NCBI GenBank assembly: GCA_033220425.1
Contig: CM065653.1
Coordinates: 1,736,001-1,800,000, forward strand
Direction: 5' to 3'
Source of the DNA: Lepraria neglecta
Lineage: Eukaryota; Ascomycota; Lecanoromycetes; Lecanorales; Stereocaulaceae
Length of the DNA stretch: 64,000 nt
The notes under the pieces were generated by a model, which searched no databases, was not told the origin of the DNA, and saw only the letters and a list, made by a program, of their open reading frames with translations. Made by a program: the position numbers and the translations under genes. This document shows, piece after piece, positions 1-64,000 of the stretch (the first letter of the stretch is position 1; every line of letters starts with the position of its first letter).

Positions 1-1485
1 AGCGAGTCGATACACAAACGTAGCTTCTGTCTTTCGCATTTGTGCCTGTAGCTGTTCGTGCATCGCTCGCTGATTCGTCCTGTGTTCCGCTACCAACTTG
101 TCCATTTCGTGAGAGAACCCTTTATTCAGCGCGGTCTTGTCCTCGGAGTGTCTCTTTTCTGCTTGCTTCTGCTCTGCACGCAAGCTCTCATTCGTTACCT
201 GTAATGCGTCGCTGTGCTTCATCTCTACCGTCAACCTATCTTGCACGTCCTTACATCGCTTGTCCATGGTGCTAACCTCATGCTTTAGTTCATTAGTCTC
301 AGCCGAGTGCTTGTTCAGGATAGATTCGAGGTCTTTCTCCAGCTGCGTAATCCGGGCACCTTGCTTTCGCTGATCGGCGACTCTCTGTGCTTCCATTTTA
401 CGAATGTGGACTTCCTTGGCTTCCAGCAGACCGCACATGTCTTGGTACGAGTCCAAGAGAGTATGAAGATCGGGCATAGCGCAGTGGACACGATGGAGTA
501 ATGCCATTGGGTTGTTGTCCTGTGCTCTGGGTTCAATGGCGGGAGGGTATTGCAAAAGCTGCGGTGGGGCCTGCCCTTGTGGGGCAGGGGGCCCATAGTC
601 TGGATAGTAGAAGAGTCCTTGAGGTGGGATGTTTGGTGGGATGTTCGGTGGGCTCACAGATGGACCAGCTATTGGAGGCATATGAGCATATGTGAATTGA
701 GGAGGAAGGCCCTGTTGGCCGGGAGGCGCCATTCCGTATGGGGGTGGTTGAACAGGAGCTGGAGTGCTGAAACTACTTGGTGGATCTAGCAATTCAGGTT
801 GCTTGGTTTCCCGGTGATGAGGCTGCTTGTGCGGCTGATCCTGTTTGAGAGATGGTGGGGGACCTGTCCTGGAAGATGATCGACTCAAGGCGGTCTTGGT
901 AGATTCAGCAGATGACTTTCGAACTGGTTTTGGTGTGGTGTTGTCTGAGACGGGAGGCTGAATAAGAGCTTTGGGACGGCTCTCCTTCATCTCACACTGC
1001 TCCTTCGTCTTCTCGGGTTTCGGTGTGAGTTGGGAGTCATTGGACATGGTTGGAAGGTCATCATCATCAGACTCAAGGAACGCTTGCATGTTAATAGGAA
1101 CACGTGCCAGGGTTGGTGATGTCACCGCAGTCGAGGTCGACACGTTGGAGATCGTTCGAAGCAAGGGTGAGCTTGATGTCGACGGCGAGTTTGGGTCTGA
1201 CTCTGGCAACTTAGGAAGTTGGTCCAGACTAGCGCTCGACGAAGTGTGTTCCAAGTGTTGCTTGGGCTCCTGAAGCTGCTGTGAAGAACATTCTGTTGGT
1301 AAAGGTGTTCGACTGCTTGAATCTGAAGAATCTCGATGCCTCCTACTACTGCTGCTTGAAATAATGCTCCGATTGTCTGAATCTTTACTCCTAGGTTTGA
1401 CGCGAGCAATGCGGCCGTGCTTGTCGTAGTCCAGTCCTCCAGGCATGATGGTGGTCTGCGTCAGGTCAACAACGAATTTCAACAT
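1..1485 (-). CDS. Hypothetical proline-rich, coiled-coil protein (3' end beyond window)
   Basis: An uninterrupted minus-strand frame runs from an ATG at 1485 to base 1, at least 495 codons with no stop, so the C-terminus lies outside the window. A second in-frame ATG at 1446 (protein start MPGGLDYDKHGR) has an equally good context and may be the true start. The N-terminal third is rich in Ser, Arg and Asp with several SSS tracts. The middle third (about residues 220-330) is rich in Pro, Gly and Gln, with repeated NIPPNIPP-type stretches. The last 130 or so residues are highly charged and read as a long coiled coil (for example AKEVHIRKMEAQRVADQRK). I recognise no catalytic domain; a scaffold or cytoskeletal role is possible but is only inference. 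Codon use and the open frame make a real gene very likely. Confidence 0.75.
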   Translation of the reverse strand, partial: MLKFVVDLTQTTIMPGGLDYDKHGRIARVKPRSKDSDNRSIISSSSSRRHRDSSDSSSRTPLPTECSSQQLQEPKQHLEHTSSSASLDQLPKLPESDPNSPSTSSSPLLRTISNVSTSTAVTSPTLARVPINMQAFLESDDDDLPTMSNDSQLTPKPEKTKEQCEMKESRPKALIQPPVSDNTTPKPVRKSSAESTKTALSRSSSRTGPPPSLKQDQPHKQPHHRETKQPELLDPPSSFSTPAPVQPPPYGMAPPGQQGLPPQFTYAHMPPIAGPSVSPPNIPPNIPPQGLFYYPDYGPPAPQGQAPPQLLQYPPAIEPRAQDNNPMALLHRVHCAMPDLHTLLDSYQDMCGLLEAKEVHIRKMEAQRVADQRKQGARITQLEKDLESILNKHSAETNELKHEVSTMDKRCKDVQDRLTVEMKHSDALQVTNESLRAEQKQAEKRHSEDKTALNKGFSHEMDKLVAEHRTNQRAMHEQLQAQMRKTEATFVYRLA

Positions 1486-2364
1486 TGTAAGATGGCTGCC
1501 TCACTTTACTGTACAGATTCATAGGTTATTGATAAAGAAATACAAATATCGTTCGGAGCCTTGCATATGATACACATTCGCAGTAAGCAATGCCGTGTAT
1601 GAGATCTCAAATCAATAGCCCGATCTGGTCATGTGGCCGATATGTAAAGACCGTTGCACACTGCGAAGGCCCGAACCTTATCTGCGCACACCAGGCAGCG
1701 AAAAAGGCTTCAAAAACGTAGGCAAAGAATTGCGAAAAGGTAAAGTACGATAATGAGAGTATGAGTTGTCATAAAGAGTACGCGCCATTCTTTGGGTGAA
1801 GGGAAAGTAGACTCGACTGATAGAGTTATTACACGTATTCGGGCAAAAAGCAAACTGACCGAGCGAATCGCAAACCCGAAGCAGCAATTTCTTGGAGACA
1901 GCACAGTTGAGGAGCTTGAATTGCTCTCTATGGTTGATCAAAGAATGTTATGCCGTGTGCTTATGCAGAAGGCTCCTAAAATGGGACGGGGTGGTTTTGT
2001 ATCGTGAGTGGTACGCCAGAAATTTGGGGGTCGGGCAGCAATGCTTGCCGCTATCGCTTCCTTGCATTAACGAGTCAATGATGTTCATCATTACGCCAGT
2101 CGAATCAAAACGCTGCATGAACCATCTCCTTCGCGCGCGTGGAACGCCTGGATATCATTGAACGATCCTTGCACACTTGTGACTTGCATTCTATTAGACT
2201 CCTTTTTCCAGGGGAAAAGTCTGCATTTGTGTGAGACGCTTTTAACGCCTGTGGCGTACGATCACTTACATCTTCCCAAAAGACATGAGCTTGATCGTGA
2301 TGTTCTATACAATAGTAATGCAAGATGGGCCGAAGAAAATTGTATGGTACACTACCCAGAACGC
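1486..2364. other. Intergenic: promoter of coiled-coil gene and 3' flank of STT3
   Basis: About 880 bp between the start of the minus-strand coiled-coil gene and the stop codon of the minus-strand STT3 gene. Short open frames exist on both strands, but none looks like a protein. The part next to 1486 should hold the promoter of the coiled-coil gene; the part next to 2364 should hold the STT3 3' UTR. Confidence 0.5.
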
Positions 2365-5028
2365 TCACTCGACTCGGAGTACTCTCGCACCTCGTCGCTT
2401 TGCTGTTTTCTTTTTCTTGTTGCCCTTGTCAAAGGCTACTGCGCTCGTGTGATCTCTCCCAACATTGTCCAAATCCTTGACCTTATAGATCCTAATGATC
2501 CAATTCTCACTAGTGAAAGCTTCCTCCATGGTACTCAATTGAGGACCTTCGGCAGGTAGCTTAGAGCCACGCACTCGGTCCTGGGCCTGGCCCGCTGGGA
2601 ACAAGGCGTTGTAATTGTAGTATGACATCTTGTACCTGTATTTATTTAGTGGACTCCTGTACTCAGTGGCAGAGTCATCAGACTTACATCAAGCTGTTTC
2701 TCATTGTGGGCGTAGCTTCGTCGTCAACTCTATACTCCCCTCGTGCAGTGAAATAATTGCGCTCGTTGATCTCTTCAGGCCAGATGCCCTCAGAAATACG
2801 GACCATCCACAAGAACTTGTTGATGTCGTCACCTGAATAGCCCAGCAGGCCTCCGAAGACAATCAACACGTAGTCAACGTCGTGTTGTCTGAGTATTGGA
2901 TAACTGACTTCCTCCCTTGAACTCATGGCCTTCCCTACAGTAGCAATGTGAGTATTGTTCCATGTGTTGTTGTCGACCAAGGTGGGTCTATCGGCCATGC
3001 CACCGATCTGATAGCCATAGTCCCACCAGGACATGATTTTAGCCTTCTCTGCCGTGTTTTGTCGAAGCCAATAGTAGGCCTCACGATAATCGTCAATGAT
3101 ATGTTGACTCCCATCGGGCAGCTTACTGGCAAGTACAACGGAAGGAGAGGAGTAGGCGTTAGATGTGACCCACGTACAATGGAGGACGAACAGAAGTAGG
3201 TATGTCGTAACGGCTCCCACAACTGAAGCCTTCGAAATGTAAGAATAGATGCCCAAGACAGGATTTCGTGTCGATCTCAACGAGTCTTTGATGTAATCAG
3301 CAGCATTTTTGACTACGTCACCTGTGGCTTGGCCGTTAGGCCGGGCCTCTTTTGGTGTTGGGTTGTCGGCGACAAGGTACGTGTCTAGGATGCTTGACAG
3401 CGCCAGCGCAGCAGCAATACATACCACAGGTGTCAAAGTCAACATAAGCCGGACCATGACACCGGCAAAGTAGCTGGCCAGGACTGCATAGATAACCACG
3501 AAAACGTGCTCATCTTTCAATTGTTGGAAGCACATGTAGACACCGGCAGGGAAGAGCCATATCATCAGGTTGAGATCGAAGAAGAATGCAGGCCATGCAG
3601 TCGGCTGATGTTCCGAGACCGACGCGATAATAGGAATATGAATCTTGGCATATCCGGTATCCCACAACGAGTAGAAGCGACCACTCCAGGGAGCAATGAC
3701 GCCCGAAACGGTCAATAGGACTAGAGCGCCCATTGACACCGCGAATATGACCAGTATCAGGCCTCGGAGAAGAGTTTGGAATTGCTTATTGGGAACTTGC
3801 TGGCGAACGAATTCGACAAATGCCACGAGTTGAACAAGGCCAAAGACACCTGCGGCTGTTAGCCCGTGTGATCTCGAAGATTTCAAGGCCAGGCCTACCT
3901 AATGCAGACATGTGCTCACTGCTTCTGATGGGTAAGAATCCGACGAAAGGAATCTGCATGCTGGCCAAAGTACCGAGAGCGAACCAGGTACTGTAGCTGA
4001 CATATAATCTTGGGCTATAGCGTCCCATGCATATAAGCACAAAGGCATGTAGCGGTAGGAGATTCGTGATGAAGACGTAACCACCCCAAGCAGACACCAT
4101 GTATCCATAGAAGAGAGCAGTCAGGGCGCCCCACATAGCCGAACCATTTTTAACAGCCTTGATCCATAAATAGAAGGTGAACACAAGTAAAAAGATAGCA
4201 ATAGCTTCATTGTCGTAGCTTCCAGCGACCGATCTTGAAATATAGCCTGGGGTGATGCCCATGAAGGCGGCTGCAAGCAGACCAGCTGACGGAGAAGTCG
4301 TCATCTCAGATGTAATGAGGTAGGATGCAAATGCTGTTAGGCCAGAGAAACCAGGAGCCAGAAGCACACATATGTTTCGAATATCGACGGGCATTGAGAG
4401 AAGGCGGAGGATGTGGTAGATTATGCCACTGGTGACCATAAGCCCCGGATACAGCGTGCCTCCGGTGACACGTCCCAGCGGATGCCATGTTCCTAATTCC
4501 CGATGCATCAGCCTCCATCTATCTCCATTATCAAGTACGTCTTCTGCCAGCTTTGAAGCTCATAGCATGTCTGCCGGGCAGCCATTGTCACAGAATGGTG
4601 GTGCTCACTGTCATCGAACCAATCCCAGAAGCTGTAGAATCCGTTTTGTACAAGGTATTTGGTGGCTCGGAAATTGAACCATGGATCAACTGCTCTTCGG
4701 TCAGCTCCTGCGTGGGCAGTTGTGTGTGTAGGGTCTTGGACTAAATTGGGAGGGGGACGCACATTCGTGGATGATGCTCTCGAATCCTAGAGCACACGTG
4801 TGTTAGCTGAATTGTTTCCTAATGTTCTGGAGCTCATGAAAATATGTAGGCAATAGCATTGTAGATAGGGACTTGGCATCAAAGTGAAGAAAGCTTACGT
4901 ATAACGCTGAATAGCCGACTTGCAACTGCTGCACCAGCAATTGTGCAAAGAATGATCAATCGAAGGAGGCCCCGTGTGTTCCGGCCTGTGTCACCCTTCA
5001 GAAAGGGTTCTAAAGCTGCCGCTACCAT
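2365..5028 (-). CDS. STT3: Dolichyl-diphosphooligosaccharide-protein glycosyltransferase, catalytic subunit STT3
   Basis: STT3 is the catalytic subunit of the ER oligosaccharyltransferase, which moves the lipid-linked glycan onto Asn in N-X-S/T sequons. I assemble six minus-strand exons: 4899-5028, 4763-4786, 4609-4689, 3899-4492, 2688-3849 and 2365-2635. The five introns (112, 73, 116, 49 and 52 bp) all have GT/AG ends and keep frame, giving 753 residues, normal for fungal STT3. Visible landmarks are FDPWFNFR at residues 52-59, WFDDRTWHPLGR across the exon 3/4 join, the GSYDNE catalytic loop near 169-174, the SVSEHQPT loop near 354, and [10 protein letters not shown] near 551. Many hydrophobic transmembrane segments lie between them. 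The C-terminus is basic ([10 protein letters not shown]). All key motifs are intact, so it should be functional. The 24-bp second exon is easily missed by gene finders. Confidence 0.95.
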
Positions 5029-6809
5029 TGTTGAGGCTGCGGGTTGAATGAATGCGATGTCGCCAAGGCAGGTTCCAAAGTTGAAAGAACAGATCGTGTT
5101 CTGCGGCTCAAAATTAAGGTTTCCTGAGAGCTCGCCGTCGGCCTCAATCTTCTTAAGTAACAGGAGTGCTCCATCATGGGATTATCGTCCTGGCTATGGA
5201 AATTTTTGAGGTTACTCTATCGTTGTGCTCTGGCTTATATATGAGGTACTACTAGGACATAGATTACAGACGAGAGGAAGACAGAGTCCCCACTGCCAGC
5301 AATGTTTGGTTTTCTACATAATCTACGCAATCACGCGGTAGTGAAAATAATCTGGAATGGCACTTTACCTCGGGGTCAAACCCCAAATATTGCACTTCCG
5401 ACTTACCTTGCAGCGGCATAATTACTCAACTGACGGACTTCTATAACTGTATAAGCGACGACTTTCTATAAAAACCCTTCGTTTTGCTGTCAAATCGGCG
5501 GGCGATTCCAGTTTTTACTTACCACGGCGAGGCAATCTAGGCAATATACAATTATTGCGTTCCTTATAACAGCTAGCTCAGGCATTATGAGGATAGGAAC
5601 AGTGTTCGATCAAACATGCATAGTCCTTGTTATATTTCTCCTCACTGGCTGACCACCAACGTTTTCCTGGCTGCTTGCCTGCCTTTCGTGTTCCACCATG
5701 GCTGCCAGAATGGTAGCCAACCAAGCAGTCCCAGTGCAGGCCAGAGTAGTTCGAGGCCTGTTGAAACTAGGTACATCACCTTGCATTGCACGTGAACATC
5801 GATTGCACAAGCAAATCCGGGTTGGTATCGACACAACGCTTCCTCACACACGTGAGCCAGCTTTCCGGCCACTCCTGTTAGCTTTGTGCTTGGCTATCAT
5901 GCCAGTAAGGATGTGTACTCCATGTGGAACGCTATTGTAGCCGCAAAAGGACCGAAGGGAAGAGGTGCAGTTTGCGCCTTCTCGCGTAGGCAATTTTGCC
6001 TACGCCCGTCCTCAGTGTGCCTTCCAGGTCTGGAACTCCGTGGGGGGACATTGTGGGATTAATCTGGCAGAAGCGAGAGGACTTTGCTGGCCGGAAGTCA
6101 AGCCCATTGGACGTATCTGCATGATGGTCGAGGCAACCAATCAGGAGAAAGAGTGGGATTCGAAGTCCTCCAAAAGATCGCATGATCGTAGAGTTCTCCT
6201 GCAGCTAAGAGAGGACCTGGCTAGCTATGAGTGGCCTTTCGTAGATGCGGATCTTCCAGTGGACCGGTTAGACTGGGAAGCCTTGCTGATCATGTCCCTG
6301 CAATAGTAGTGCCAAGTCGTAAGTCGTCAGCAATGGCTTTAAGCCCGTTTAAACCCCTGTCCAGGCCTACCTGGCTTACTACGTCGGTGACATGGCACGC
6401 CCGGTATGTACCGCCTCTCGCGTCATTGGCTGCCTCACTTTTCGACTCCCACACTTGCCCAACGTGACTCGACCTGCAGGATGCCCGGTTTCTATGGGAG
6501 GTCTTGGGCTCCTCTGCTTCGGCAAAAGCATGTTTCGCGGCCGGTGGGCATCGCGCTAGGTCTCCAGACACTTCAAATACCCACCCACTCCTAACAGCCT
6601 TAGAGTTTCCTGAAGCCTCGCATTCTTCTTTTTGACAGCTGTCACCCATCAAACTCACACGGTTCGTCGTTTCGTTCTTTAAGCTCCGCTTCGTCCCCAT
6701 GGTTATCCCTTACTCGTCATTGTGCTGATCACATCTTGATTGATCTAGGTCAACGGAAGCTTGCTTACAGCTTCACACTGACCCCAAACGACGATAAACC
6801 ATACTCACA
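5029..6809. promoter_or_regulatory. Divergent intergenic region between STT3 and the C2H2 regulator
   Basis: About 1.8 kb separates the start of STT3 (minus) from the start of the C2H2 gene (plus), so it must hold both promoters and 5' UTRs. Open frames of up to 136 codons occur on both strands (for example 5965-6306 plus, 6290-6700 minus), but their composition is not protein-like and I see no domain. The last bases before 6810 (ACTCACA then ATGG) match the usual fungal start context. Confidence 0.5.
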
Positions 6810-8897
6810 ATGGCAGGCCAATCCGAGATGCCGTCCCTCCTCAACGTCCTAAAGTCGGAACGGGATATATTCCTTGCGGAGAACGCAGCTCTAGCGCCTG
6901 ATGAAATCCACCGCCTGTGGGAGATCCGAAAAGCAGAATTCCTTGCTGTCCTCGACGGTAGAGCACCTACTCGTCCTACCAACCTTGACTCGACTCCGAA
7001 GGAGCGAAAAAAGCAACATGTCTCCCAGGCCGCTTCCCTCCCTACATCAATACCAACGACAGGAAGGCGTGACTCTGTATGCCTCAACATTGCGCCGCCG
7101 ATGGCAGCGCCTTCTATGTCAAACAAACGCTCAAGTCATTCGCTGTATGGGCCAATCCCTTTCGCAGATACTGGAGAGCGAATACCGCCGCTGGCACTGC
7201 ATACGTGGCAGACCGACACAAACGTGCCGTTCAACGGTCTCACTGCCCGCTCAACCTCCCCGGCTTTCAAAATACGAAAAGTTTCCCAATCACGTCATTC
7301 GCTAAACACACCTGAAGAATCTCAAGGCATTACAGTCTATGATGATCCGGCAGACTACCTCAAGCAACCTCAACCTATACCTTCACCTACAATACCCATA
7401 AATGCACGACCTCGAAGAAGCTTAAGCCAGAACCATGCCCCGTCGTCCCCTTATACGTCCTCATCAAATCTGTCCTGTTCCCCCGTCACCAGCACATCGG
7501 ATGCTTTCACCATCCCTACACCATTTACAAGTGTTGGCATGAGCCGTGACAACACTCGTGACAGTCTGTGTGAACGCACCGAAATGTTGAGGGTTAAGTC
7601 TCAAACCTCAGACGTTCCGTTCCATTTCGATTTAGACATGCCTGACTCTCATACTTTCAATACTCAGTCTACTTTGAACAGCCCTCAGAGTATGGATTGG
7701 TCTTCTTTCAACTCGTCTCTTTGTCATGTTGGTGGAGTTATAGATGATGGCAGCTCCTCTTCTGTTTCCAACCTTGCTACCCTCTTCCCATCACCGTCAG
7801 CAATTGAGCATGAAGTTGGCATGGGACGGTCTATTTCGTCGGACTCCAATGAGTCTTCGAAATCACGCTTATCTCGCCGTAGTCAAGAGGTGGTTCAGAG
7901 CACAAGACTCATTAAGCCGAAAGAAGAAAGCGGGACGTCGATGTCTAGGCAATCATCGTCGTCCTCTGCGGGAGCTGACATGGCGCGCGTGCACTCTGCA
8001 GATGGGTCTAAAGTTGGCATACCTAAGAATCGCGCCTACGTGCGGCCAGCGCACCCTAAAGTCATGTGCCCTCAATGCAATGACAAGCCAGACGGCTTTC
8101 GTGGCCCTCATGAGCTAAGGCGTCACATCGAAAACAAACACAATCAAGTTCGCAAAGTGTGGATTTGCAAGGATCGTTCTCCAGACCAGAAATTTCTCTC
8201 GAAGTGCAAAGCCTGCAACGAAGTCAAAGCATACGGCGCCTATTACAACGCGGCAGCCCATCTTCGCCGCATTCACTTTCACGCCAAAGAGAAGGGCCGC
8301 AAAAGCAAAGGTAATTCGAAACCCAAGCCGCGAGGAGGCGACGGCGGAGGAGACGATCCTCCAATGGAGATTCTGAAGCTGTGGATTGAAGAGAAAGACC
8401 AAGTAAAGACAAACGACACGCCACCCCTCGAGGACGAGGAGGAAGAGTATACTGCCTTCCAATCTCCTTACGAAAGCTCCGACACCCCCGGCTTCCAGTC
8501 CTTCACCGACCGCCCTGTTGGTTCCAATTTCACCGACTTAGCCTTTGACGAGCAATCCAGCAACTACCAACAAGCCGACCCGAACGCCGTCAAGTCCCGC
8601 CCATTCTCTACAGACATTCCCTCGACATCCCCTTTCTCGAACACACCACCTCAGACCGACGCGCCCGCCCTTACTTGGTCAAACCAAGCGACCACTTGTC
8701 TGCAGGGTCTCGACTTTTCAGCCACCCAGACCCATCCTGTAGGCAATCTCGAACAATTCGGGTTGTCTGCAACCAATAGCGTGAGCAATGCCAACTATAG
8801 CTGCGATGGTTTGGACGAGCTCCAAACCTCACAGCTATCCGATGCTCTTCTTTCCGACTACCTTGCCGAATCCGCAGATGACAATCTGTGGACTTGA
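6810..8897 (+). CDS. C2H2 zinc-finger transcription regulator
   Basis: A single-exon gene of 695 residues. The N-terminus has a short helical segment (MPSLLNVLKSERD), followed by about 350 residues of low-complexity Ser/Thr/Pro/Asn-rich sequence typical of fungal regulators. The DNA-binding region lies near residues 417-500. One finger reads C-x2-C with HIENKH at its end; a second reads CKACNEVKAYGAYYNAAAHL, followed by RRIH. It is followed by a basic tail (KEKGRKSKGNSKPKPRGG) and an acidic stretch (EDEEEEY) that could be an activation region. This arrangement, with long inter-finger loops and the AYYNAAAHLRR signature, recurs in an uncharacterised Pezizomycotina C2H2 family. It is presumably nuclear; targets are unknown. 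The start has a good context, and no introns are needed. Confidence 0.88.
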   Translation: MAGQSEMPSLLNVLKSERDIFLAENAALAPDEIHRLWEIRKAEFLAVLDGRAPTRPTNLDSTPKERKKQHVSQAASLPTSIPTTGRRDSVCLNIAPPMAAPSMSNKRSSHSLYGPIPFADTGERIPPLALHTWQTDTNVPFNGLTARSTSPAFKIRKVSQSRHSLNTPEESQGITVYDDPADYLKQPQPIPSPTIPINARPRRSLSQNHAPSSPYTSSSNLSCSPVTSTSDAFTIPTPFTSVGMSRDNTRDSLCERTEMLRVKSQTSDVPFHFDLDMPDSHTFNTQSTLNSPQSMDWSSFNSSLCHVGGVIDDGSSSSVSNLATLFPSPSAIEHEVGMGRSISSDSNESSKSRLSRRSQEVVQSTRLIKPKEESGTSMSRQSSSSSAGADMARVHSADGSKVGIPKNRAYVRPAHPKVMCPQCNDKPDGFRGPHELRRHIENKHNQVRKVWICKDRSPDQKFLSKCKACNEVKAYGAYYNAAAHLRRIHFHAKEKGRKSKGNSKPKPRGGDGGGDDPPMEILKLWIEEKDQVKTNDTPPLEDEEEEYTAFQSPYESSDTPGFQSFTDRPVGSNFTDLAFDEQSSNYQQADPNAVKSRPFSTDIPSTSPFSNTPPQTDAPALTWSNQATTCLQGLDFSATQTHPVGNLEQFGLSATNSVSNANYSCDGLDELQTSQLSDALLSDYLAESADDNLWT

Positions 8898-9845
8898 CGA
8901 GGTTCTCTCTTTCACTTTGACAACCTCTTCTCATCACCTATCTCCATGTATACCGCCCCTTCTTGTAGACACCCTTCTCATATATCTCTTCTATGTTTGC
9001 GGTTGTTGTGGAGGATTGCTATTTGGCCTTGTCTCAAAATTCAAGGTTTCTAGTGGAGGACAATATGATCTGCAAATTTAGCGATTGGGGGGTGCGCTCT
9101 TGCTTGCCTTTCAGCCCGTTCGAGCTCTCGTCCGGGGTTTGCTTTTCTCTCTCTTCGAAGTATCTCGAGCGATGATGATTGATGATGTCACGGGTGGTTG
9201 CATTCGATTTTCTCCTTGTGTTTTGTTATCCAGTCTCTTGCGCTGTATAAGTGTTACTTGTACAAAGTCTCGGGAGGATCTAAGTTACGTTTAAGCTGTA
9301 TAAGAAGTCAAACTTTTACACAACCCAAGATTCAGTATGATCACAGATGCCACTTGTGCTGCTGATCAAACATAGCTGCCACTTTAACGTAGTTTGCCCT
9401 CTTATTCGGTGTTGCGTAATATCGTAGAGCACTGCCACTTCGGCCGCCCGCGACTGCCACTTCGATGGTTGGCCAAACAAACCAACCAAGCTTTCAAAAT
9501 CCAAAACTCAGGCATTCCACTTTCAAGTCATCCAGCCAATCATTTGCCAAGACGGCAAAAATTCCTGCTGACTAAGATCACTGCGCCCCAATCCATTTCA
9601 CAAAGAACATCAGCTTCTACAAAGTACCACCTCTCCTGCGATCAAATAACGTCCATATCATCCAGAGGTATCTTTGGTGAGCGCCTCTTTCTTGAACTGC
9701 ACAGGCAAGGACATATTTGTTCGCACAAGCATTTGTATGACGCGCCGGCAAGACCGTTCCGGTCGCATATCTGAGACTGCTCAGCTGACAACCATCAAAG
9801 AAGCCACAGTACCACAAATCAGACTTACCGAAAGCACACATCAAA
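8898..9845. other. Intergenic: 3' flank of C2H2 gene, 5' flank of CYSTM gene
   Basis: About 950 bp between two plus-strand genes. It contains a T-rich 3' flank followed by a CA-rich stretch that probably includes the CYSTM 5' UTR. An open frame at 9394-9774 has no protein-like features. I see no RNA gene or repeat. Confidence 0.45.
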
Positions 9846-10551
9846 ATGGCAAGCCAAGGCTACTACAATCAGGGACCTCAATACCCCCAGCAGAGGTGCG
9901 TTAGGTCCTCTCTGCGGTCGATAACATTCAGAGCGCGGCTCTGCACGATGAGCCGGGACATCATGAATTTACACAGAGGATCTCAAAGACTGACTCTTTA
10001 CTGTGACATGTAGCTACGGCGGTTACCCTCCTCAACAAGGCTACCCTCCTCAGCAGCAATATGGCGGATACAACCAAGGCCCACCTGTAGGTGCCCCAAT
10101 CTCCTTCACCCTGCAACCAGCGTCCAGCGATCCTCAAGCCCGCTGCTCGCTCGTATAAAACAGTGGACGGGGAGAGATGGCGAAGGCCCCCCTCTCCATG
10201 ATGGTCAGAATGTTTGGCAGACGACTGACATGATGGGAATCTGCAGATGCAATACCAGCAAGGCCCACCTCAGCAGGTCGTGGTGAAGCAGCAGAAAGAC
10301 CGCGGATGCTTGACAGCCTGGTAAGTCTGCCTACGCTCGTCCTTGCCTCTCCTCTCAGATATTGCCCGTATGCGAGCATAGTACAACGCCGCCTCGAGGC
10401 CTTGACATTACACAATGCACAGCCCGAATAACAGAGCAGTCGCTGACCTTGCATTCTCTACAGTCTCGCAGCCCTCTGCTGTTGTTTCGTCGCCGAAGAA
10501 GGATGCGAATGCTGCGCCGACTGCTGTGAGTGCTGCGCCGACTGCTGCTAA
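9846..10551 (+). CDS. CYSTM-domain cysteine-rich transmembrane protein
   Basis: Four exons (9846-9895, 10014-10086, 10247-10320, 10464-10551) with GT/AG introns of 118, 160 and 143 bp join in frame to a 94-residue protein. The N-terminal 50 residues are a Tyr/Gln/Gly/Pro-rich tail with YPPQQ-type repeats. A basic KQQKDRGC stretch leads into the C-terminal Cys-rich module LTACLAALCCCFVAEEGC, followed by ECCADCC repeats up to the stop. This is the layout of the CYSTM family: a small tail-anchored membrane protein with an extreme Cys-rich C-terminus, linked to stress tolerance in fungi and plants. The function here is inferred from the family only. Because the exons are so short, no long open frame exists at this locus, and an automatic annotation could miss it. 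Confidence 0.9.
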
Positions 10552-10955
10552 AGTAATCACTCCACGCCAACCGCCAAAACCGTGATGTATGATCCCACGG
10601 ACACGAGACAGACAAAATAGAATGGAAAAGATTACATGGTGGATTTTTTTTGTGGTGGCGGCAGCAGCATGACTTGGCGTGCGACTGCCGGGTAATGGAA
10701 AGGTGTTTTACTCTTTCATCTTTGCTCCCATACCTTGCCTGTAAGGGTTTGTAGGAGGAGTGGATTTCTTACGGCCTCAATTGTACATTTGTCTGGGATA
10801 CGCCTCCTTACAACACTCGGCTCGTGGTTATTAGGTTCAGTTAAGTCGAATTCAGCAAGCACAGCATGCTATTTACACTGATGATCGCTGATGAGGCCTG
10901 CAAATCTCATTTAATACGTATGATCTGCCTCACTCTTAGGAACATTCTTCTCCCA
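10552..10955. other. Intergenic: 3' flank of CYSTM gene
   Basis: About 400 bp with a T8 run shortly after the stop (10646-10653). I see no gene. Confidence 0.4.
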
Positions 10956-12240
10956 TCAAATCACCACCACGACATCCCCTATACAATTCGTCCACGATCT
11001 CCTACCCCCCTCCATCTCTAAACCCCTCCACCCCTCCAACCTCCCCCGATCCCACATCACATACCCCCACCTCCTCTCCTCTTCCTTTCCCGGCTCAAAA
11101 TAATCAATCACCCACCTCTCTCCTATCGACCAAGTCCATCCCGCATTCGGAGAGCCAGCCTCGTCATCATCGCCGTTCTCAAAAATCAACTCGTGATCAC
11201 AGAGACAGTCCTTCCGGTAACCTGTTCGCTGATGTATATTGTGTAGTGTAGTTGCAAGGGCTGCGGAGAGGAAGGAGGGGTTGAGGTTGAGTTTGAGGTT
11301 GAGGTTGAGATTGGATGTGAGCATGCGGAGTTTTGTTCCAGGAGATGTGGTTGCGATGGCATGGAGAAAACGGAGGCCGAGCGACAAGTAGTGCTCTTGA
11401 AGGGCAGTTCGAGGTTTGCAGTCTTCTGGATCATTGCCTGGTCATGTCTTAGCTCCTTGACATACACGTGTTATATTACAGGCTTCCCCTTACAGTTATC
11501 CGAACTCGTCCAAGTCGGCATCTTGGTTTTGCATTCTTCGAATTACCCCGCATATCTCCTCATAACAAAATCTCTCACGCAAGCAATCTCATCCACTTCC
11601 CACGGCTCAAACATTGCTAAAAAGACGAGAGACTTGTCCTGCGCACTGAACGACCTCTGATCTTCATGGTTTGAGGGCGTATTTCCCCCCAAGTTCCGTG
11701 TCCAATTCCCTGTTGGCTGTTGGCATTGTCCAGTCAGCAAATACTCTCTTGAGACCGGAACTGGGTCACAAAACATGTCTCAGGACTCCTAGGCTCGACC
11801 GTATGAGGGAATATCTGGCTGGGGAAGACGTACAGGAGAAAGTCGGCTCGTGGAAGAGAATACAGGAGAGCTCGTAGCGCTAGAACGCGCGGTGTATGCG
11901 GCGAATCTCGTTGTGGGAGAGCGGCTTGGACGGTGCGAGGGAATCATCTTCAATGGATAGGTTGGATGAAAGAGTGGCTTGACAGAAGGAGGCGGTGGCG
12001 TGGTGAACTGCTATATGAAGCCGGGCTTGCGTTTCGATTGCGCTTCGTCCAAGTGTTTCACAGCGCGACTGGTTCTCTCACGTTTCGTCTTGTAACGCTG
12101 GAGAAACTACTTCACTTTTTCAACAGAATCGCCTTTATCATGTGGAATCCTATGCCCGTCTGCTATCGACAGAGGGTCGAAGAGAACATCTGGGTGGATG
12201 TCTCTGAGGAAGACTGTGGACAAGATGGAGCGGAATGAGC
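10956..12240 (-). pseudogene. F-box-like family pseudogene, copy 1
   Basis: Minus-strand fragments follow each other in the order of one protein, but with stops and frame changes between them. From right to left these are FRSILSTVFLRDIHPDVLFD (ending near 12,180), a helical stretch broken by a stop, KPLSHNEIRRIHRAF followed by a stop, EPWEVDEIACVRDFVMRRY (near 11,550), and a C-terminal part with MSLGLRFLH and ERRWGYVMWDR that stops at 10,956. The same blocks occur in the same order in the plus-strand relic at 15,956-17,223, so both derive from one family. I recognise the pattern as an F-box-like multicopy family of Pleosporales genomes; that naming is inference. The expected N-terminal F-box-like segment is missing at the right end, so this copy is also truncated. 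Confidence 0.7.
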
Positions 12241-13529
12241 TTTTGTCAACGCTCTTGATGATTACCCAACTAATTAACTTCTTAGCGGTTGGTTGGTTTG
12301 CCTTTTTGGACCCTTGTAGTTAGACCAGGTTTGAGGTCTTAATGTTCCCGGTTTAGCCCGTTTAACTTATATAATAGAAACATATTGCAGCAACAAAAAT
12401 CTGACATTACCGAGAAGAATTGTGCCTTGAGAGAGAGCGAGAGAAGAGCTTGATCGGAGTCAGTACCAAGGGAGTATGAAACGGAATGCCCATCGTCACT
12501 GTATGAATCAAAGAGAAACCGTGCAAAGGGGGTACCTTAGGATTCCAAGTTGCTTACTCAGTATTGATTCAAGTTCTAGGGACAATACTAAAGCGTAGCT
12601 CAAGGAAGAAGGTGGCTGCAGCTTTTTTTTTGCAGTAGCAGCAGAGTCTGAACCAGACGAGTACACGCCTTACGAAGCGCTCTTTGTGGGAGCAATGGCC
12701 AAAACCAAACCCAAAGCTAGCCAAGGTTAGAGAGCCAAAGCTGACTCATCAAAACTCACCTGACTCAGGAACCAAACTGGGGCTGCGCTGGTCCCTCAAC
12801 CGAAGTGTCATTGTGAGGAACTCCACCATGAGCGAACAAACAAATGTGCGACCTGTCGCCGATCGAGATGAGGTCCAGTGTGCATTGGCCTGGACTACTA
12901 TTCAAGGTACTGCGGCAGTATGAAAACTACAAGGTCTGGACAAGGCGGGCTGCCCCCATGCTAGTTTCCGTCATGCTGTTAAACCATTTTCAAGGCATCC
13001 AAGTGAGATTTCTATAGATACAAATGGCTTCAATCTGCCAAGGACCTAGCAGCACCAGCAGGGTGGCAGCCTGCCGCGTCCAGATTCATGTAGGTTCAAA
13101 CGCCTTGCCCAATGTGATGAAAAGGCCCCCCCAAACACGCTAACGCGTGAGCTGCAAGGCTGTGAGACTATTTTAGGCCCTAATCTTCTTTCGAGCAGCT
13201 ATCGATCCTCAGTGGTAGGAGTCCAGTCCTAGACCCGTGACAGGTCATCAGCTACTAGCTGCTTTATCCCCCATAGGTAAGAAAATTTGCCTTCATTCCG
13301 CGCTAGTAGCCAATGTTATGACATCTGGTCCACAGCCAAGTAGCCTTCATGGCCTAACAAAAGCCTCTGAGGCTCTGCATCTAGAAAAGCGGCAATTATT
13401 ACATCGCACGGACTGCTATCATCTTTCAAATCTTCGTGCGACACCCCAGGTCTCGCAACATCATTTCTTCTGCTACTGAAACCGACATGAATGTTTCTTC
13501 GAAGTGACACCCCTCGGGTAGTGAACGTC
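12241..13529. other. Long intergenic stretch, no gene seen
   Basis: About 1.3 kb between two decayed genes. A T9 run occurs near 12,624. Short open frames are present without protein-like composition. Probably decayed sequence; I see no TE ends or RNA gene. Confidence 0.4.
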
Positions 13530-14398
13530 ATGGCTCTCGCTCTCTGGGCCTTGCTTGGTCTGATCAGCCTTTCAGATGCACAGGTTTTAACAACTCCGTC
13601 TATATCCCTACCAGATGGAATCTTCACTTCTGGGATCCCTCCAGTTTCTCCGACATTTACAGGCACAACAATAAGTGATTCGACAACATCCACTTTCATA
13701 ATCTCGTGCGGCAGTTTCAGTACCATTAATTGCATAAACTGCAATACCGCCCTGACCTTCCGCGCATCTGTAGGAGGTATAGGTTTCAACGACATAACAT
13801 GCGGCACCACAGCTACTACGCCTAGGCTCTATGCTTATTGCGAGACCCGTTCAACCACCAGCAATTTCGAGTACTCGCTTTACCCCTAAATTATCACGCT
13901 AGATTCGCTCCCAGTCAGTGCCAGCGTCGTAACTCTTACTGCAAACGCCGCTACTGCCAGTCCACAGAGACTTCCGCCTCAACGTCGATATCTGTTTCAA
14001 CTGCGACACTCTCCTAAATGCTGACACCCCCTTCGATGCCCACGCTTGTCTCAACGTCTGTACCCTCTTCATCCACTACCTCCTCCCCGACGGCTACATC
14101 TACCTCATCAGGTTTTTCGTCGTCAGCGAAAATTGGCATTGGAGTCGGCGTTCCCATAGCCTTATTAGTTTGCGGAGTCACTGCATTCCTAGCCTTCCGC
14201 TATGGAAAACACAAGCAGAGTCGTGCGTCTTGGCTTCCGGTAGCTGAGATGAAACACGATATTAGCGGGGCGCAGAAAGGGAATATGACCGGCTCTAATG
14301 GGACAAAGGAAAGAGAAAAGGGAACGGCAAGACCGATAATTGCGTCAGAGGGACTGAGACCAGAGCACGAGTTTTCGGGGGTCATACGGACAACTTAA
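13530..14398 (+). pseudogene. Secreted Ser/Thr-rich single-pass membrane protein, probably broken
   Basis: The gene starts with a good signal peptide (MALALWALLGLISLSDAQ from 13,530; an upstream in-frame ATG lies at 13,491). A Cys-containing ectodomain follows (SCGSFSTINCINCNTALTF, ITCGTTATTPRLYAYC). A stop TAA at 13,887 interrupts it. After a shift of frame come a Ser/Thr-rich stalk, a second TAA at 14,015, and then an open part with a transmembrane segment (IGIGVGVPIALLVCGV) and a cytoplasmic tail ending at 14,398. The overall design is that of a fungal wall-stress-sensor-like surface protein. No GT/AG intron that I could find removes both stops while keeping the stalk, so I call it a pseudogene. 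Both stops could be CAA-to-TAA changes. An unrecognised intron or sequencing error remains possible. Confidence 0.55.
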
Positions 14399-14531
14399 GA
14401 GGGCCTGGGATTCAAAAAGAAAATGTTCTGATGTAGAAGATAAAAGGAATGGGAAGTCAGCGATACTTGTGAGCTGCAATACACATTTCGTAAAGATTGA
14501 AGGTTGACATTCGTTGGAAACATTCCATGGA

Positions 14532-15152
14532 TTACCACCATATTTCTTTAAAATCTGACCGGAGGTCCAACACGCCCTTTTGCTCCCTGGTTTTTCGTAT
14601 CTCGCTCTCCTCCTTCCCTCCCTTATCTTTTTTGACCTTCAAAATGCCCCCTCCGCCTCCCACCAGCAGCACAAGATAATCATCAACCACCAATCTCAAT
14701 TCCGGATACCTAAAATGTGTCTGCTGAAATTCTAGCGAGTCCCACGGACTCTCCACTCCAAGTACCTCCAAATTCGATTTAAGCCGACATCTCGTAGCTT
14801 CAACCTGCCTCGCGAATTGCTCCTGTCAATAGAGTGCCTGGACCTTCTGTCGGGGGGCATCTGGGATACTCACACAAGCGATGAGGAATTTGCAAAGCTG
14901 AATGATGTGAAAAATGACATATTTCACGAAGAGGCCATTTTTAATTCGTTGCATCGGGACTGGAAGCTGGGCAAGGCGCAAGTACTGACGATCTAGACGA
15001 AGCCAACATATAGCACAAAGCTCGAGATAATAAGTGAATGGGCCGCGCTGTGTCAAAGGTTCCACAATTGAATGCTTGACTGGCATATAGAACAACATTG
15101 CCAATAACGACGCCGCAAAAACATATTTCGTTCGCTCTTCGCTTTTTGACAT
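14532..15152 (-). CDS. Unrecognised two-exon protein
   Basis: Two minus-strand exons, 14874-15152 and 14532-14822, are separated by a 51-bp intron with GTGAGT donor and GACAG acceptor. The join is in phase 0 and gives 189 residues. Exon 1 starts MSKSEERTKY and contains a hydrophobic stretch (AASLLAMLFYMPV) and KYVIFHIIQLCKFLIAC. Exon 2 begins EQFARQVEATRCRLKSN and includes WDSLEFQQTHFRYPELR and a Gly5 tract before a charged C-terminus. The clean intron and matching frames on both sides support a real or recently real gene. The upstream ATG is uncertain, since an earlier exon cannot be excluded. I do not recognise the family. Confidence 0.5.
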
Positions 15153-15955
15153 GACAATTCGACATGCATTTTTCGCGGAAAAAGTTGATACTGCAACGAA
15201 ACACTCCTCATCGTTCTGGGCATTTGCTTTGTACTTTGATACCTCAGCTTCTCTTTTTACAGCTATGACACTATTTCACGTCCTTGTGTATTAGCTTCCT
15301 GATTTAACGATTTATGAAATGATGTACGCGTAACAAGATTTATACAAAGGTAGTAAATCATTCAAATTTGCAGCAACAAAAGAACCCAAAGTACACGCTT
15401 CCTACTATGCAGTTCCATGTAAATGTGAAGTTGTATGCTCAAGGACATGTTTCACCAGCAAGCGCGCGGCTAGCACGAGATGTTGCAGGATCAACTTGAC
15501 TCATCACGTGATTCATTTTCTTGGTTTTCTGGTACAACAACACCCTCTTTCATTCTCTGCTTTTTAGCACATAACACAGGAAGGAGGCAGATCTGAATAT
15601 AGTAGTAAGTAGCACACTTCATCTCATCAAGTAGTAAAAGCTTCATGGCGTATGTTCTACCAGACATTCCTTTTTAAATACAAGCTAAAATCATTGCAGT
15701 GGATAGTCCAATACGTCTCCCTCACAAGTCTTGCTTGAATTTCACAAACGGTTCTTTACGTGGTAGAATTCTTGCTGCTTGTTGCCAAAATTCATCCTAT
15801 TGTTTACCGCTAACCTGAGACAGTTGGGTATTTACTCGATCTGTAAGAGGATGGGTGATACAATACCTGAGTTTCTCGAAGTCCTCTACTCACCCTGCAT
15901 TTAGTCCAGGGTTCGAGTCCCTGTTCAGCCCGAATTTTTTGAAAAGTTTGGCAAG
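15153..15955. other. Intergenic, contains a tRNA T-arm-like element
   Basis: About 800 bp of AT-rich sequence between the two-exon gene and the F-box-like relic. Apart from the T-arm-like element described separately I see nothing. Confidence 0.4.
15907..15923 (+). other. tRNA T-arm / B-box-like element followed by T6
   Basis: CAGGGTTCGAGTCCCTG forms a perfect 5-bp T stem with a TTCGAGT loop and matches the pol III B-box consensus GGTTCGANTCC. It is followed by seven bases that could be an acceptor 3' strand, then a T6 run at 15,935-15,940 that would end a pol III transcript. A complementary acceptor 5' strand (GGCTGAA) is not found in the preceding 300 bp, and only a weak A-box resembles the consensus. 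I therefore call it a tRNA relic or tRNA-derived fragment, not a tRNA gene. Confidence 0.35.
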
Positions 15956-17223
15956 ATGAAGAAAGATGCGCTTCTGCCACAGATCATGACCCTCGAAGGC
16001 CTTCAAGTCGAACTTCAACTCATTTTCCTACACAACATCCCGGATGTCGCCTCATTGCGTGCCGTTGTGTACGCTTCGCCATAGTGCCACCAAGCATATG
16101 TATCTCAGCGTCACTCCATCCTTTCGGACGTGCTATTGAATGAACTTGGCTCCGATGTGCTTTTCGATGCTCAGACGATAGCCAAATTATCAGAACTTGG
16201 ACGTGATACCGATATTGAAGGCCACGAAACTCGAAGATTTCTGGAAACGTATAAGCTGTCAAGAGAAGAGCGAAGCCCGGCGCTCGAAATATTGACGCTG
16301 GAACGGGTTATTAGAGTAGCTCAACTCCAACGCTCAGTTCATTTCGCCGCGGAAGATTTCTGTAAATGGGCGATTCCAAAGTATACAGTCACTGGCAAGA
16401 GAATCAAGAAGCATGCACCGCTTTCTACCAGTGAATCTCGTCGCGTCCTTCGAGCGTTGAACCGACTCGAAATTTTCTGCCAGGTGTTTCCGACATATAG
16501 CTTTGCGTATTTCGATGCTATGGATAAGCCTTATATGCTTCTCAGCTTGTATTAGCCTTGGGAGGTTGAAGAGATTGGTTGTGTACGGATTACATGATAA
16601 GCAGGTACGAGTGCCTTTATAAGCGGCATGAGGACGAGTTGGTAAGATTTTGTGAAAGGTATGAGGAAGTGCCTGGTACTGCAACTTGGCTGGAGAGTCG
16701 TAGTAAGACAGCCCCATCAGCACTCTTGAGGGATGAGAGTATGGATTCTAATGCGTGCGCTAGATAACAATTTCAATGGCTGCCAGGAATGGTGCATGTC
16801 CTACGGACTTCAGTTCTTCAAGCAGGTCATGCAAGCTGCTGGCCCCGATCAGCGCTACCCCGATCAGTTCTCCATGCTTTTAGACAATCTATGGAAGGAA
16901 CCACCTTATGAATGCCTGACGAGGACCTTGTAGGAACATTTCGCGAGCCCCCAAGACATACCAGGGGGGTTCGGGAGGAGCAGGCATTTGTCAGCGATGA
17001 TGAAGGTCCTAATGCAACGTGGTGCTGGTCTAATGAGGAAAAGTTTCAGAACCGGTATTTTAGTAAAGAACAGGAGGATCTTAGGAAGTGGGCATACGTG
17101 ATGTGGGAGGACAGGTGTGGTGTGCTGGACACGGAATATAGAAAGTCTACGGGGTCAGAGACATCATCGACCAATCTGGACTTGGGATCCGATATGCAAC
17201 CTCGTCCGTTTGTCGGAGCATGA
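15956..17223 (+). pseudogene. F-box-like family pseudogene, copy 2
   Basis: An ATG at 15,956 opens a frame with an F-box-like start (LEGLQVELQLIFLHNIPDVA). The frame is broken by TAG at 16,082 and continues as SQRHSILSDVLLNELGSDVL down to a stop at 16,553. PWEVEEIGCVR follows; then the reading frame shifts (DYMISRYECLYKRHEDE), shifts again at about 16,740 (CQEWCMSYGLQFFKQVM), and again near 16,912 (ATWCWSNEEKFQNRYF, LRKWAYVMWED). The block order matches the minus-strand relic at 10,956-12,240, but this copy keeps its N-terminus. The TAG can be a C-to-T change of CAG. F-box-like naming rests on the leucine-rich N-terminus and on family knowledge; it is not certain. Confidence 0.72.
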
Positions 17224-17738
17224 GACGAAGTAGCGATGTCCGCTTCCTGGTACACTTAACAGTACCATCTCGCGCTCCACTTTCGCCATGCTCGCCCATC
17301 TCATGGCCCTCAGCAAGGGCTTTGTATTCCATCCAGCGCCATTTCTCTCGCAAGAAGGTCGCCTCCAGCTCATTCCATCAACCACCACGTGCATGGCTGC
17401 CGGGTCTGATGTTCCGAGCTTGCCACCACCTCTTACATCAAGCTTACATCCGGCCAATGCTGGGTCGCTTCAATGACGATCTGCGCACTAGACAAGCTTG
17501 ATAATGCGAGAGCTTCCCGCCATGGTGCTGCTCCACACGACGATTCGGCTCCGTGTTGATTGCTATGGGTGTCAAACCATTCCTCGTTTGCCTTAGCTCA
17601 ACTTCTGTATGCCACCTCAGCTGGATTGCCAAAGCTTGAGCTGCGCTTTCGACGAAAATGGGTCTGGGTCTCGCGGAGTGCGCCCAGCCATCACTACGAC
17701 TTCGAAGAAGCTAGAGACAACTGCCGATCAAGCCAGCA
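17224..17738. other. Intergenic, no gene seen
   Basis: About 500 bp between the F-box-like relic and the 3' end of the thioesterase gene. Overlapping short open frames occur on both strands, but none looks coding. Confidence 0.4.
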
Positions 17739-18311
17739 TTACAGCTTCTCCTTAGACCTCTTCAGCTCCGACCATAGCGCCTCAGCCTTAGCCAGCATAT
17801 TCTCCTCAGCATCTTTGACCTTCCCCTCAATGTAAAGCTTCTTCCCCTCAATCTTCTTCAAATTTGCCGTTACAAGTACTGTCTGAGGCGTCATAACAGG
17901 CTTCAAGTACGTAACATTCAGATACGCAGTGACCAAATGGTCAATTATTTCCCCATCATGTTTGTTCTCCCCAAGACCCTTGTTCACTAGCAACAGTATA
18001 CCCATTGCCTCGTCTAACATCACTCCAATGATGCCCCCGTGGGCAATATGTGGGTAGCCATTGACGCCATAGGCGAGGCTTATTAGCTGGCGGACTTCTT
18101 GGACGAGAGTCGTACCTGGGGCGGGGCGCCGGTAGATGGTCGTGACGGCGCGGAATGTGTATGGAGTTTTGAGTGTGAGACCGTATAGTGCGTCCTCTGT
18201 TGTGTTAGACTTGTATTTGCGGGACGGTGTAGCCACAGGAGTGAAGTCGGGGTCGTTCAGTAGCTTTGCGCACCAGGGAGTCGATAGGAAGAAAGCACGC
18301 TCCTCGTCCAT
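17739..18311 (-). CDS. Hot-dog fold acyl-CoA thioesterase-like protein
   Basis: A single-exon minus-strand gene of 190 residues. The signature HGGIIGVMLDEAMG at residues 91-104 is the conserved loop and helix of the 4HBT thioesterase superfamily, in which the acidic residue of the DE pair lies at the active site. The C-terminal half has the usual beta-strand pattern (VTAYLNVTYLKPV, VLVTANLKKIEGKKLYIEGK) and a final helix (AKAEALWSELKRSKEK). The length fits single-domain fungal members (PaaI/THEM4-like). The likely reaction is hydrolysis of an acyl-CoA or other acyl thioester; the substrate is unknown. No targeting signal is obvious. It is the last intact gene before the transposon block, which starts about 460 bp upstream of its start codon. 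Confidence 0.88.
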   Translation of the reverse strand: MDEERAFFLSTPWCAKLLNDPDFTPVATPSRKYKSNTTEDALYGLTLKTPYTFRAVTTIYRRPAPGTTLVQEVRQLISLAYGVNGYPHIAHGGIIGVMLDEAMGILLLVNKGLGENKHDGEIIDHLVTAYLNVTYLKPVMTPQTVLVTANLKKIEGKKLYIEGKVKDAEENMLAKAEALWSELKRSKEKL

Positions 18312-18767
18312 GTCGTTGTTTTTCTACTGGGAGGCTCGAAGCTCCATGACATGAAGAGCGTTGTAAAGCAGAGCATCGAAGCTGAGGCTCGGACTAAAGT
18401 GGCGCCGTAAATAAAGTCTTGGCATCATAACAAATATGTGCCCCCAGCTCAGTCGAAAGCTCCTCCGAGCGTTGCCGCTTTAGCGAGAGAGCTAGGTGAG
18501 CAGGGTGAGCAAGGGGTGAGTAGGGGTAACGCAACACCCGATCCAGGTACTGGAGCACCTCCTAGCCCGTACTAAACCCTATACTCAGGACTACAAAAGC
18601 TTACAGCCTATTTTAGGTAGCCGTATAGAATAGCCGAGACAGCGAGGTATAAAGGAGAGTACTAGCCTCTTATCCCGAACCTTTGTTATGGCTATAGTAC
18701 GCATTATAGGTGGTAAAAGAGTTATTGTTTTCGCTAAGCTAGAATTACTAGAGTATATAAATACCAA
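18312..18767. other. Boundary zone: thioesterase promoter grading into RIP-affected DNA
   Basis: The first 200 bp have normal composition and should include the thioesterase promoter. At 18,490-18,530 there is a G-rich run of GTGAGCAGG-like units. From about 18,560 the sequence becomes TA-rich. It ends in ACCAA (18,763-18,767), the left target duplication of element A. The pre-insertion locus continues at 40,632. Confidence 0.5.
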
Positions 18768-19179
18768 TGTTACGAACGGTGCGTTCCGGTATCGTATTCG
18801 TGATTGATTCTCAATGGGGATGGAGGTGCAACAGAGCAAGAGGGTGAAGCAGGCTTCAAGTGATGCTAAGCGGGTCTGGTATATGATCAGATGATATATG
18901 TTCAGTGCCTAGCCTAAGAGATCTATCGCATGTAATCAAGTACAAGGTAAGATACGAAGTTGAGCACGATGCTCCAAGTGGTGAGCAGTGCTCCGCATAT
19001 ATAGCAATAGGAAATCCATGCCAAGCATTCATGTTTAAACGAGTCGAGCATCGATTCGTATGAACCATGTCCGCGTCGAACGAGTCGAGCATCGATTCGT
19101 ATGAACCAGACCCTGCTAAGCCCATGCTAGTTCGTGCGCCCCTGGCGCGTTCCTATTAGCATATTCTTGGCTCGTAATA
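18768..19179 (-). repeat. Element A 3' LTR
   Basis: 412 bp, starting TGTTACGAACGG and ending TAATA (the RIP form of TAACA). It contains a 41-bp tandem duplication (CGAGTCGAGCATCG-type unit, about 19,040-19,120) that the 5' LTR at 40,256-40,626 lacks, which explains the 41-bp length difference. It retains many C and G where the interior copy has T or A. On its right side it is followed by the complement of a polypurine tract (TAGCTCCCTCCTCC). Confidence 0.88.
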
Positions 19180-19796
19180 TTAGCTCCCTCCTCCAGAATC
19201 CTCGTCCCGAGGATAAACTGCCATCCTTTATACCTCGCCCAAAAACAGATAACCTATCTAAGTTAGCAATTAGAAGGCAGCGTATCCTCGCTAGTTCGAG
19301 CGCCGCGGTCGTCGTTATACGAAAGTATAAGTATTATATTCGTCGTGAGAAGGAGTGTCGTATTAGGACCGAGTCGGAATCGTGCGTGGAGTGTGTATCG
19401 TCTGGGCTGTCGTGTAAGCTTGCCTTCTCCGAGGCCAAGCTCCGCTGTATATAAAAGAAACGTCGTAAAAAGATGGTTATACTGCGCGAAGTGCTCCGTA
19501 AGTAGAACGAGCTTGCTACGCGTACTATAAGGCTAAACTATAAAGTAGAAAAACTTGAAGAGGAAGAAGATACGTTGGTGCGTCGCGAACTATAGAATAT
19601 TAAGGAGGTAGAGCGCGACGAAGCTACTCCGCCGCTTAACCCCGATAAGCTGATGTTTAACGTATTGTCCGAGCGTTTCGATCTGCCCGACGGTTTGGAT
19701 ACCCCTGAGGGGTTCGACTGGTTATCTCTCGTCTCCGATAGTACTCTTATAGATATTCTCTATAGTTCCCCGCAAGGTTCCCCGCAAGGTTCCTAG
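19134..19796 (+). pseudogene. Element A antisense ORF with Zn(II)2Cys6-type domain
   Basis: This frame lies on the strand opposite to element A's pol, between pol and the 3' LTR. From 19,326 to 19,415 the residues Y-x2-Y-x6-C-x8-C-x2-C-x6-C follow the exact spacing of a fungal Zn(II)2Cys6 binuclear cluster. The first two Cys are TAT, the RIP product of TGT. The second half reads SCVECVSSGLSC. Upstream is a conserved LPSFIPR block. Downstream come a charged helix (KVEKLEEEEDTLVRREL) and a conserved C-terminal block (LMFNVLSERFDLP, FDWLSLVSDSTLID, SSPQGS) ending at TAG 19,794. A stop occurs at 19,453 and another near 19,503. It was probably a transposon-borne regulator with a Zn cluster and a coiled coil; the function is inference. 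Confidence 0.7.
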
Positions 19797-20652
19797 GTAT
19801 TTTCCGTTTTATTATACCCTTTCTATTTAACTAGATAGAACTAATTCCTTCTATCTAGGATCCTCTCGACCTTATACTCTATTTCTTCTTCGATATTATA
19901 ATAAAACGTCTCTTATAGCGATATATTAGGGTCTACTAGTTCTAAGAGTAAGATATAGAATATAGAATATACCTTAGCGTTAGATAGTAGTTAGAGTTTA
20001 TAGTTAATAGATCCTTTTACCTACTTAACTAAGAATAGTCTAACCTTAATATAATCTAGTTTCTTATTTAGTCTTATTATTCTTATATTCTTTATTAGGA
20101 GGTATACTTTATCTCTCTCTTTTAGCTAAGGAATATTCTTTCTCTTCTTATTAATCTATTCCTTTAACTTATTATTCGAGCCTTTAATAGACCTTTATAT
20201 CTCCTTATATAAATCTTTTAGCTTCTCTATCTTAACTAAAACCTTTTCTATATTAGATCCCTTTCTTAGATCTAGAAATATATTTATATTCTTTTCGTAG
20301 TTAGTAAAGAATAGTATTAGTTCTATTATATCTAACCTCTTATTATTATATACTAGTTATACTATTAGAAATAGTAAAACCTAGTTATCCTATTTCTAGT
20401 TTATATAATATCTTAAATATACTTCTATTATTTAATTTATACGTTCTATTTATCTATTAGTTTATAGATAATATACTATTAATATCCGAAGTTTAGTTCT
20501 AATTACTACTATAAGTATTCTCTAGTAGTTAGATATAAATAGCTTATCTCTATCGGATATTATTAATTTAGATATACTATAATCTCTTATTAGTTTATCG
20601 AGTAGTATAAAGGCTAACTAATCTACTTTATAGATTTCTTTAAATAGTATTA

Positions 20653-21626
20653 TCTTTCTTCTAATAATATATTATCGCGATATTCGGAGCAATTCCGCAC
20701 TTGTAGCCAATTAGAATGGCCCTATACTTCCCCCCTGATAGTACGCTTTTCGGCCTAGCGCCTTCAACTACCAAAACTTGAATTCGCATCGCAACTTCTT
20801 CGCAGTACTTCCCCGCGCCACATACGTTATATAATATCGAGATAATTTCATAAGTTTTGGAGTCAATTATTAGCTTGCTTGCGCATCAAGAATTTTTAGA
20901 ATCGGCCCATTTGCGCAATAGTTATGAGCAAAAGAAGCGTTTTCGCCATGTTTTACATGCACCAGCTCGGTGGCAAATGCCAAGCATTGAGCTGAATGCG
21001 CACCGTAACTTCTTTGCAGTATTTCCCCGCGCCACATACGCCATATGATATCGAGATGATTTCATACGTTCTGGAACCAAGCATGCGCTTTCTAACACCG
21101 TCAAAATTTTCAAAATCGGTCCATTTACGCAAAGGTTATGAGCAAAAGAAGCGTTTTCGCCATGTTTTTCTGGCGGTGCCAGATGCCAAGCACTGAGCTT
21201 GGCGCCCCCGGACCCTGGAACATCAAAAGTTGAATGCGCACTGCAACTTCTTCGCAGCAATGCCCCGCGCCACATACGTCATATGATATCATCATAATTT
21301 CATGCGTTTTGGAACCAAGCATGCGCTTTCCAACGCCGTTCGAATTTTAAAATTTGGCTAAGGTTTGGCTAAGGAAAGCTCAAAAAACATGTTTTTGCCT
21401 GCGGACTTCCCTGAAGCTTCCCCCGCAGCCGCCCCCCACGCACTAATATACTAAATCCTTAATAACTTTTGCCATATTAGGATTAGGGCTTAACTTTATA
21501 TATATAAAATATACTATAAATAGAGGGCTTTTCAATTCCGCTTAAATCTTCTAAATCGAGTGTAAAATAAGCGAGATATAGCCGTTTTTACGGTAATCTT
21601 CTGTGAAGATTACGGGCACTCACTTG
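20653..21626 (+). mobile_element. Helitron-like element, copy 1
   Basis: 974 bp inserted in element A. It starts TCTTTCTTCTAATA and ends with the hairpin GTAATCTTC-TGT-GAAGATTAC (21,593-21,613), followed by 13 bases ending CACTTG. The base before it is A and the base after it is T. Alignment with the intact site in element D (near 60,190) shows no target duplication. Three direct units of about 215-240 bp lie inside, marked by AACTTCTTYGCAG at 20,793, 21,007 and 21,245. There is no coding capacity. It is less AT-rich than the Gypsy DNA around it. Confidence 0.65.
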
Positions 21627-21764
21627 TTATTATATACTTTATTAGTTTATCTATAATAACTATAATTAAGTTAAAGGTATTCTATATAGCTAGGTCCTTT
21701 AATAGTAGTAGTAGTTTAACTATAAAGTTCATTATAATATTATCCTATAGTAATTCTAGTATAG

Positions 21765-22222
21765 TATTACGAACCGTGCGTTTCGGTATTGTATTTTATA
21801 GATTGATTCTCAATAGGGATAGAGGTATAACCAACAAGAGGTAAAGTAGGCTTCAAGTAATACTAAGCGAGTCTAGTATATAATTAGATAATATATATTT
21901 AGTGCCTAGCCTAAGAGATCTATCGTATATAGTAAATAATAAATAGAAAGTAAATTGAGTACGATACTCCAAGTAGTAAGTAGTGCTCCGTATATATAGA
22001 TATACGAAATCTATACCAAGCGTTCCTGATCGTATTGATCGCACTGCGCTTATTGCGCTCATTATTCATGATCGCTTTAATCGTACTACGCTTATTACGC
22101 TCATCGCTTAGTATACCAAGCCTTTAGGGTCTATCCGGGTCGAATACTAATTCGTCGACTCGAACTATAACGGGCGCTACGCTCCTTGAGCGTATCCCTG
22201 ATTATATTTCCTAATTGTAATA
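21765..22222 (-). repeat. Solo LTR of the element D type inside element A
   Basis: 458 bp from TATTACGAACC to GTAATA, flanked by the perfect 5-bp duplication TATAG (21,760-21,764 and 22,223-22,227). No internal sequence is present, so it is the product of LTR-LTR recombination of a full insertion into element A. Its distal half carries the GATCGCACTGCGCTTATTGC-type repeats also found in the LTR at 51,641-52,137. Confidence 0.88.
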
Positions 22223-22988
22223 TATAGGAGCAAATTATATTTATCCGTACTTAGTATATTATATAGCTTTATTCTACTAGTACTCGATATATTCTTTAAT
22301 ATATTATTTAACGCGTGCCCGAAGCTTTAGCGCCGCGTATTATCGTCCTAGAAGTTCTATTATCTTAGATACTCCTAGGTAATCTTATAAAGGGTTATTA
22401 TAGTAATCTCTAATTACTTCCTTAACGTATATATTAGGCAAGTAGGTCTTATCCTAATATTTAAGTAATACTAAATCTTACTATTCTTTCCGTAGATTTA
22501 TTACAAATATATTATTATTATAGGCCTTTACGATCTTATTAGTCGTATTAGATCCTAATATATAAAGGATTATAGCTAATACTTAGTATAGTACTAATAA
22601 TCCGTCCGCTTCCTTCTTTAGGATTAGTTATTCTATAATATTCTTTTCTTCTATATAGTCTAATCGCCTATTAAGGGTATCTACTCGACTATTATCTTTT
22701 TCTAGAGTATAGGTTATCTTGAATTTATATTAACCTAATAGTTCTAACTATTAAACTTATCTTCTATTTAACTCTTTCGTTATTATAAAGTTAAGAAGGT
22801 TCTTATAATCCGTAAAGATAGTTAGATCCGAGTAGCTCTCCGTATATACCCGCTAGTTCTAAAGTATATAAACTATAGTAAATAGTTCCTTATCGTATAT
22901 ATTATAGTTCTATTCTACTACTAATATCTTCCTTAAATAGTAGGTAACTAGATACTACTTTTAGTCTTTCATTTAATATAGATATACT

Positions 22989-23399
22989 TATTAGAACCGT
23001 TGGTTCTAATAGGACTATCCTAGAGGACAAGGTACTATAGATAGGACTAGTAGCTGAAGCGATGAGCGCAACGAGCGCCGTGCGCTTATGGCGCTCAAGA
23101 ATGATAAGCGCAATAAGCGCCGGGCGCTCATAACGCTTATGGAATGCGTAGGGGGATTTCCTATATCTATATATACGGGGCTTTGCCTACTATTTAGAGT
23201 AGCGTATTTAACTTGGTTAATCTTCCTAGTATTCCTTGCACTATACTTTACTAGCTATTAATATAGAACGTATTAATTACCTATATCGACAAAGACTACT
23301 ATTCTACCTAAGTAACTCCTCTTCTATAGAAGTATAAGACGAACGAATCTATACGTGGCTATCTCGCCATTAGATATATAACTACTATAGATCGTAACA
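22989..23399 (+). repeat. Element B 5' LTR
   Basis: 411 bp; the 5' end TATTAGAACC is the RIP form of TGTTAGAACC, and the 3' end is GTAACA. It contains inverted GAGCGC/GCGCTC motifs in two tandem units around 23,060-23,150. Confidence 0.9.
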
Positions 23400-26300
23400 C
23401 TTTGAATACTCTAAGGGATAAGTTCTTCAACAACTTCAGGTAGAAACCCTACCCTAAGTACCTTAATAGTTACTAGCTAGAGACGCTATACTATAGACGA
23501 AGGATCTAGAAAAAGGATTAAGGTTATAGTACTAGACCTATACTACGGAGATAGAGACAAGCTTAAGCTATAGCTTATATAAGTATAACTATACCTTCTA
23601 TTCTAGGGAGACTTACTCCTAGTAACTAGATATACTACCTTCGCTATATTATACCTATAAGGATAGGTCTAGAAGTAGGTCGAACCTTTCCTAAAGAAGT
23701 ATATAGAAGACGACGACGAGGACAGCGATATTAAATCTTAGATAGAGAGTATACTAAAGTTTATAGTCGAAATCTACTATATATTCAGACCTTCCAACAA
23801 GGTAAACGTAGTAATACGTATTATCTAGTATATAAAGTAGAAGAAGTTAGCGTTAGAGTTTTCAACTTAGTTTTAAATATACGCTACTAAAATAGGCTAG
23901 GATAATAATACGCCAATAATAATATATTATCGAGGCCTTAAAGATAATATTAAAGACGAGCTTATAAGATTCGGAGGAGTAATTAATACTCTAGACGGAC
24001 TTATTAAAAATACGATCGAGATTAATAATAAGCTATTCGAATAATCTATAGAGAAGCGGTATAATAGAGGAGTTAGCGGAACCCGGCATAAGGGATTCTT
24101 CTTAAAGACGAAGAATTACTAATAGGACTACGGGGAATATAATACTTACTATAGTATAGTACTAATAGAGATTAACTTTATATAGATAGGAAAGAAGAAA
24201 GGAAACTTTAAAGGGAAAAAGTAGCACGGGGGAAAGAAAGTAATTACTTACTATAGCTATAGCAAACTAGGCTATATAGCTAGAGACTATAGGTCGAAGA
24301 ATATAGTATACCGACTATAGATTAATATAATAGAAGGAGAACCTCTAGATAATAAGGAAGACTCTAAAGAAGTATAGTAAACCTATAATAAAGAAGAATT
24401 TAGTTAGGATTCGAGAGATAATATTTTCGAATTAGAATTTAATAACGAAGTATAGAGATATTACTATAGGGATAGTAATAGACCTTAATAATATAAGACG
24501 GATTAGGAACAGCGGAAAGCTAGTCTAGAGAGACTAGCGTCGACACCCGAACCTAGATCTACTATATCCTAAGTAGAAGGAAAATTACTAGAAAATAGAG
24601 AACCTTAATCGGATAAAGATAAATATAAACTCTTCGACGAAATTGAAAGTAAGGTATAAGGTATACTAAACGAGTAATTATCTATAAAACCCGGATAGGA
24701 AGAACCTATACGAGACTATCGATACAATAGGGAATATTAGCGATATAGTAAAGTTCTATATACTAAGTATATATTACCCGATTACTTACTATATAGGGAG
24801 GAGAGGAACCGCCTAGCGAAAGAGCGTACGGTACCTCTACTAAAGAGAACCCCTTATAGAGAGGCCTAGTAGTATAAGTATAAAGAAGATAGGTACTAGT
24901 AGTATCTTGTAAGTAAAAGAAAATATTACTACTTCCTATACTTTATAGATAAGTAGGAAAAGGAAAGGAATAACTCACTTAAAGTCTTCAAGAAAGGAGC
25001 TTATAACCAAGTACTATAGTATAGCTACCTATACGATAAATATACTCTGTATAAGGCTATAAAGGAAATATATAGATTCCTACTATTATAGGGAAAAGAG
25101 TAATCCCTTATACTACGGGGAAGTATAAGGAGATTAATACGTTATTCCCTAAATAACAACTATATTCCGCTTAGTACTATACTTATATTATTATACTAGT
25201 AAATATCGATAGATAGCGGACCGTAGCAATAATAGATAGCGGGGCTACGGGAAATTTCATCTTAAGGAACTTAGTAGACTTAAGTAGTCTACCGACCCGA
25301 AAGAAGAAATTATCCTACGAACTTCGCCTAGCTAACGGGTTAGTATTCTCGACAGGAAAAGTAGAGGAGGAGATATACTCCCTACTAGTAATAATTTAGT
25401 AATACTATAAGGAGATTATATTCGATATAGTTAGGATAGCTACTTATAATATTATTTTAGGAATACCTTAGTTAAATAAATATAACCTAGAAATTAACTG
25501 GAAGATAAAAATACTTAAATTCGGATAATCTAGAGACGTTACTAGTATTAGACCTATTAGTCGATAGTAGACGATAATAGATAAGAGAAAGAATCGAAGA
25601 CTAGTCGAAGTATATATTACTTTATTTTTAAATAATAAGAGTAACTTCTAAGAGAGAAGGCTTAACTCCTTAGTTACTAATAAAGGTTAGTAGGATACTA
25701 AAGAGAGAGCTATTAAAGGAAAAGACGAGCCTTCTACGATCCCTCGGGAATATAAACGGTAGGTATACCTATTCAAGGAAGAGACGAGCGCAAAAGTATT
25801 ACCTAAGTACTAACTATAGGATTATAAGATCGAACTCGAATATAGTAAGGCGCTAATATTTAGACCTATCTATATATTATCGGAAAAGGAACTTACTATA
25901 CTTCGCGGGTATATCGATAAGAACCTAAAGAAAGGATTTATTCGGGAATCTAAATTACTAGTAGGTTATCTAATCCTCTTCGCACCGAAGAAGGATAGGA
26001 GCTTATAACTATACGTCGACTATCGAAAGTTAAACGACATTACTATCAAGAATCATTACCCTTTACCAAATATTAGCGAGCTATAGGATCGGCTCGGCAA
26101 GGTAAAGATATTTACGAAACTAGATCTTAGGGGTATATATAATCTAATCTAGATAAGAGAAGACGAAGAATAGAAAACTGCCTTCCAGACCAGATATAGC
26201 TACTACGAGTACCTAGTAATACCGTTTAGACTTACCAACGCACTAGTAACCTGCTAAGTACTTATTAATAACGTTATACGAGTATACTTAGATCGAATAG

Positions 26301-27840
26301 CGATAGCGTACCTCGACGATATCTTAATCTACTCTAAGAATAAGGAAGAATACGTTAAGTATATATAGGACGTTATCGAATACCTATTATAAGCGGGACT
26401 TCTCCTTAAACCGGAAAAGTGCGAGTTTTATAGGGACTCTATTAAGTTTCTAGGGTTTATAGTTAGTATAAAAGGTATTAGTATAAGCCTAGAAAAGATT
26501 AAAGCTATAGTAGAATAGCCTATACTATAGGACGTCAAAGTAGTATAGAGTTTCTTAGGATTTACTAACTTTAATAGGAAGTTTATTAAGGGCTATTCTA
26601 AGAAAGCACTTCTACTTATAGATATTACTAAGAAAGATATCGGATTTATATAGGGATATAAATAATAAAAGTCGTTCGAAACGTTAAAAAGAGTATATAT
26701 AGATCCTCTAGTACTCTATACCTTTCAAGCTAATAAATCGGCTTATATCGAAATAGATACCTCGGATCTTATAATAGGAGTATATCTTTATTAAATAAAG
26801 AACTAAAAGTAGTATCTAGTTACCTACTTTTCACGAAAGATATTAGTAGTAGAATAAAACTATAATATACACGACAAGGAACTACTTACCGTAGTATACG
26901 CACTTTAGAATTAGAGGGTGTACGTAGAGAGCTACTTAGACTTAACTATCTTTACGGACTATAAGAATCTTCTTAACTTTATAACAACGAAAGAGTTAAA
27001 TAGGAGATAAGTTAGATAGTTAGAATTACTCGGATAATATAAGTTCAAAATAACCTATACCCTAGGAAAGGATAATAGTCGAGTAGATACGCTTAGTAGG
27101 CAATCGGACTATATAGAAGAAAAGAACGTTACGGAATAACTAATCCTAAAACGAGAAGCCGACGGATTATTAGTACTATACTAGGTATTAGTAATAACCC
27201 TTTATATATTAGGATCTAATACGACGGATAGGATTATAAAGGCCTATAACAACGATATATTCGTAATAAAGCTATGACAGGATTAACCGGATTCAGTATT
27301 ACTTAAATATCGGGACAAAATTTACTTACCTAATATATATATTAAAGAAGTAATTAGAGATTACTACGATGACCCTTTATAAGGTTACCCTAGAGTATCC
27401 AAAACTATAGAACTCCTAGGAAGGGGATACACAGCGCCGAAGCTTCGGATATACGTCGAATAATATATTAAAGAATATATCTAATACTAGTAGAATAAGT
27501 CTACACGATATACAAAGTACGGGTAGATATAGTTTACTCTAGTACTAGAGTTACTATAGGATAATATTATAATAGACTTTATAGTCAAACTACTACCCTC
27601 GAAGGACCTAGCTATATAGGATACCTTCAATTCAATTATAGTTATTATGGATAAACTTACTAAATATACGATTATAATACCGTTCAAGGAGATATATAAA
27701 GTAGATTAATTAGCTTTTATACTACTCGACAAGCTAATAAGGGATTATAGTATACCTAAGTCGATAATATCCGATAGAGATAAGCTATTTACTTCTAACT
27801 ACTAGAGAACGCTAATCGCAATAATTGGAACTAAACTTCG

Positions 27841-28253
27841 TGTTAGAACCAGAAGGTTCTGATAGGACTGTCGCGAAGGATATATAACTTCGGACAGGAT
27901 AGGCAGGTAAAGCGATGATCGTAATGATCGCAATACGAGCAATACTATCAAGAATGATGATCGTAATGATCGCAGTGCGAGCAATACTATCAAGAGTGCT
28001 TGGCAGGATTTCTTATATCTATATATACGGGGCCTTGCCTACTATTTGGAACAGCGTGTTCAACTTGGTTAATCTTCCTGGTACTCCTTGCACTATACCT
28101 TACTAGTTATCAACATAGAACGTATTAGTTACCTACACACAAGAAGACTACCATTCTACCTGAGTAACTCCTCTCCCACAGAAGCATAAGATATACGCAA
28201 CCTATACCTAGTTATCGCACCGTTAGGTAAACGATCGGATATAGGTCGTAACA
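27841..28253 (+). repeat. Element C 5' LTR
   Basis: 413 bp, starts TGTTAGAACC and ends GTAACA. Two tandem units of about 41 bp (27,911-27,993) carry GATGATCGTAATGATCGCA, corresponding in position to the GAGCGC repeats of the B and E LTRs. Confidence 0.92.
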
Positions 28254-31200
28254 CTTTAAATACCCTAAGGGATGAGTTCTTTAATAACTTCAGGCAGAAA
28301 CCCTACCCCAAGCACCTTAACGGTTACTAGCTAGAGACGCTATACTATAGACGAAGGATCTGGAAAAAGGATTAAGGTTATAGTACTAGACCTATACTAC
28401 GGAGATAGGGACAAGCTTAAGCCATAGCTCACACAAGTATAACTATACCTTTTGTTCCAGGGAGACTTGCTCCTAGTAACTAGATATACTACCTTCGCCA
28501 TATCGTACCTACGAGGACGAGCCCAAAAGTGGGTCGAACCTTTCCTAAAGAAGTATATAGAAGATGACGACGAAGACAGCGATATTAAATCTTGGATAGA
28601 GAGTATACCAAAGTTTATAGTCGAAATCCGCCGTATATTCAGACCTTCCAATAAGGCAAACGTAGTAATATATATTATCTAGTACATGAAGTAGAAGAAG
28701 TCAGCGTTAGAATTTTCAACTTAATTTCAAATATACGCAACTAAAATAGGCTAGGATAATAATACGCTGATAATAATATATTATTAAGGCCTTAAAGATA
28801 ATATTAAAGATAAGCTTATAAGATTCGGAGGAGTAATTAATACTCTAGATAGACTTATTAAGAATACGATTGAGATTAATAATAAGCTATTCGAATAATT
28901 AATAGAGAAGCGGTATGACGGAGGAGTTAGCGGAACCCGATATAAGGGATTCTTTTCGAAAATAAGGAATTACCGACAAGATTATAGAGAATGTAATACT
29001 TACTATAGTATAGTACTAATAGAGATTAACTTTATTTAGATAGGAAAGAAGAAAGGAAACTTTAAAGGGAAAAAGCAGTATAGGGGAAAGAAAGTAATTA
29101 CTTACTATAGCTATAGCAAACTGGGCTATATAGCTAGAGACTATAGGTCGAAGAATATAGTACACCGACCGCAGATTAACGTAATAGAAGGGGGACCTCT
29201 AGATAACGAGGAAAACTCCGAAGAAATATAGCTACTCTACGATATAAAAGAATTAGATTAGGATTCGGAAGATAATACCTTCGAATTAGAATTTAATAAA
29301 GAAGTATAGAGATATTACTATAGGGATAGTAATAGATCTTAATAATACGAGACGGATTAGGAATAGCGGAAAGCTAGTCTAGAGAGGCCAGTATCGATAC
29401 CTAAACCTAGATCTACTATATCCTAAGTAGAAGGAAAATTACTAGAAGTTAAAGAACCTTAATCGGATGAAGATAAATATAAACTCTTCGACGAAATCGA
29501 AAGCAAAGTACGAGGTATATTAAATAAGTAATTATCTGTAAAACCCAAATGGGACGAACCTATACAAGACTATCGATACGATAGGGAATATTAGTAATAT
29601 AGCGAGATTCTATATACTAAGTATATATTACCCGATTATTTAGTATATAGGGAGGAAAGGGGCCGTCTAGCGAAAGAATATATAGTACCCCTACTTAAAA
29701 GAGCTTACTATAGAGAGATATAGTAGTATAAGTATAAGGAAGATAGGTACTAGTAGTATCTTATAAGTAAGAGGAAGTATTACTACTTCCTATACTTTAT
29801 AGAGAAGTAGGAAAAAGAAAGAAATAACTTACTTAAAGTCTTTAAGAGAGGAGCTTATAACTAAGTACTATAGTATAGCTACCTATACGATAAATATATT
29901 CCGTATAAAGGTATAAAGGAAGTATATAGCTTCTTACTATTATAGGGAAAAGAATAATCTCTTATACTATAGGGAAGTATAAGGAGATTAATACGTTATT
30001 CCCTAAACAATAATTATATTCCGCCTAATACTATACTTATATTATTATACTAGTGAATATTAATAGATAGTAGACTATAGCGATAATAGACAGCGGAGCT
30101 ACAGAAAATTTCATCTTAAGGAACTTGGTAGACTTAAGCGGCCTACTAACCCGAAAGAAGAAATTGTCTTACGAGCTACGCCTAGCTAACGGGTTAGTAT
30201 TCTTAATAGGAAAAGTAGAGGAGGAGATACGCTCCCTACTAGTAATAATTCAGTAATACTATAAGGAGATTATATTCAATATAGTTAGGATAGCTACTTA
30301 TAATATTATTTTAGGAATACCTTAGTTAAATAAATATAACCTAGAAATTAACTGGAAGATAAAAGTACTTAAATTCGGATGATCTGGAGATATCACTAGT
30401 ATTAGACCTATTAGTTAATAGTAGATAATAATAGATAAGAGAAAGAACCGAAGACCGGTCGAAGTATATATTACTTTATTCTTAAATGATAAGAGTGACT
30501 TCTAAGAGAGGAGGCTCGACTCCTTAGTTACTAGTAAGGGTTAGTAGGATACTAGAGAGAGAGCTATTAAAGGAAAAGACGAACCTTCTATAATCCCTCG
30601 GGAATATAAACGGTAGGTATACCTATTCGAGGAAGAGACGAGTATAAAAGCGTTGCCTAAGTACTAACTATAGGATTATAAGATCGAACTCGAACCTAGT
30701 AAGGCGCTAATATTTGGACCTATCTATATATTATTAGAAAAGGAACTTACTATACTTCGCGGGTATATCGATAAGAACCTTAAGAAAGGATTTATTCGGG
30801 AATCTAAATTACTAGCAGGTTATCTAATCCTCTTCGCGCTGAAGAAGGATAGAAGCTTAAGGCTATACGTCGACTATCGAAAGTTGAACGATATTACTAT
30901 TAAGAATCGTTACCCTTTGCCAAATATCAGCGAGCTATAGGATCGGCTCGGTAAGGCAAAGATATTTACGAAACTAGACCTTAGAGGTATATATAATCTA
31001 ATCCGAATAAAAGAAGGCAAGGAATAGAAAACTGCCTTTCGGACTAGATATAGCTACTACGAGTATCTAGTGATACCGTTTGGACTTACTAACGTACCAG
31101 CAACCTGCCAGGTACTTATTAATAATATCGTACGAGTATACTTAGATCGAATAGCGATAGCGTACCTTGACGATATCTTGATTTACTCTAAGAATAAGGA

Positions 31201-33420
31201 AGAATATATTAAGTATATATAGGACGTTATCGAATACCTATTATAAGCGAGACTTCTCCTTAAACCGGAAAAGTGCGAATTTCATAGGGACTCTATTGAG
31301 TTCCTAGGATTTATGGTTAGTATAAAAGGTATTAGTATAAGCCTAGAAAAGATTAAAGCTATAGCGGAATAGCCTATACTATAAGACGTTAAAGCAGTGT
31401 AAAGTTTCTTAGGATTTGCTAACTTTAATAGGAAGTTTATCGAGGGCTACTTAAAGAAAGTACTTCTACTTACGGATATTACTAAGAAGGGTATCGGATT
31501 TATATAGGGATAAGAATAATAAGGGTTGTTTAATACATTGAAGAAAGTATATACGGACCTACTAGTACTCTGTACCTTTTAAGCTAACGAACCGGCTTGT
31601 ATCGAAATAGATACCTCGGATCTTGTAATAGGAGTATACCTTTATTAAATGAAGGACTAAAAGTAGTATCTAGTTACCTACTTTTCACGAAAGATATTAG
31701 TAGTAGAATAAAACTATAATATATACGACAAAGAATTACTTGCTGTAGTATATATACTTTAAAATTGGAGAGTGTATATAGAAAGCTACTCGGACTTAAC
31801 TATCTTTACGGATTATAAGAATCTTCTTAATTTTATAATAACGAAAGAATTAAATAGAAGATAAGTTAGATAGTTAGAACTACTCGGATAATACAAGTTC
31901 AAAATAACCTATACCCCAGGAAAAGATAATGGTCGAGTAGATGCGCTTAGTAGGCGGTCGGACTATATAGAAGAAAAGAATGTTACGGAACGACTAATCC
32001 TAAAACGAGAAGCCGATGGATCATTGGTGCCATATCAGGTATTAGCAATAACTCTTCGTATATTAGGACCTGATACGACTAATAGGATCGTAGGGGCCTA
32101 TAATAACGATATATTCGCAATAAAGCTGCGACAGGATCAACTGGATTTAGTGTTGCTTAGATATCAGGAAAAGACCTACTTACCTGATGTATACGTTGAA
32201 GAAGTAATTAGAGATTACTACGATAACCCTTTATAAGGTTACCCTGGAGTGTCCAAGACTATAGAACTCCTAGGACGAGGATACGCAGCGCCGAAGCTTC
32301 GGACGCGCGTTAAATAATATATTAAGGAATATATTCAATGCTAGCAGAATAAGTCTGTACGACACGCTAAGTACGGGCAAATATAGTTTATACCTATACT
32401 AGAATTACTATAGGATGATATTATAATGGACTTTATGGTTAAACTACTACCTTCGAAGGATCCAGCTATATAAGATACCTTCGATTCAATTATAGTCATT
32501 GTGGATAAACTCACGAAGTATATAATTATAATACTATTCAAAGAGATATATAAAGCGGACCAATTAGCTTTTATACTACTAGATAAGTTGATAAGGGATT
32601 ATAGTATACCTAAGTCGATAATATCCGATAGAGACAAGCTATTTACTTCCAACTATTGGAAAACGCTGATCGCAGCGATTGGGACTAAACTTCGGATATT
32701 AATAGTATACTATCTATAGACTAATAGATAGACGGAGCGTGCTAACCAAATAATGGAAGTATATCTAAGATATTATATAAACCTGAAACAAGATAACTAG
32801 GTTTCACTGCTTCTAATAGTATAACTAGTATATAACGACAAAAAATTAGACACGACAGGTCTAATACCATTCTTTGCCAACTATAGAAAGAATATAAATA
32901 TATTTCTATAACCTAGGGACGGGCCTAATATAGAAAAAGCCTTAGTTAAGGTAGAAGAGCTAAAGAATTTATATAAGGATATATAAAGGATAATTAAGAG
33001 CTCTAATAATAAGATAAAGGAATATATTAATAGTAAAAGAAAGAATGTTCCTCAGCTTAAAGAGGGGGATAAAGTATACCTCCTAATAAAAAATATGAAG
33101 ATAACGAGACTAAGCAAGAAATTGGATTACGTTAAAGTTAGACTATTCTTAATCAAGAAGGTAAAGGGGGCTATTAACTATAAACTCGAGCTTCTACTTG
33201 ACGCCAAAGTATATCTAGTATTCTATATCTTACTTCTAGAGCTAGTAGACTCTAATATACTACTCTAAGAAACGTTTTATTACGATATTAAGGAAGAAAT
33301 AGAGTATAAGGTCGAGAGGATCCTAGATAGAAGAAATTAGTTCTATCTAGTTAAATAGAAAGGGTATAATGAAACGGAGAGTACCTAGGAACCTCTTAGG
33401 AACCTTGCGGGGAACTGCAG
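28254..33420 (+). pseudogene. Element C gag-pol polyprotein remnant
   Basis: Plus-strand frame with, in order: gag (open stretch 28,452-28,682 with YLRGRAQKWVEPFLKKY), a zinc-knuckle remnant near 29,101-29,145 in which some Cys and His codons read as Tyr, and protease DSGAT (Asp codon at 30,089). Reverse transcriptase follows with KLDLRGIYNLI and an intact YLDD at 31,163-31,174, then RNase H. Integrase has its open N-part at 32,024-32,236, then the DDE residues in MDFMVKL, SDRDKLFTSNYW and a later Glu. A C-terminal chromodomain lies at about 33,298-33,400 (KVERILD, KGYNETEST). Stops sit at former Trp/Gln codons; no frameshift was noticed. Confidence 0.85.
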
Positions 33421-33971
33421 GGAACGCCTACAAGAGTTTTATCAGAGATAAGAGAAGACTAGTCGAAGCTCTCAGGGACTTCTATCCTATTAGGGAGATC
33501 GAACTACTCGGACAAGACGTTAAACATTAAATTATCAGGAGACTTAGGAGCGACGCGTTGGTCCTCCTCTAATTCCTTTATATTCTACAGCTCTCAGTCT
33601 ACTATATTCTTCTTCTCCTTCTTAGCAGAATTCAACTATACCTAAAGGCGTACTAATTTTACAAGCGCATCGGTGACCTCCTCACGCAACTCGTTGCGCC
33701 GCTTTTCAACATGACGTATTTCAAGGGGCGACACCACAAGGTCGCACTTCCGGCCACTAGTAACACAACTCGAATATCTATCGGAATTAGTACCTATAAG
33801 ATACTATTTACTATTGGTAACATATCTGGAGCAAGGTCGCATGACGAAGTCGGAAAGCTTACAGGCCAGCTCCTTCGAACGGATGGCTAGATTAGACGAT
33901 CTTTTAGTACGAATAGGTGGTATAAAGGATGGATGGTTTCTCGGGACGAGAAATCTGGAGGAGGGAGCTAG
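33396..33971 (-). pseudogene. Element C antisense ORF with Zn(II)2Cys6-type domain
   Basis: Antisense to pol. Reading from the 3' LTR inward: SSRFLVPRNHPSFIPP, then at 33,744-33,833 C-x2-Y-x6-Y-x8-Y-x2-C-x6-C, ending in SSCVTSGRKC. Here three of six Cys are kept and three read TAY. A basic/helical part with EKRRNELREEV follows, then NIKELEED, LMFNVLSE and SSLISDKTLVG. TAA at 33,396-33,398 follows SSPQGS. Stops at positions where relatives have Gln or Trp fit RIP. The 3' end overlaps the end of the chromodomain in a convergent arrangement. No intact start codon can be fixed. Confidence 0.75.
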
Positions 33972-34384
33972 TATTAGAACTAGAAGGTTCTGATAGGACT
34001 ATCGCGAAGGACATATAACTTCGGACAGGACAGGCAGGTAAAGCGATGATCGCAATGATCGCAATACGAGCAATACTATCAAGAATGATAATCGTAATAA
34101 TCACAGTGCGAGCAATGCTATCAAGAGTGCTTGGCAGGATTTCTTATATCTATATATACGGGGCCTTGCCTACTATTTGGAACAGCGTGTTTAACTTAGT
34201 TAATCTTCCTAGTACTCCTTGCACTATACCTTACTAGTTATCAATATAGAACGTATTGGTTACCTATACACAAGAAGACTGCCATTCTACCTAAGTGACT
34301 CCTCTCCCACAGAAGCATAAGACACACGTAACCCATACCTAGTTATCGCACCGTTAGGTAAACGATCGGACGTGGGTCGTAACA
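33972..34384 (+). repeat. Element C 3' LTR
   Basis: 413 bp, the same length as its partner. The differences I compared are transitions. It is preceded by a polypurine tract (GGAGGAGGGAGCTAG). Confidence 0.92.
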
Positions 34385-35090
34385 CTTCGGATATTAACAG
34401 CGTACTATCTATAGACTAATAGGTAAATAGAACGTATAAACTAAATAATAGAAGTATATCTAAAATATTATATAAACTAGAAATAAGATAACTAGGTTTC
34501 ACTACTTCTAATAGTATAACTAGTATATAATAATAAAAGGTTAGATATAATAGGACTAATACTATTCTTTACTAATTACGGAAAGAATATAAATATATTT
34601 CTATAACCTAGAGAAGGACCTAATATAGAAAAAGCCTTAGTCAAGGTAGAAGAGCTAAAGAACTTATATAAGGATATATAGAAGATAATTAAGGGCTTAA
34701 ATAATAAGTTAAAGGTATAGGTCGACGGTAAAAGAAAGAATATTCCTTAGCTTAAAGAGGGGGATAAAGTATACCTCCTAATAAAAAATATAAAAACAAC
34801 GAGACCGAGTAAGAAACTAGATTATATTAAGGTCGGACTATTCTTAATTAAGAAGGTAAAGGGGGCTATTAACTATAAACTCGAGCTTCCGCCTAACGCC
34901 AAAGTATATCCGGTATTCTATATCTCGCTCCTAGAGCTAGTAGACTCTAATATACTACTCTAAGGAATATTTTATTATAATATTAAGGAAGAAATAGAGT
35001 ATAAGGTTAAGAGGATCCTAGATAGAAGAAATTAGTTCTATCTAGTTAAATAGAAAGGGTATAACGAAACGGAAAGTACCTAGGAACCTC

Positions 35091-35708
35091 TTAGGAACCT
35101 TGCGGGGAACTATAGGGAATATCTATAAGAGTTTCATCGGAGACAAGAGAAGACCAGTCGAAGTTCTCAGGGCCTTCTAAGCCGGCGGGGAGATCGAATT
35201 ACTCGGAGCTAATATTGAATATTAAACTATCGGGGGTACCGGAAGGGAGTTCCTTATCCCTCTCTAACTCCTTAATATTTTATAATTCGTACTTAACTAG
35301 CCTTTTCTCTTTATCCTAGATATAATCGAATTATAATTAAAGGCGTATAAGTTTCGCCTGCGTTTCCTTTATTTCTAACTAAGTATTATCGCGAACTTTC
35401 TTAATACGATATATCTTATCAATAGATATAACTAGGTTATACTTCTTGCCTACAGCTATATAGTTAGAATAATAATCCGAACGAACGCCTACTAAGTATT
35501 ACTTATTACCCTTTGTATAAAGAGTATAAGGACGTATTACGAACCTAGATAGTTTACTAGAGAGTTCTTTACGACGGGTAAGGGGATCTTTAGAACGGAT
35601 AGATCGACGGGGAGGTATAAAGGACGGATAGTTTCTCGGGACAAGAAATCTGGAGGAGGGGGCTAGTATTAGAACCGTTGGTTCTAACAGGACTGTCCTG
35701 GAGGACAA
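35091..35708 (-). pseudogene. Element B antisense ORF with Zn(II)2Cys6-type domain (all Cys lost)
   Basis: The same architecture as in element C: VPRNYPSFIPPRRSIRS, then at 35,439-35,528 Tyr at all six cluster positions with spacing 2-6-8-2-6, then a helical region, NIKELERD, SLVSDETLID and SSPQGS before TAA at 35,091-35,093. The open part begins in the 3' LTR at 35,708. Tyr at six of six positions is what RIP of TGY codons to TAY gives; no other residue appears at these positions. Confidence 0.7.
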
Positions 35709-36077
35709 GGTACTATAGACAGGACTAGCAGCTGAAGCGATGAGCGCAACGAGCGCTGTGCGCTTATAGCGCTCAAGAATAATAAGCGTAATAAGCGCCG
35801 GGCGCTTATAACGCTTATAGAATGCGTGGGGGGATTTCCTATATCTATATATACGGGGCTTTACCTACTATTTGGAGTAGCGTATTTAACTTGGTTAATC
35901 TTCCTAGTATTCCTTGCACTATACTTTACTAGCTATTAATATAGAACGTATTGATTACCTACATCGATAAAGACTGCCATTCTACCTGAGTAACTCCTCT
36001 CCTACAGAAGTATAAGACGAACGAACCTATACGTAGCTATCTCGCTATTAGATATACAACCACCGTGGGTCGTAACA
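35667..36077 (+). repeat. Element B 3' LTR
   Basis: 411 bp, starts TATTAGAACC, ends CGTAACA, followed by the ATACT duplication. It carries the same GAGCGC/GCGCTC tandem units as the 5' LTR. Confidence 0.9.
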
Positions 36078-38955
36078 ATACTCTAATTATAAGATCCGAG
36101 GTATCTATTTTAATACGAGCTAGCTCGTTTATCTAGAATATATAGAGTACTAGTAGATCTATATATACTTCTTTTAATATATTAAATAATTTCTATTAGT
36201 CTTTTCGCTATATAAATCTAATATCTTTCTTTATAATATCTATAAGAGGTAGTACTTTCTTTAAGTAGCCTTTAATAAACTTCCTATTAAAGTTAGTAAA
36301 TTCTAAGAAGCTTTATACTACTTTAATATCTTATAGTATAGGCTATTCCGCTATAGCTTTAATCTTTTCTAGGCTTATACTAATACCTTTTATACTAACT
36401 ATAAATCCTAGAAATTCTACTAACTCTTTATAGAACTTGTACTTTTCTAGTTTAAGAAGAAGTTTTGCCTATAATAGATATCCGAGGATATTATATATAT
36501 ATATAAATAATATTCTTTCTTATTCCTAGAATAAATTAGTATATTATCAAGGTACGCTATCGCTATTCGATCTAAATATACTCGTATAATATTATTAATA
36601 AGTACTTAGTAGGTTACTAGTACGTTAGTAAGTCTAAACGGTATTACTAGATATTTATAGTAGCTATATCTCGTTTAGAAGGTAGTTTTCTATTCCTCGT
36701 CTTCTTTTATTCGAATTAGGTTATATATACCTCTAAGATCTAGTTTAGTAAATATCTTTGCTTTACTAAGCTAATTCTATAGCTCTTCTATATTTAGTAA
36801 TAGATATCTATTCTTGATTATAATATCGTTTAACTTTTAATAGTCGATATATAGCTATAAGCTTCCGTTCTTCTTTAGTATAAGAGGATTAGGTAATCTA
36901 CTAGTAATTTAGATTCTTGAATAAATCCCTTTTTGAGGTTCTCGTTAATATACTCGCAAAGTACTTTAAGTTTCTTTTCTAATAATACGTAAATAGGTCT
37001 AAATATTAATTACTTACTAGATTCGAGTTCGATTTTATAATCCTATAGCTAATATTTAGGTAATACTTCTATATTCGTCTCTTCCTCGAATAAGTATATC
37101 TACTTACTATATTCTCGAGGGACGGAGGGTATATCTATTCCTCTCTTAACTCTTACTTCTTTATCCCGCTAACCTTTACTAGTAACTATAGAGCCGAACT
37201 ACCTTTTAGTACCGTCCTTATACGAAGCTAAGGTAATATATACCTTAATCGGTCTTTAGTTCGGCTTCTTATCTACTATTAAACGCTACTAATATATAGA
37301 TATAATTCTAGTAATATTTCCAGATCGATCCGTCTTGAGTACTCCTCGAGCCTAATCGATTATTAGATTATACTTCTTTAACCAAGATATTCCTAAAATT
37401 ATATAATAGGTAGCTATTCTAATAATATCAAAGGTAATCTCCTTATAGTAGCGCTGAATTATAATAGGTAACGAAAGTATCTCTTCGTCTACCTTTCCTA
37501 TTAATAGTATTAATCTATTAGCTATCTAAAGATTATACTACTATAACTTTTTCTAAGTTAGTAATCTAGTTATTTATACTAAGTCTCGTGAAATAAAGTT
37601 TCTAGTAGCCCTAGAGTCTATTATCACAACGGTCCGCTATCTATTAACAATTACTAGTATCTTTATATACGTATCGTATTACGCGGAATATAGATATTAT
37701 TTAGGGGTTAATATATTAATCTCTTTATAGCTACCCCTACTATAAGGGATTACTCTTTTCCCGCTTATAGGAGTAAGAATCTAGCTTCCGACTTCGACTA
37801 TATATACTTTATATAGTTATCGTATAAATAGGTATACTATTCTACCGTATTATATTCCTTAGTATATAGATTATAACTTAGTTCTTTTCCTAGCTACTCC
37901 GACTAGCTTTTGTTATATCTCGGGAAGAACTAGTAAATTCTTTTCGTTACGAGATGCTATAGATATTTATCTTCCTAATAGTTATTATAGAAGTTATATC
38001 TATATAGTAGTATTCTTATTAGTCCTCTAGCTATATTCCTTAGTATACTATACTATACGTAGTAAAGCGATATATATTCTTCCTATAGTATACTCTTGTA
38101 ACTATAGTAGTTTCGATCTATTCGATAGTCTAATAAGATATATTCCTATTTTAGTTCCTTAGAGTCTTCCTCTTCTTTTCCTTTAGACGTAGTAGTTTTA
38201 GATATTATTCTCCTTAGTAGTTATACTTCTTCCTACTTAGCTTCTAATATACTAAGGGCTTCTTCCTACTCTAGGTCGGTTCTACTTCCTTTCTAGTCCT
38301 ATTTAGACTCTTCTTTTTAAGCTTTACTATCGTTTTTAGTATTTAGATTATCTTTATAATATATCCTAATTAGCGCGTTGAATTTCCTTACGAAATTACT
38401 ATCGCCGTTATCGGATTCTTCGTCGAGTTCTTTCTATATTATCCTATTATACTAGGAACTAATATCTTCTTCGACTTTATCCTATACTAGTAGAATCTCT
38501 TTAGGCGTACCGTCTATATCGTTCTAGGTCTATACTTTTTCTAGTATATTTAGCTACGGTTAATATACTATATTTTTCGACTTGTAGTCTCTAGTAAAGT
38601 AGCCCGGTTTACTATAGCTATAATACTTTAGTATTTTCTTACCCCTTTACTACTTCTTGCCCTTTATAGGCCTTCTAAAGGCTTACTTTCCTTTCTTCTC
38701 TATAAAGTCTAGTTCTATAGACGTATACCCGTAGGGGTCGCGTTCTTTATATCCTAGGTAATAGCTCTTCGATTTAGTAAAAAAGCTCGATTATCCTATT
38801 CTACCGACTCCTCTATTATACCTCTTCTCTATAGTCCTTTTAAATAGCTTACTATTAATTTTAATTACTTCTTTAATTAGTTTATCTAGGGTATTAATAA
38901 TAATCCTAGATCTTATAAGCTCGTCTTTGATATTATCCTTAAGACCTCTCTAGTA

Positions 38956-39730
38956 TCTTTCTTCTAATAATAGATTATCGCGACATTCGGAGCAATTCCG
39001 CACTTGTAGCCAATTAGAACATCCCTTTAGAGCTGCATTTCCTCTCTCGGCTAGCGCCTTCAACCACCAAAAGTTGAATCCGCTGCGCACTTCTTCGCAG
39101 TAATACCCCGCGCTACATACGCCATATGATATCGAGATGATTTCATAAGTTTTGGAGTCAATCATTAGCTTGCTTGCGCATCAAGAATTTTTAGAATCGG
39201 CCTATTTGCGCAATAGTTATGAGCAAAAGAAGCGTTTTCGCCATGTTTTTACGGGCAGCCCAAGCTCGGTGGCAAATGCCAAGTATTGAGCTTGGCGTCC
39301 CCCGGACCCTGGAACATCAAAAGTTGAGTGCGCACCGCAACTTCTTCGTAGCAATGCCCCGCGCCACACACGTTATATGATATCGAGATGATTTCATGAG
39401 TTTTGGAACGAAGCATGCGCTTTCCAACGCCGTTCGGATTTTAAAATTTGGCTAAGATTTGGCTATAGAAAGCTCAAAAAATATGTTTTTGCCTGCGGAG
39501 TTCCTTAAAGCTACCCCCGCAGCTACCCCCGAAGTGCCTCCGGAGTACTCAAATATTTAACCCTTAATAACTTTCGATATATTATAGTTAGGCTTAGCTT
39601 TATATATATAAAATATACTATAACTAGAGGGCTCTCTAATACCGCTTAAATTTTCTAAATAGAGTATAAAATAAGCGAGATATAGTCATTTTTACGGTAA
39701 TCTTCTGTGAAGATTACGGGCACTTACTTA
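38956..39730 (+). mobile_element. Helitron-like element, copy 2
   Basis: 775 bp inserted in the gag part of element A, starting TCTTTCTTCTAATAA. It ends with the hairpin GTAATCTTC-TGT-GAAGATTAC and CACTTACTTA (final G changed to A). The intact site in element D (near 63,850) reads TTAGTA-TATAGTT, so the insertion lies between A and T with no duplication. It has one internal unit fewer than copies 1, 3 and 4. Confidence 0.65.
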
Positions 39731-40255
39731 TATAGTTATTAATACGTTATCGTCCTAGTTAGTCTTAGCTATATATTATTAAAACTAAGTTAAATACTCT
39801 AATATAGACTTTTTCTAAGTTACGTACTAGATAGTTTATATTACTATATTGACTTTATTAGATAGACCGAATATATAGCGGATTTCGAGTCTAAATATAG
39901 CTATACTTTCTATCTACTACTTAATTTCGCTATCCTTATCGTTATCTTCTATATACTTCTTTAGAAACGAATTAACCTATTTTTAGGCTCTTCTATATAA
40001 GTAAGTAATAGCGAAGATAGAATATTATTATATAGATACTAAATCTCCTTAAAACTTTAGATAAAGTAATATCTAGAATAGCTATCCCTCGAGCTTATCT
40101 CTTTCTCTATAGTATAAGTTAGGCTAGGCTATCTTAATATATCTACTAAGTCCTTCGTTTATAGTTAGGTATTATTATCTACTCCCTCCTAAGGAGCTTA
40201 GGGTAGATACTCTAGAGTCTCTTAGTATAGTACTTATCTTTAAAGGTACTTAAAG

Positions 40256-40626
40256 TATTACGAACCGTACGTTCTAGTATTATATTCGTAATTAATTCTT
40301 AATAGGGATAGAGATATAATAGAGTAAGAGGGTAAATTAGGCTTCAAGTAATACTAAGCGGGTCTAGTATATAATTAGATAATATATATTTAGTATCTAG
40401 TCTAAGAGATCTATCGTATATAATCAAGTATAAGGTAAGATACGAAGTTAAGCACGATGCTCCAAGTAGTAAGTAGTACTCCGTATATATAGCAATAGGA
40501 AATCCATACCAAGTATTTATATTCAAACGAGTCGAGTATCGATTCGTATAAACTAGACTCTGCTAAGTCCATACTAGTTCGTGCGCCCCTAGCGCGTTCC
40601 TATTAGTATATTCTTGGCTCGTAATA
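40256..40626 (-). repeat. Element A 5' LTR
   Basis: 371 bp from TATTACGAACC to GTAATA, followed by the ACCAA duplication. It is more strongly T/A-converted than its partner at 18,768-19,179 and lacks the 41-bp duplication. Confidence 0.88.
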
Positions 40627-40631
40627 ACCAA

Positions 40632-41028
40632 GCGCTTAAGGCGCTAAGGCTCCGTAATATCTTCTAGGGATACCGAAAAGCTCGTCCCGAGCGATTATAG
40701 TCCTGAAGTTATCGAATTCCGAGAGTAGTCGATATATTAATTAGGCGGCTCCAATATCTATATTAGTAATAGAGCCCTTTAGGAATAATAGGATATAGCT
40801 AGGTTCTCCTTTTAATATACGGCTAATAATAAGGAGTAGGATGATATAGTCCTATAACTTTAAAGTATTATCTCCTCCGAACTCTCTAAAACAAGAGTCC
40901 TCCTAGATATATTAGTATAGAGTAGATATAGCGAGGTTGCTATACTATAGTAATAACCTCTAGTAATAGTATTACTAATAACGCTACTGGCGGCGGTAAA
41001 GATTAAAATCTAAGAATATCTTCTTCTA
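40632..41028. other. RIP-affected remnant of the pre-insertion locus, unclassified
   Basis: Sequence that was joined to 18,767 before element A inserted. In one plus-strand frame a protein-like segment can be read if TAG/TAA are taken as former Gln/Trp (for example SIISSELSKTRVLLDILV), so this may be a RIP-inactivated copy of a repeated gene or transposon. I do not recognise the family. A GCGCTTAAGGCGC palindrome lies at 40,632. Confidence 0.35.
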
Positions 41029-41610
41029 ATAACAGAATGGATTTTAATACCTATTTAGGTAACTAATACCGAATCGGGTAGTTAAAGGATACTTGGCATC
41101 AACTATCAAACTGTAGTTGAATACGCACCGCAACTTCTTCGCAGCACTGCCTCGCGCCACATACATTATATAATATCGAGATGATTTCATAAGTTTTGGA
41201 GTTAATTATTAGCTTGCTTGCGTATCAAGAATTTTTAGAATCGGCCTATTTACGCAATAGTTATGAGCAAAAGATGCTATGTTTTGCAGGCAGCGCGAGC
41301 TTAGTAGTAAATACTAAGTATTGAGCTTGGCGTCCCCCGGACCCTGGAACATCAAAAGTTGAATACGCACCGCAACTTCTTCGCAGCAATGCCCCGCACC
41401 ATATATATCATATAATATCGAGATGATTTCATGAGTTTTGGAATCAAGTATACGCTTTCTAATACCGTCGAAATTTTCAAAGTCGGTCTACTTAGGCAAA
41501 AGTTATAACCAAAAGAAGCGTTTTCGCCATGTTTTTTGCAGGTAGTAAAAGCTCAGTAGCAAATGCCAAGCACTGAGCTTGGCGCCCCCGGACCCTAGAA
41601 CATTGTTGAA
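41029..41610 (+). mobile_element. Helitron-like element, copy 5 (3' end missing)
   Basis: It starts TCTTCTTCTAATAACAGA after an A, like the complete copies, then diverges for about 80 bp. From about 41,110 it matches the internal repeat units (CGCACCGCAACTTCTTCGCA). The match ends near 41,605 after GGCGCCCCCGGACCC. No terminal hairpin or CTTG end follows, so it is truncated or chimeric. Confidence 0.5.
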
Positions 41611-41744
41611 TTATAAGCTTATCTATAGCTTTATATAATGGCAACGGTTTTGGTATATATAAGAGCTAGCTATATAGACAGCTCTAGGATGCAGAAATAA
41701 TCTTTGAAGCTTTACATGGTTCGGATGGTTCCAGGATACTAACC

Positions 41745-42110
41745 GCCATATCGCCATGTGCGAATAGGTAACCCGGTGCCATATCTCCATGTGCGAATAG
41801 GCAATCTGCCGCCATATCGCCATGTGCGAATGAGCCATCCGGTGCCATATCACCATGTGCGAATAGGCAACCTGCCGCCATATCGCCATCTGCGAATAGG
41901 CAATCCGGTGCCATATCGCCATGTGTCGAATAGGCAATCCAGCGCCATATCGCCATGTGCGAATAGGCAATCCGGTGCTATATCGCCATGTGTCGAATAG
42001 GCAATCCTGCCGCCATATCGCCATGTGCGAATAGGCAATCCGGTGCCATATCGCTATGTGCGAATAGGCAATCCGGTGCCATATCGCCATGAGCAGAATG
42101 GGCAATCATG
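41745..42110 (+). repeat. 33-bp minisatellite, about 11 units
   Basis: Contiguous head-to-tail units GCCATATCGCCATGTGCG followed by AATAGGCAATCCGGT. Most are exactly 33 bp; the sixth is 34 and the eighth 35 bp. Units alternate between an ATCCGGT and an ATCTGCC/ACCTGCC type end, suggesting a 66-bp higher-order unit. Because the period is a multiple of three, the minus strand has a 160-codon open frame (41,623-42,105) with a repeated MAIWHRIAYSH 11-mer. I regard it as a by-product and not a gene. It directly follows the broken end of Helitron-like copy 5. Confidence 0.85.
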
Positions 42111-42118
42111 TAGACCGT

Positions 42119-42196
42119 GCGGTACGCCTGTCTCATGCCTTATGCGATACGCCTTGTGTCATGTTTTATGCGATACGCTTGTTTTATGCTTTTCAT
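42119..42196 (+). repeat. Short tandem repeat with TATGCGATACGC units
   Basis: About two and a half imperfect copies of a 28-bp unit containing TTATGCGATACGCYTTGT, directly after the minisatellite. Confidence 0.5.
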
Positions 42197-42299
42197 GCGG
42201 AAAGCTTAGGAGTAAGCCCCAGTACGCGCACAGTCCCACTATCCGCATACCCTACCAACAACAACACGAAAAATTTCAACACCCGATATCTTAATCAAT

Positions 42300-42679
42300 A
42301 TGAGTCCAATTAAGGACGCCCTGGAGGTATTAGAATCCTAGAAGTCACTTAATTATACTACTACTGCCAGATTATTCGGTGTTAACAGGACTACACTCTC
42401 ACGGCGTTATAGAGGTATTATAGGTACTATAGACGAGAAAGCTAATAAAGCTTAATTACTTATAACGTAGTAAGAGAAAACCCTTACTAAGTATATTAAT
42501 AAGCTTATACTCCGAGGTTTTCCTCCTACTCCCGCTATAGTACGCAATTTTGCTAAAGATATCTATAAAATTAAGCCGGTAAAGAATTAGGTTTCCCGCT
42601 ATATAGAACGGAATAGGAAGGAACTCGACTTAGGATTCTAACTAGGCTTTAATCTTAATAGGAAGAAAGTAGATAATTA
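42300..42679 (+). pseudogene. pogo/Fot1-like transposase N-terminal fragment
   Basis: The frame from ATG 42,300 reads MSPIKDALEVLES, then TARLFGVNRTTLSRRYRG (a psq-type helix-turn-helix), GFPPTPAIVRNFAKDIY and SRYIERNRKELDLGF, an order typical of the DNA-binding N-terminus of pogo/Fot1-type (Tc1/mariner superfamily) transposases. Stops occur where relatives have Gln or Trp, so RIP is likely. It ends at the insertion of Helitron-like copy 3 at 42,680. I could not recognise the rest of the transposase after 43,658, so the catalytic DDE half is absent or unrecognisable. Confidence 0.72.
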
Positions 42680-43658
42680 TCTTTCTTCTAATAACAGATT
42701 ATGGCGAAATTCGGAGCAATTCCGCACTTGCAGCCAATCAGATTGGCCCTATATTCTGCATTCCCTCTCTCGGCTAGCGCCTTCAACCACCAAAACTTGA
42801 ATTCGCATCGCAACTTCTTCGCACTACTTCCCCGCGCCACATACATCATATGATATCGAGATGATTTCATATGTTTTGGAGTCAATCATTAGCTTGCTTG
42901 CGCATCAAGAATTTTTAGAATCGGCCCATTTGCGCAATAGTTATGAGCAAAAGAAGCGTTTTCACCATGTTTTGCATGTACCGCGAGCTCGGTGGCAAAT
43001 GCCAAGCATTGAGCTGAATGCGCACCGTAACTTCTTTGCAGTACTTCCCCGCGCCACATACGTCATATGATATCGAGATGATTTCATAAGTTTTGGAACC
43101 AAGCATGCGCTCTCCAATACCGTCGAAATTTTCAAAATCGGTCCATTTGCGCAAAAGTTATGAGCAAAAGAAGCGTTTTCGCCATGTTTTTCTGGCGGTG
43201 CCAGATGCCAAGCACTGAGCTCGGCACCCCCGGACCCTGGAACATCAAAAGTTGAATGCGCACTGCAACTTCTTCGCAGCAATGCCCCGCGCCACATACG
43301 TCATATGATATCATCATAATTTCATAAGTTTTGAACCAAGCATGCGCTTTCCAACGCCGTTCGAATTTTGAAATTTGGCTAAGGTTTGGCTAAGGAAAGC
43401 TCAAAAAACATGTTTTTGCCTGCGGAGTTCCCTGAAGCTACCACCGCAGTCACCCCCGAAGTGCCTCCGGAGCACTCAAATATTTAACCCTTAATAACTT
43501 TCGATATATTAGGGCTAGGACTTAGCTTTATACATATAAAATATACTATAAATAGAGGGCTTTCTAATCAGGCTTAAACTTTCTAAGTAGAGTATAAAAT
43601 AAGCGAGATATAGTAGTTTTTACTGTAATCTTCTGTGAAGATTACGGGCACTAACTTG
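42680..43658 (+). mobile_element. Helitron-like element, copy 3
   Basis: 979 bp, starts TCTTTCTTCTAATAACAGA after A and ends with the hairpin and CACTAACTTG before T. Three internal units are marked by AACTTCTTYG at 42,812, 43,029 and 43,267. It is inserted at the end of the pogo-like fragment. Confidence 0.65.
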
Positions 43659-44357
43659 TTAGTAGATAATAGATTATTATAGAATTGAGGAAAGTATAGT
43701 TAAATAACCCGTAAAGAAGTTGAAGAAGGATTAGTATAAATACGAGTTAAATTTATATTGATATTACTAATAACAAGCTTTTATATACTAAAGGAGCTAT
43801 CGATAGTAGCTATATTTTAAACGGATTATATATATAGAAGACTTTATTTAGATTCGACTACCTATTTATATCTTGTATAGAAGATATATAGCTACTAATT
43901 AGTAGAAATATATAGACTATATAAGAAGTAATCAATTATAATAAAAGAAAACTGGTAACTATATATTAGTAGCGTTATATTATTAATTGAGCTAATAGCT
44001 AGCTAAACGTATAATAGATATACTAATTAGTTAGATATTATACTAACAGTAACATCTAATTACTAATTGGTTAGATATTATACTAATAGTAATATCTAAT
44101 TACTAATTGGTTATATATTATACTAACAGTAATATTTAATTACTAACTAACCTAACATCGTTAAATCAGTAGTATTGAGTTACAGATCGAGCTGATTTGA
44201 TACTATTAGCAATATTGAGTTACTGATTCCGCTGAACGTAACTATCAGCCCTACCGGCGCGCTCGGCAACTCGGGATTTCCTAGTAACTTTTGGGAAAGC
44301 GCGATGTAGTAGGGTTAGTAGTAGATAGGGAAGAGATAATAGGCTTAGTCGACGATA
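43659..44357. other. AT-rich spacer with a 40-bp tandem array
   Basis: About 700 bp of TA-rich, probably RIP-affected sequence between two Helitron-like copies. It includes the tandem array at 44,021-44,150. No gene is seen. Confidence 0.45.
44021..44150 (+). repeat. 40-bp tandem repeat, 3.25 units
   Basis: Units of exactly 40 bp beginning TACTAATTGGTTAGATATTA, at 44,021, 44,061 and 44,101 with a partial fourth at 44,141. Each unit contains partly self-complementary TTAGATATTATACTAA, so the array can form hairpins. Confidence 0.8.
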
Positions 44358-45392
44358 TCTTTCTTCTAATAACAGACTATCGCGACTTTCGGAGGCATTC
44401 CGCACTTATAGCCAATCAAAGTGCTCCTATATTCAGTAGTCGATTCCCTCTTTCAGCTAGCGCCGCCAAGCAAGAACATCAAAATCGAAAAACGTATCGC
44501 AACTTCTTCGCAGTACTTCCCTGCGCCACATACGTCATGTGATATCAAGATGATTTCATAAGTTTTGGAGCCAATCATTAGCTTGCTTGCGCATCAATAA
44601 TTTTTAGAATCGGCCCATTTGCGCAATAGTTATGAGCAAAAGAAGCGTTTTCGCTATGTTTTGCAGGCAGCGCGAGCTCGGTGGCAAATGCCAAGCATTG
44701 AGCTTGGCGTCCCCCGGACCCTGGAACATCAATAGTTGAATGCGCACCGCAACTTCTTCGCAGCAATGCCCCGCGCCACATACGTCATATGATATCGAGA
44801 TGATTTCATGAGTTTTGGGACCAAGCATGCGCTTTCTAATGCCGTCAGAATTTTCAAAATCGGTCTACTTGCGCAAAACTTATGAGCAAAAGAAGCGTTT
44901 TCGCCATGTTTTTGCGGGCAGCACAAGGTCGGTGGCAGATGCCAAGGATTGAGCTTGGCGCCCCGGACCCTAGAACATCAAAAGTTGAATGCGCACCGTA
45001 ACTTCTTCGCAGCAATGCCCCGCGCCACATACGTCATACGATATCGAGATGATTTCATGAGTTTTGGAACCAAGCATGCGCTTTCCAACGCCGTTCGCAT
45101 TTTGAAATTCGGTAAATATTTGGCTAAGGAAAGCTCAAAAAACATGTTTTTGCCTGCGGAGTTCCCTGAAGCTACCACCGCAGTCACCCCCGAAGTGCCT
45201 CCGGAGTACTCAAATATTTAACCCTTAATAACTTTCGATATATTAGGGCTAGGGCTTAGCTTTATATATATAAAATATACTATAAATAGAGGGCTTTCAA
45301 ATTAGGCTTAAACTTTCTAAATCGAGTATAAAATAAGCGAGATATAGTAGTTTTTACGGTAATCTTCTGTGAAGATTACGGGCACTAACTTG
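44358..45392 (+). mobile_element. Helitron-like element, copy 4
   Basis: 1,035 bp, starts TCTTTCTTCTAATAACAGA after A and ends with the hairpin and CACTAACTTG before T. Units at 44,501, 44,751 and 45,000 show a regular spacing of 249-250 bp. It is the longest and best-preserved copy. Confidence 0.65.
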
Positions 45393-46022
45393 TATTTAGA
45401 TATATTATTATTATAGAAAGTATTTAAAATATTGATTTCTATAAAGATAGAAAAAATATTCAGACCTTAGCTCTATAGGGTTGATCGGTTAGGTAGGGTA
45501 ATCGGCTAGGGGGTGAACCCTTCTATTTAAAATCGAAAAAAGTTGAAAATAGGTATTTAAGAAGCTGAAAATAAGGAAATTTACTGTAAAGTAATAGAAG
45601 TTTACGCTTAACGTGTAATAACCCGGCTACGAAGTTAGTAAACTAGGGTCGCACTGGACGACCCGCAGGGGCTTAGTAGGACACGTCTAAGGTACTGAGG
45701 CAAGACACCTTACCGTGCTTACGTTCTACTTGGTCGGCCGATTCGATCGGCTCCGAATGCTCGCAGCCTTATCTAAGGATGTCAGCGTACAACCCTCTTA
45801 CACCTCACTTGAAAATCTCTCTATCTACCGTTACGATTCAGCCTGACTTGGTAACATCTCTGAATAGACGTTGGTCTTATCACATTAATCTAGACTCAAC
45901 CATTACCATTATATTATCAGTAGAGTTATAGATACCTATATAAAGCGGCCATATCGCGGCGGAGCCTCCAGGCCGAAGGATTACGATGTTTCAAATGGAG
46001 ATGGACGAAATCCCGGGGAGCA
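45393..46022. other. Transition from RIP-affected to normal composition, no gene seen
   Basis: The first 200 bp are AT-rich; from about 45,620 the composition becomes normal. No domain or RNA gene is recognised. The last part may have been the promoter of the broken gene that follows. Confidence 0.4.
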
Positions 46023-49000
46023 ATGGACGACAAGGAAATTCTATAAATCACACTTGATGACAAGCCATTTTGTGATGTCCGATTCAAACGTATAGTAATA
46101 TTAAGTCGGGGCTTAAGCAGCGATCAAAGTGACGGGATTACATCGCTAATCTGGAAGTATTGCGGCCACAATTCACAGCAACTGTACAATATGTGGCAAC
46201 GGGCCGAGCATCTAAAATTGTTTAAGCAGGATGCGTCCCAAGACATTGAGTACATTACAGAGTTGTGGAAAGAGGCCGAGACTGTGGCCGAGGATATCGG
46301 CACAGGTTTCCAGATTTTCGAACATAAACTTACAAATCAGCACGAGAGCCCCGGTTTGATATCGTTTAGCTGTTAATTATATCGAGCATACTGGGAAATT
46401 TCAGCCCTGGTTACTACTCTTAGTTGGTCAATCGAGAGTATATGTGGATAGAGTAAGGCTGACATTTTCCTATAGATCAGGGCACTTGTAGAGAGTTACC
46501 GCACTTTCCTCTAGAATATCCTTTCCAACCCCGGGAATCTATCTGTACAGATTATTCGAAGCCGGTCTTAACTTCTTCTTAGTAGAAAGATACTGGGAAG
46601 TAACACATCATCTTATTAGAATAGGGTGGGAGGCTCTAGAGCTGGGTTGCGAGTTGGATTTGTCCTTCCTTTCATCAACCCCGGAGAAAAATCGTCGAGT
46701 CCATTCTAGGAACTGTTTTACTCCATAGGGCGAGCAGGAAGGTTTGTTGTATAATAGTTTCGTGTTTAACGTAGCCGGATCCGGTAAAACACAAAGGATA
46801 TTCGACTGGTATAAAAGGGTATACGGCCACTACCTGGTGGCACCCGAGCTTAGAGAGGATCCAGCAGCTCTGAGCTCCCGAAGACCATCGAGTAACAGCA
46901 AAATGCGAACCACCAAGACTGGACCAAGATATTCTGACATTCCGCAGGGGTAGCGTCTCGCGAAATATGGAACTTTTGTACAAATATAGCATTCCAACTC
47001 ACTTGCATGATGGTCTAAGAGTTGGAAACGGCCTGATCGATGCCTCCGCGCGCCTCAAATTCAATCGAGATATAATGCTTATACGTTTCAAAAGAAAGCT
47101 TCAAACCTATTAAAATGGTCTTCAGAAGGTTATCCAGATGGGTCCACAAAAATGGATGCTGTTTCAGACCGTCTGCGGAAGCGGCGATAATGGTTTCGAT
47201 CCATTTCATTCTGCATTAAAAATTCTTTTGCTGGTCGACAATTCTCTTGATATTATGAAATTGGGCTTCTCCTTTATCTATAACCCTTTTAGCGACTCCA
47301 TAGCATGTCTTGACGATGCACAGGTCTTGTTGGAGGGCTAAGCTACAGAACTAACCGATCTTGACTGTATTCTTCAAGGGGTTTCAGGGCCATTTAAGGA
47401 CGACTTGGGGGATGCTGGAATTCTTTATTATTCTACTCGACACATTATCTCTGGGACTTCGCTCCGCCTTAAGGAATGCGTCGTCGTTTTGGATCGCATA
47501 CTTAAAGAGAAGCTCGAGCGGAGCGAGTTTGAGCGGGATGAGTTAGAGCGTGGAAGTACATCGGTCTGTTCCAATGAAATGAAGTTAACGACCGTGGCCG
47601 ACTTTCCCCTCCTAGTACCAGATCAAAAGCTCCAATCTCTTTTGAGGTCCCACATTCGGCGAGACATAGGCCGCATTTTGTACCTCAGGGAACTTGGCCG
47701 CGAGAAAGTTGAAAGGTTCGCTTTGCGGAGATCCTTTTGCCAGCTGTTTCTCAGACTTCCCCAGATGATTTTTTTTAATAATGGAACGGCTTTCCTTGGC
47801 ACGTTGCCAAAACAAATATTTGACTATGCAGCCAAGTGTATCGAGAATTACTTCATGGAAGAGAAAAAAACCCTTGGGTCATCAAGCACAGCCTCCCACT
47901 ACGAGGTCGGTATCGGTGGTCAGTTCTCTACATCGAACATTTGCTGGCCTACTATCTCAATCGGCCGGTCTACTATCGCGATCCCATCAACAGCCCCGAA
48001 TCAAAGTCAATAGACCAGGAAGAAGATACAGCCAGCACTCGCGACTTCTCCACAAGCCAGACGGGTGCGAGCGAACTTGCAAAAGAGCTATCAGACAGCC
48101 ACGAATTGATGAAAAACCGAGACGAATCGACAGAAGATTCGGATACAATAGGCGACCTACATTGGATATCAGAGCAGTCTGAACATTGTTATGATGCCAT
48201 CAAGAGTGCTCTAAGAAGAAGGCTACAGGAACTTGAGAAGGGCCACAAGCCGGAACACATCTACATATTATAAGACTTGTATTGGACTGCCATCCGTGCA
48301 GATTTGATGCATAAGCCAATTATTCTCCGGGACACAATGAGTTGGCAGCTGATTACCGAAGGATTTGCGCACATGGACAGTTTCCGCGAGACGGCAGATG
48401 GCAGTAGAGTGGTGGTGAAGCAGAATCTAGCCTAGCCATTGGCCGTTACAGCTATAATTAAGCATTTGCGTGCCTAAGAAGGAGACAGGCACAAGAATAT
48501 ACTCAAACGATTCCTTTTCGATAATCAAGATAACGCGTCTTCCTTCGGGAAAACGGCTGAATATTACTTGGCTTGGGTAAGTCCCAGAATTCCCATAGAA
48601 CTATTTCCTGTCTAATCAAAATCACCTTACTCTAGTCTTTTGGAGGGTTCTTACGGTGCGATCCAGAGAATCCTCATCTGGCGCCGGAATCTCGTAAAGA
48701 TTTTATTAACATCCTTAAAAATGCTAACTTAGGTGGTCACTGGATTCCAAAATCCAGGCCAGCAACTCAACTTGATTGAGTAAAGCCTACTCATACCAGC
48801 ACTAAACGCCCCTCAAAACGGCGAATTCAGATATCTCGAATTTCCCGAGTGGCTACAACGTATACGGGAGAGCATATTCCTTTCAATACATGAGAGACCA
48901 TCCTTTCCCACATTCTACTTCCCGCCCACGTTTGCAGGCCCGGATATCGTCTTTACCATGAAGCACAACGATCCCACAGTAAAAACAACAATTTTCTGCG

Positions 49001-49160
49001 CTATTCAGATAAGCAAGACTAACCCTCCACGTATCAGCTAGTAGACTTCTACTGACTGAGTCAGTAGCTCAAGAAAGGAAGGTCTTGTTAGAAAAAGACG
49101 CAGCTAATATACTCTCCACTATCGATCCAAATCTCTGGTTTTCATCAGCACCGGAAAAGA
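46023..49160 (+). pseudogene. Large P-loop NTPase gene with nuclease-like C-terminus, broken
   Basis: Plus-strand fragments in protein order. The start is MDDKEIL, a stop, ITLDDKPFCDVRFKR (46,023 on), then an open helical part (46,191-46,376). A frame with LYNSFVFNVAGSGKT (P-loop remnant, GSGKT codons near 46,777-46,791) follows. LLLVDNSLD and LDDAQVLLE at 47,230-47,340 may be a Walker B region. A 202-codon open part lies at 47,405-48,013, then GRYRWSVLYIEHLL (47,905 on), an apparent short intron near 48,575-48,635, and a C-terminal part FPTFYFPPTFAGPDIVF with IFCAIQISK near 48,905-49,010, resembling a PD-(D/E)xK fold. The order NTPase then nuclease-like domain recalls CR/crinkler-type proteins, but that naming is inference. 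Several stops and frame changes show that it is dead. Confidence 0.5.
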
Positions 49161-51009
49161 ACACGAAGCGTGTGCTAAGGGATGAGATGGGGGGGGAGCA
49201 AGGGCAGAGAGCGAGCATCGAGTGAGCAGGGGGGAGCAGTGAGGGATCAGTGCAGGGGCGCAGCAGTCGTAGCCTGAAATGGATCCCCAGCCTTTGGCTT
49301 CATTTGCTTTCGTCGATTTTCAATGAATGGGCTATTTTGGTGTCACCTTCGTCGGATCGTCAGACGAAATGGGATCTTTTCTCCTTGAAAGTTCCTCCAC
49401 CGCCTAGTGATTCCATATTACACCTCTCTCCTTTTACCATCTTTTCGGCTTCAATACCCAGAATACATCACCTTGCTGTTAACCTAAGACTCGATCGCTA
49501 CAGTTTTCAGTAAGCTCCTTCTATCCTGTTCACGTCCTCTTAGCTCTCGTTCATTCTAGTCTCCTTGGATCTCAGATTTGCCCTTCCATTTGTAAAGGTG
49601 ATGCACAGGTATAGGTATGATACACATAAGTGAGACGTCTAAGGATCGCTATCTCAGATCCCTTAGGATCTTGAAGAAAGTCGCTAGGATTCCTATATGT
49701 CAAAGCTCTCTTGAAAAGATGACAGGCTCTACCCTTTTCGTCGCTTAAGGCAGGTATGCTCCTCTGATGCGTTACTTCAAATTTGTGTAGAGATTACTGC
49801 TAGCTGTGCATACCATCGTGCTTTACCCGCATATCTACCTTAGCTTACTGACACTCCCAATAGCTGCTAGGGAGTCTGGCAACTCGGTAAGATATCAAAA
49901 GAGAGATGGGTTACCCAAAGCTGTCTACTTAAAGACTGAATTTACCTAGATAGGCTCCTTTCCAATCTGCTCCGTCTGCCGCTGGAATATCCCATATTCT
50001 GTTAAAGAAACATACCGCGATTTCTCGCCAAATGAGCCAATCCAGGCAAGATTGGTACTGAAGTCGGACTCGGCGCCGAATGGCTGAAAACAGCCGAATT
50101 ATTTTTAGCAGCATAGAGGACTGAAACTGACCGGCCAGAAACTTTGTTCCGTCCATTAATCATTTGCGCCCGAAAGAAAGTTGAGACTTGTTGGAAGCCC
50201 CACCAACTTGAGCGGTGTCGCCAGCTTCAACGTGTCTGTCGACTGTCTGCGGGAATAGCCCAAGCAGGTCCATGATCAATCGATCGAGAAGGGCCTAGGA
50301 CTCGGCTTGAAAATGGCCGCTCCAATCGTTCGTAACTTGACGAGCCGCAATACAGATGGGCCCCTGGCTCTTATAACTCTTCTCCTCTGTTCCCCCACTG
50401 ACGACAATCCGATAGAGACTCGTGGCTATCGGAAACCACTCATCGTTGATTACTCCCTTTGCATAGGCCAGCAATATAATCGAGAGAGTGGCTTAGACTC
50501 CGTTCTTAATATTCCAGAGGCTAAGACTCGTGAAGTGAACGGCTGTGATCTTGTACGATTTTCGTGCATCTGTCCAATCTGATCGCGTGTCACAAGCCAT
50601 TTGCTGCAAGCCATAGTCGAAGGAGTTCAGAAAGAGGTCCAGCAATTCGCTTGCGCACACACAGATACGATGCAGGAATAATCTGTAGTCAGCCGGCTAC
50701 ACAGACGCTTTTAGGCCTTTTTTCGTCAAGCGTCGTTGAATTCATTGTCGATATTCGTTTTACATTGTACATTATCGTAACTTCCAAAAACCTGTTGTAG
50801 CGCCGATTGCATCGGCAAATAGCGCGCGCACACACCAAATATCCGACAATATCGGCTTTTCATAGATCTCAACCGGTAGTAGTTAGAATATATCCTAATC
50901 GGGCAGAATTGAAGCTCTTCGTGTGGTGTTGCTTTTGCCCCTATAAGCTGAGATATTACCCTTACTATCGCTGTCGCCCACCCTCACCGCCGCCAAAATA
51001 CCACCCCCA
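49161..51009. other. Long stretch of normal composition, no supported gene
   Basis: About 1.85 kb. It begins with a G-rich stretch (49,185-49,260, with a G9 run). Open frames at 49,929-50,156 (minus) and 50,307-50,582 (plus) have no recognisable domain and no supporting introns. Likely decayed sequence. Confidence 0.4.
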
Positions 51010-51580
51010 CTAAGCTCCCAGACACGTTTCGACATCGAGTACTATCTCGGCCGCGGTGATACAGTCAAGGACATAGTAAGCCGTACTGGTGTAACTTAGT
51101 AGCAGATCTCCAAGATGAAGCGGAACCTGGATAAGTAGGGGAGCGTCATCGCCCCATATATAAAGTAAGGGTGACCCCGCCTTCTTACTAACGCTATAGA
51201 GAAACCCCTAACTGATTGGCTGGACGAGAAGCCATTATCTTATTTGTTCGAGATGGTATACTTTCTATTTAATACATACGATGGTCTAACTATTAGCGAG
51301 CCGACTATTTACTATATACTTGCGCGGTACGGTTAGTTATATAAAAAAGTAAGCCTCTTATCTATATAGAAAATGGTCTAACTTACTTAATAACGCCTAA
51401 ACAGGCTTCTCACCGAGCTTCCTAGCGAGACTAATAATAGCGGGATAAGTAGAAGGTAAAGCTATATAGCTGGACCGTATATCAGCTGGTATTTCTAGAT
51501 AAGACCGTATCCTATAAGCGTACCGCTGATAGAAAATTTAGCTAGTCTCGTCTTAGTGCAGAGGTAGGGGTAAATATACT
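51010..51580 (+). pseudogene. Tc1/mariner-type transposase remnant
   Basis: The frame from about 51,010 reads RFDIEYYLGRGDTVKDIVSR (helix-turn-helix), QISKMKRNLDK, RLLTNAIEKPLTDWLDEKP and YLFEMVYFLFNTYDGLTISE, and then degraded sequence corresponding to the start of the DDE catalytic domain. This is the N-terminal architecture of a DDE-type Tc1/mariner transposase common in fungi. Stops replace Gln/Trp codons, and at least part of the C-terminus is not recognisable. No terminal inverted repeats were found by eye. Confidence 0.6.
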
Positions 51581-51640
51581 ATTCAAAAGATCAAAGAGGT
51601 AGTTAGTTCTTCCTATATATACGGTAGATAGATATATTAC

Positions 51641-52137
51641 TATTACGAACCGTGCGTACCGGTCTTCGTATATAGATTGATTCTCAATAAGGATAGAGGT
51701 GTAACCAACAAGAGATGAAGCAGGCTTCAGTGGTACTAAGCGGGTCTGGTATATAATCAGGTGATATATATTTAGTGCCTAGCCTAAGAGATCTATCGTA
51801 TATAGTAAACAATTGAATAGTAAGTTGAGCACGATGCTCCAAGTAGTAAGCAGTACTCCGCATATATAGATATACGAAATCCATACCAAGTATTCTTGAT
51901 CGCACTGATCGCATCTGCGCTCATTACGACTACTGCGCTTATCGCTTAATATGCCAAGCCTTCCTAATCGCACTGATCGCACTAATCGCATCTGCGCTCA
52001 TTGCGACCACTACGCTCATCGCTTAATATACTAAGCCTTCAGGGTCTATCCGAGTCGGATACCGACTCGTCGACTCGAACCATAATAGGCGCTACGCTCT
52101 ATAAGCGTATCCCTGATTATATTTCCTGATTATAATA
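51641..52137 (-). repeat. Element D 3' LTR
   Basis: 497 bp from TATTACGAACC to ATAATA, followed by TTAGCTCCCTCTCC (complement of the polypurine tract). It holds two stretches of GATCGCACTGATCGCATCTG-type repeats (51,897-51,950 and 51,966-52,025), one more than the solo LTR at 21,765, which accounts for the 39-bp length difference. Confidence 0.87.
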
Positions 52138-52243
52138 TTAGCTCCCTCTCCTAGATTTCTCGTCCTGAGAAACTATCTATCCTTTATACTACCCCGATAT
52201 ACTAAATGTTTAGATAAACCGACTATCCGCCGAACGGTATTGG

Positions 52244-52670
52244 TGTTAGAACCCTTGGTTCTAACAGGACTGTCCTGTAGGACAAGATACTATAGACAGG
52301 ACTAGCAGCTGAAGCGATGAGCGCAACGAGCGCCGTGCGCTCATAGCGCTCAAGAATGATGAGCGCAATAAGCGCCGTGCGCTTATAACGCTTATAGGAT
52401 ACTTGGTAGGGTTTCCTATGTCTATATATACGGGGCTTTGCCCGTTGTTTGGAATAGTGTATTCAACTTAGCAAACCATTCTTGGTTAAATCTTCCTGGT
52501 ATTCCTTGCACTATACTTTACTAGTTATTAATATAGAACGTATTAATTACCTACATACACGAAGACTGCTATTCTACCTGATTGACTCCTCTCCTATAGA
52601 AGTATAAGACATCTATACCTATACCCGGTTATCGCACCGTTAGGTAAATGATCGGATATAGGTTATAACA
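52244..52670 (+). repeat. Element E 5' LTR
   Basis: 427 bp, starts TGTTAGAACC and ends TTATAACA. The first 24 bases contain an inverted pair (TGTTAGAACC / GGTTCTAACA). Two tandem units of about 40 bp around 52,313-52,392 carry inverted GAGCGC and GCGCTC. Confidence 0.93.
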
Positions 52671-55600
52671 CTTTAAACACCCTAAGGGATGAGTTCTTTA
52701 ATAACTTCAGGCAGAAACCCTACCCTAAGTACCTTAACGGTTACTAGCTAGAGACGCTATACTATAGACGAAGGATCTAGAAAAAGGATTAAGGTTATAG
52801 TACTAGACCTGTACTACGGAGATAGGGATAAGCTTAAGCCATGGCTTACACAAGTATAACTATACCTTCTATTCCAGGGAGACTTGCTCCCAGCAACCAG
52901 ATATACTACCTTCGCCATATCGTACCTACGAGGACGGGCCCAAAAGTAGGTCGAACCTTTCCTAAAGAAGTATATAGAAGACGACGACGAAGACGGCGAT
53001 GTCAAGTTATAGATAGAAAGTATGCCAAAGTTTATGGTTAAAATCCGCCGTATATTCGGACCTTCTAACAAGGTAAACGTAGTAATACGCATCATTTAGT
53101 ATATAAAGTAGAAGAAGTCAGCGTTAGAGTTTTTAACTTAGTTTCAAATATACGCTACTAAGATAGGCTGGGATGATAATACGCTGATAACGATATATTA
53201 TTAAGGCCTTAAAGATAATATTAAAGACGAGCTTATAAGATTCGGAGGAGTAATCGATACTCTAGATGGACTTATAGAAAATACGATTGAAATCGATAAT
53301 AAGCTATTTAAACGATCTATAGAGAAACAGTATAACGGAGGAGTTAGCGGAACCTGATATAAGGGATTCTTTTCGAAAACAAGGAATTACTAATAAGGTT
53401 ACGAGGAATATAATACTTACTATAGTATAGTACTAATAGAGATCGACTTTATTTAGATAGGAAAGAAGAAAGGAAACTTTAAAGGGAAAAAGCAGTACAG
53501 GGGAAAGAAAGCAATTACTTGCTATAGCTATAGTAAACTGGGCTATATGGCTAGAGACTACAGGTCGAAGAATATAGTATACCGACTATAGATTAACGTA
53601 ATAGAAGGAGGACCTCTAGATAACGAGGAAAACTCCGAAGAAACATGGCTACTCTACAATATAGAAGAATTAAGTCAGGATTTAGAAGATAATACCTTTA
53701 AATCAGAATTCAATAAAGAAGTATAGAGATATTACTATAGGGATGGTAATAGATCTTAATAGTATAAGACGGATCAGGAACAGCGGAAAGCTAGTCTAGA
53801 GAGACTAGCGTCAATACCCGAACCTAGATCTACTATATCCTAAGTAGAAGGAAAATTGCCGGAAATCAACGAACTTCAATCGGATAAAGACGAATATAAA
53901 CTCTTCGATAAAATCGAAAGCAAAGTATAAGGCGTATTAAATGAGTAATTATCTGTAAAACCCAAATGGGACGAACCTATATAAGACTATCGATGCGATA
54001 GGGAATATTAGTAATATAGCGAGATTCTATATACTAAATGTATATTACCCGATTATTTAGTATATAGAGAGGAAAGGGGCTATCTGGCGAAAGAGTATAC
54101 GGTACCTTTACTTAAGAAAGCTTACTATAGAGAGATATAGTAGTATAAGTGTAAGGAAGATAGGTACCAATAGTATCTTGCAAGCAAAAGGAAGTATTAC
54201 TACTTCCTATACTTTATAGAGAAGTAGGAGAAGGAAAGAAATAACTTACTTAAAGTCTTTAAGAGAGGAGCTTATAACTAAGTACTATAGTATAGCTACC
54301 TATATAATAAATATATTCCGTATAAGGGTATAAAGGAAGTATACGGATTCCTACTATTATAGGGAAAAGAATAATCTCTTATACTACGGGGAAGCATAAG
54401 GAGATTAATACGTTATTCCCCAAATAACAATTATATTCCGCCCAATACTACACTTATATTATTATACTAGTAAATATTAATAGATAGCGGACCGTAGCGA
54501 TAATAGACAGCGGGGCTACAGGAAATTTTATCTCAAGGAACTTAGTGGACTCGAGCGGCCTACTAACCCGGAAGAAGAAATTATCTTATAAGCTACGCCT
54601 GGCTAACAGGTTAGTATTCTTAATAGGAAAAGTAGAGGAGGAAATACTCTCCCTACCAGTAATAATTCAGTAATACTACAAGGAGATTATATTCGATATA
54701 GTTAGGATGGCTACTTATAATATTATTTTAGGAATACCTTAGTTAAATAAATATAACCTAGAAATTAACTAGAAGATAAAAGTACTTAAATTCGGACGAT
54801 CTGGAAATATTACTAGTATTAGACCTATTAGTCGATAGTAGACGATAATAGATAAGAGAAAGAACCGAAGACCGGTCGAAGTATATATTACTTTATTCTT
54901 AAATAATAAGAGTAACTTCTAAGAGAGAAGGCTCGACTCCTTAGTTACTAGTAAAGGTTAGTAGGATACTAAAGAGAGAGCTACTAAAGGAAAAGACGAA
55001 CCTTCTATAATCCCTCAGGAATATAAATAGTAGGTATACCTATTCGAGGAAGAGACGAGCGTAAAAGTGTTACCTAAGTACTAGCTATAGGATTATAAGA
55101 TTAAACTCGAACCTAGTAAGGCGCCGATATTTGGACCTATCTATACATTATTAGAAAAGGAACTTACTATACTTCGCGGGTATATCGGTAAGAACCTTAA
55201 GAAAGGATTTATTCGGGAATCCAAATCACTAGTAGGTTATCTAATCCTCTTCGCGCTAAAGAAGGATAGAAGCTTAAGACTATACGTTGACTATTAAAAG
55301 TTGAATAATATTATAATCAAGAATAGATATCCTTTACTAAATATTAGCGAGCTATAGGATCGGCTCGGCAAAGCAAAGATATTTACGAAACTAGACCTAA
55401 GGGGCGTATATAATCTAATCCGGATAAAAGAAGGCGAAGAATAGAAAACTACCTTCTAGACCAGATATAGCTACTACGAATATCTAGTAATACCGTTTAG
55501 ACTTACTAACGTACTAGTAACCTGCTAAGCACTTATCAATAATATTATATAAGTATACTTAGATTGAATAGCGATAGCGTACCTCGATAATATCTTAATT

Positions 55601-57812
55601 TACTCTGAGAAAAAGGAAGAATATATTAAGTATATATAGGATATTATCGAATACCTATCGTAAGCGGGACTTCTCCTTAAACCGGAAAAGTGCGAATTTC
55701 ATAGAGACTCTATTGAGTTCCTAGGATTTATAGTTAGTATAAAAGGTATTAGTATAAGCCTAGAAAAGATTAAAGCTATAGCGGAATAGCCTATACTACA
55801 GGATGTCAAAGCAGTGCAAAGTTTCTTAGGATTTGCTAACTTTAATAGGAAGTTTATTAAGGGCTACTTAAAGAAAGTACTTCTACTTACGGATATTACT
55901 AAGAAGGATATTAGATTCATATAGGGACAAGAATAATAAAAGTCGTTTAATACGTTGAAAAAAGTATATACGGATCTACTAGTACTCTGTACCTTTCAAG
56001 CTAACGAACCGGCTTGTATTGAAATAGATACCTTAGATCTCGCGATAGGAGTATACCTTTATTAAATAAAGGACTAAAAGTAGTATCTAGTTACCTACTT
56101 TTCACGAAAAATATTAGTAGTAGAATAGAACTATAATATATACGACAAAGAACTACTTACCGTAGTATATATACTTTAAAATTAGAGAGTATACGTAGAA
56201 AGCTACTTAGATCTAACTATCTTTACGGATTATAAGAATCTTCTTAACTTTATAATAATAAAAGAGTTAAATAGGAGATAAGTTAGATAGTTAGAACTAC
56301 TTAGATAATATAAGTTCAAGATAACCTATACCCCAGGGAAAGATAATAGTCGAGTAGATATACTTAGCAGGCGGTTAGACTATATAGAAGAAAAGAATAT
56401 TATAGAATAACCAATCCTAAAACGAGAAGCCGACGGATTATTAGTACTATATTAGGCGTTAGTAATGACCCTTCGTATATTAGGACCTAATATAACTAAT
56501 AGGATCGTAAGGGCCTATAGCAACGATATATTTACAATAAAGCTACGACAGGATCAACCGGATTTAGTATTACTCAGATATCAGGAAAAAACTTACTTAC
56601 CTGATATATACGTTGAAGAAGTAATTAGGGATTACTACGATAACCCTTTATAAGGTCACCCTAGAGTATCTAAGATAATAGAACTCCTAAGAAGAGGATA
56701 CGTAGCGCCGAAACTTCGGATACGCGTTAAATAATATATTAGAGAATATATTCAATGCTAGTAGAACAAGTCTATATAGCACACCAAGTATAGGCAAATT
56801 CAGTTTACGCCTGTACCAGAATCACTATAGGATGATGTCATAATGGATTTTATAGTTAAACTACTACCTTTAAAGGATCTAGCTACCTAGGACACCTTCG
56901 ATTCAATTATAGTTATTATAGATAGACTAACGAAGTATATAATCATAATACCGTTCAAGGAGATATACAAGGTAGATTAGTTAGCCTTTGTATTACTCGA
57001 CAAGCTAATAAGGGATTACGGTATACCTAGATCGATAACGTCCGATAGAGACAAGTTATTCACTTCTAACTACTGGAGAATACTAATCGTAGCAATTAGA
57101 ACTAAACTTCGGATATTAATAGCGTATTATCTATAGACTAATAGACAAACGGAACGTGCAAATCAAACAATGGAAGTATATCTTAGATACTATATAAACC
57201 TAAAATAAGATAACTGGGTTTCGCTACTTCTAATAGTATAACTAGCGTATAACGACAAGAGATTAGACACGATAGGTCTGATACCATTCTTTGCTAACTA
57301 CGGGAAGAATACGAATATATTTCTATAAACTAGGGAAGGACCTAACGTAGAAAAAGCCTTAGTAAAGGTAGAAGAGCTAAAGAATTTATATAAGGATATA
57401 TAAAGGACGATTAAGAGCTTAAATAATAAGTTAAAGGAATAAATCAATAGTAAAAGAAAGAATATTCCTTAGCTTAAAGAGGGGGATAAAGTATACCTCC
57501 TAATAAAAAATATGAAGACGACGAGACTAAGTAAGAAACTAGATTATATTAAGGTTAGACTATTCTTGATTAAGAAGGTAAAGGGGGCCGTTAACTATAA
57601 ACTCGAGCTTCTACCTGACGCTAAGGTATATCCGGTATTCTACGTCTTACTTCTAGAGCTAGTAGACTCTAATATACTACTCTAAGAAACGTTTTACTAT
57701 AATATTAAGGAAGAAACAGAGTATAAGGTCGAGAGGATCCTAGATAGAAGGAATTAGTTCTATCTAGTTAAATAGAAAGGGTATAACGAAACGGAAAGTA
57801 CCTAGGAACCTC
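52671..57812 (+). pseudogene. Element E gag-pol polyprotein remnant
   Basis: One frame runs through gag (zinc-knuckle remnant near 53,521-53,565), protease (DSGAT, Asp codon at 54,506), reverse transcriptase (KLDLRGVYNLI near 55,390; YLDN near 55,580), RNase H, integrase (open stretch 56,465-56,653; SDRDKLFTSNYW near 57,045) and a chromodomain at about 57,715-57,815. Stops lie at former Trp and Gln codons. Lengths agree with elements B and C. Confidence 0.83.
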
Positions 57813-58430
57813 TTAGGAACCTTGCGGGGAACTGCAGGGAACGCCTATAAGAGTTTTATCGGAGATAAGAGAAGACTAGTCGAAACTCTTAGGGCCCTCT
57901 AGGCCGGGGAGGAGGTCGAACTACTCGGAGCCGATATTGAATATTAAACCGTCAGGAGTGTTAGAAGGAAGGTTCTTATCCTTCTCTAACTCCTTAATAT
58001 TCTATAACTCGCGCTTAACTAACTTTCTCTCTTTATTCTAAACTTGATCAAATTATAATTAAAGGCGTATAAGTTTCGCCTGCGTTTCTTTTATTTTAGA
58101 CTAAGTATTATTACGTACTTTCTTAATATAACGCATCTTATCGACGGATATAACTAGGTTATACTTCTTGCCTGCGGCAATATAGTTGGAACAACGATCT
58201 AAACGAACACCTACTAGGTATTACCTATTACCCTTTATATAGAGAGTATAAGGACGTATTACGAATCTAGATAATTTACTAGAGAGTTCTTTACGACGAA
58301 CGATAGGATCTTTAGAACGGATATTTCGACGAGGAGGTATAAAGGATAGATAGTTTCTCGGGACGAGAAATCTGGAGGAGGGGGCTAGTATTAGAACCCT
58401 TGGTTCTGATAGGACTATCCTGTAGGACAA
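57813..58430 (-). pseudogene. Element E antisense ORF with Zn(II)2Cys6-type domain
   Basis: Reads SSRFLVPRNYLSFIPPRR, then at 58,161-58,250 Y-x2-Y-x6-Y-x8-C-x2-Y-x6-Y (one Cys kept), with GKKYNLV at the end. The conserved helical and C-terminal blocks follow, with TAA at 57,813-57,815. The open part starts inside the 3' LTR at 58,430. It is convergent with, and overlaps, the end of the chromodomain. Confidence 0.72.
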
Positions 58431-58815
58431 GATACTATAGACAGGACTAGTAGCTGAAGCGATGAGCGTAACGAGCGCCGTGCGCTCATAGCGCTCAAGA
58501 ATGATGAGCGTAATGAGCGCCGTGCGCTCATAACGCTTATAGGATACTTGGCAGGGTTTCCTATGTCTATATATACGGGGCTTTGCCCGTTATTTGGAAC
58601 AGTGTGTTCAACTTGGCAAACCATTCTTGGTTAAATCTTCCTGGTATTCCTTGTACTATACTTTACTAGTTATTAATATAGAACGCATTGATTACCTACA
58701 TATACGAAGACTGCCATTCTACCTGATTGACTCCTCTCCCACAGAAGCATAAGATATCTACACCTATACCCGGTTATCGCACCGTTAGGTAAACGATCGG
58801 ACGTGGGTCGTAACA
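58389..58815 (+). repeat. Element E 3' LTR
   Basis: 427 bp, starts TATTAGAACC and ends GTAACA before the ATTGG duplication. In the first 60 bp, the differences from the 5' LTR are all transitions. Confidence 0.93.
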
Positions 58816-59371
58816 ATTGGCTAGTAAGCTAAACGAAGTTATTATACGGCTATACTCCCGATATATTGCCAGCGGCAAATAGTACCTGATAGGTATAGGG
58901 TCCGATAGGTATTCTAACTGTGTAGGCAGCGGTAGGAAATATAACCTTATAGTATCGACCCTCGAAATACGTTATATTAAGACGGAACGAAAGGAAGCGT
59001 AGTTATAGTTAAAAAATATGCGCGAAGAGCTTAAGGATTATATATAAAAATCAATAGAGGAATCTATATATCTTTAGACTATACTAATACGCCTTTAGAT
59101 ATAGTATAAATATCTTAAAAATAAAAAGCGGAAGATTATAGACTGAGAGATATAGAATATTAAGGAGTTAGAAGAAGACTAGCGGTCTATCCTAAGTATT
59201 CCTAATAATTAGATATTCAACGTCTTGTCCGAACAATTTAGCTTCCTAGCCGGAACTAATTAGTCCTCCTTCCTAATCGTTCCCGGAACTTCTATAGAAG
59301 GTCCTAGTAGTTCCGGAGGTTCTGAAGGGGTTCCTAGGTATTTTCGGTATCGTTATACCCTTTCTATTTAA

Positions 59372-62300
59372 CTAGATATTTCTAATTAACCTAATTTAGA
59401 ATCCTCTTAACCTCGAACTCTATTTCTTCCTTAATATTATAGTAAAATATTTCTTAGAGAGGTATATTAGAGTCCGCTAGCTCTAAGAGTAAGATATAGA
59501 ATACCGGATATACTTTGGTATTAGGTAGTAGTTAGAGTTTATAGTTAACTAGTCCTTTTAACTATTTAATTAAGAATAGTCTAACCTTAATATAATCTAG
59601 TTTCTTATTTAGTCTTGTCGTCCTTATATTTTTTATTAGGAGGTATACTTTATCCCCCTCTTTTAGCTAAGGAATATTCTTTCTTTTCTTATCGATCTAT
59701 TCCTTTAACTTCTTATTAGAGCTCTTAATAGACCTTTATATATCCTTATATAAATTCTTTAGCTCTTCTACCTTAACTAAGGCTCTTTCTATATTAGGTC
59801 CCTCCCTTAGTTATAGAAATATATTTATATTCTTTCTATAGTTAGTAAAGAATAGGGTTAGTCCGGTTATATCTAACCGCTTATTATTATACGCTAGTTA
59901 TACTATCGGAAGTAGTAAAACCTAGTTATCCTACTTCTAGTTTATATAATATCTTAGATATACTTCTATTATTTGATTTACACGTTCTATCTATCTATTA
60001 GTCTATAGGTAATATACTATTAATATCCGAAGTTTAGTTCTAATTGCTACTATTAGCGTTCTCTAGTAGTTAGAAGTAAATAGCTTATCTCTATCGGATA
60101 TTATTGAATATAGTATACTATAATCTCTTATTAGTCTATCGAGTAGTACGAAGGCTAACTAATCTACTTTATAGGTTTCTTTGAATAGTATTATAATTGT
60201 ATACTTCGTTAACTTATCCATAATAACTATAATCGAGTCGAAGGTATTTTATATAGCTGGATCCTTCGATAGTAGTAGCTTAACTATAAAGTCTATTATA
60301 ATATTATCCTATAGTAACTCTAGTATAGGAGTAAACTATATTTGTCCGTACTTAGCGTATCGTATAGCTTTATTCTACTAGTACTCGATATATTCCTTAA
60401 TATATTATTTAACGCGCGCTCGAAGCTTCGGCGCCGCGTATCCTCGTCCTAGGAGTTCTATAGTCTTAGATACCCCTAGGTGACCTTGTAAAGGGTCATC
60501 GTAGTGATCCCTAATTACTTCTTCAACGTATATATTAGGTAAGTAGGTCTTGTCCTAGTATTTGAGTAATACTGAATTCTATTGATCCTTCCTTAGGTTT
60601 ATTGTAAATATATCGTTATTATAGGTACCTAGTATAGTACTAATAATCTATCCGTCTCCTTCTTTAGGATTGGTCGTTCTGTAACGTTCTTTTCTACTAT
60701 ATAGTCTAATCGTCGGCTAAGGGTATCTACTCGACCATTATCCTTTTCTAGGGTATAGATTATCTTGAACTTATATTAACCTAATAGTTCTAACTATCGA
60801 ACTTGTCTTCTATTTAGCTCCTTCGTTGTTATAAAGTTAAGAAGGTTCTTATAATCTATAAAGATAGTTAGATCCGAGTAGCTTTCTATATATACTCGCT
60901 AGTTTTATAATATATAAACTATAGTAAGTAGTTCCTTATCGTATATATTATAGTTCTATTCTACTACTAATATCTTTCTTAAATAGTAGGTAACTAGATA
61001 CTACTTTTAGTCTTTCATTTAATATAGGTATACTCTAATTATAAGGTCCGAGGTATCTATTTTAATATAGGCCGGTTCGTTGGCCTAAAAGGTATAGAGT
61101 ACTAGTAGATCTATATATACTTTCTTTAATATATCGAATGATTTCTATTAGTCTTTTCCCTATATAAATCTAATATCCTTTTTCGTAATATCCGTTAGAG
61201 ATAGTACTTTCTTTAAGTAGCCCTCGATAAACTTCCTATTAAAGTTGGTAAATCCTAAGAAGCTTTATACTACTTTGACGTCCTATAGTATAGGCTATTC
61301 CGCTATAGCTTTAATCTTCTCTAGGCTTATACTAATACCTTCTATACTAACTATAAATCCTAGAAATTCTACCGACTATCGATAAAATTCGCACTTTTCT
61401 AGTTTAAGAAGAAGTTTCGCTTGCGATAGGTATCTAAGGATATCCTATATATACTCTATATATTCTTTCTTGTTCTTAGAATAAATTAGTATATTATCGA
61501 GGTACGCTATCGCTATTTAATCTAAGTATACTCGTACGATATTATTAATAAATACTTGGCAGGTTGATGGTACATTAGTGAGTCTAAACGGTATTACTAG
61601 ATACTTATAGTAGCTATATCTCGTTCGGAAGGCAGTTTTCTATTCTTCGCCTTCTTTTATCTAAATTAGATTATATATATCTCTAAGATCTAGTTTAGTA
61701 AATATCCTTGCTTTCCTAAGCTAATTCTATAGCTCGCCGATATTAGATAAAGGGTATTTATTCTTAATAGTAATATTGTTTAACTTTCGATAGTCGACGT
61801 ATAGTCTTAGGCTTCTATTCTTCTTTAGTGTAAAGAGGATCGGGTAATCTACTAGTAATTTAGATTCCCGAATAAATCCCTTTTAAGGTTCTTGTTAATA
61901 TACCCGCGAAGTACCTTGAGTTCCTTTTCTAATAATACGTAAATAGGTCCAAATATTAGCTATTTACTAGGTTCGAGTTCGATCTTATAATCCTATAGCT
62001 AGTACCTAGATAATACTTCTATATTCGTCTCTTCCTCGAATAAGTACGCCTACTTACTATATTCCCGAGGGATAGAGAGTATATTAGTTCCTCCTCTAAC
62101 TCTTACTTTATTATCCCGCTAACCTTTACTAGTAACTATAGAGTCGGACTACCTTTTAGTACCGTCTTTATACGAAGCTAAGGTAATATATATCTCGACC
62201 GGTCTTCGGTTCGACTTTTTATCTACTATTAAACGCTGCTAATACGTAGGTATAATCCTAGTAATATTGCCGGATTAATCTATCTTGAGTACTCCTCGAG

Positions 62301-64000
62301 CCTAATCGATTATTAGGTTATACTTCTTTAACTAAAGTATTCTTAAAATTATATAATAGGTAGCTATCCTAATAACGTTAAAGGTAATCTCCTTATAGTA
62401 GCGCTAAATTGTAATAGGTAATGAAAGTATCTCTTCGTCTACCTTTCCTATTGATAGTATTAATCTATTAGCTATCTAAAGGTTATACTACTATAACTTC
62501 TTCCGAGTTAGTATTCTAGTTATCCGTACTAGATCTCGTGAGATAAAGTTTCTTGTAGCTCTAGAGTCTATTATCGCAACGGTCCGCTATCTATTAACGA
62601 TTACCGGTATCTTTATATATATATCGTATTGTATAGAATATAGATATTATTTAGGGGTTAATATATTAATCTCCTTATAGCTACCCCTGCTATAAGGGAT
62701 TACTCTTTTCCCTATATAGGGAGGAATCCTATAAGTTATTTCTCGAACTTGTATTTCTTATAGTCGTTGTATAAATATATATACTATTACTATAGATAGT
62801 ATTAGTTTACTTCTAGACTCTAATATCTTATTTAGTTTTAATAGTAAGCCTCTTCTTCGTCCTTCTTGCGCGGAAAGTAACTTAGTTATTATTTTCTTAC
62901 TAAGTACTAAGGATATCTATTATCCTTATACTTATAGTACTAGTAATTACTATAGAATAATTTTATTAGAACTCCTAGTTCCTTTCTACGGTTAATTCTA
63001 TAATAGTCGCAACTATTTTCTATATACTATCTCTAGTAGACTTCCTTATATTCAGGGTAATAGTAGTTACTCCTAAAGTCTAAGATACTAAAGTTATTCT
63101 AGAATTCTTTTAGTCTTTCTTCCTCTAAGTATTCCTTTCTCTCCTTAGATATAGTAGATCTAGGTTTAAATATTATCGGTAGTTCTTTTCCTTTAATTAT
63201 AACCTTCTATTCCGATTCTTCCTTATTCTAATCCTACTCGGGTTACTTTCCCTAAGTATTGCTACTATCCCTAACGTATAGCTTTCCTATCTAAGTATTA
63301 GCTTTATTCGTGAAGCTATCGTCGGAGAACTCCTCGTCTCCTAAGTTAGATTCTCTATCTAGTTACTAACTATAGACTTCGTTCTATATTAGTAAGATTC
63401 TACTAGAATTACTATCCTGGTCTCGTACCTTTTCTAGTACGTTTAGCTACTATCGATATACTATATTTTTCGACTTGTAGTCTCTAGTAAAGTAGCCCGG
63501 TTTACTATAGCTATAATACGTGAGTATTTTCTTTCTACCCCCTTACTACTTCTTGCCCTTAGCTAGCCCTCTAAAGGCCTATTTATATTTTCTCTCCGTG
63601 AAATCCAGTTCTATCGATACTAGTCCGTAAGGGTCGCGTTCTTTATATCCTAGGTAATAGCTCTTCGATTTAGTAAAAAAGCTTAAGCGTTCTATTCCGC
63701 TAACTCCTCCGTTATACCTTTTCTCTATAGTCCTTTTAAATAGCTTATTATTAATTTCGATTACTTCTTCGATTAGCTTATTAAGGGTATCTAAGATAAT
63801 CCCTAACCTTATAAGTTTGTCCTTAATATTATCCTTTAGACCTCTTTAGTATATAGTTATTAATATATTATCGTCCTAGTTAGTCTTCGCTATATACTAT
63901 TAAAACTAAGTCGAATACTCCGATATAGACTTCTTCTAAGTTAAGTACTAGATAGTTTATATTGCTATATTAACTTTATTAGACGGTCTGAATATACGGC
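59372..64000 (-). pseudogene. Element D gag-pol (partial), RIP-degraded
   Basis: Minus-strand order from right to left: gag (63,050-64,000, zinc-knuckle remnant near 63,470-63,520), protease (near 62,560), reverse transcriptase (61,300-62,100), RNase H (60,770-61,280), integrase (59,600-60,600) and chromodomain (about 59,340-59,450). The interior is colinear with element A but without its insertions. Stops at Trp/Gln codons occur throughout. It continues beyond the window. Confidence 0.78.

Follow-up and report, generated by a model that had tools for sequence, protein, structure and literature searches.

An antisense gene of Ty3/Gypsy elements in Lepraria neglecta, with a predicted zinc-cluster protein, is co-inherited with the U3 part of the LTR

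Overview

In the window, that is, the whole stretch of 64,000 nucleotides of Lepraria neglecta that was analysed, five Gypsy elements (A to E) carry, antisense to pol, a damaged reading frame in the stretch from pol to the 3′ LTR. It is well supported that this antisense frame is the remains of a real protein gene under past purifying selection. The gene is passed on jointly with the U3 half of the LTR, and this unit is combined in several types with nearly the same pol. The protein of about 175 residues is predicted to have a basic N-terminus, a GAL4-type binuclear cluster, a long coiled coil and an acidic aromatic tail.

The antisense frame in the elements of the window

The sequence-only reading had described, in elements A to E, an open reading frame antisense to pol with six positions at the spacing 2-6-8-2-6 that are occupied by Cys or Tyr only. 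Translation of the cluster intervals confirmed the place and the pattern: all five frames lie antisense to pol, between pol and the 3′ LTR, with the orientation of pol taken from chromodomain-region matches, and 30 of the 30 cluster positions are Cys or Tyr at this spacing. The term "open" has to be given up, as none of the five frames is open and each holds 3 to 14 stops. The N-terminal and C-terminal blocks that were said to accompany the cluster do so in only four of the five elements, because element D is without the PSFIPP block, its frame abutting an LTR match (58388-58817), and has a divergent C-terminal block (SSFLIVPGTSIEGPSSS).

Although damaged, element C is a complete Gypsy element, and its two LTRs are 94% identical over 400 bp. 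Its antisense frame extends from the border of the 3′ LTR to a TAA, with its end overlapping that of pol in a tail-to-tail arrangement (Table 1), and the same layout is found in elements A, B, D and E, except that the N-terminal block is gone in D. Four gene types are present inside the window: A is type 1, C is type 3, B and E are type 5 and D is type 2, the labels of B, E and D having been given by motif. The pol piece of one genome copy (L040) scored 53.5 bits against SH3_Tf2-1 (PF24626, cut-off 30), and a chromodomain at the end of pol was identified by eye, without a profile (KGYDETESTWEPLRNL). With LTRs, a target-site duplication and a pol carrying SH3_Tf2-1 and this chromodomain recognised by eye, the element is a Ty3/Gypsy chromodomain element.

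Table 1. Features of element C and the antisense genes of the other elements (positions in the window)
Feature	Position	Strand	Remark
Target-site duplication CTTCG, 5′ side of element C	27836..27840	+	read in flanks
5′ LTR of element C, 413 bp, TGTTAG...TAACA	27841..28253	+	94% to 3′ LTR; ends read from flanks
3′ part of pol (chromodomain region), element C	33241..33400	+	convergent with antisense gene and overlaps its end; stretch found in other four elements too
Antisense gene, element C (type 3)	33396..33971	-	exact extent of frame; codons 33399-33971, TAA 33396-33398, 7 inner stops
Acidic C-terminal tail FNVLSE...SSPQGS, element C	33399..33578	-	last codons overlap pol; limits approximate
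Predicted coiled-coil helix behind cluster, element C	33579..33740	-	from P0012 AlphaFold2 helix and heptad steps; limits approximate
Zinc-cluster segment, element C	33744..33833	-	Cys/Tyr at 2-6-8-2-6
Codon aligned to start Met (MPP...) of relatives, element C	33921..33923	-	ATA in element C
Purine-rich tract beside 3′ LTR, element C	33957..33967	+	read in sequence
3′ LTR of element C, 413 bp	33972..34384	+	U3 half inherited with antisense gene
42-bp tandem repeat, two copies, in U3	34045..34126	+	candidate binding sites
Target-site duplication CTTCG, 3′ side of element C	34385..34389	+	read in flanks
Antisense gene, element A (type 1)	19134..19793	+	pol on minus strand at 19787-19939
Antisense gene, element B (type 5 by motif)	35091..35666	-	TAA 35091-35093
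Antisense gene, element E (type 5 by motif)	57813..58388	-	TAA 57813-57815
Antisense gene, element D (type 2 by motif)	58736..59314	+	N-terminal part not homologous; pol on minus strand at 59325-59481
N-terminal fragment of one further antisense gene copy	52138..52251	+	

Copies in the genome

Two genome searches for the gene gave at least 71 places in the first and 150 scored places out of 392 candidates in the second. The best 30 of each were fetched, and 48 of these 60 loci were aligned; left out were 6 that were frameshifted or cut, 5 repeats of the same place and 1 identical copy. Among the 192 well-filled columns of the 48 non-frameshifted copies, exactly six consist purely of Cys and Tyr, while the next-best column reaches 69% and the overall fraction of the two residues is 5.2%. 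These six columns are coded by TGY and TAY alone. The change from TGY to TAY, taken as decay in the sequence-only reading, is of the kind that RIP produces. Intact cluster cysteines are present in some of the lichen's own copies, such as L067 and L030. All copies in the window are RIP-damaged, and in the genome set, of the 297 stops, a few of which are the regular termination codon of the gene, 273 are reachable by C>T or G>A steps from a codon found in another copy at the same column. Both conserved Met columns contain only ATG or ATA over the 48 copies: ATG in 19 and ATA in 29 at the start-Met column, and ATG in 10 and ATA in 38 at the other.

The gene and pol were also found together when the search began from pol. 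Of 569 candidates found with a pol piece, 150 places were scored and the best-scoring 40 were followed downstream; in all 40 the antisense frame is present behind pol, its matched end lying 33 to 135 bases from the pol anchor. Conversely, pol adjoins the gene in 45 of the 48 copies chosen by the gene. That is to say, in most copies the gene is antisense and located between pol and the 3′ LTR. A search of the genome with PF00172 gave at least 68 places, and among the matches listed none coincides with the listed gene places, as far as coordinates were compared by eye.

Evidence for a protein-coding past

RIP makes transitions, and therefore transversions record the period in which the elements were alive. 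When purine/pyrimidine steps were counted on the tree by antisense codon position, 147, 119 and 258 transversions fell on positions 1, 2 and 3 of the 192 codons, and 0 of 20,000 permutations were as extreme; with the last 40 columns dropped, the counts were 127, 96 and 224. As a positive control, pol gave 104, 292 and 124 by codon position in 45 copies. The LTR side served as a negative control, and in none of its four sets (36, 21, 22 and 8 copies) was the periodicity significant (P = 0.22, 0.71, 0.99 and 0.07). A further contrast was made at third positions, leaving out the stretch that overlaps pol: in the antisense frame, fourfold columns carry more transversions than twofold columns (1.71 against 0.92, P = 0.0008). 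From the codon-position bias together with this contrast, it follows that the antisense frame coded for a protein. It was therefore conserved as a protein, and the purifying selection that the sequence-only reading had asked to be looked for was found on the antisense frame.

Relatives in public databases

When the damaged piece of element A was used alone as the query, no public relative was matched; with the twelve-copy alignment carrying X at the stops, 11 public relatives were found, and 59 in all after further searches. A Pfam domain is listed for none of the 59. The pattern CX2CX6-8CX8CX2CX6-8C is held by 31 of them, in 28 cases with the exact spacing, and these less damaged proteins keep the cysteines together with an open frame, which is what the zinc-cluster proposal had required. 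The other 28 comprise 9 with altered cluster cysteines, mostly Cys to Tyr, and 19 predicted ORFs that start inside or behind the cluster. In 27 relatives selected for their completeness, only one of the six cysteine positions varies, and there the cysteine is missing from a single protein (P0010). Viral contigs and plasmids were also searched for relatives with genomic context, and none was found there.

The frames of three relatives (P0003, P0006 and P0007) extend upstream into the peptide APPxRFLVPRN, which in the window comes from translation of the purine tract at the LTR border; an antisense position in other organisms as well is hinted at by this extension. The 59 relatives thus constitute an unannotated protein family, which is probably retrotransposon-borne.

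Three readings under which the antisense frame would not be the true gene can be weighed at this point. It is scarcely credible that the Tyr/Cys pattern arose by chance in AT-rich debris: every copy in the window is indeed damaged by RIP, but purity in Cys and Tyr is confined to six of 192 columns, and the public relatives that keep six cysteines refute such noise. Highly improbable, too, is the reading in which a sense frame behind pol is the true one and the antisense frame only mirrors it. One of the sense frames has its third positions in common with the antisense frame and contains a similar number of stops (4.5 against 5.1 per copy), but the contrast between fourfold and twofold columns, 1.23 against 1.58 in that frame (P = 0.92), favours the antisense frame and not the sense frame, and it is the counterpart of the antisense frame that encodes the 31 public six-cysteine proteins. 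Retroelements can have antisense transcripts that function as RNA (PMC7264820), and the functional product might accordingly have been an antisense RNA for silencing or counter-silencing, with the frame incidental; this is very unlikely in view of a transversion bias by codon position like that of pol, conserved cysteines and start codons, and heptad steps in length.

Predicted structure of the protein

The spacing of Zn2Cys6 proteins is CX2CX6CX5-12CX2CX6-8C, and the six cysteines are arranged in this way in 31 of the 59 relatives. A match to the Zn_clus profile, which the sequence-only reading had called for, stayed below threshold: against the gathering cut-off of PF00172 (21 bits) the best printed score is 14.6 bits, and the best E-value is 0.028. 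RING and coiled-coil families of Pfam outscore Zn_clus, each below its own cut-off; these matches were discarded, because no cut-off was reached and the fold comparison lists only GAL4-type domains. Sequence searches of the PDB gave nothing useful (the RING of BARD1 at E 0.39 and worse, ribosomal eL6 at 0.83). In a profile comparison with eight Zn_clus domains of the host, the six cysteines came into register (P = 5e-4, probability 31%).

In the AlphaFold2 model of the relative P0012, the cluster region has a pLDDT of about 80 to 85, and the helix at residues 66-127 is mostly above 90. A fold comparison of this one model listed 17 entries, all of them GAL4-type DNA-binding domains at low Z, namely those of PPR1, PUT3, HAP1, GAL4, Leu3, Pho7, LAC9 and AlcR; the entry 1cld is taken here to be LAC9, and Leu3, Pho7 and AlcR presumably belong to the GAL4-type class. 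The cluster fold of Zn2Cys6 proteins is thus present in the predicted structure of P0012, a single model. Two customary features differ: the first loop of the relatives is weakly basic (mean loop charge +1.5), and the proline before Cys4, which is invariant in the eight host Zn_clus domains, is not seen in the alignment of the relatives.

Behind the cluster, a dimerisation helix of coiled-coil type is predicted from the helix at 66-127 and from the heptad steps of its length. In the 35 of 59 relatives that were parsed, the coil lengths are 53 (19 relatives), 54 (3), 60 (7), 67 (2), 74 (2), 81 (1) and 100 (1), where those of P0002, P0016, P0026, P0030 and P0040, each off by one, were adjusted by hand; in 12 of the 13 longer relatives the length equals 53 plus a multiple of 7. 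In the lichen's own copies the lengths are 53 (63 copies), 60 (4), 67 (3), 71 (6) and 52 (1), of which 71 is not a heptad step. The tail has a mean net charge of -6.8 over 31 relatives, as read from an automatic division of coil and tail in which 4 of the 31 rows are without a tail and a few are divided too early.

In summary, the proposal of a Gypsy-borne antisense gene with a GAL4-type cluster is upheld by selection, by the six-cysteine relatives and by the fold comparison, but it falls short at the Zn_clus cut-off. The protein is best called a separate family with zinc-cluster spacing and predicted fold, not filed as Pfam Zn_clus, and as far as prediction goes, it behaves as a zinc-cluster factor would.

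Joint inheritance of the gene and U3

A set of 62 copies was formed from the 45 copies of the gene search in which pol is present and 17 from the pol search, and five gene types were distinguished among them. In Mantel tests on the 62 copies, the gene correlated with U3 at r = 0.80, with R-U5 at 0.23 (0 of 1000 permutations) and with pol at 0.14 (51 of 1000). On the 45 copies the values were 0.85 for U3, 0.08 for R-U5 (45 of 500) and 0.11 for a 750-base piece of pol (71 of 500); by part of pol, the last 300 bases gave r = 0.24 (0 of 500) and the first 450 gave 0.18 (30 of 500). A separate gene-pol test gave r = 0.10 (372 of 2000). As a yardstick, the two pieces of pol correlate with each other at 0.52. 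A copy and its nearest neighbour among the 62 share the gene type in 100% of cases by U3, 68% by pol and 40% by R-U5, against 29% with shuffled labels. By this measure, no recombinant in which gene and U3 types are separated appears in the set. From the weak overall correlation of gene and pol, and from 68% as against 29% of neighbours, it follows that pol is common to the types, though not distributed randomly among them.

The comparison of types 1 and 3 shows where the change occurs. Their distance is 0.245 in the gene and 0.251 in U3, with within-type distances of 0.03 to 0.09, and it is only 0.036 in pol, where the distance within these types is 0.03. In steps of 60 bases, the distance is 0.003-0.02 at the end of pol, 0.25-0.46 in the gene, 0.32-0.36 in U3 and 0.11 at a TATA-like stretch, which was placed by eye; beyond this stretch the within-type distances are also high and the comparison is little informative. 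The pairs 1-5 and 3-5 behave like 1-3, and types 1, 3 and 5 have nearly identical pol ends; type 2 is an exception, its pol end lying at a distance of 0.07 to 0.14 from the type 3 pol end. Taking these distances together with the neighbour test, the gene and U3 have therefore, in types 1, 3 and 5 at least, been exchanged as a block over one pol. CGG/CCG triplets are not enriched in the LTRs, being fewer than in first-order resampling (73 of 98 LTR stretches placed), and no target site can be named.

Relation to known systems

The brtn gene of Boty-like elements was reportedly described by Zhao et al. in Virology in 2011. It is an antisense gene of the Boty-like Gypsy elements of Botrytis cinerea (PMC7264820, PMC8365987, PMC4227169, PMC5987419), and like the elements considered here, Boty is a fungal element with a chromodomain and an additional gene antisense to pol; PMC4227169 names both the CHROMO domain and brtn. 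The passages that describe brtn name no protein domain; compared by description only, it may or may not belong to the same family. In plants, LTR elements with an antisense aORF-3R include Grande (gene23), RIRE2, Retand (TRP28) and PvRetro13; nuclear localisation has been reported for gene23 and predicted DNA binding for TRP28 (PMC7264820). Here, too, the gene is antisense and between pol and the 3′ LTR in most copies, but the plant products belong to other protein families, for which the relevant passages name no zinc cluster, and a review of 2020 stated that aORF-3R products have no clear described similarities to other proteins (PMC7264820). The sequence-only reading knew of no description of such an arrangement, but there are precedents in brtn and in several plant elements with antisense genes at that place (PMC7264820, PMC8365987). 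What is new is that five gene types travel with the U3 half of the LTR. In the open-access literature, neither an account of the domains of BRTN nor a description of a zinc-cluster protein in an antisense retrotransposon gene was found, although absence there is not proof.

GAL4, PPR1, PUT3 and HAP1 share with the protein the six-cysteine spacing, the predicted cluster fold, the helix behind the cluster and the acidic tail, which is found in many activators. The protein differs from the fungal Zn2Cys6 factors in that it lies below the Pfam cut-off, has no loop proline and only a weakly basic first loop, is small and is encoded by a retrotransposon. A transcription factor of its own is, to our knowledge, not known from any fungal LTR element.

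HBZ of HTLV-1 is a nuclear bZIP protein whose antisense gene is expressed from the 3′ LTR and which lowers expression from its own LTR (PMC10186651). Together with the APH proteins, likewise products of antisense genes expressed from the 3′ LTR, it is an analogue only: HBZ is a bZIP and not a zinc-cluster protein, it comes from an animal retrovirus, and no homology is claimed. By analogy, it shows that an antisense regulator acting on its own LTR can exist. Several U3 types over a largely shared internal region are found in crapaud of Podospora, there upstream of the TATA box (PMC10787394), and in Tnt1 (PMC1838419). No linked gene is described in the passages concerned, and the word "antisense" is absent from the main text on crapaud (PMC10787394), whereas in the present elements the U3 types are tied to gene types.

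Proposed role and alternative readings

The antisense gene probably encoded a small dimeric zinc-cluster regulator of the U3 of its own element. According to this scheme, an antisense promoter in the 3′ LTR would drive the gene, the protein would dimerise through the predicted coil, the dimer would bind repeated sites in U3, for which the two 42-bp copies are candidates, and the bound protein would set the sense transcription of its own element; the promoter, the DNA binding, the U3 target and the direction of regulation are what we infer. A tentative and rather doubtful extension is that gene and U3 form a regulator/operator pair, which would define regulatory groups of elements with one replication machinery: each protein type would recognise its own U3 repeats, and the types would stay separate because cross-regulation is costly. 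Such groups may be likened to the immunity groups of temperate phages, with their modules of repressor and operator.

The joint inheritance itself admits a simpler cause. Because U3 and the gene adjoin at the 3′ end of the RNA, linkage alone could explain it: template switches within R and close to where pol ends would move this end as a block, and the target of the protein would be unrelated. We consider this a serious possibility, though not quite what we would expect. Between types 1 and 3 the distance goes up immediately after pol and comes down again near the TATA-like stretch, where template switching is plausible, and recombination at the template switch is discussed for the LTRs of crapaud (PMC10787394). 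Linkage explains the block, but not why divergent types, such as 1 and 3 at a distance of 0.25, are retained together over one pol, and it is compatible with regulation. Unlikely, though it should be kept in mind, is a real zinc-cluster coiled-coil accessory protein that acts at another step, such as nuclear entry, choice of the integration site, nucleic-acid chaperoning or action on host genes. All the coding evidence would apply to it equally, roles of this kind are discussed for plant antisense ORFs (PMC7264820), and the LTRs are not enriched in CGG triplets. Nevertheless, one would expect a factor for integration or import to follow pol, and in 62 of 62 copies the neighbour closest in U3 shares the gene type, as against 68% by pol.

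If the regulator reading is correct and the protein acts on its own U3, it would be a fungal counterpart of HBZ. The U3 types would then be the binding-site half of a pair of regulator and promoter, and there would be a handle on why U3 diversifies into discrete types over a near-constant body, as in crapaud and Tnt1. The pairing of gene and U3 is directly testable, because public relatives with intact cysteines and open frames exist.

Gene Type and the LTR

In the 62 own-genome copies, the nearest neighbour in R-U5 belonged to the same antisense gene type in 40% of cases, versus 29% when the labels were shuffled (shuffled maximum, 52%), that is to say, gene type and R-U5 are almost independent across these copies. 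This is what would be expected if, at strand transfer, R-U5 were supplied by the other RNA. As for U3, that of element C holds a short repeat, and different short repeats (GAGCGC) occupy U3 in copy L081, which carries another gene type.

Damaged Copies of the Antisense Gene

In element D, the antisense gene has lost its N-terminal part and the element adjoins the LTR match of element E (58388-58817); therefore, element D is truncated or nested. Changed cysteines, mostly Cys to Tyr, are also found in the public protein relatives P0010, P0028, P0029, P0037, P0039, P0043, P0047, P0055 and P0056, and these substitutions suggest that RIP has damaged the same gene in other fungi. Beyond the Gypsy frames under study, the window also contains direct repeats that are about 160 to 260 bases long and occur 11 to 13 times.

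Positions of the features in the window
Feature	Position	Remark
Antisense gene of element D	58736-59314	N-terminal part lost
42-bp repeat, two copies, with ATGATCGCA units	34045-34126	U3 of element C
Direct-repeat families D1 and D2	20695-21407, 38990-39501, 41117-45162
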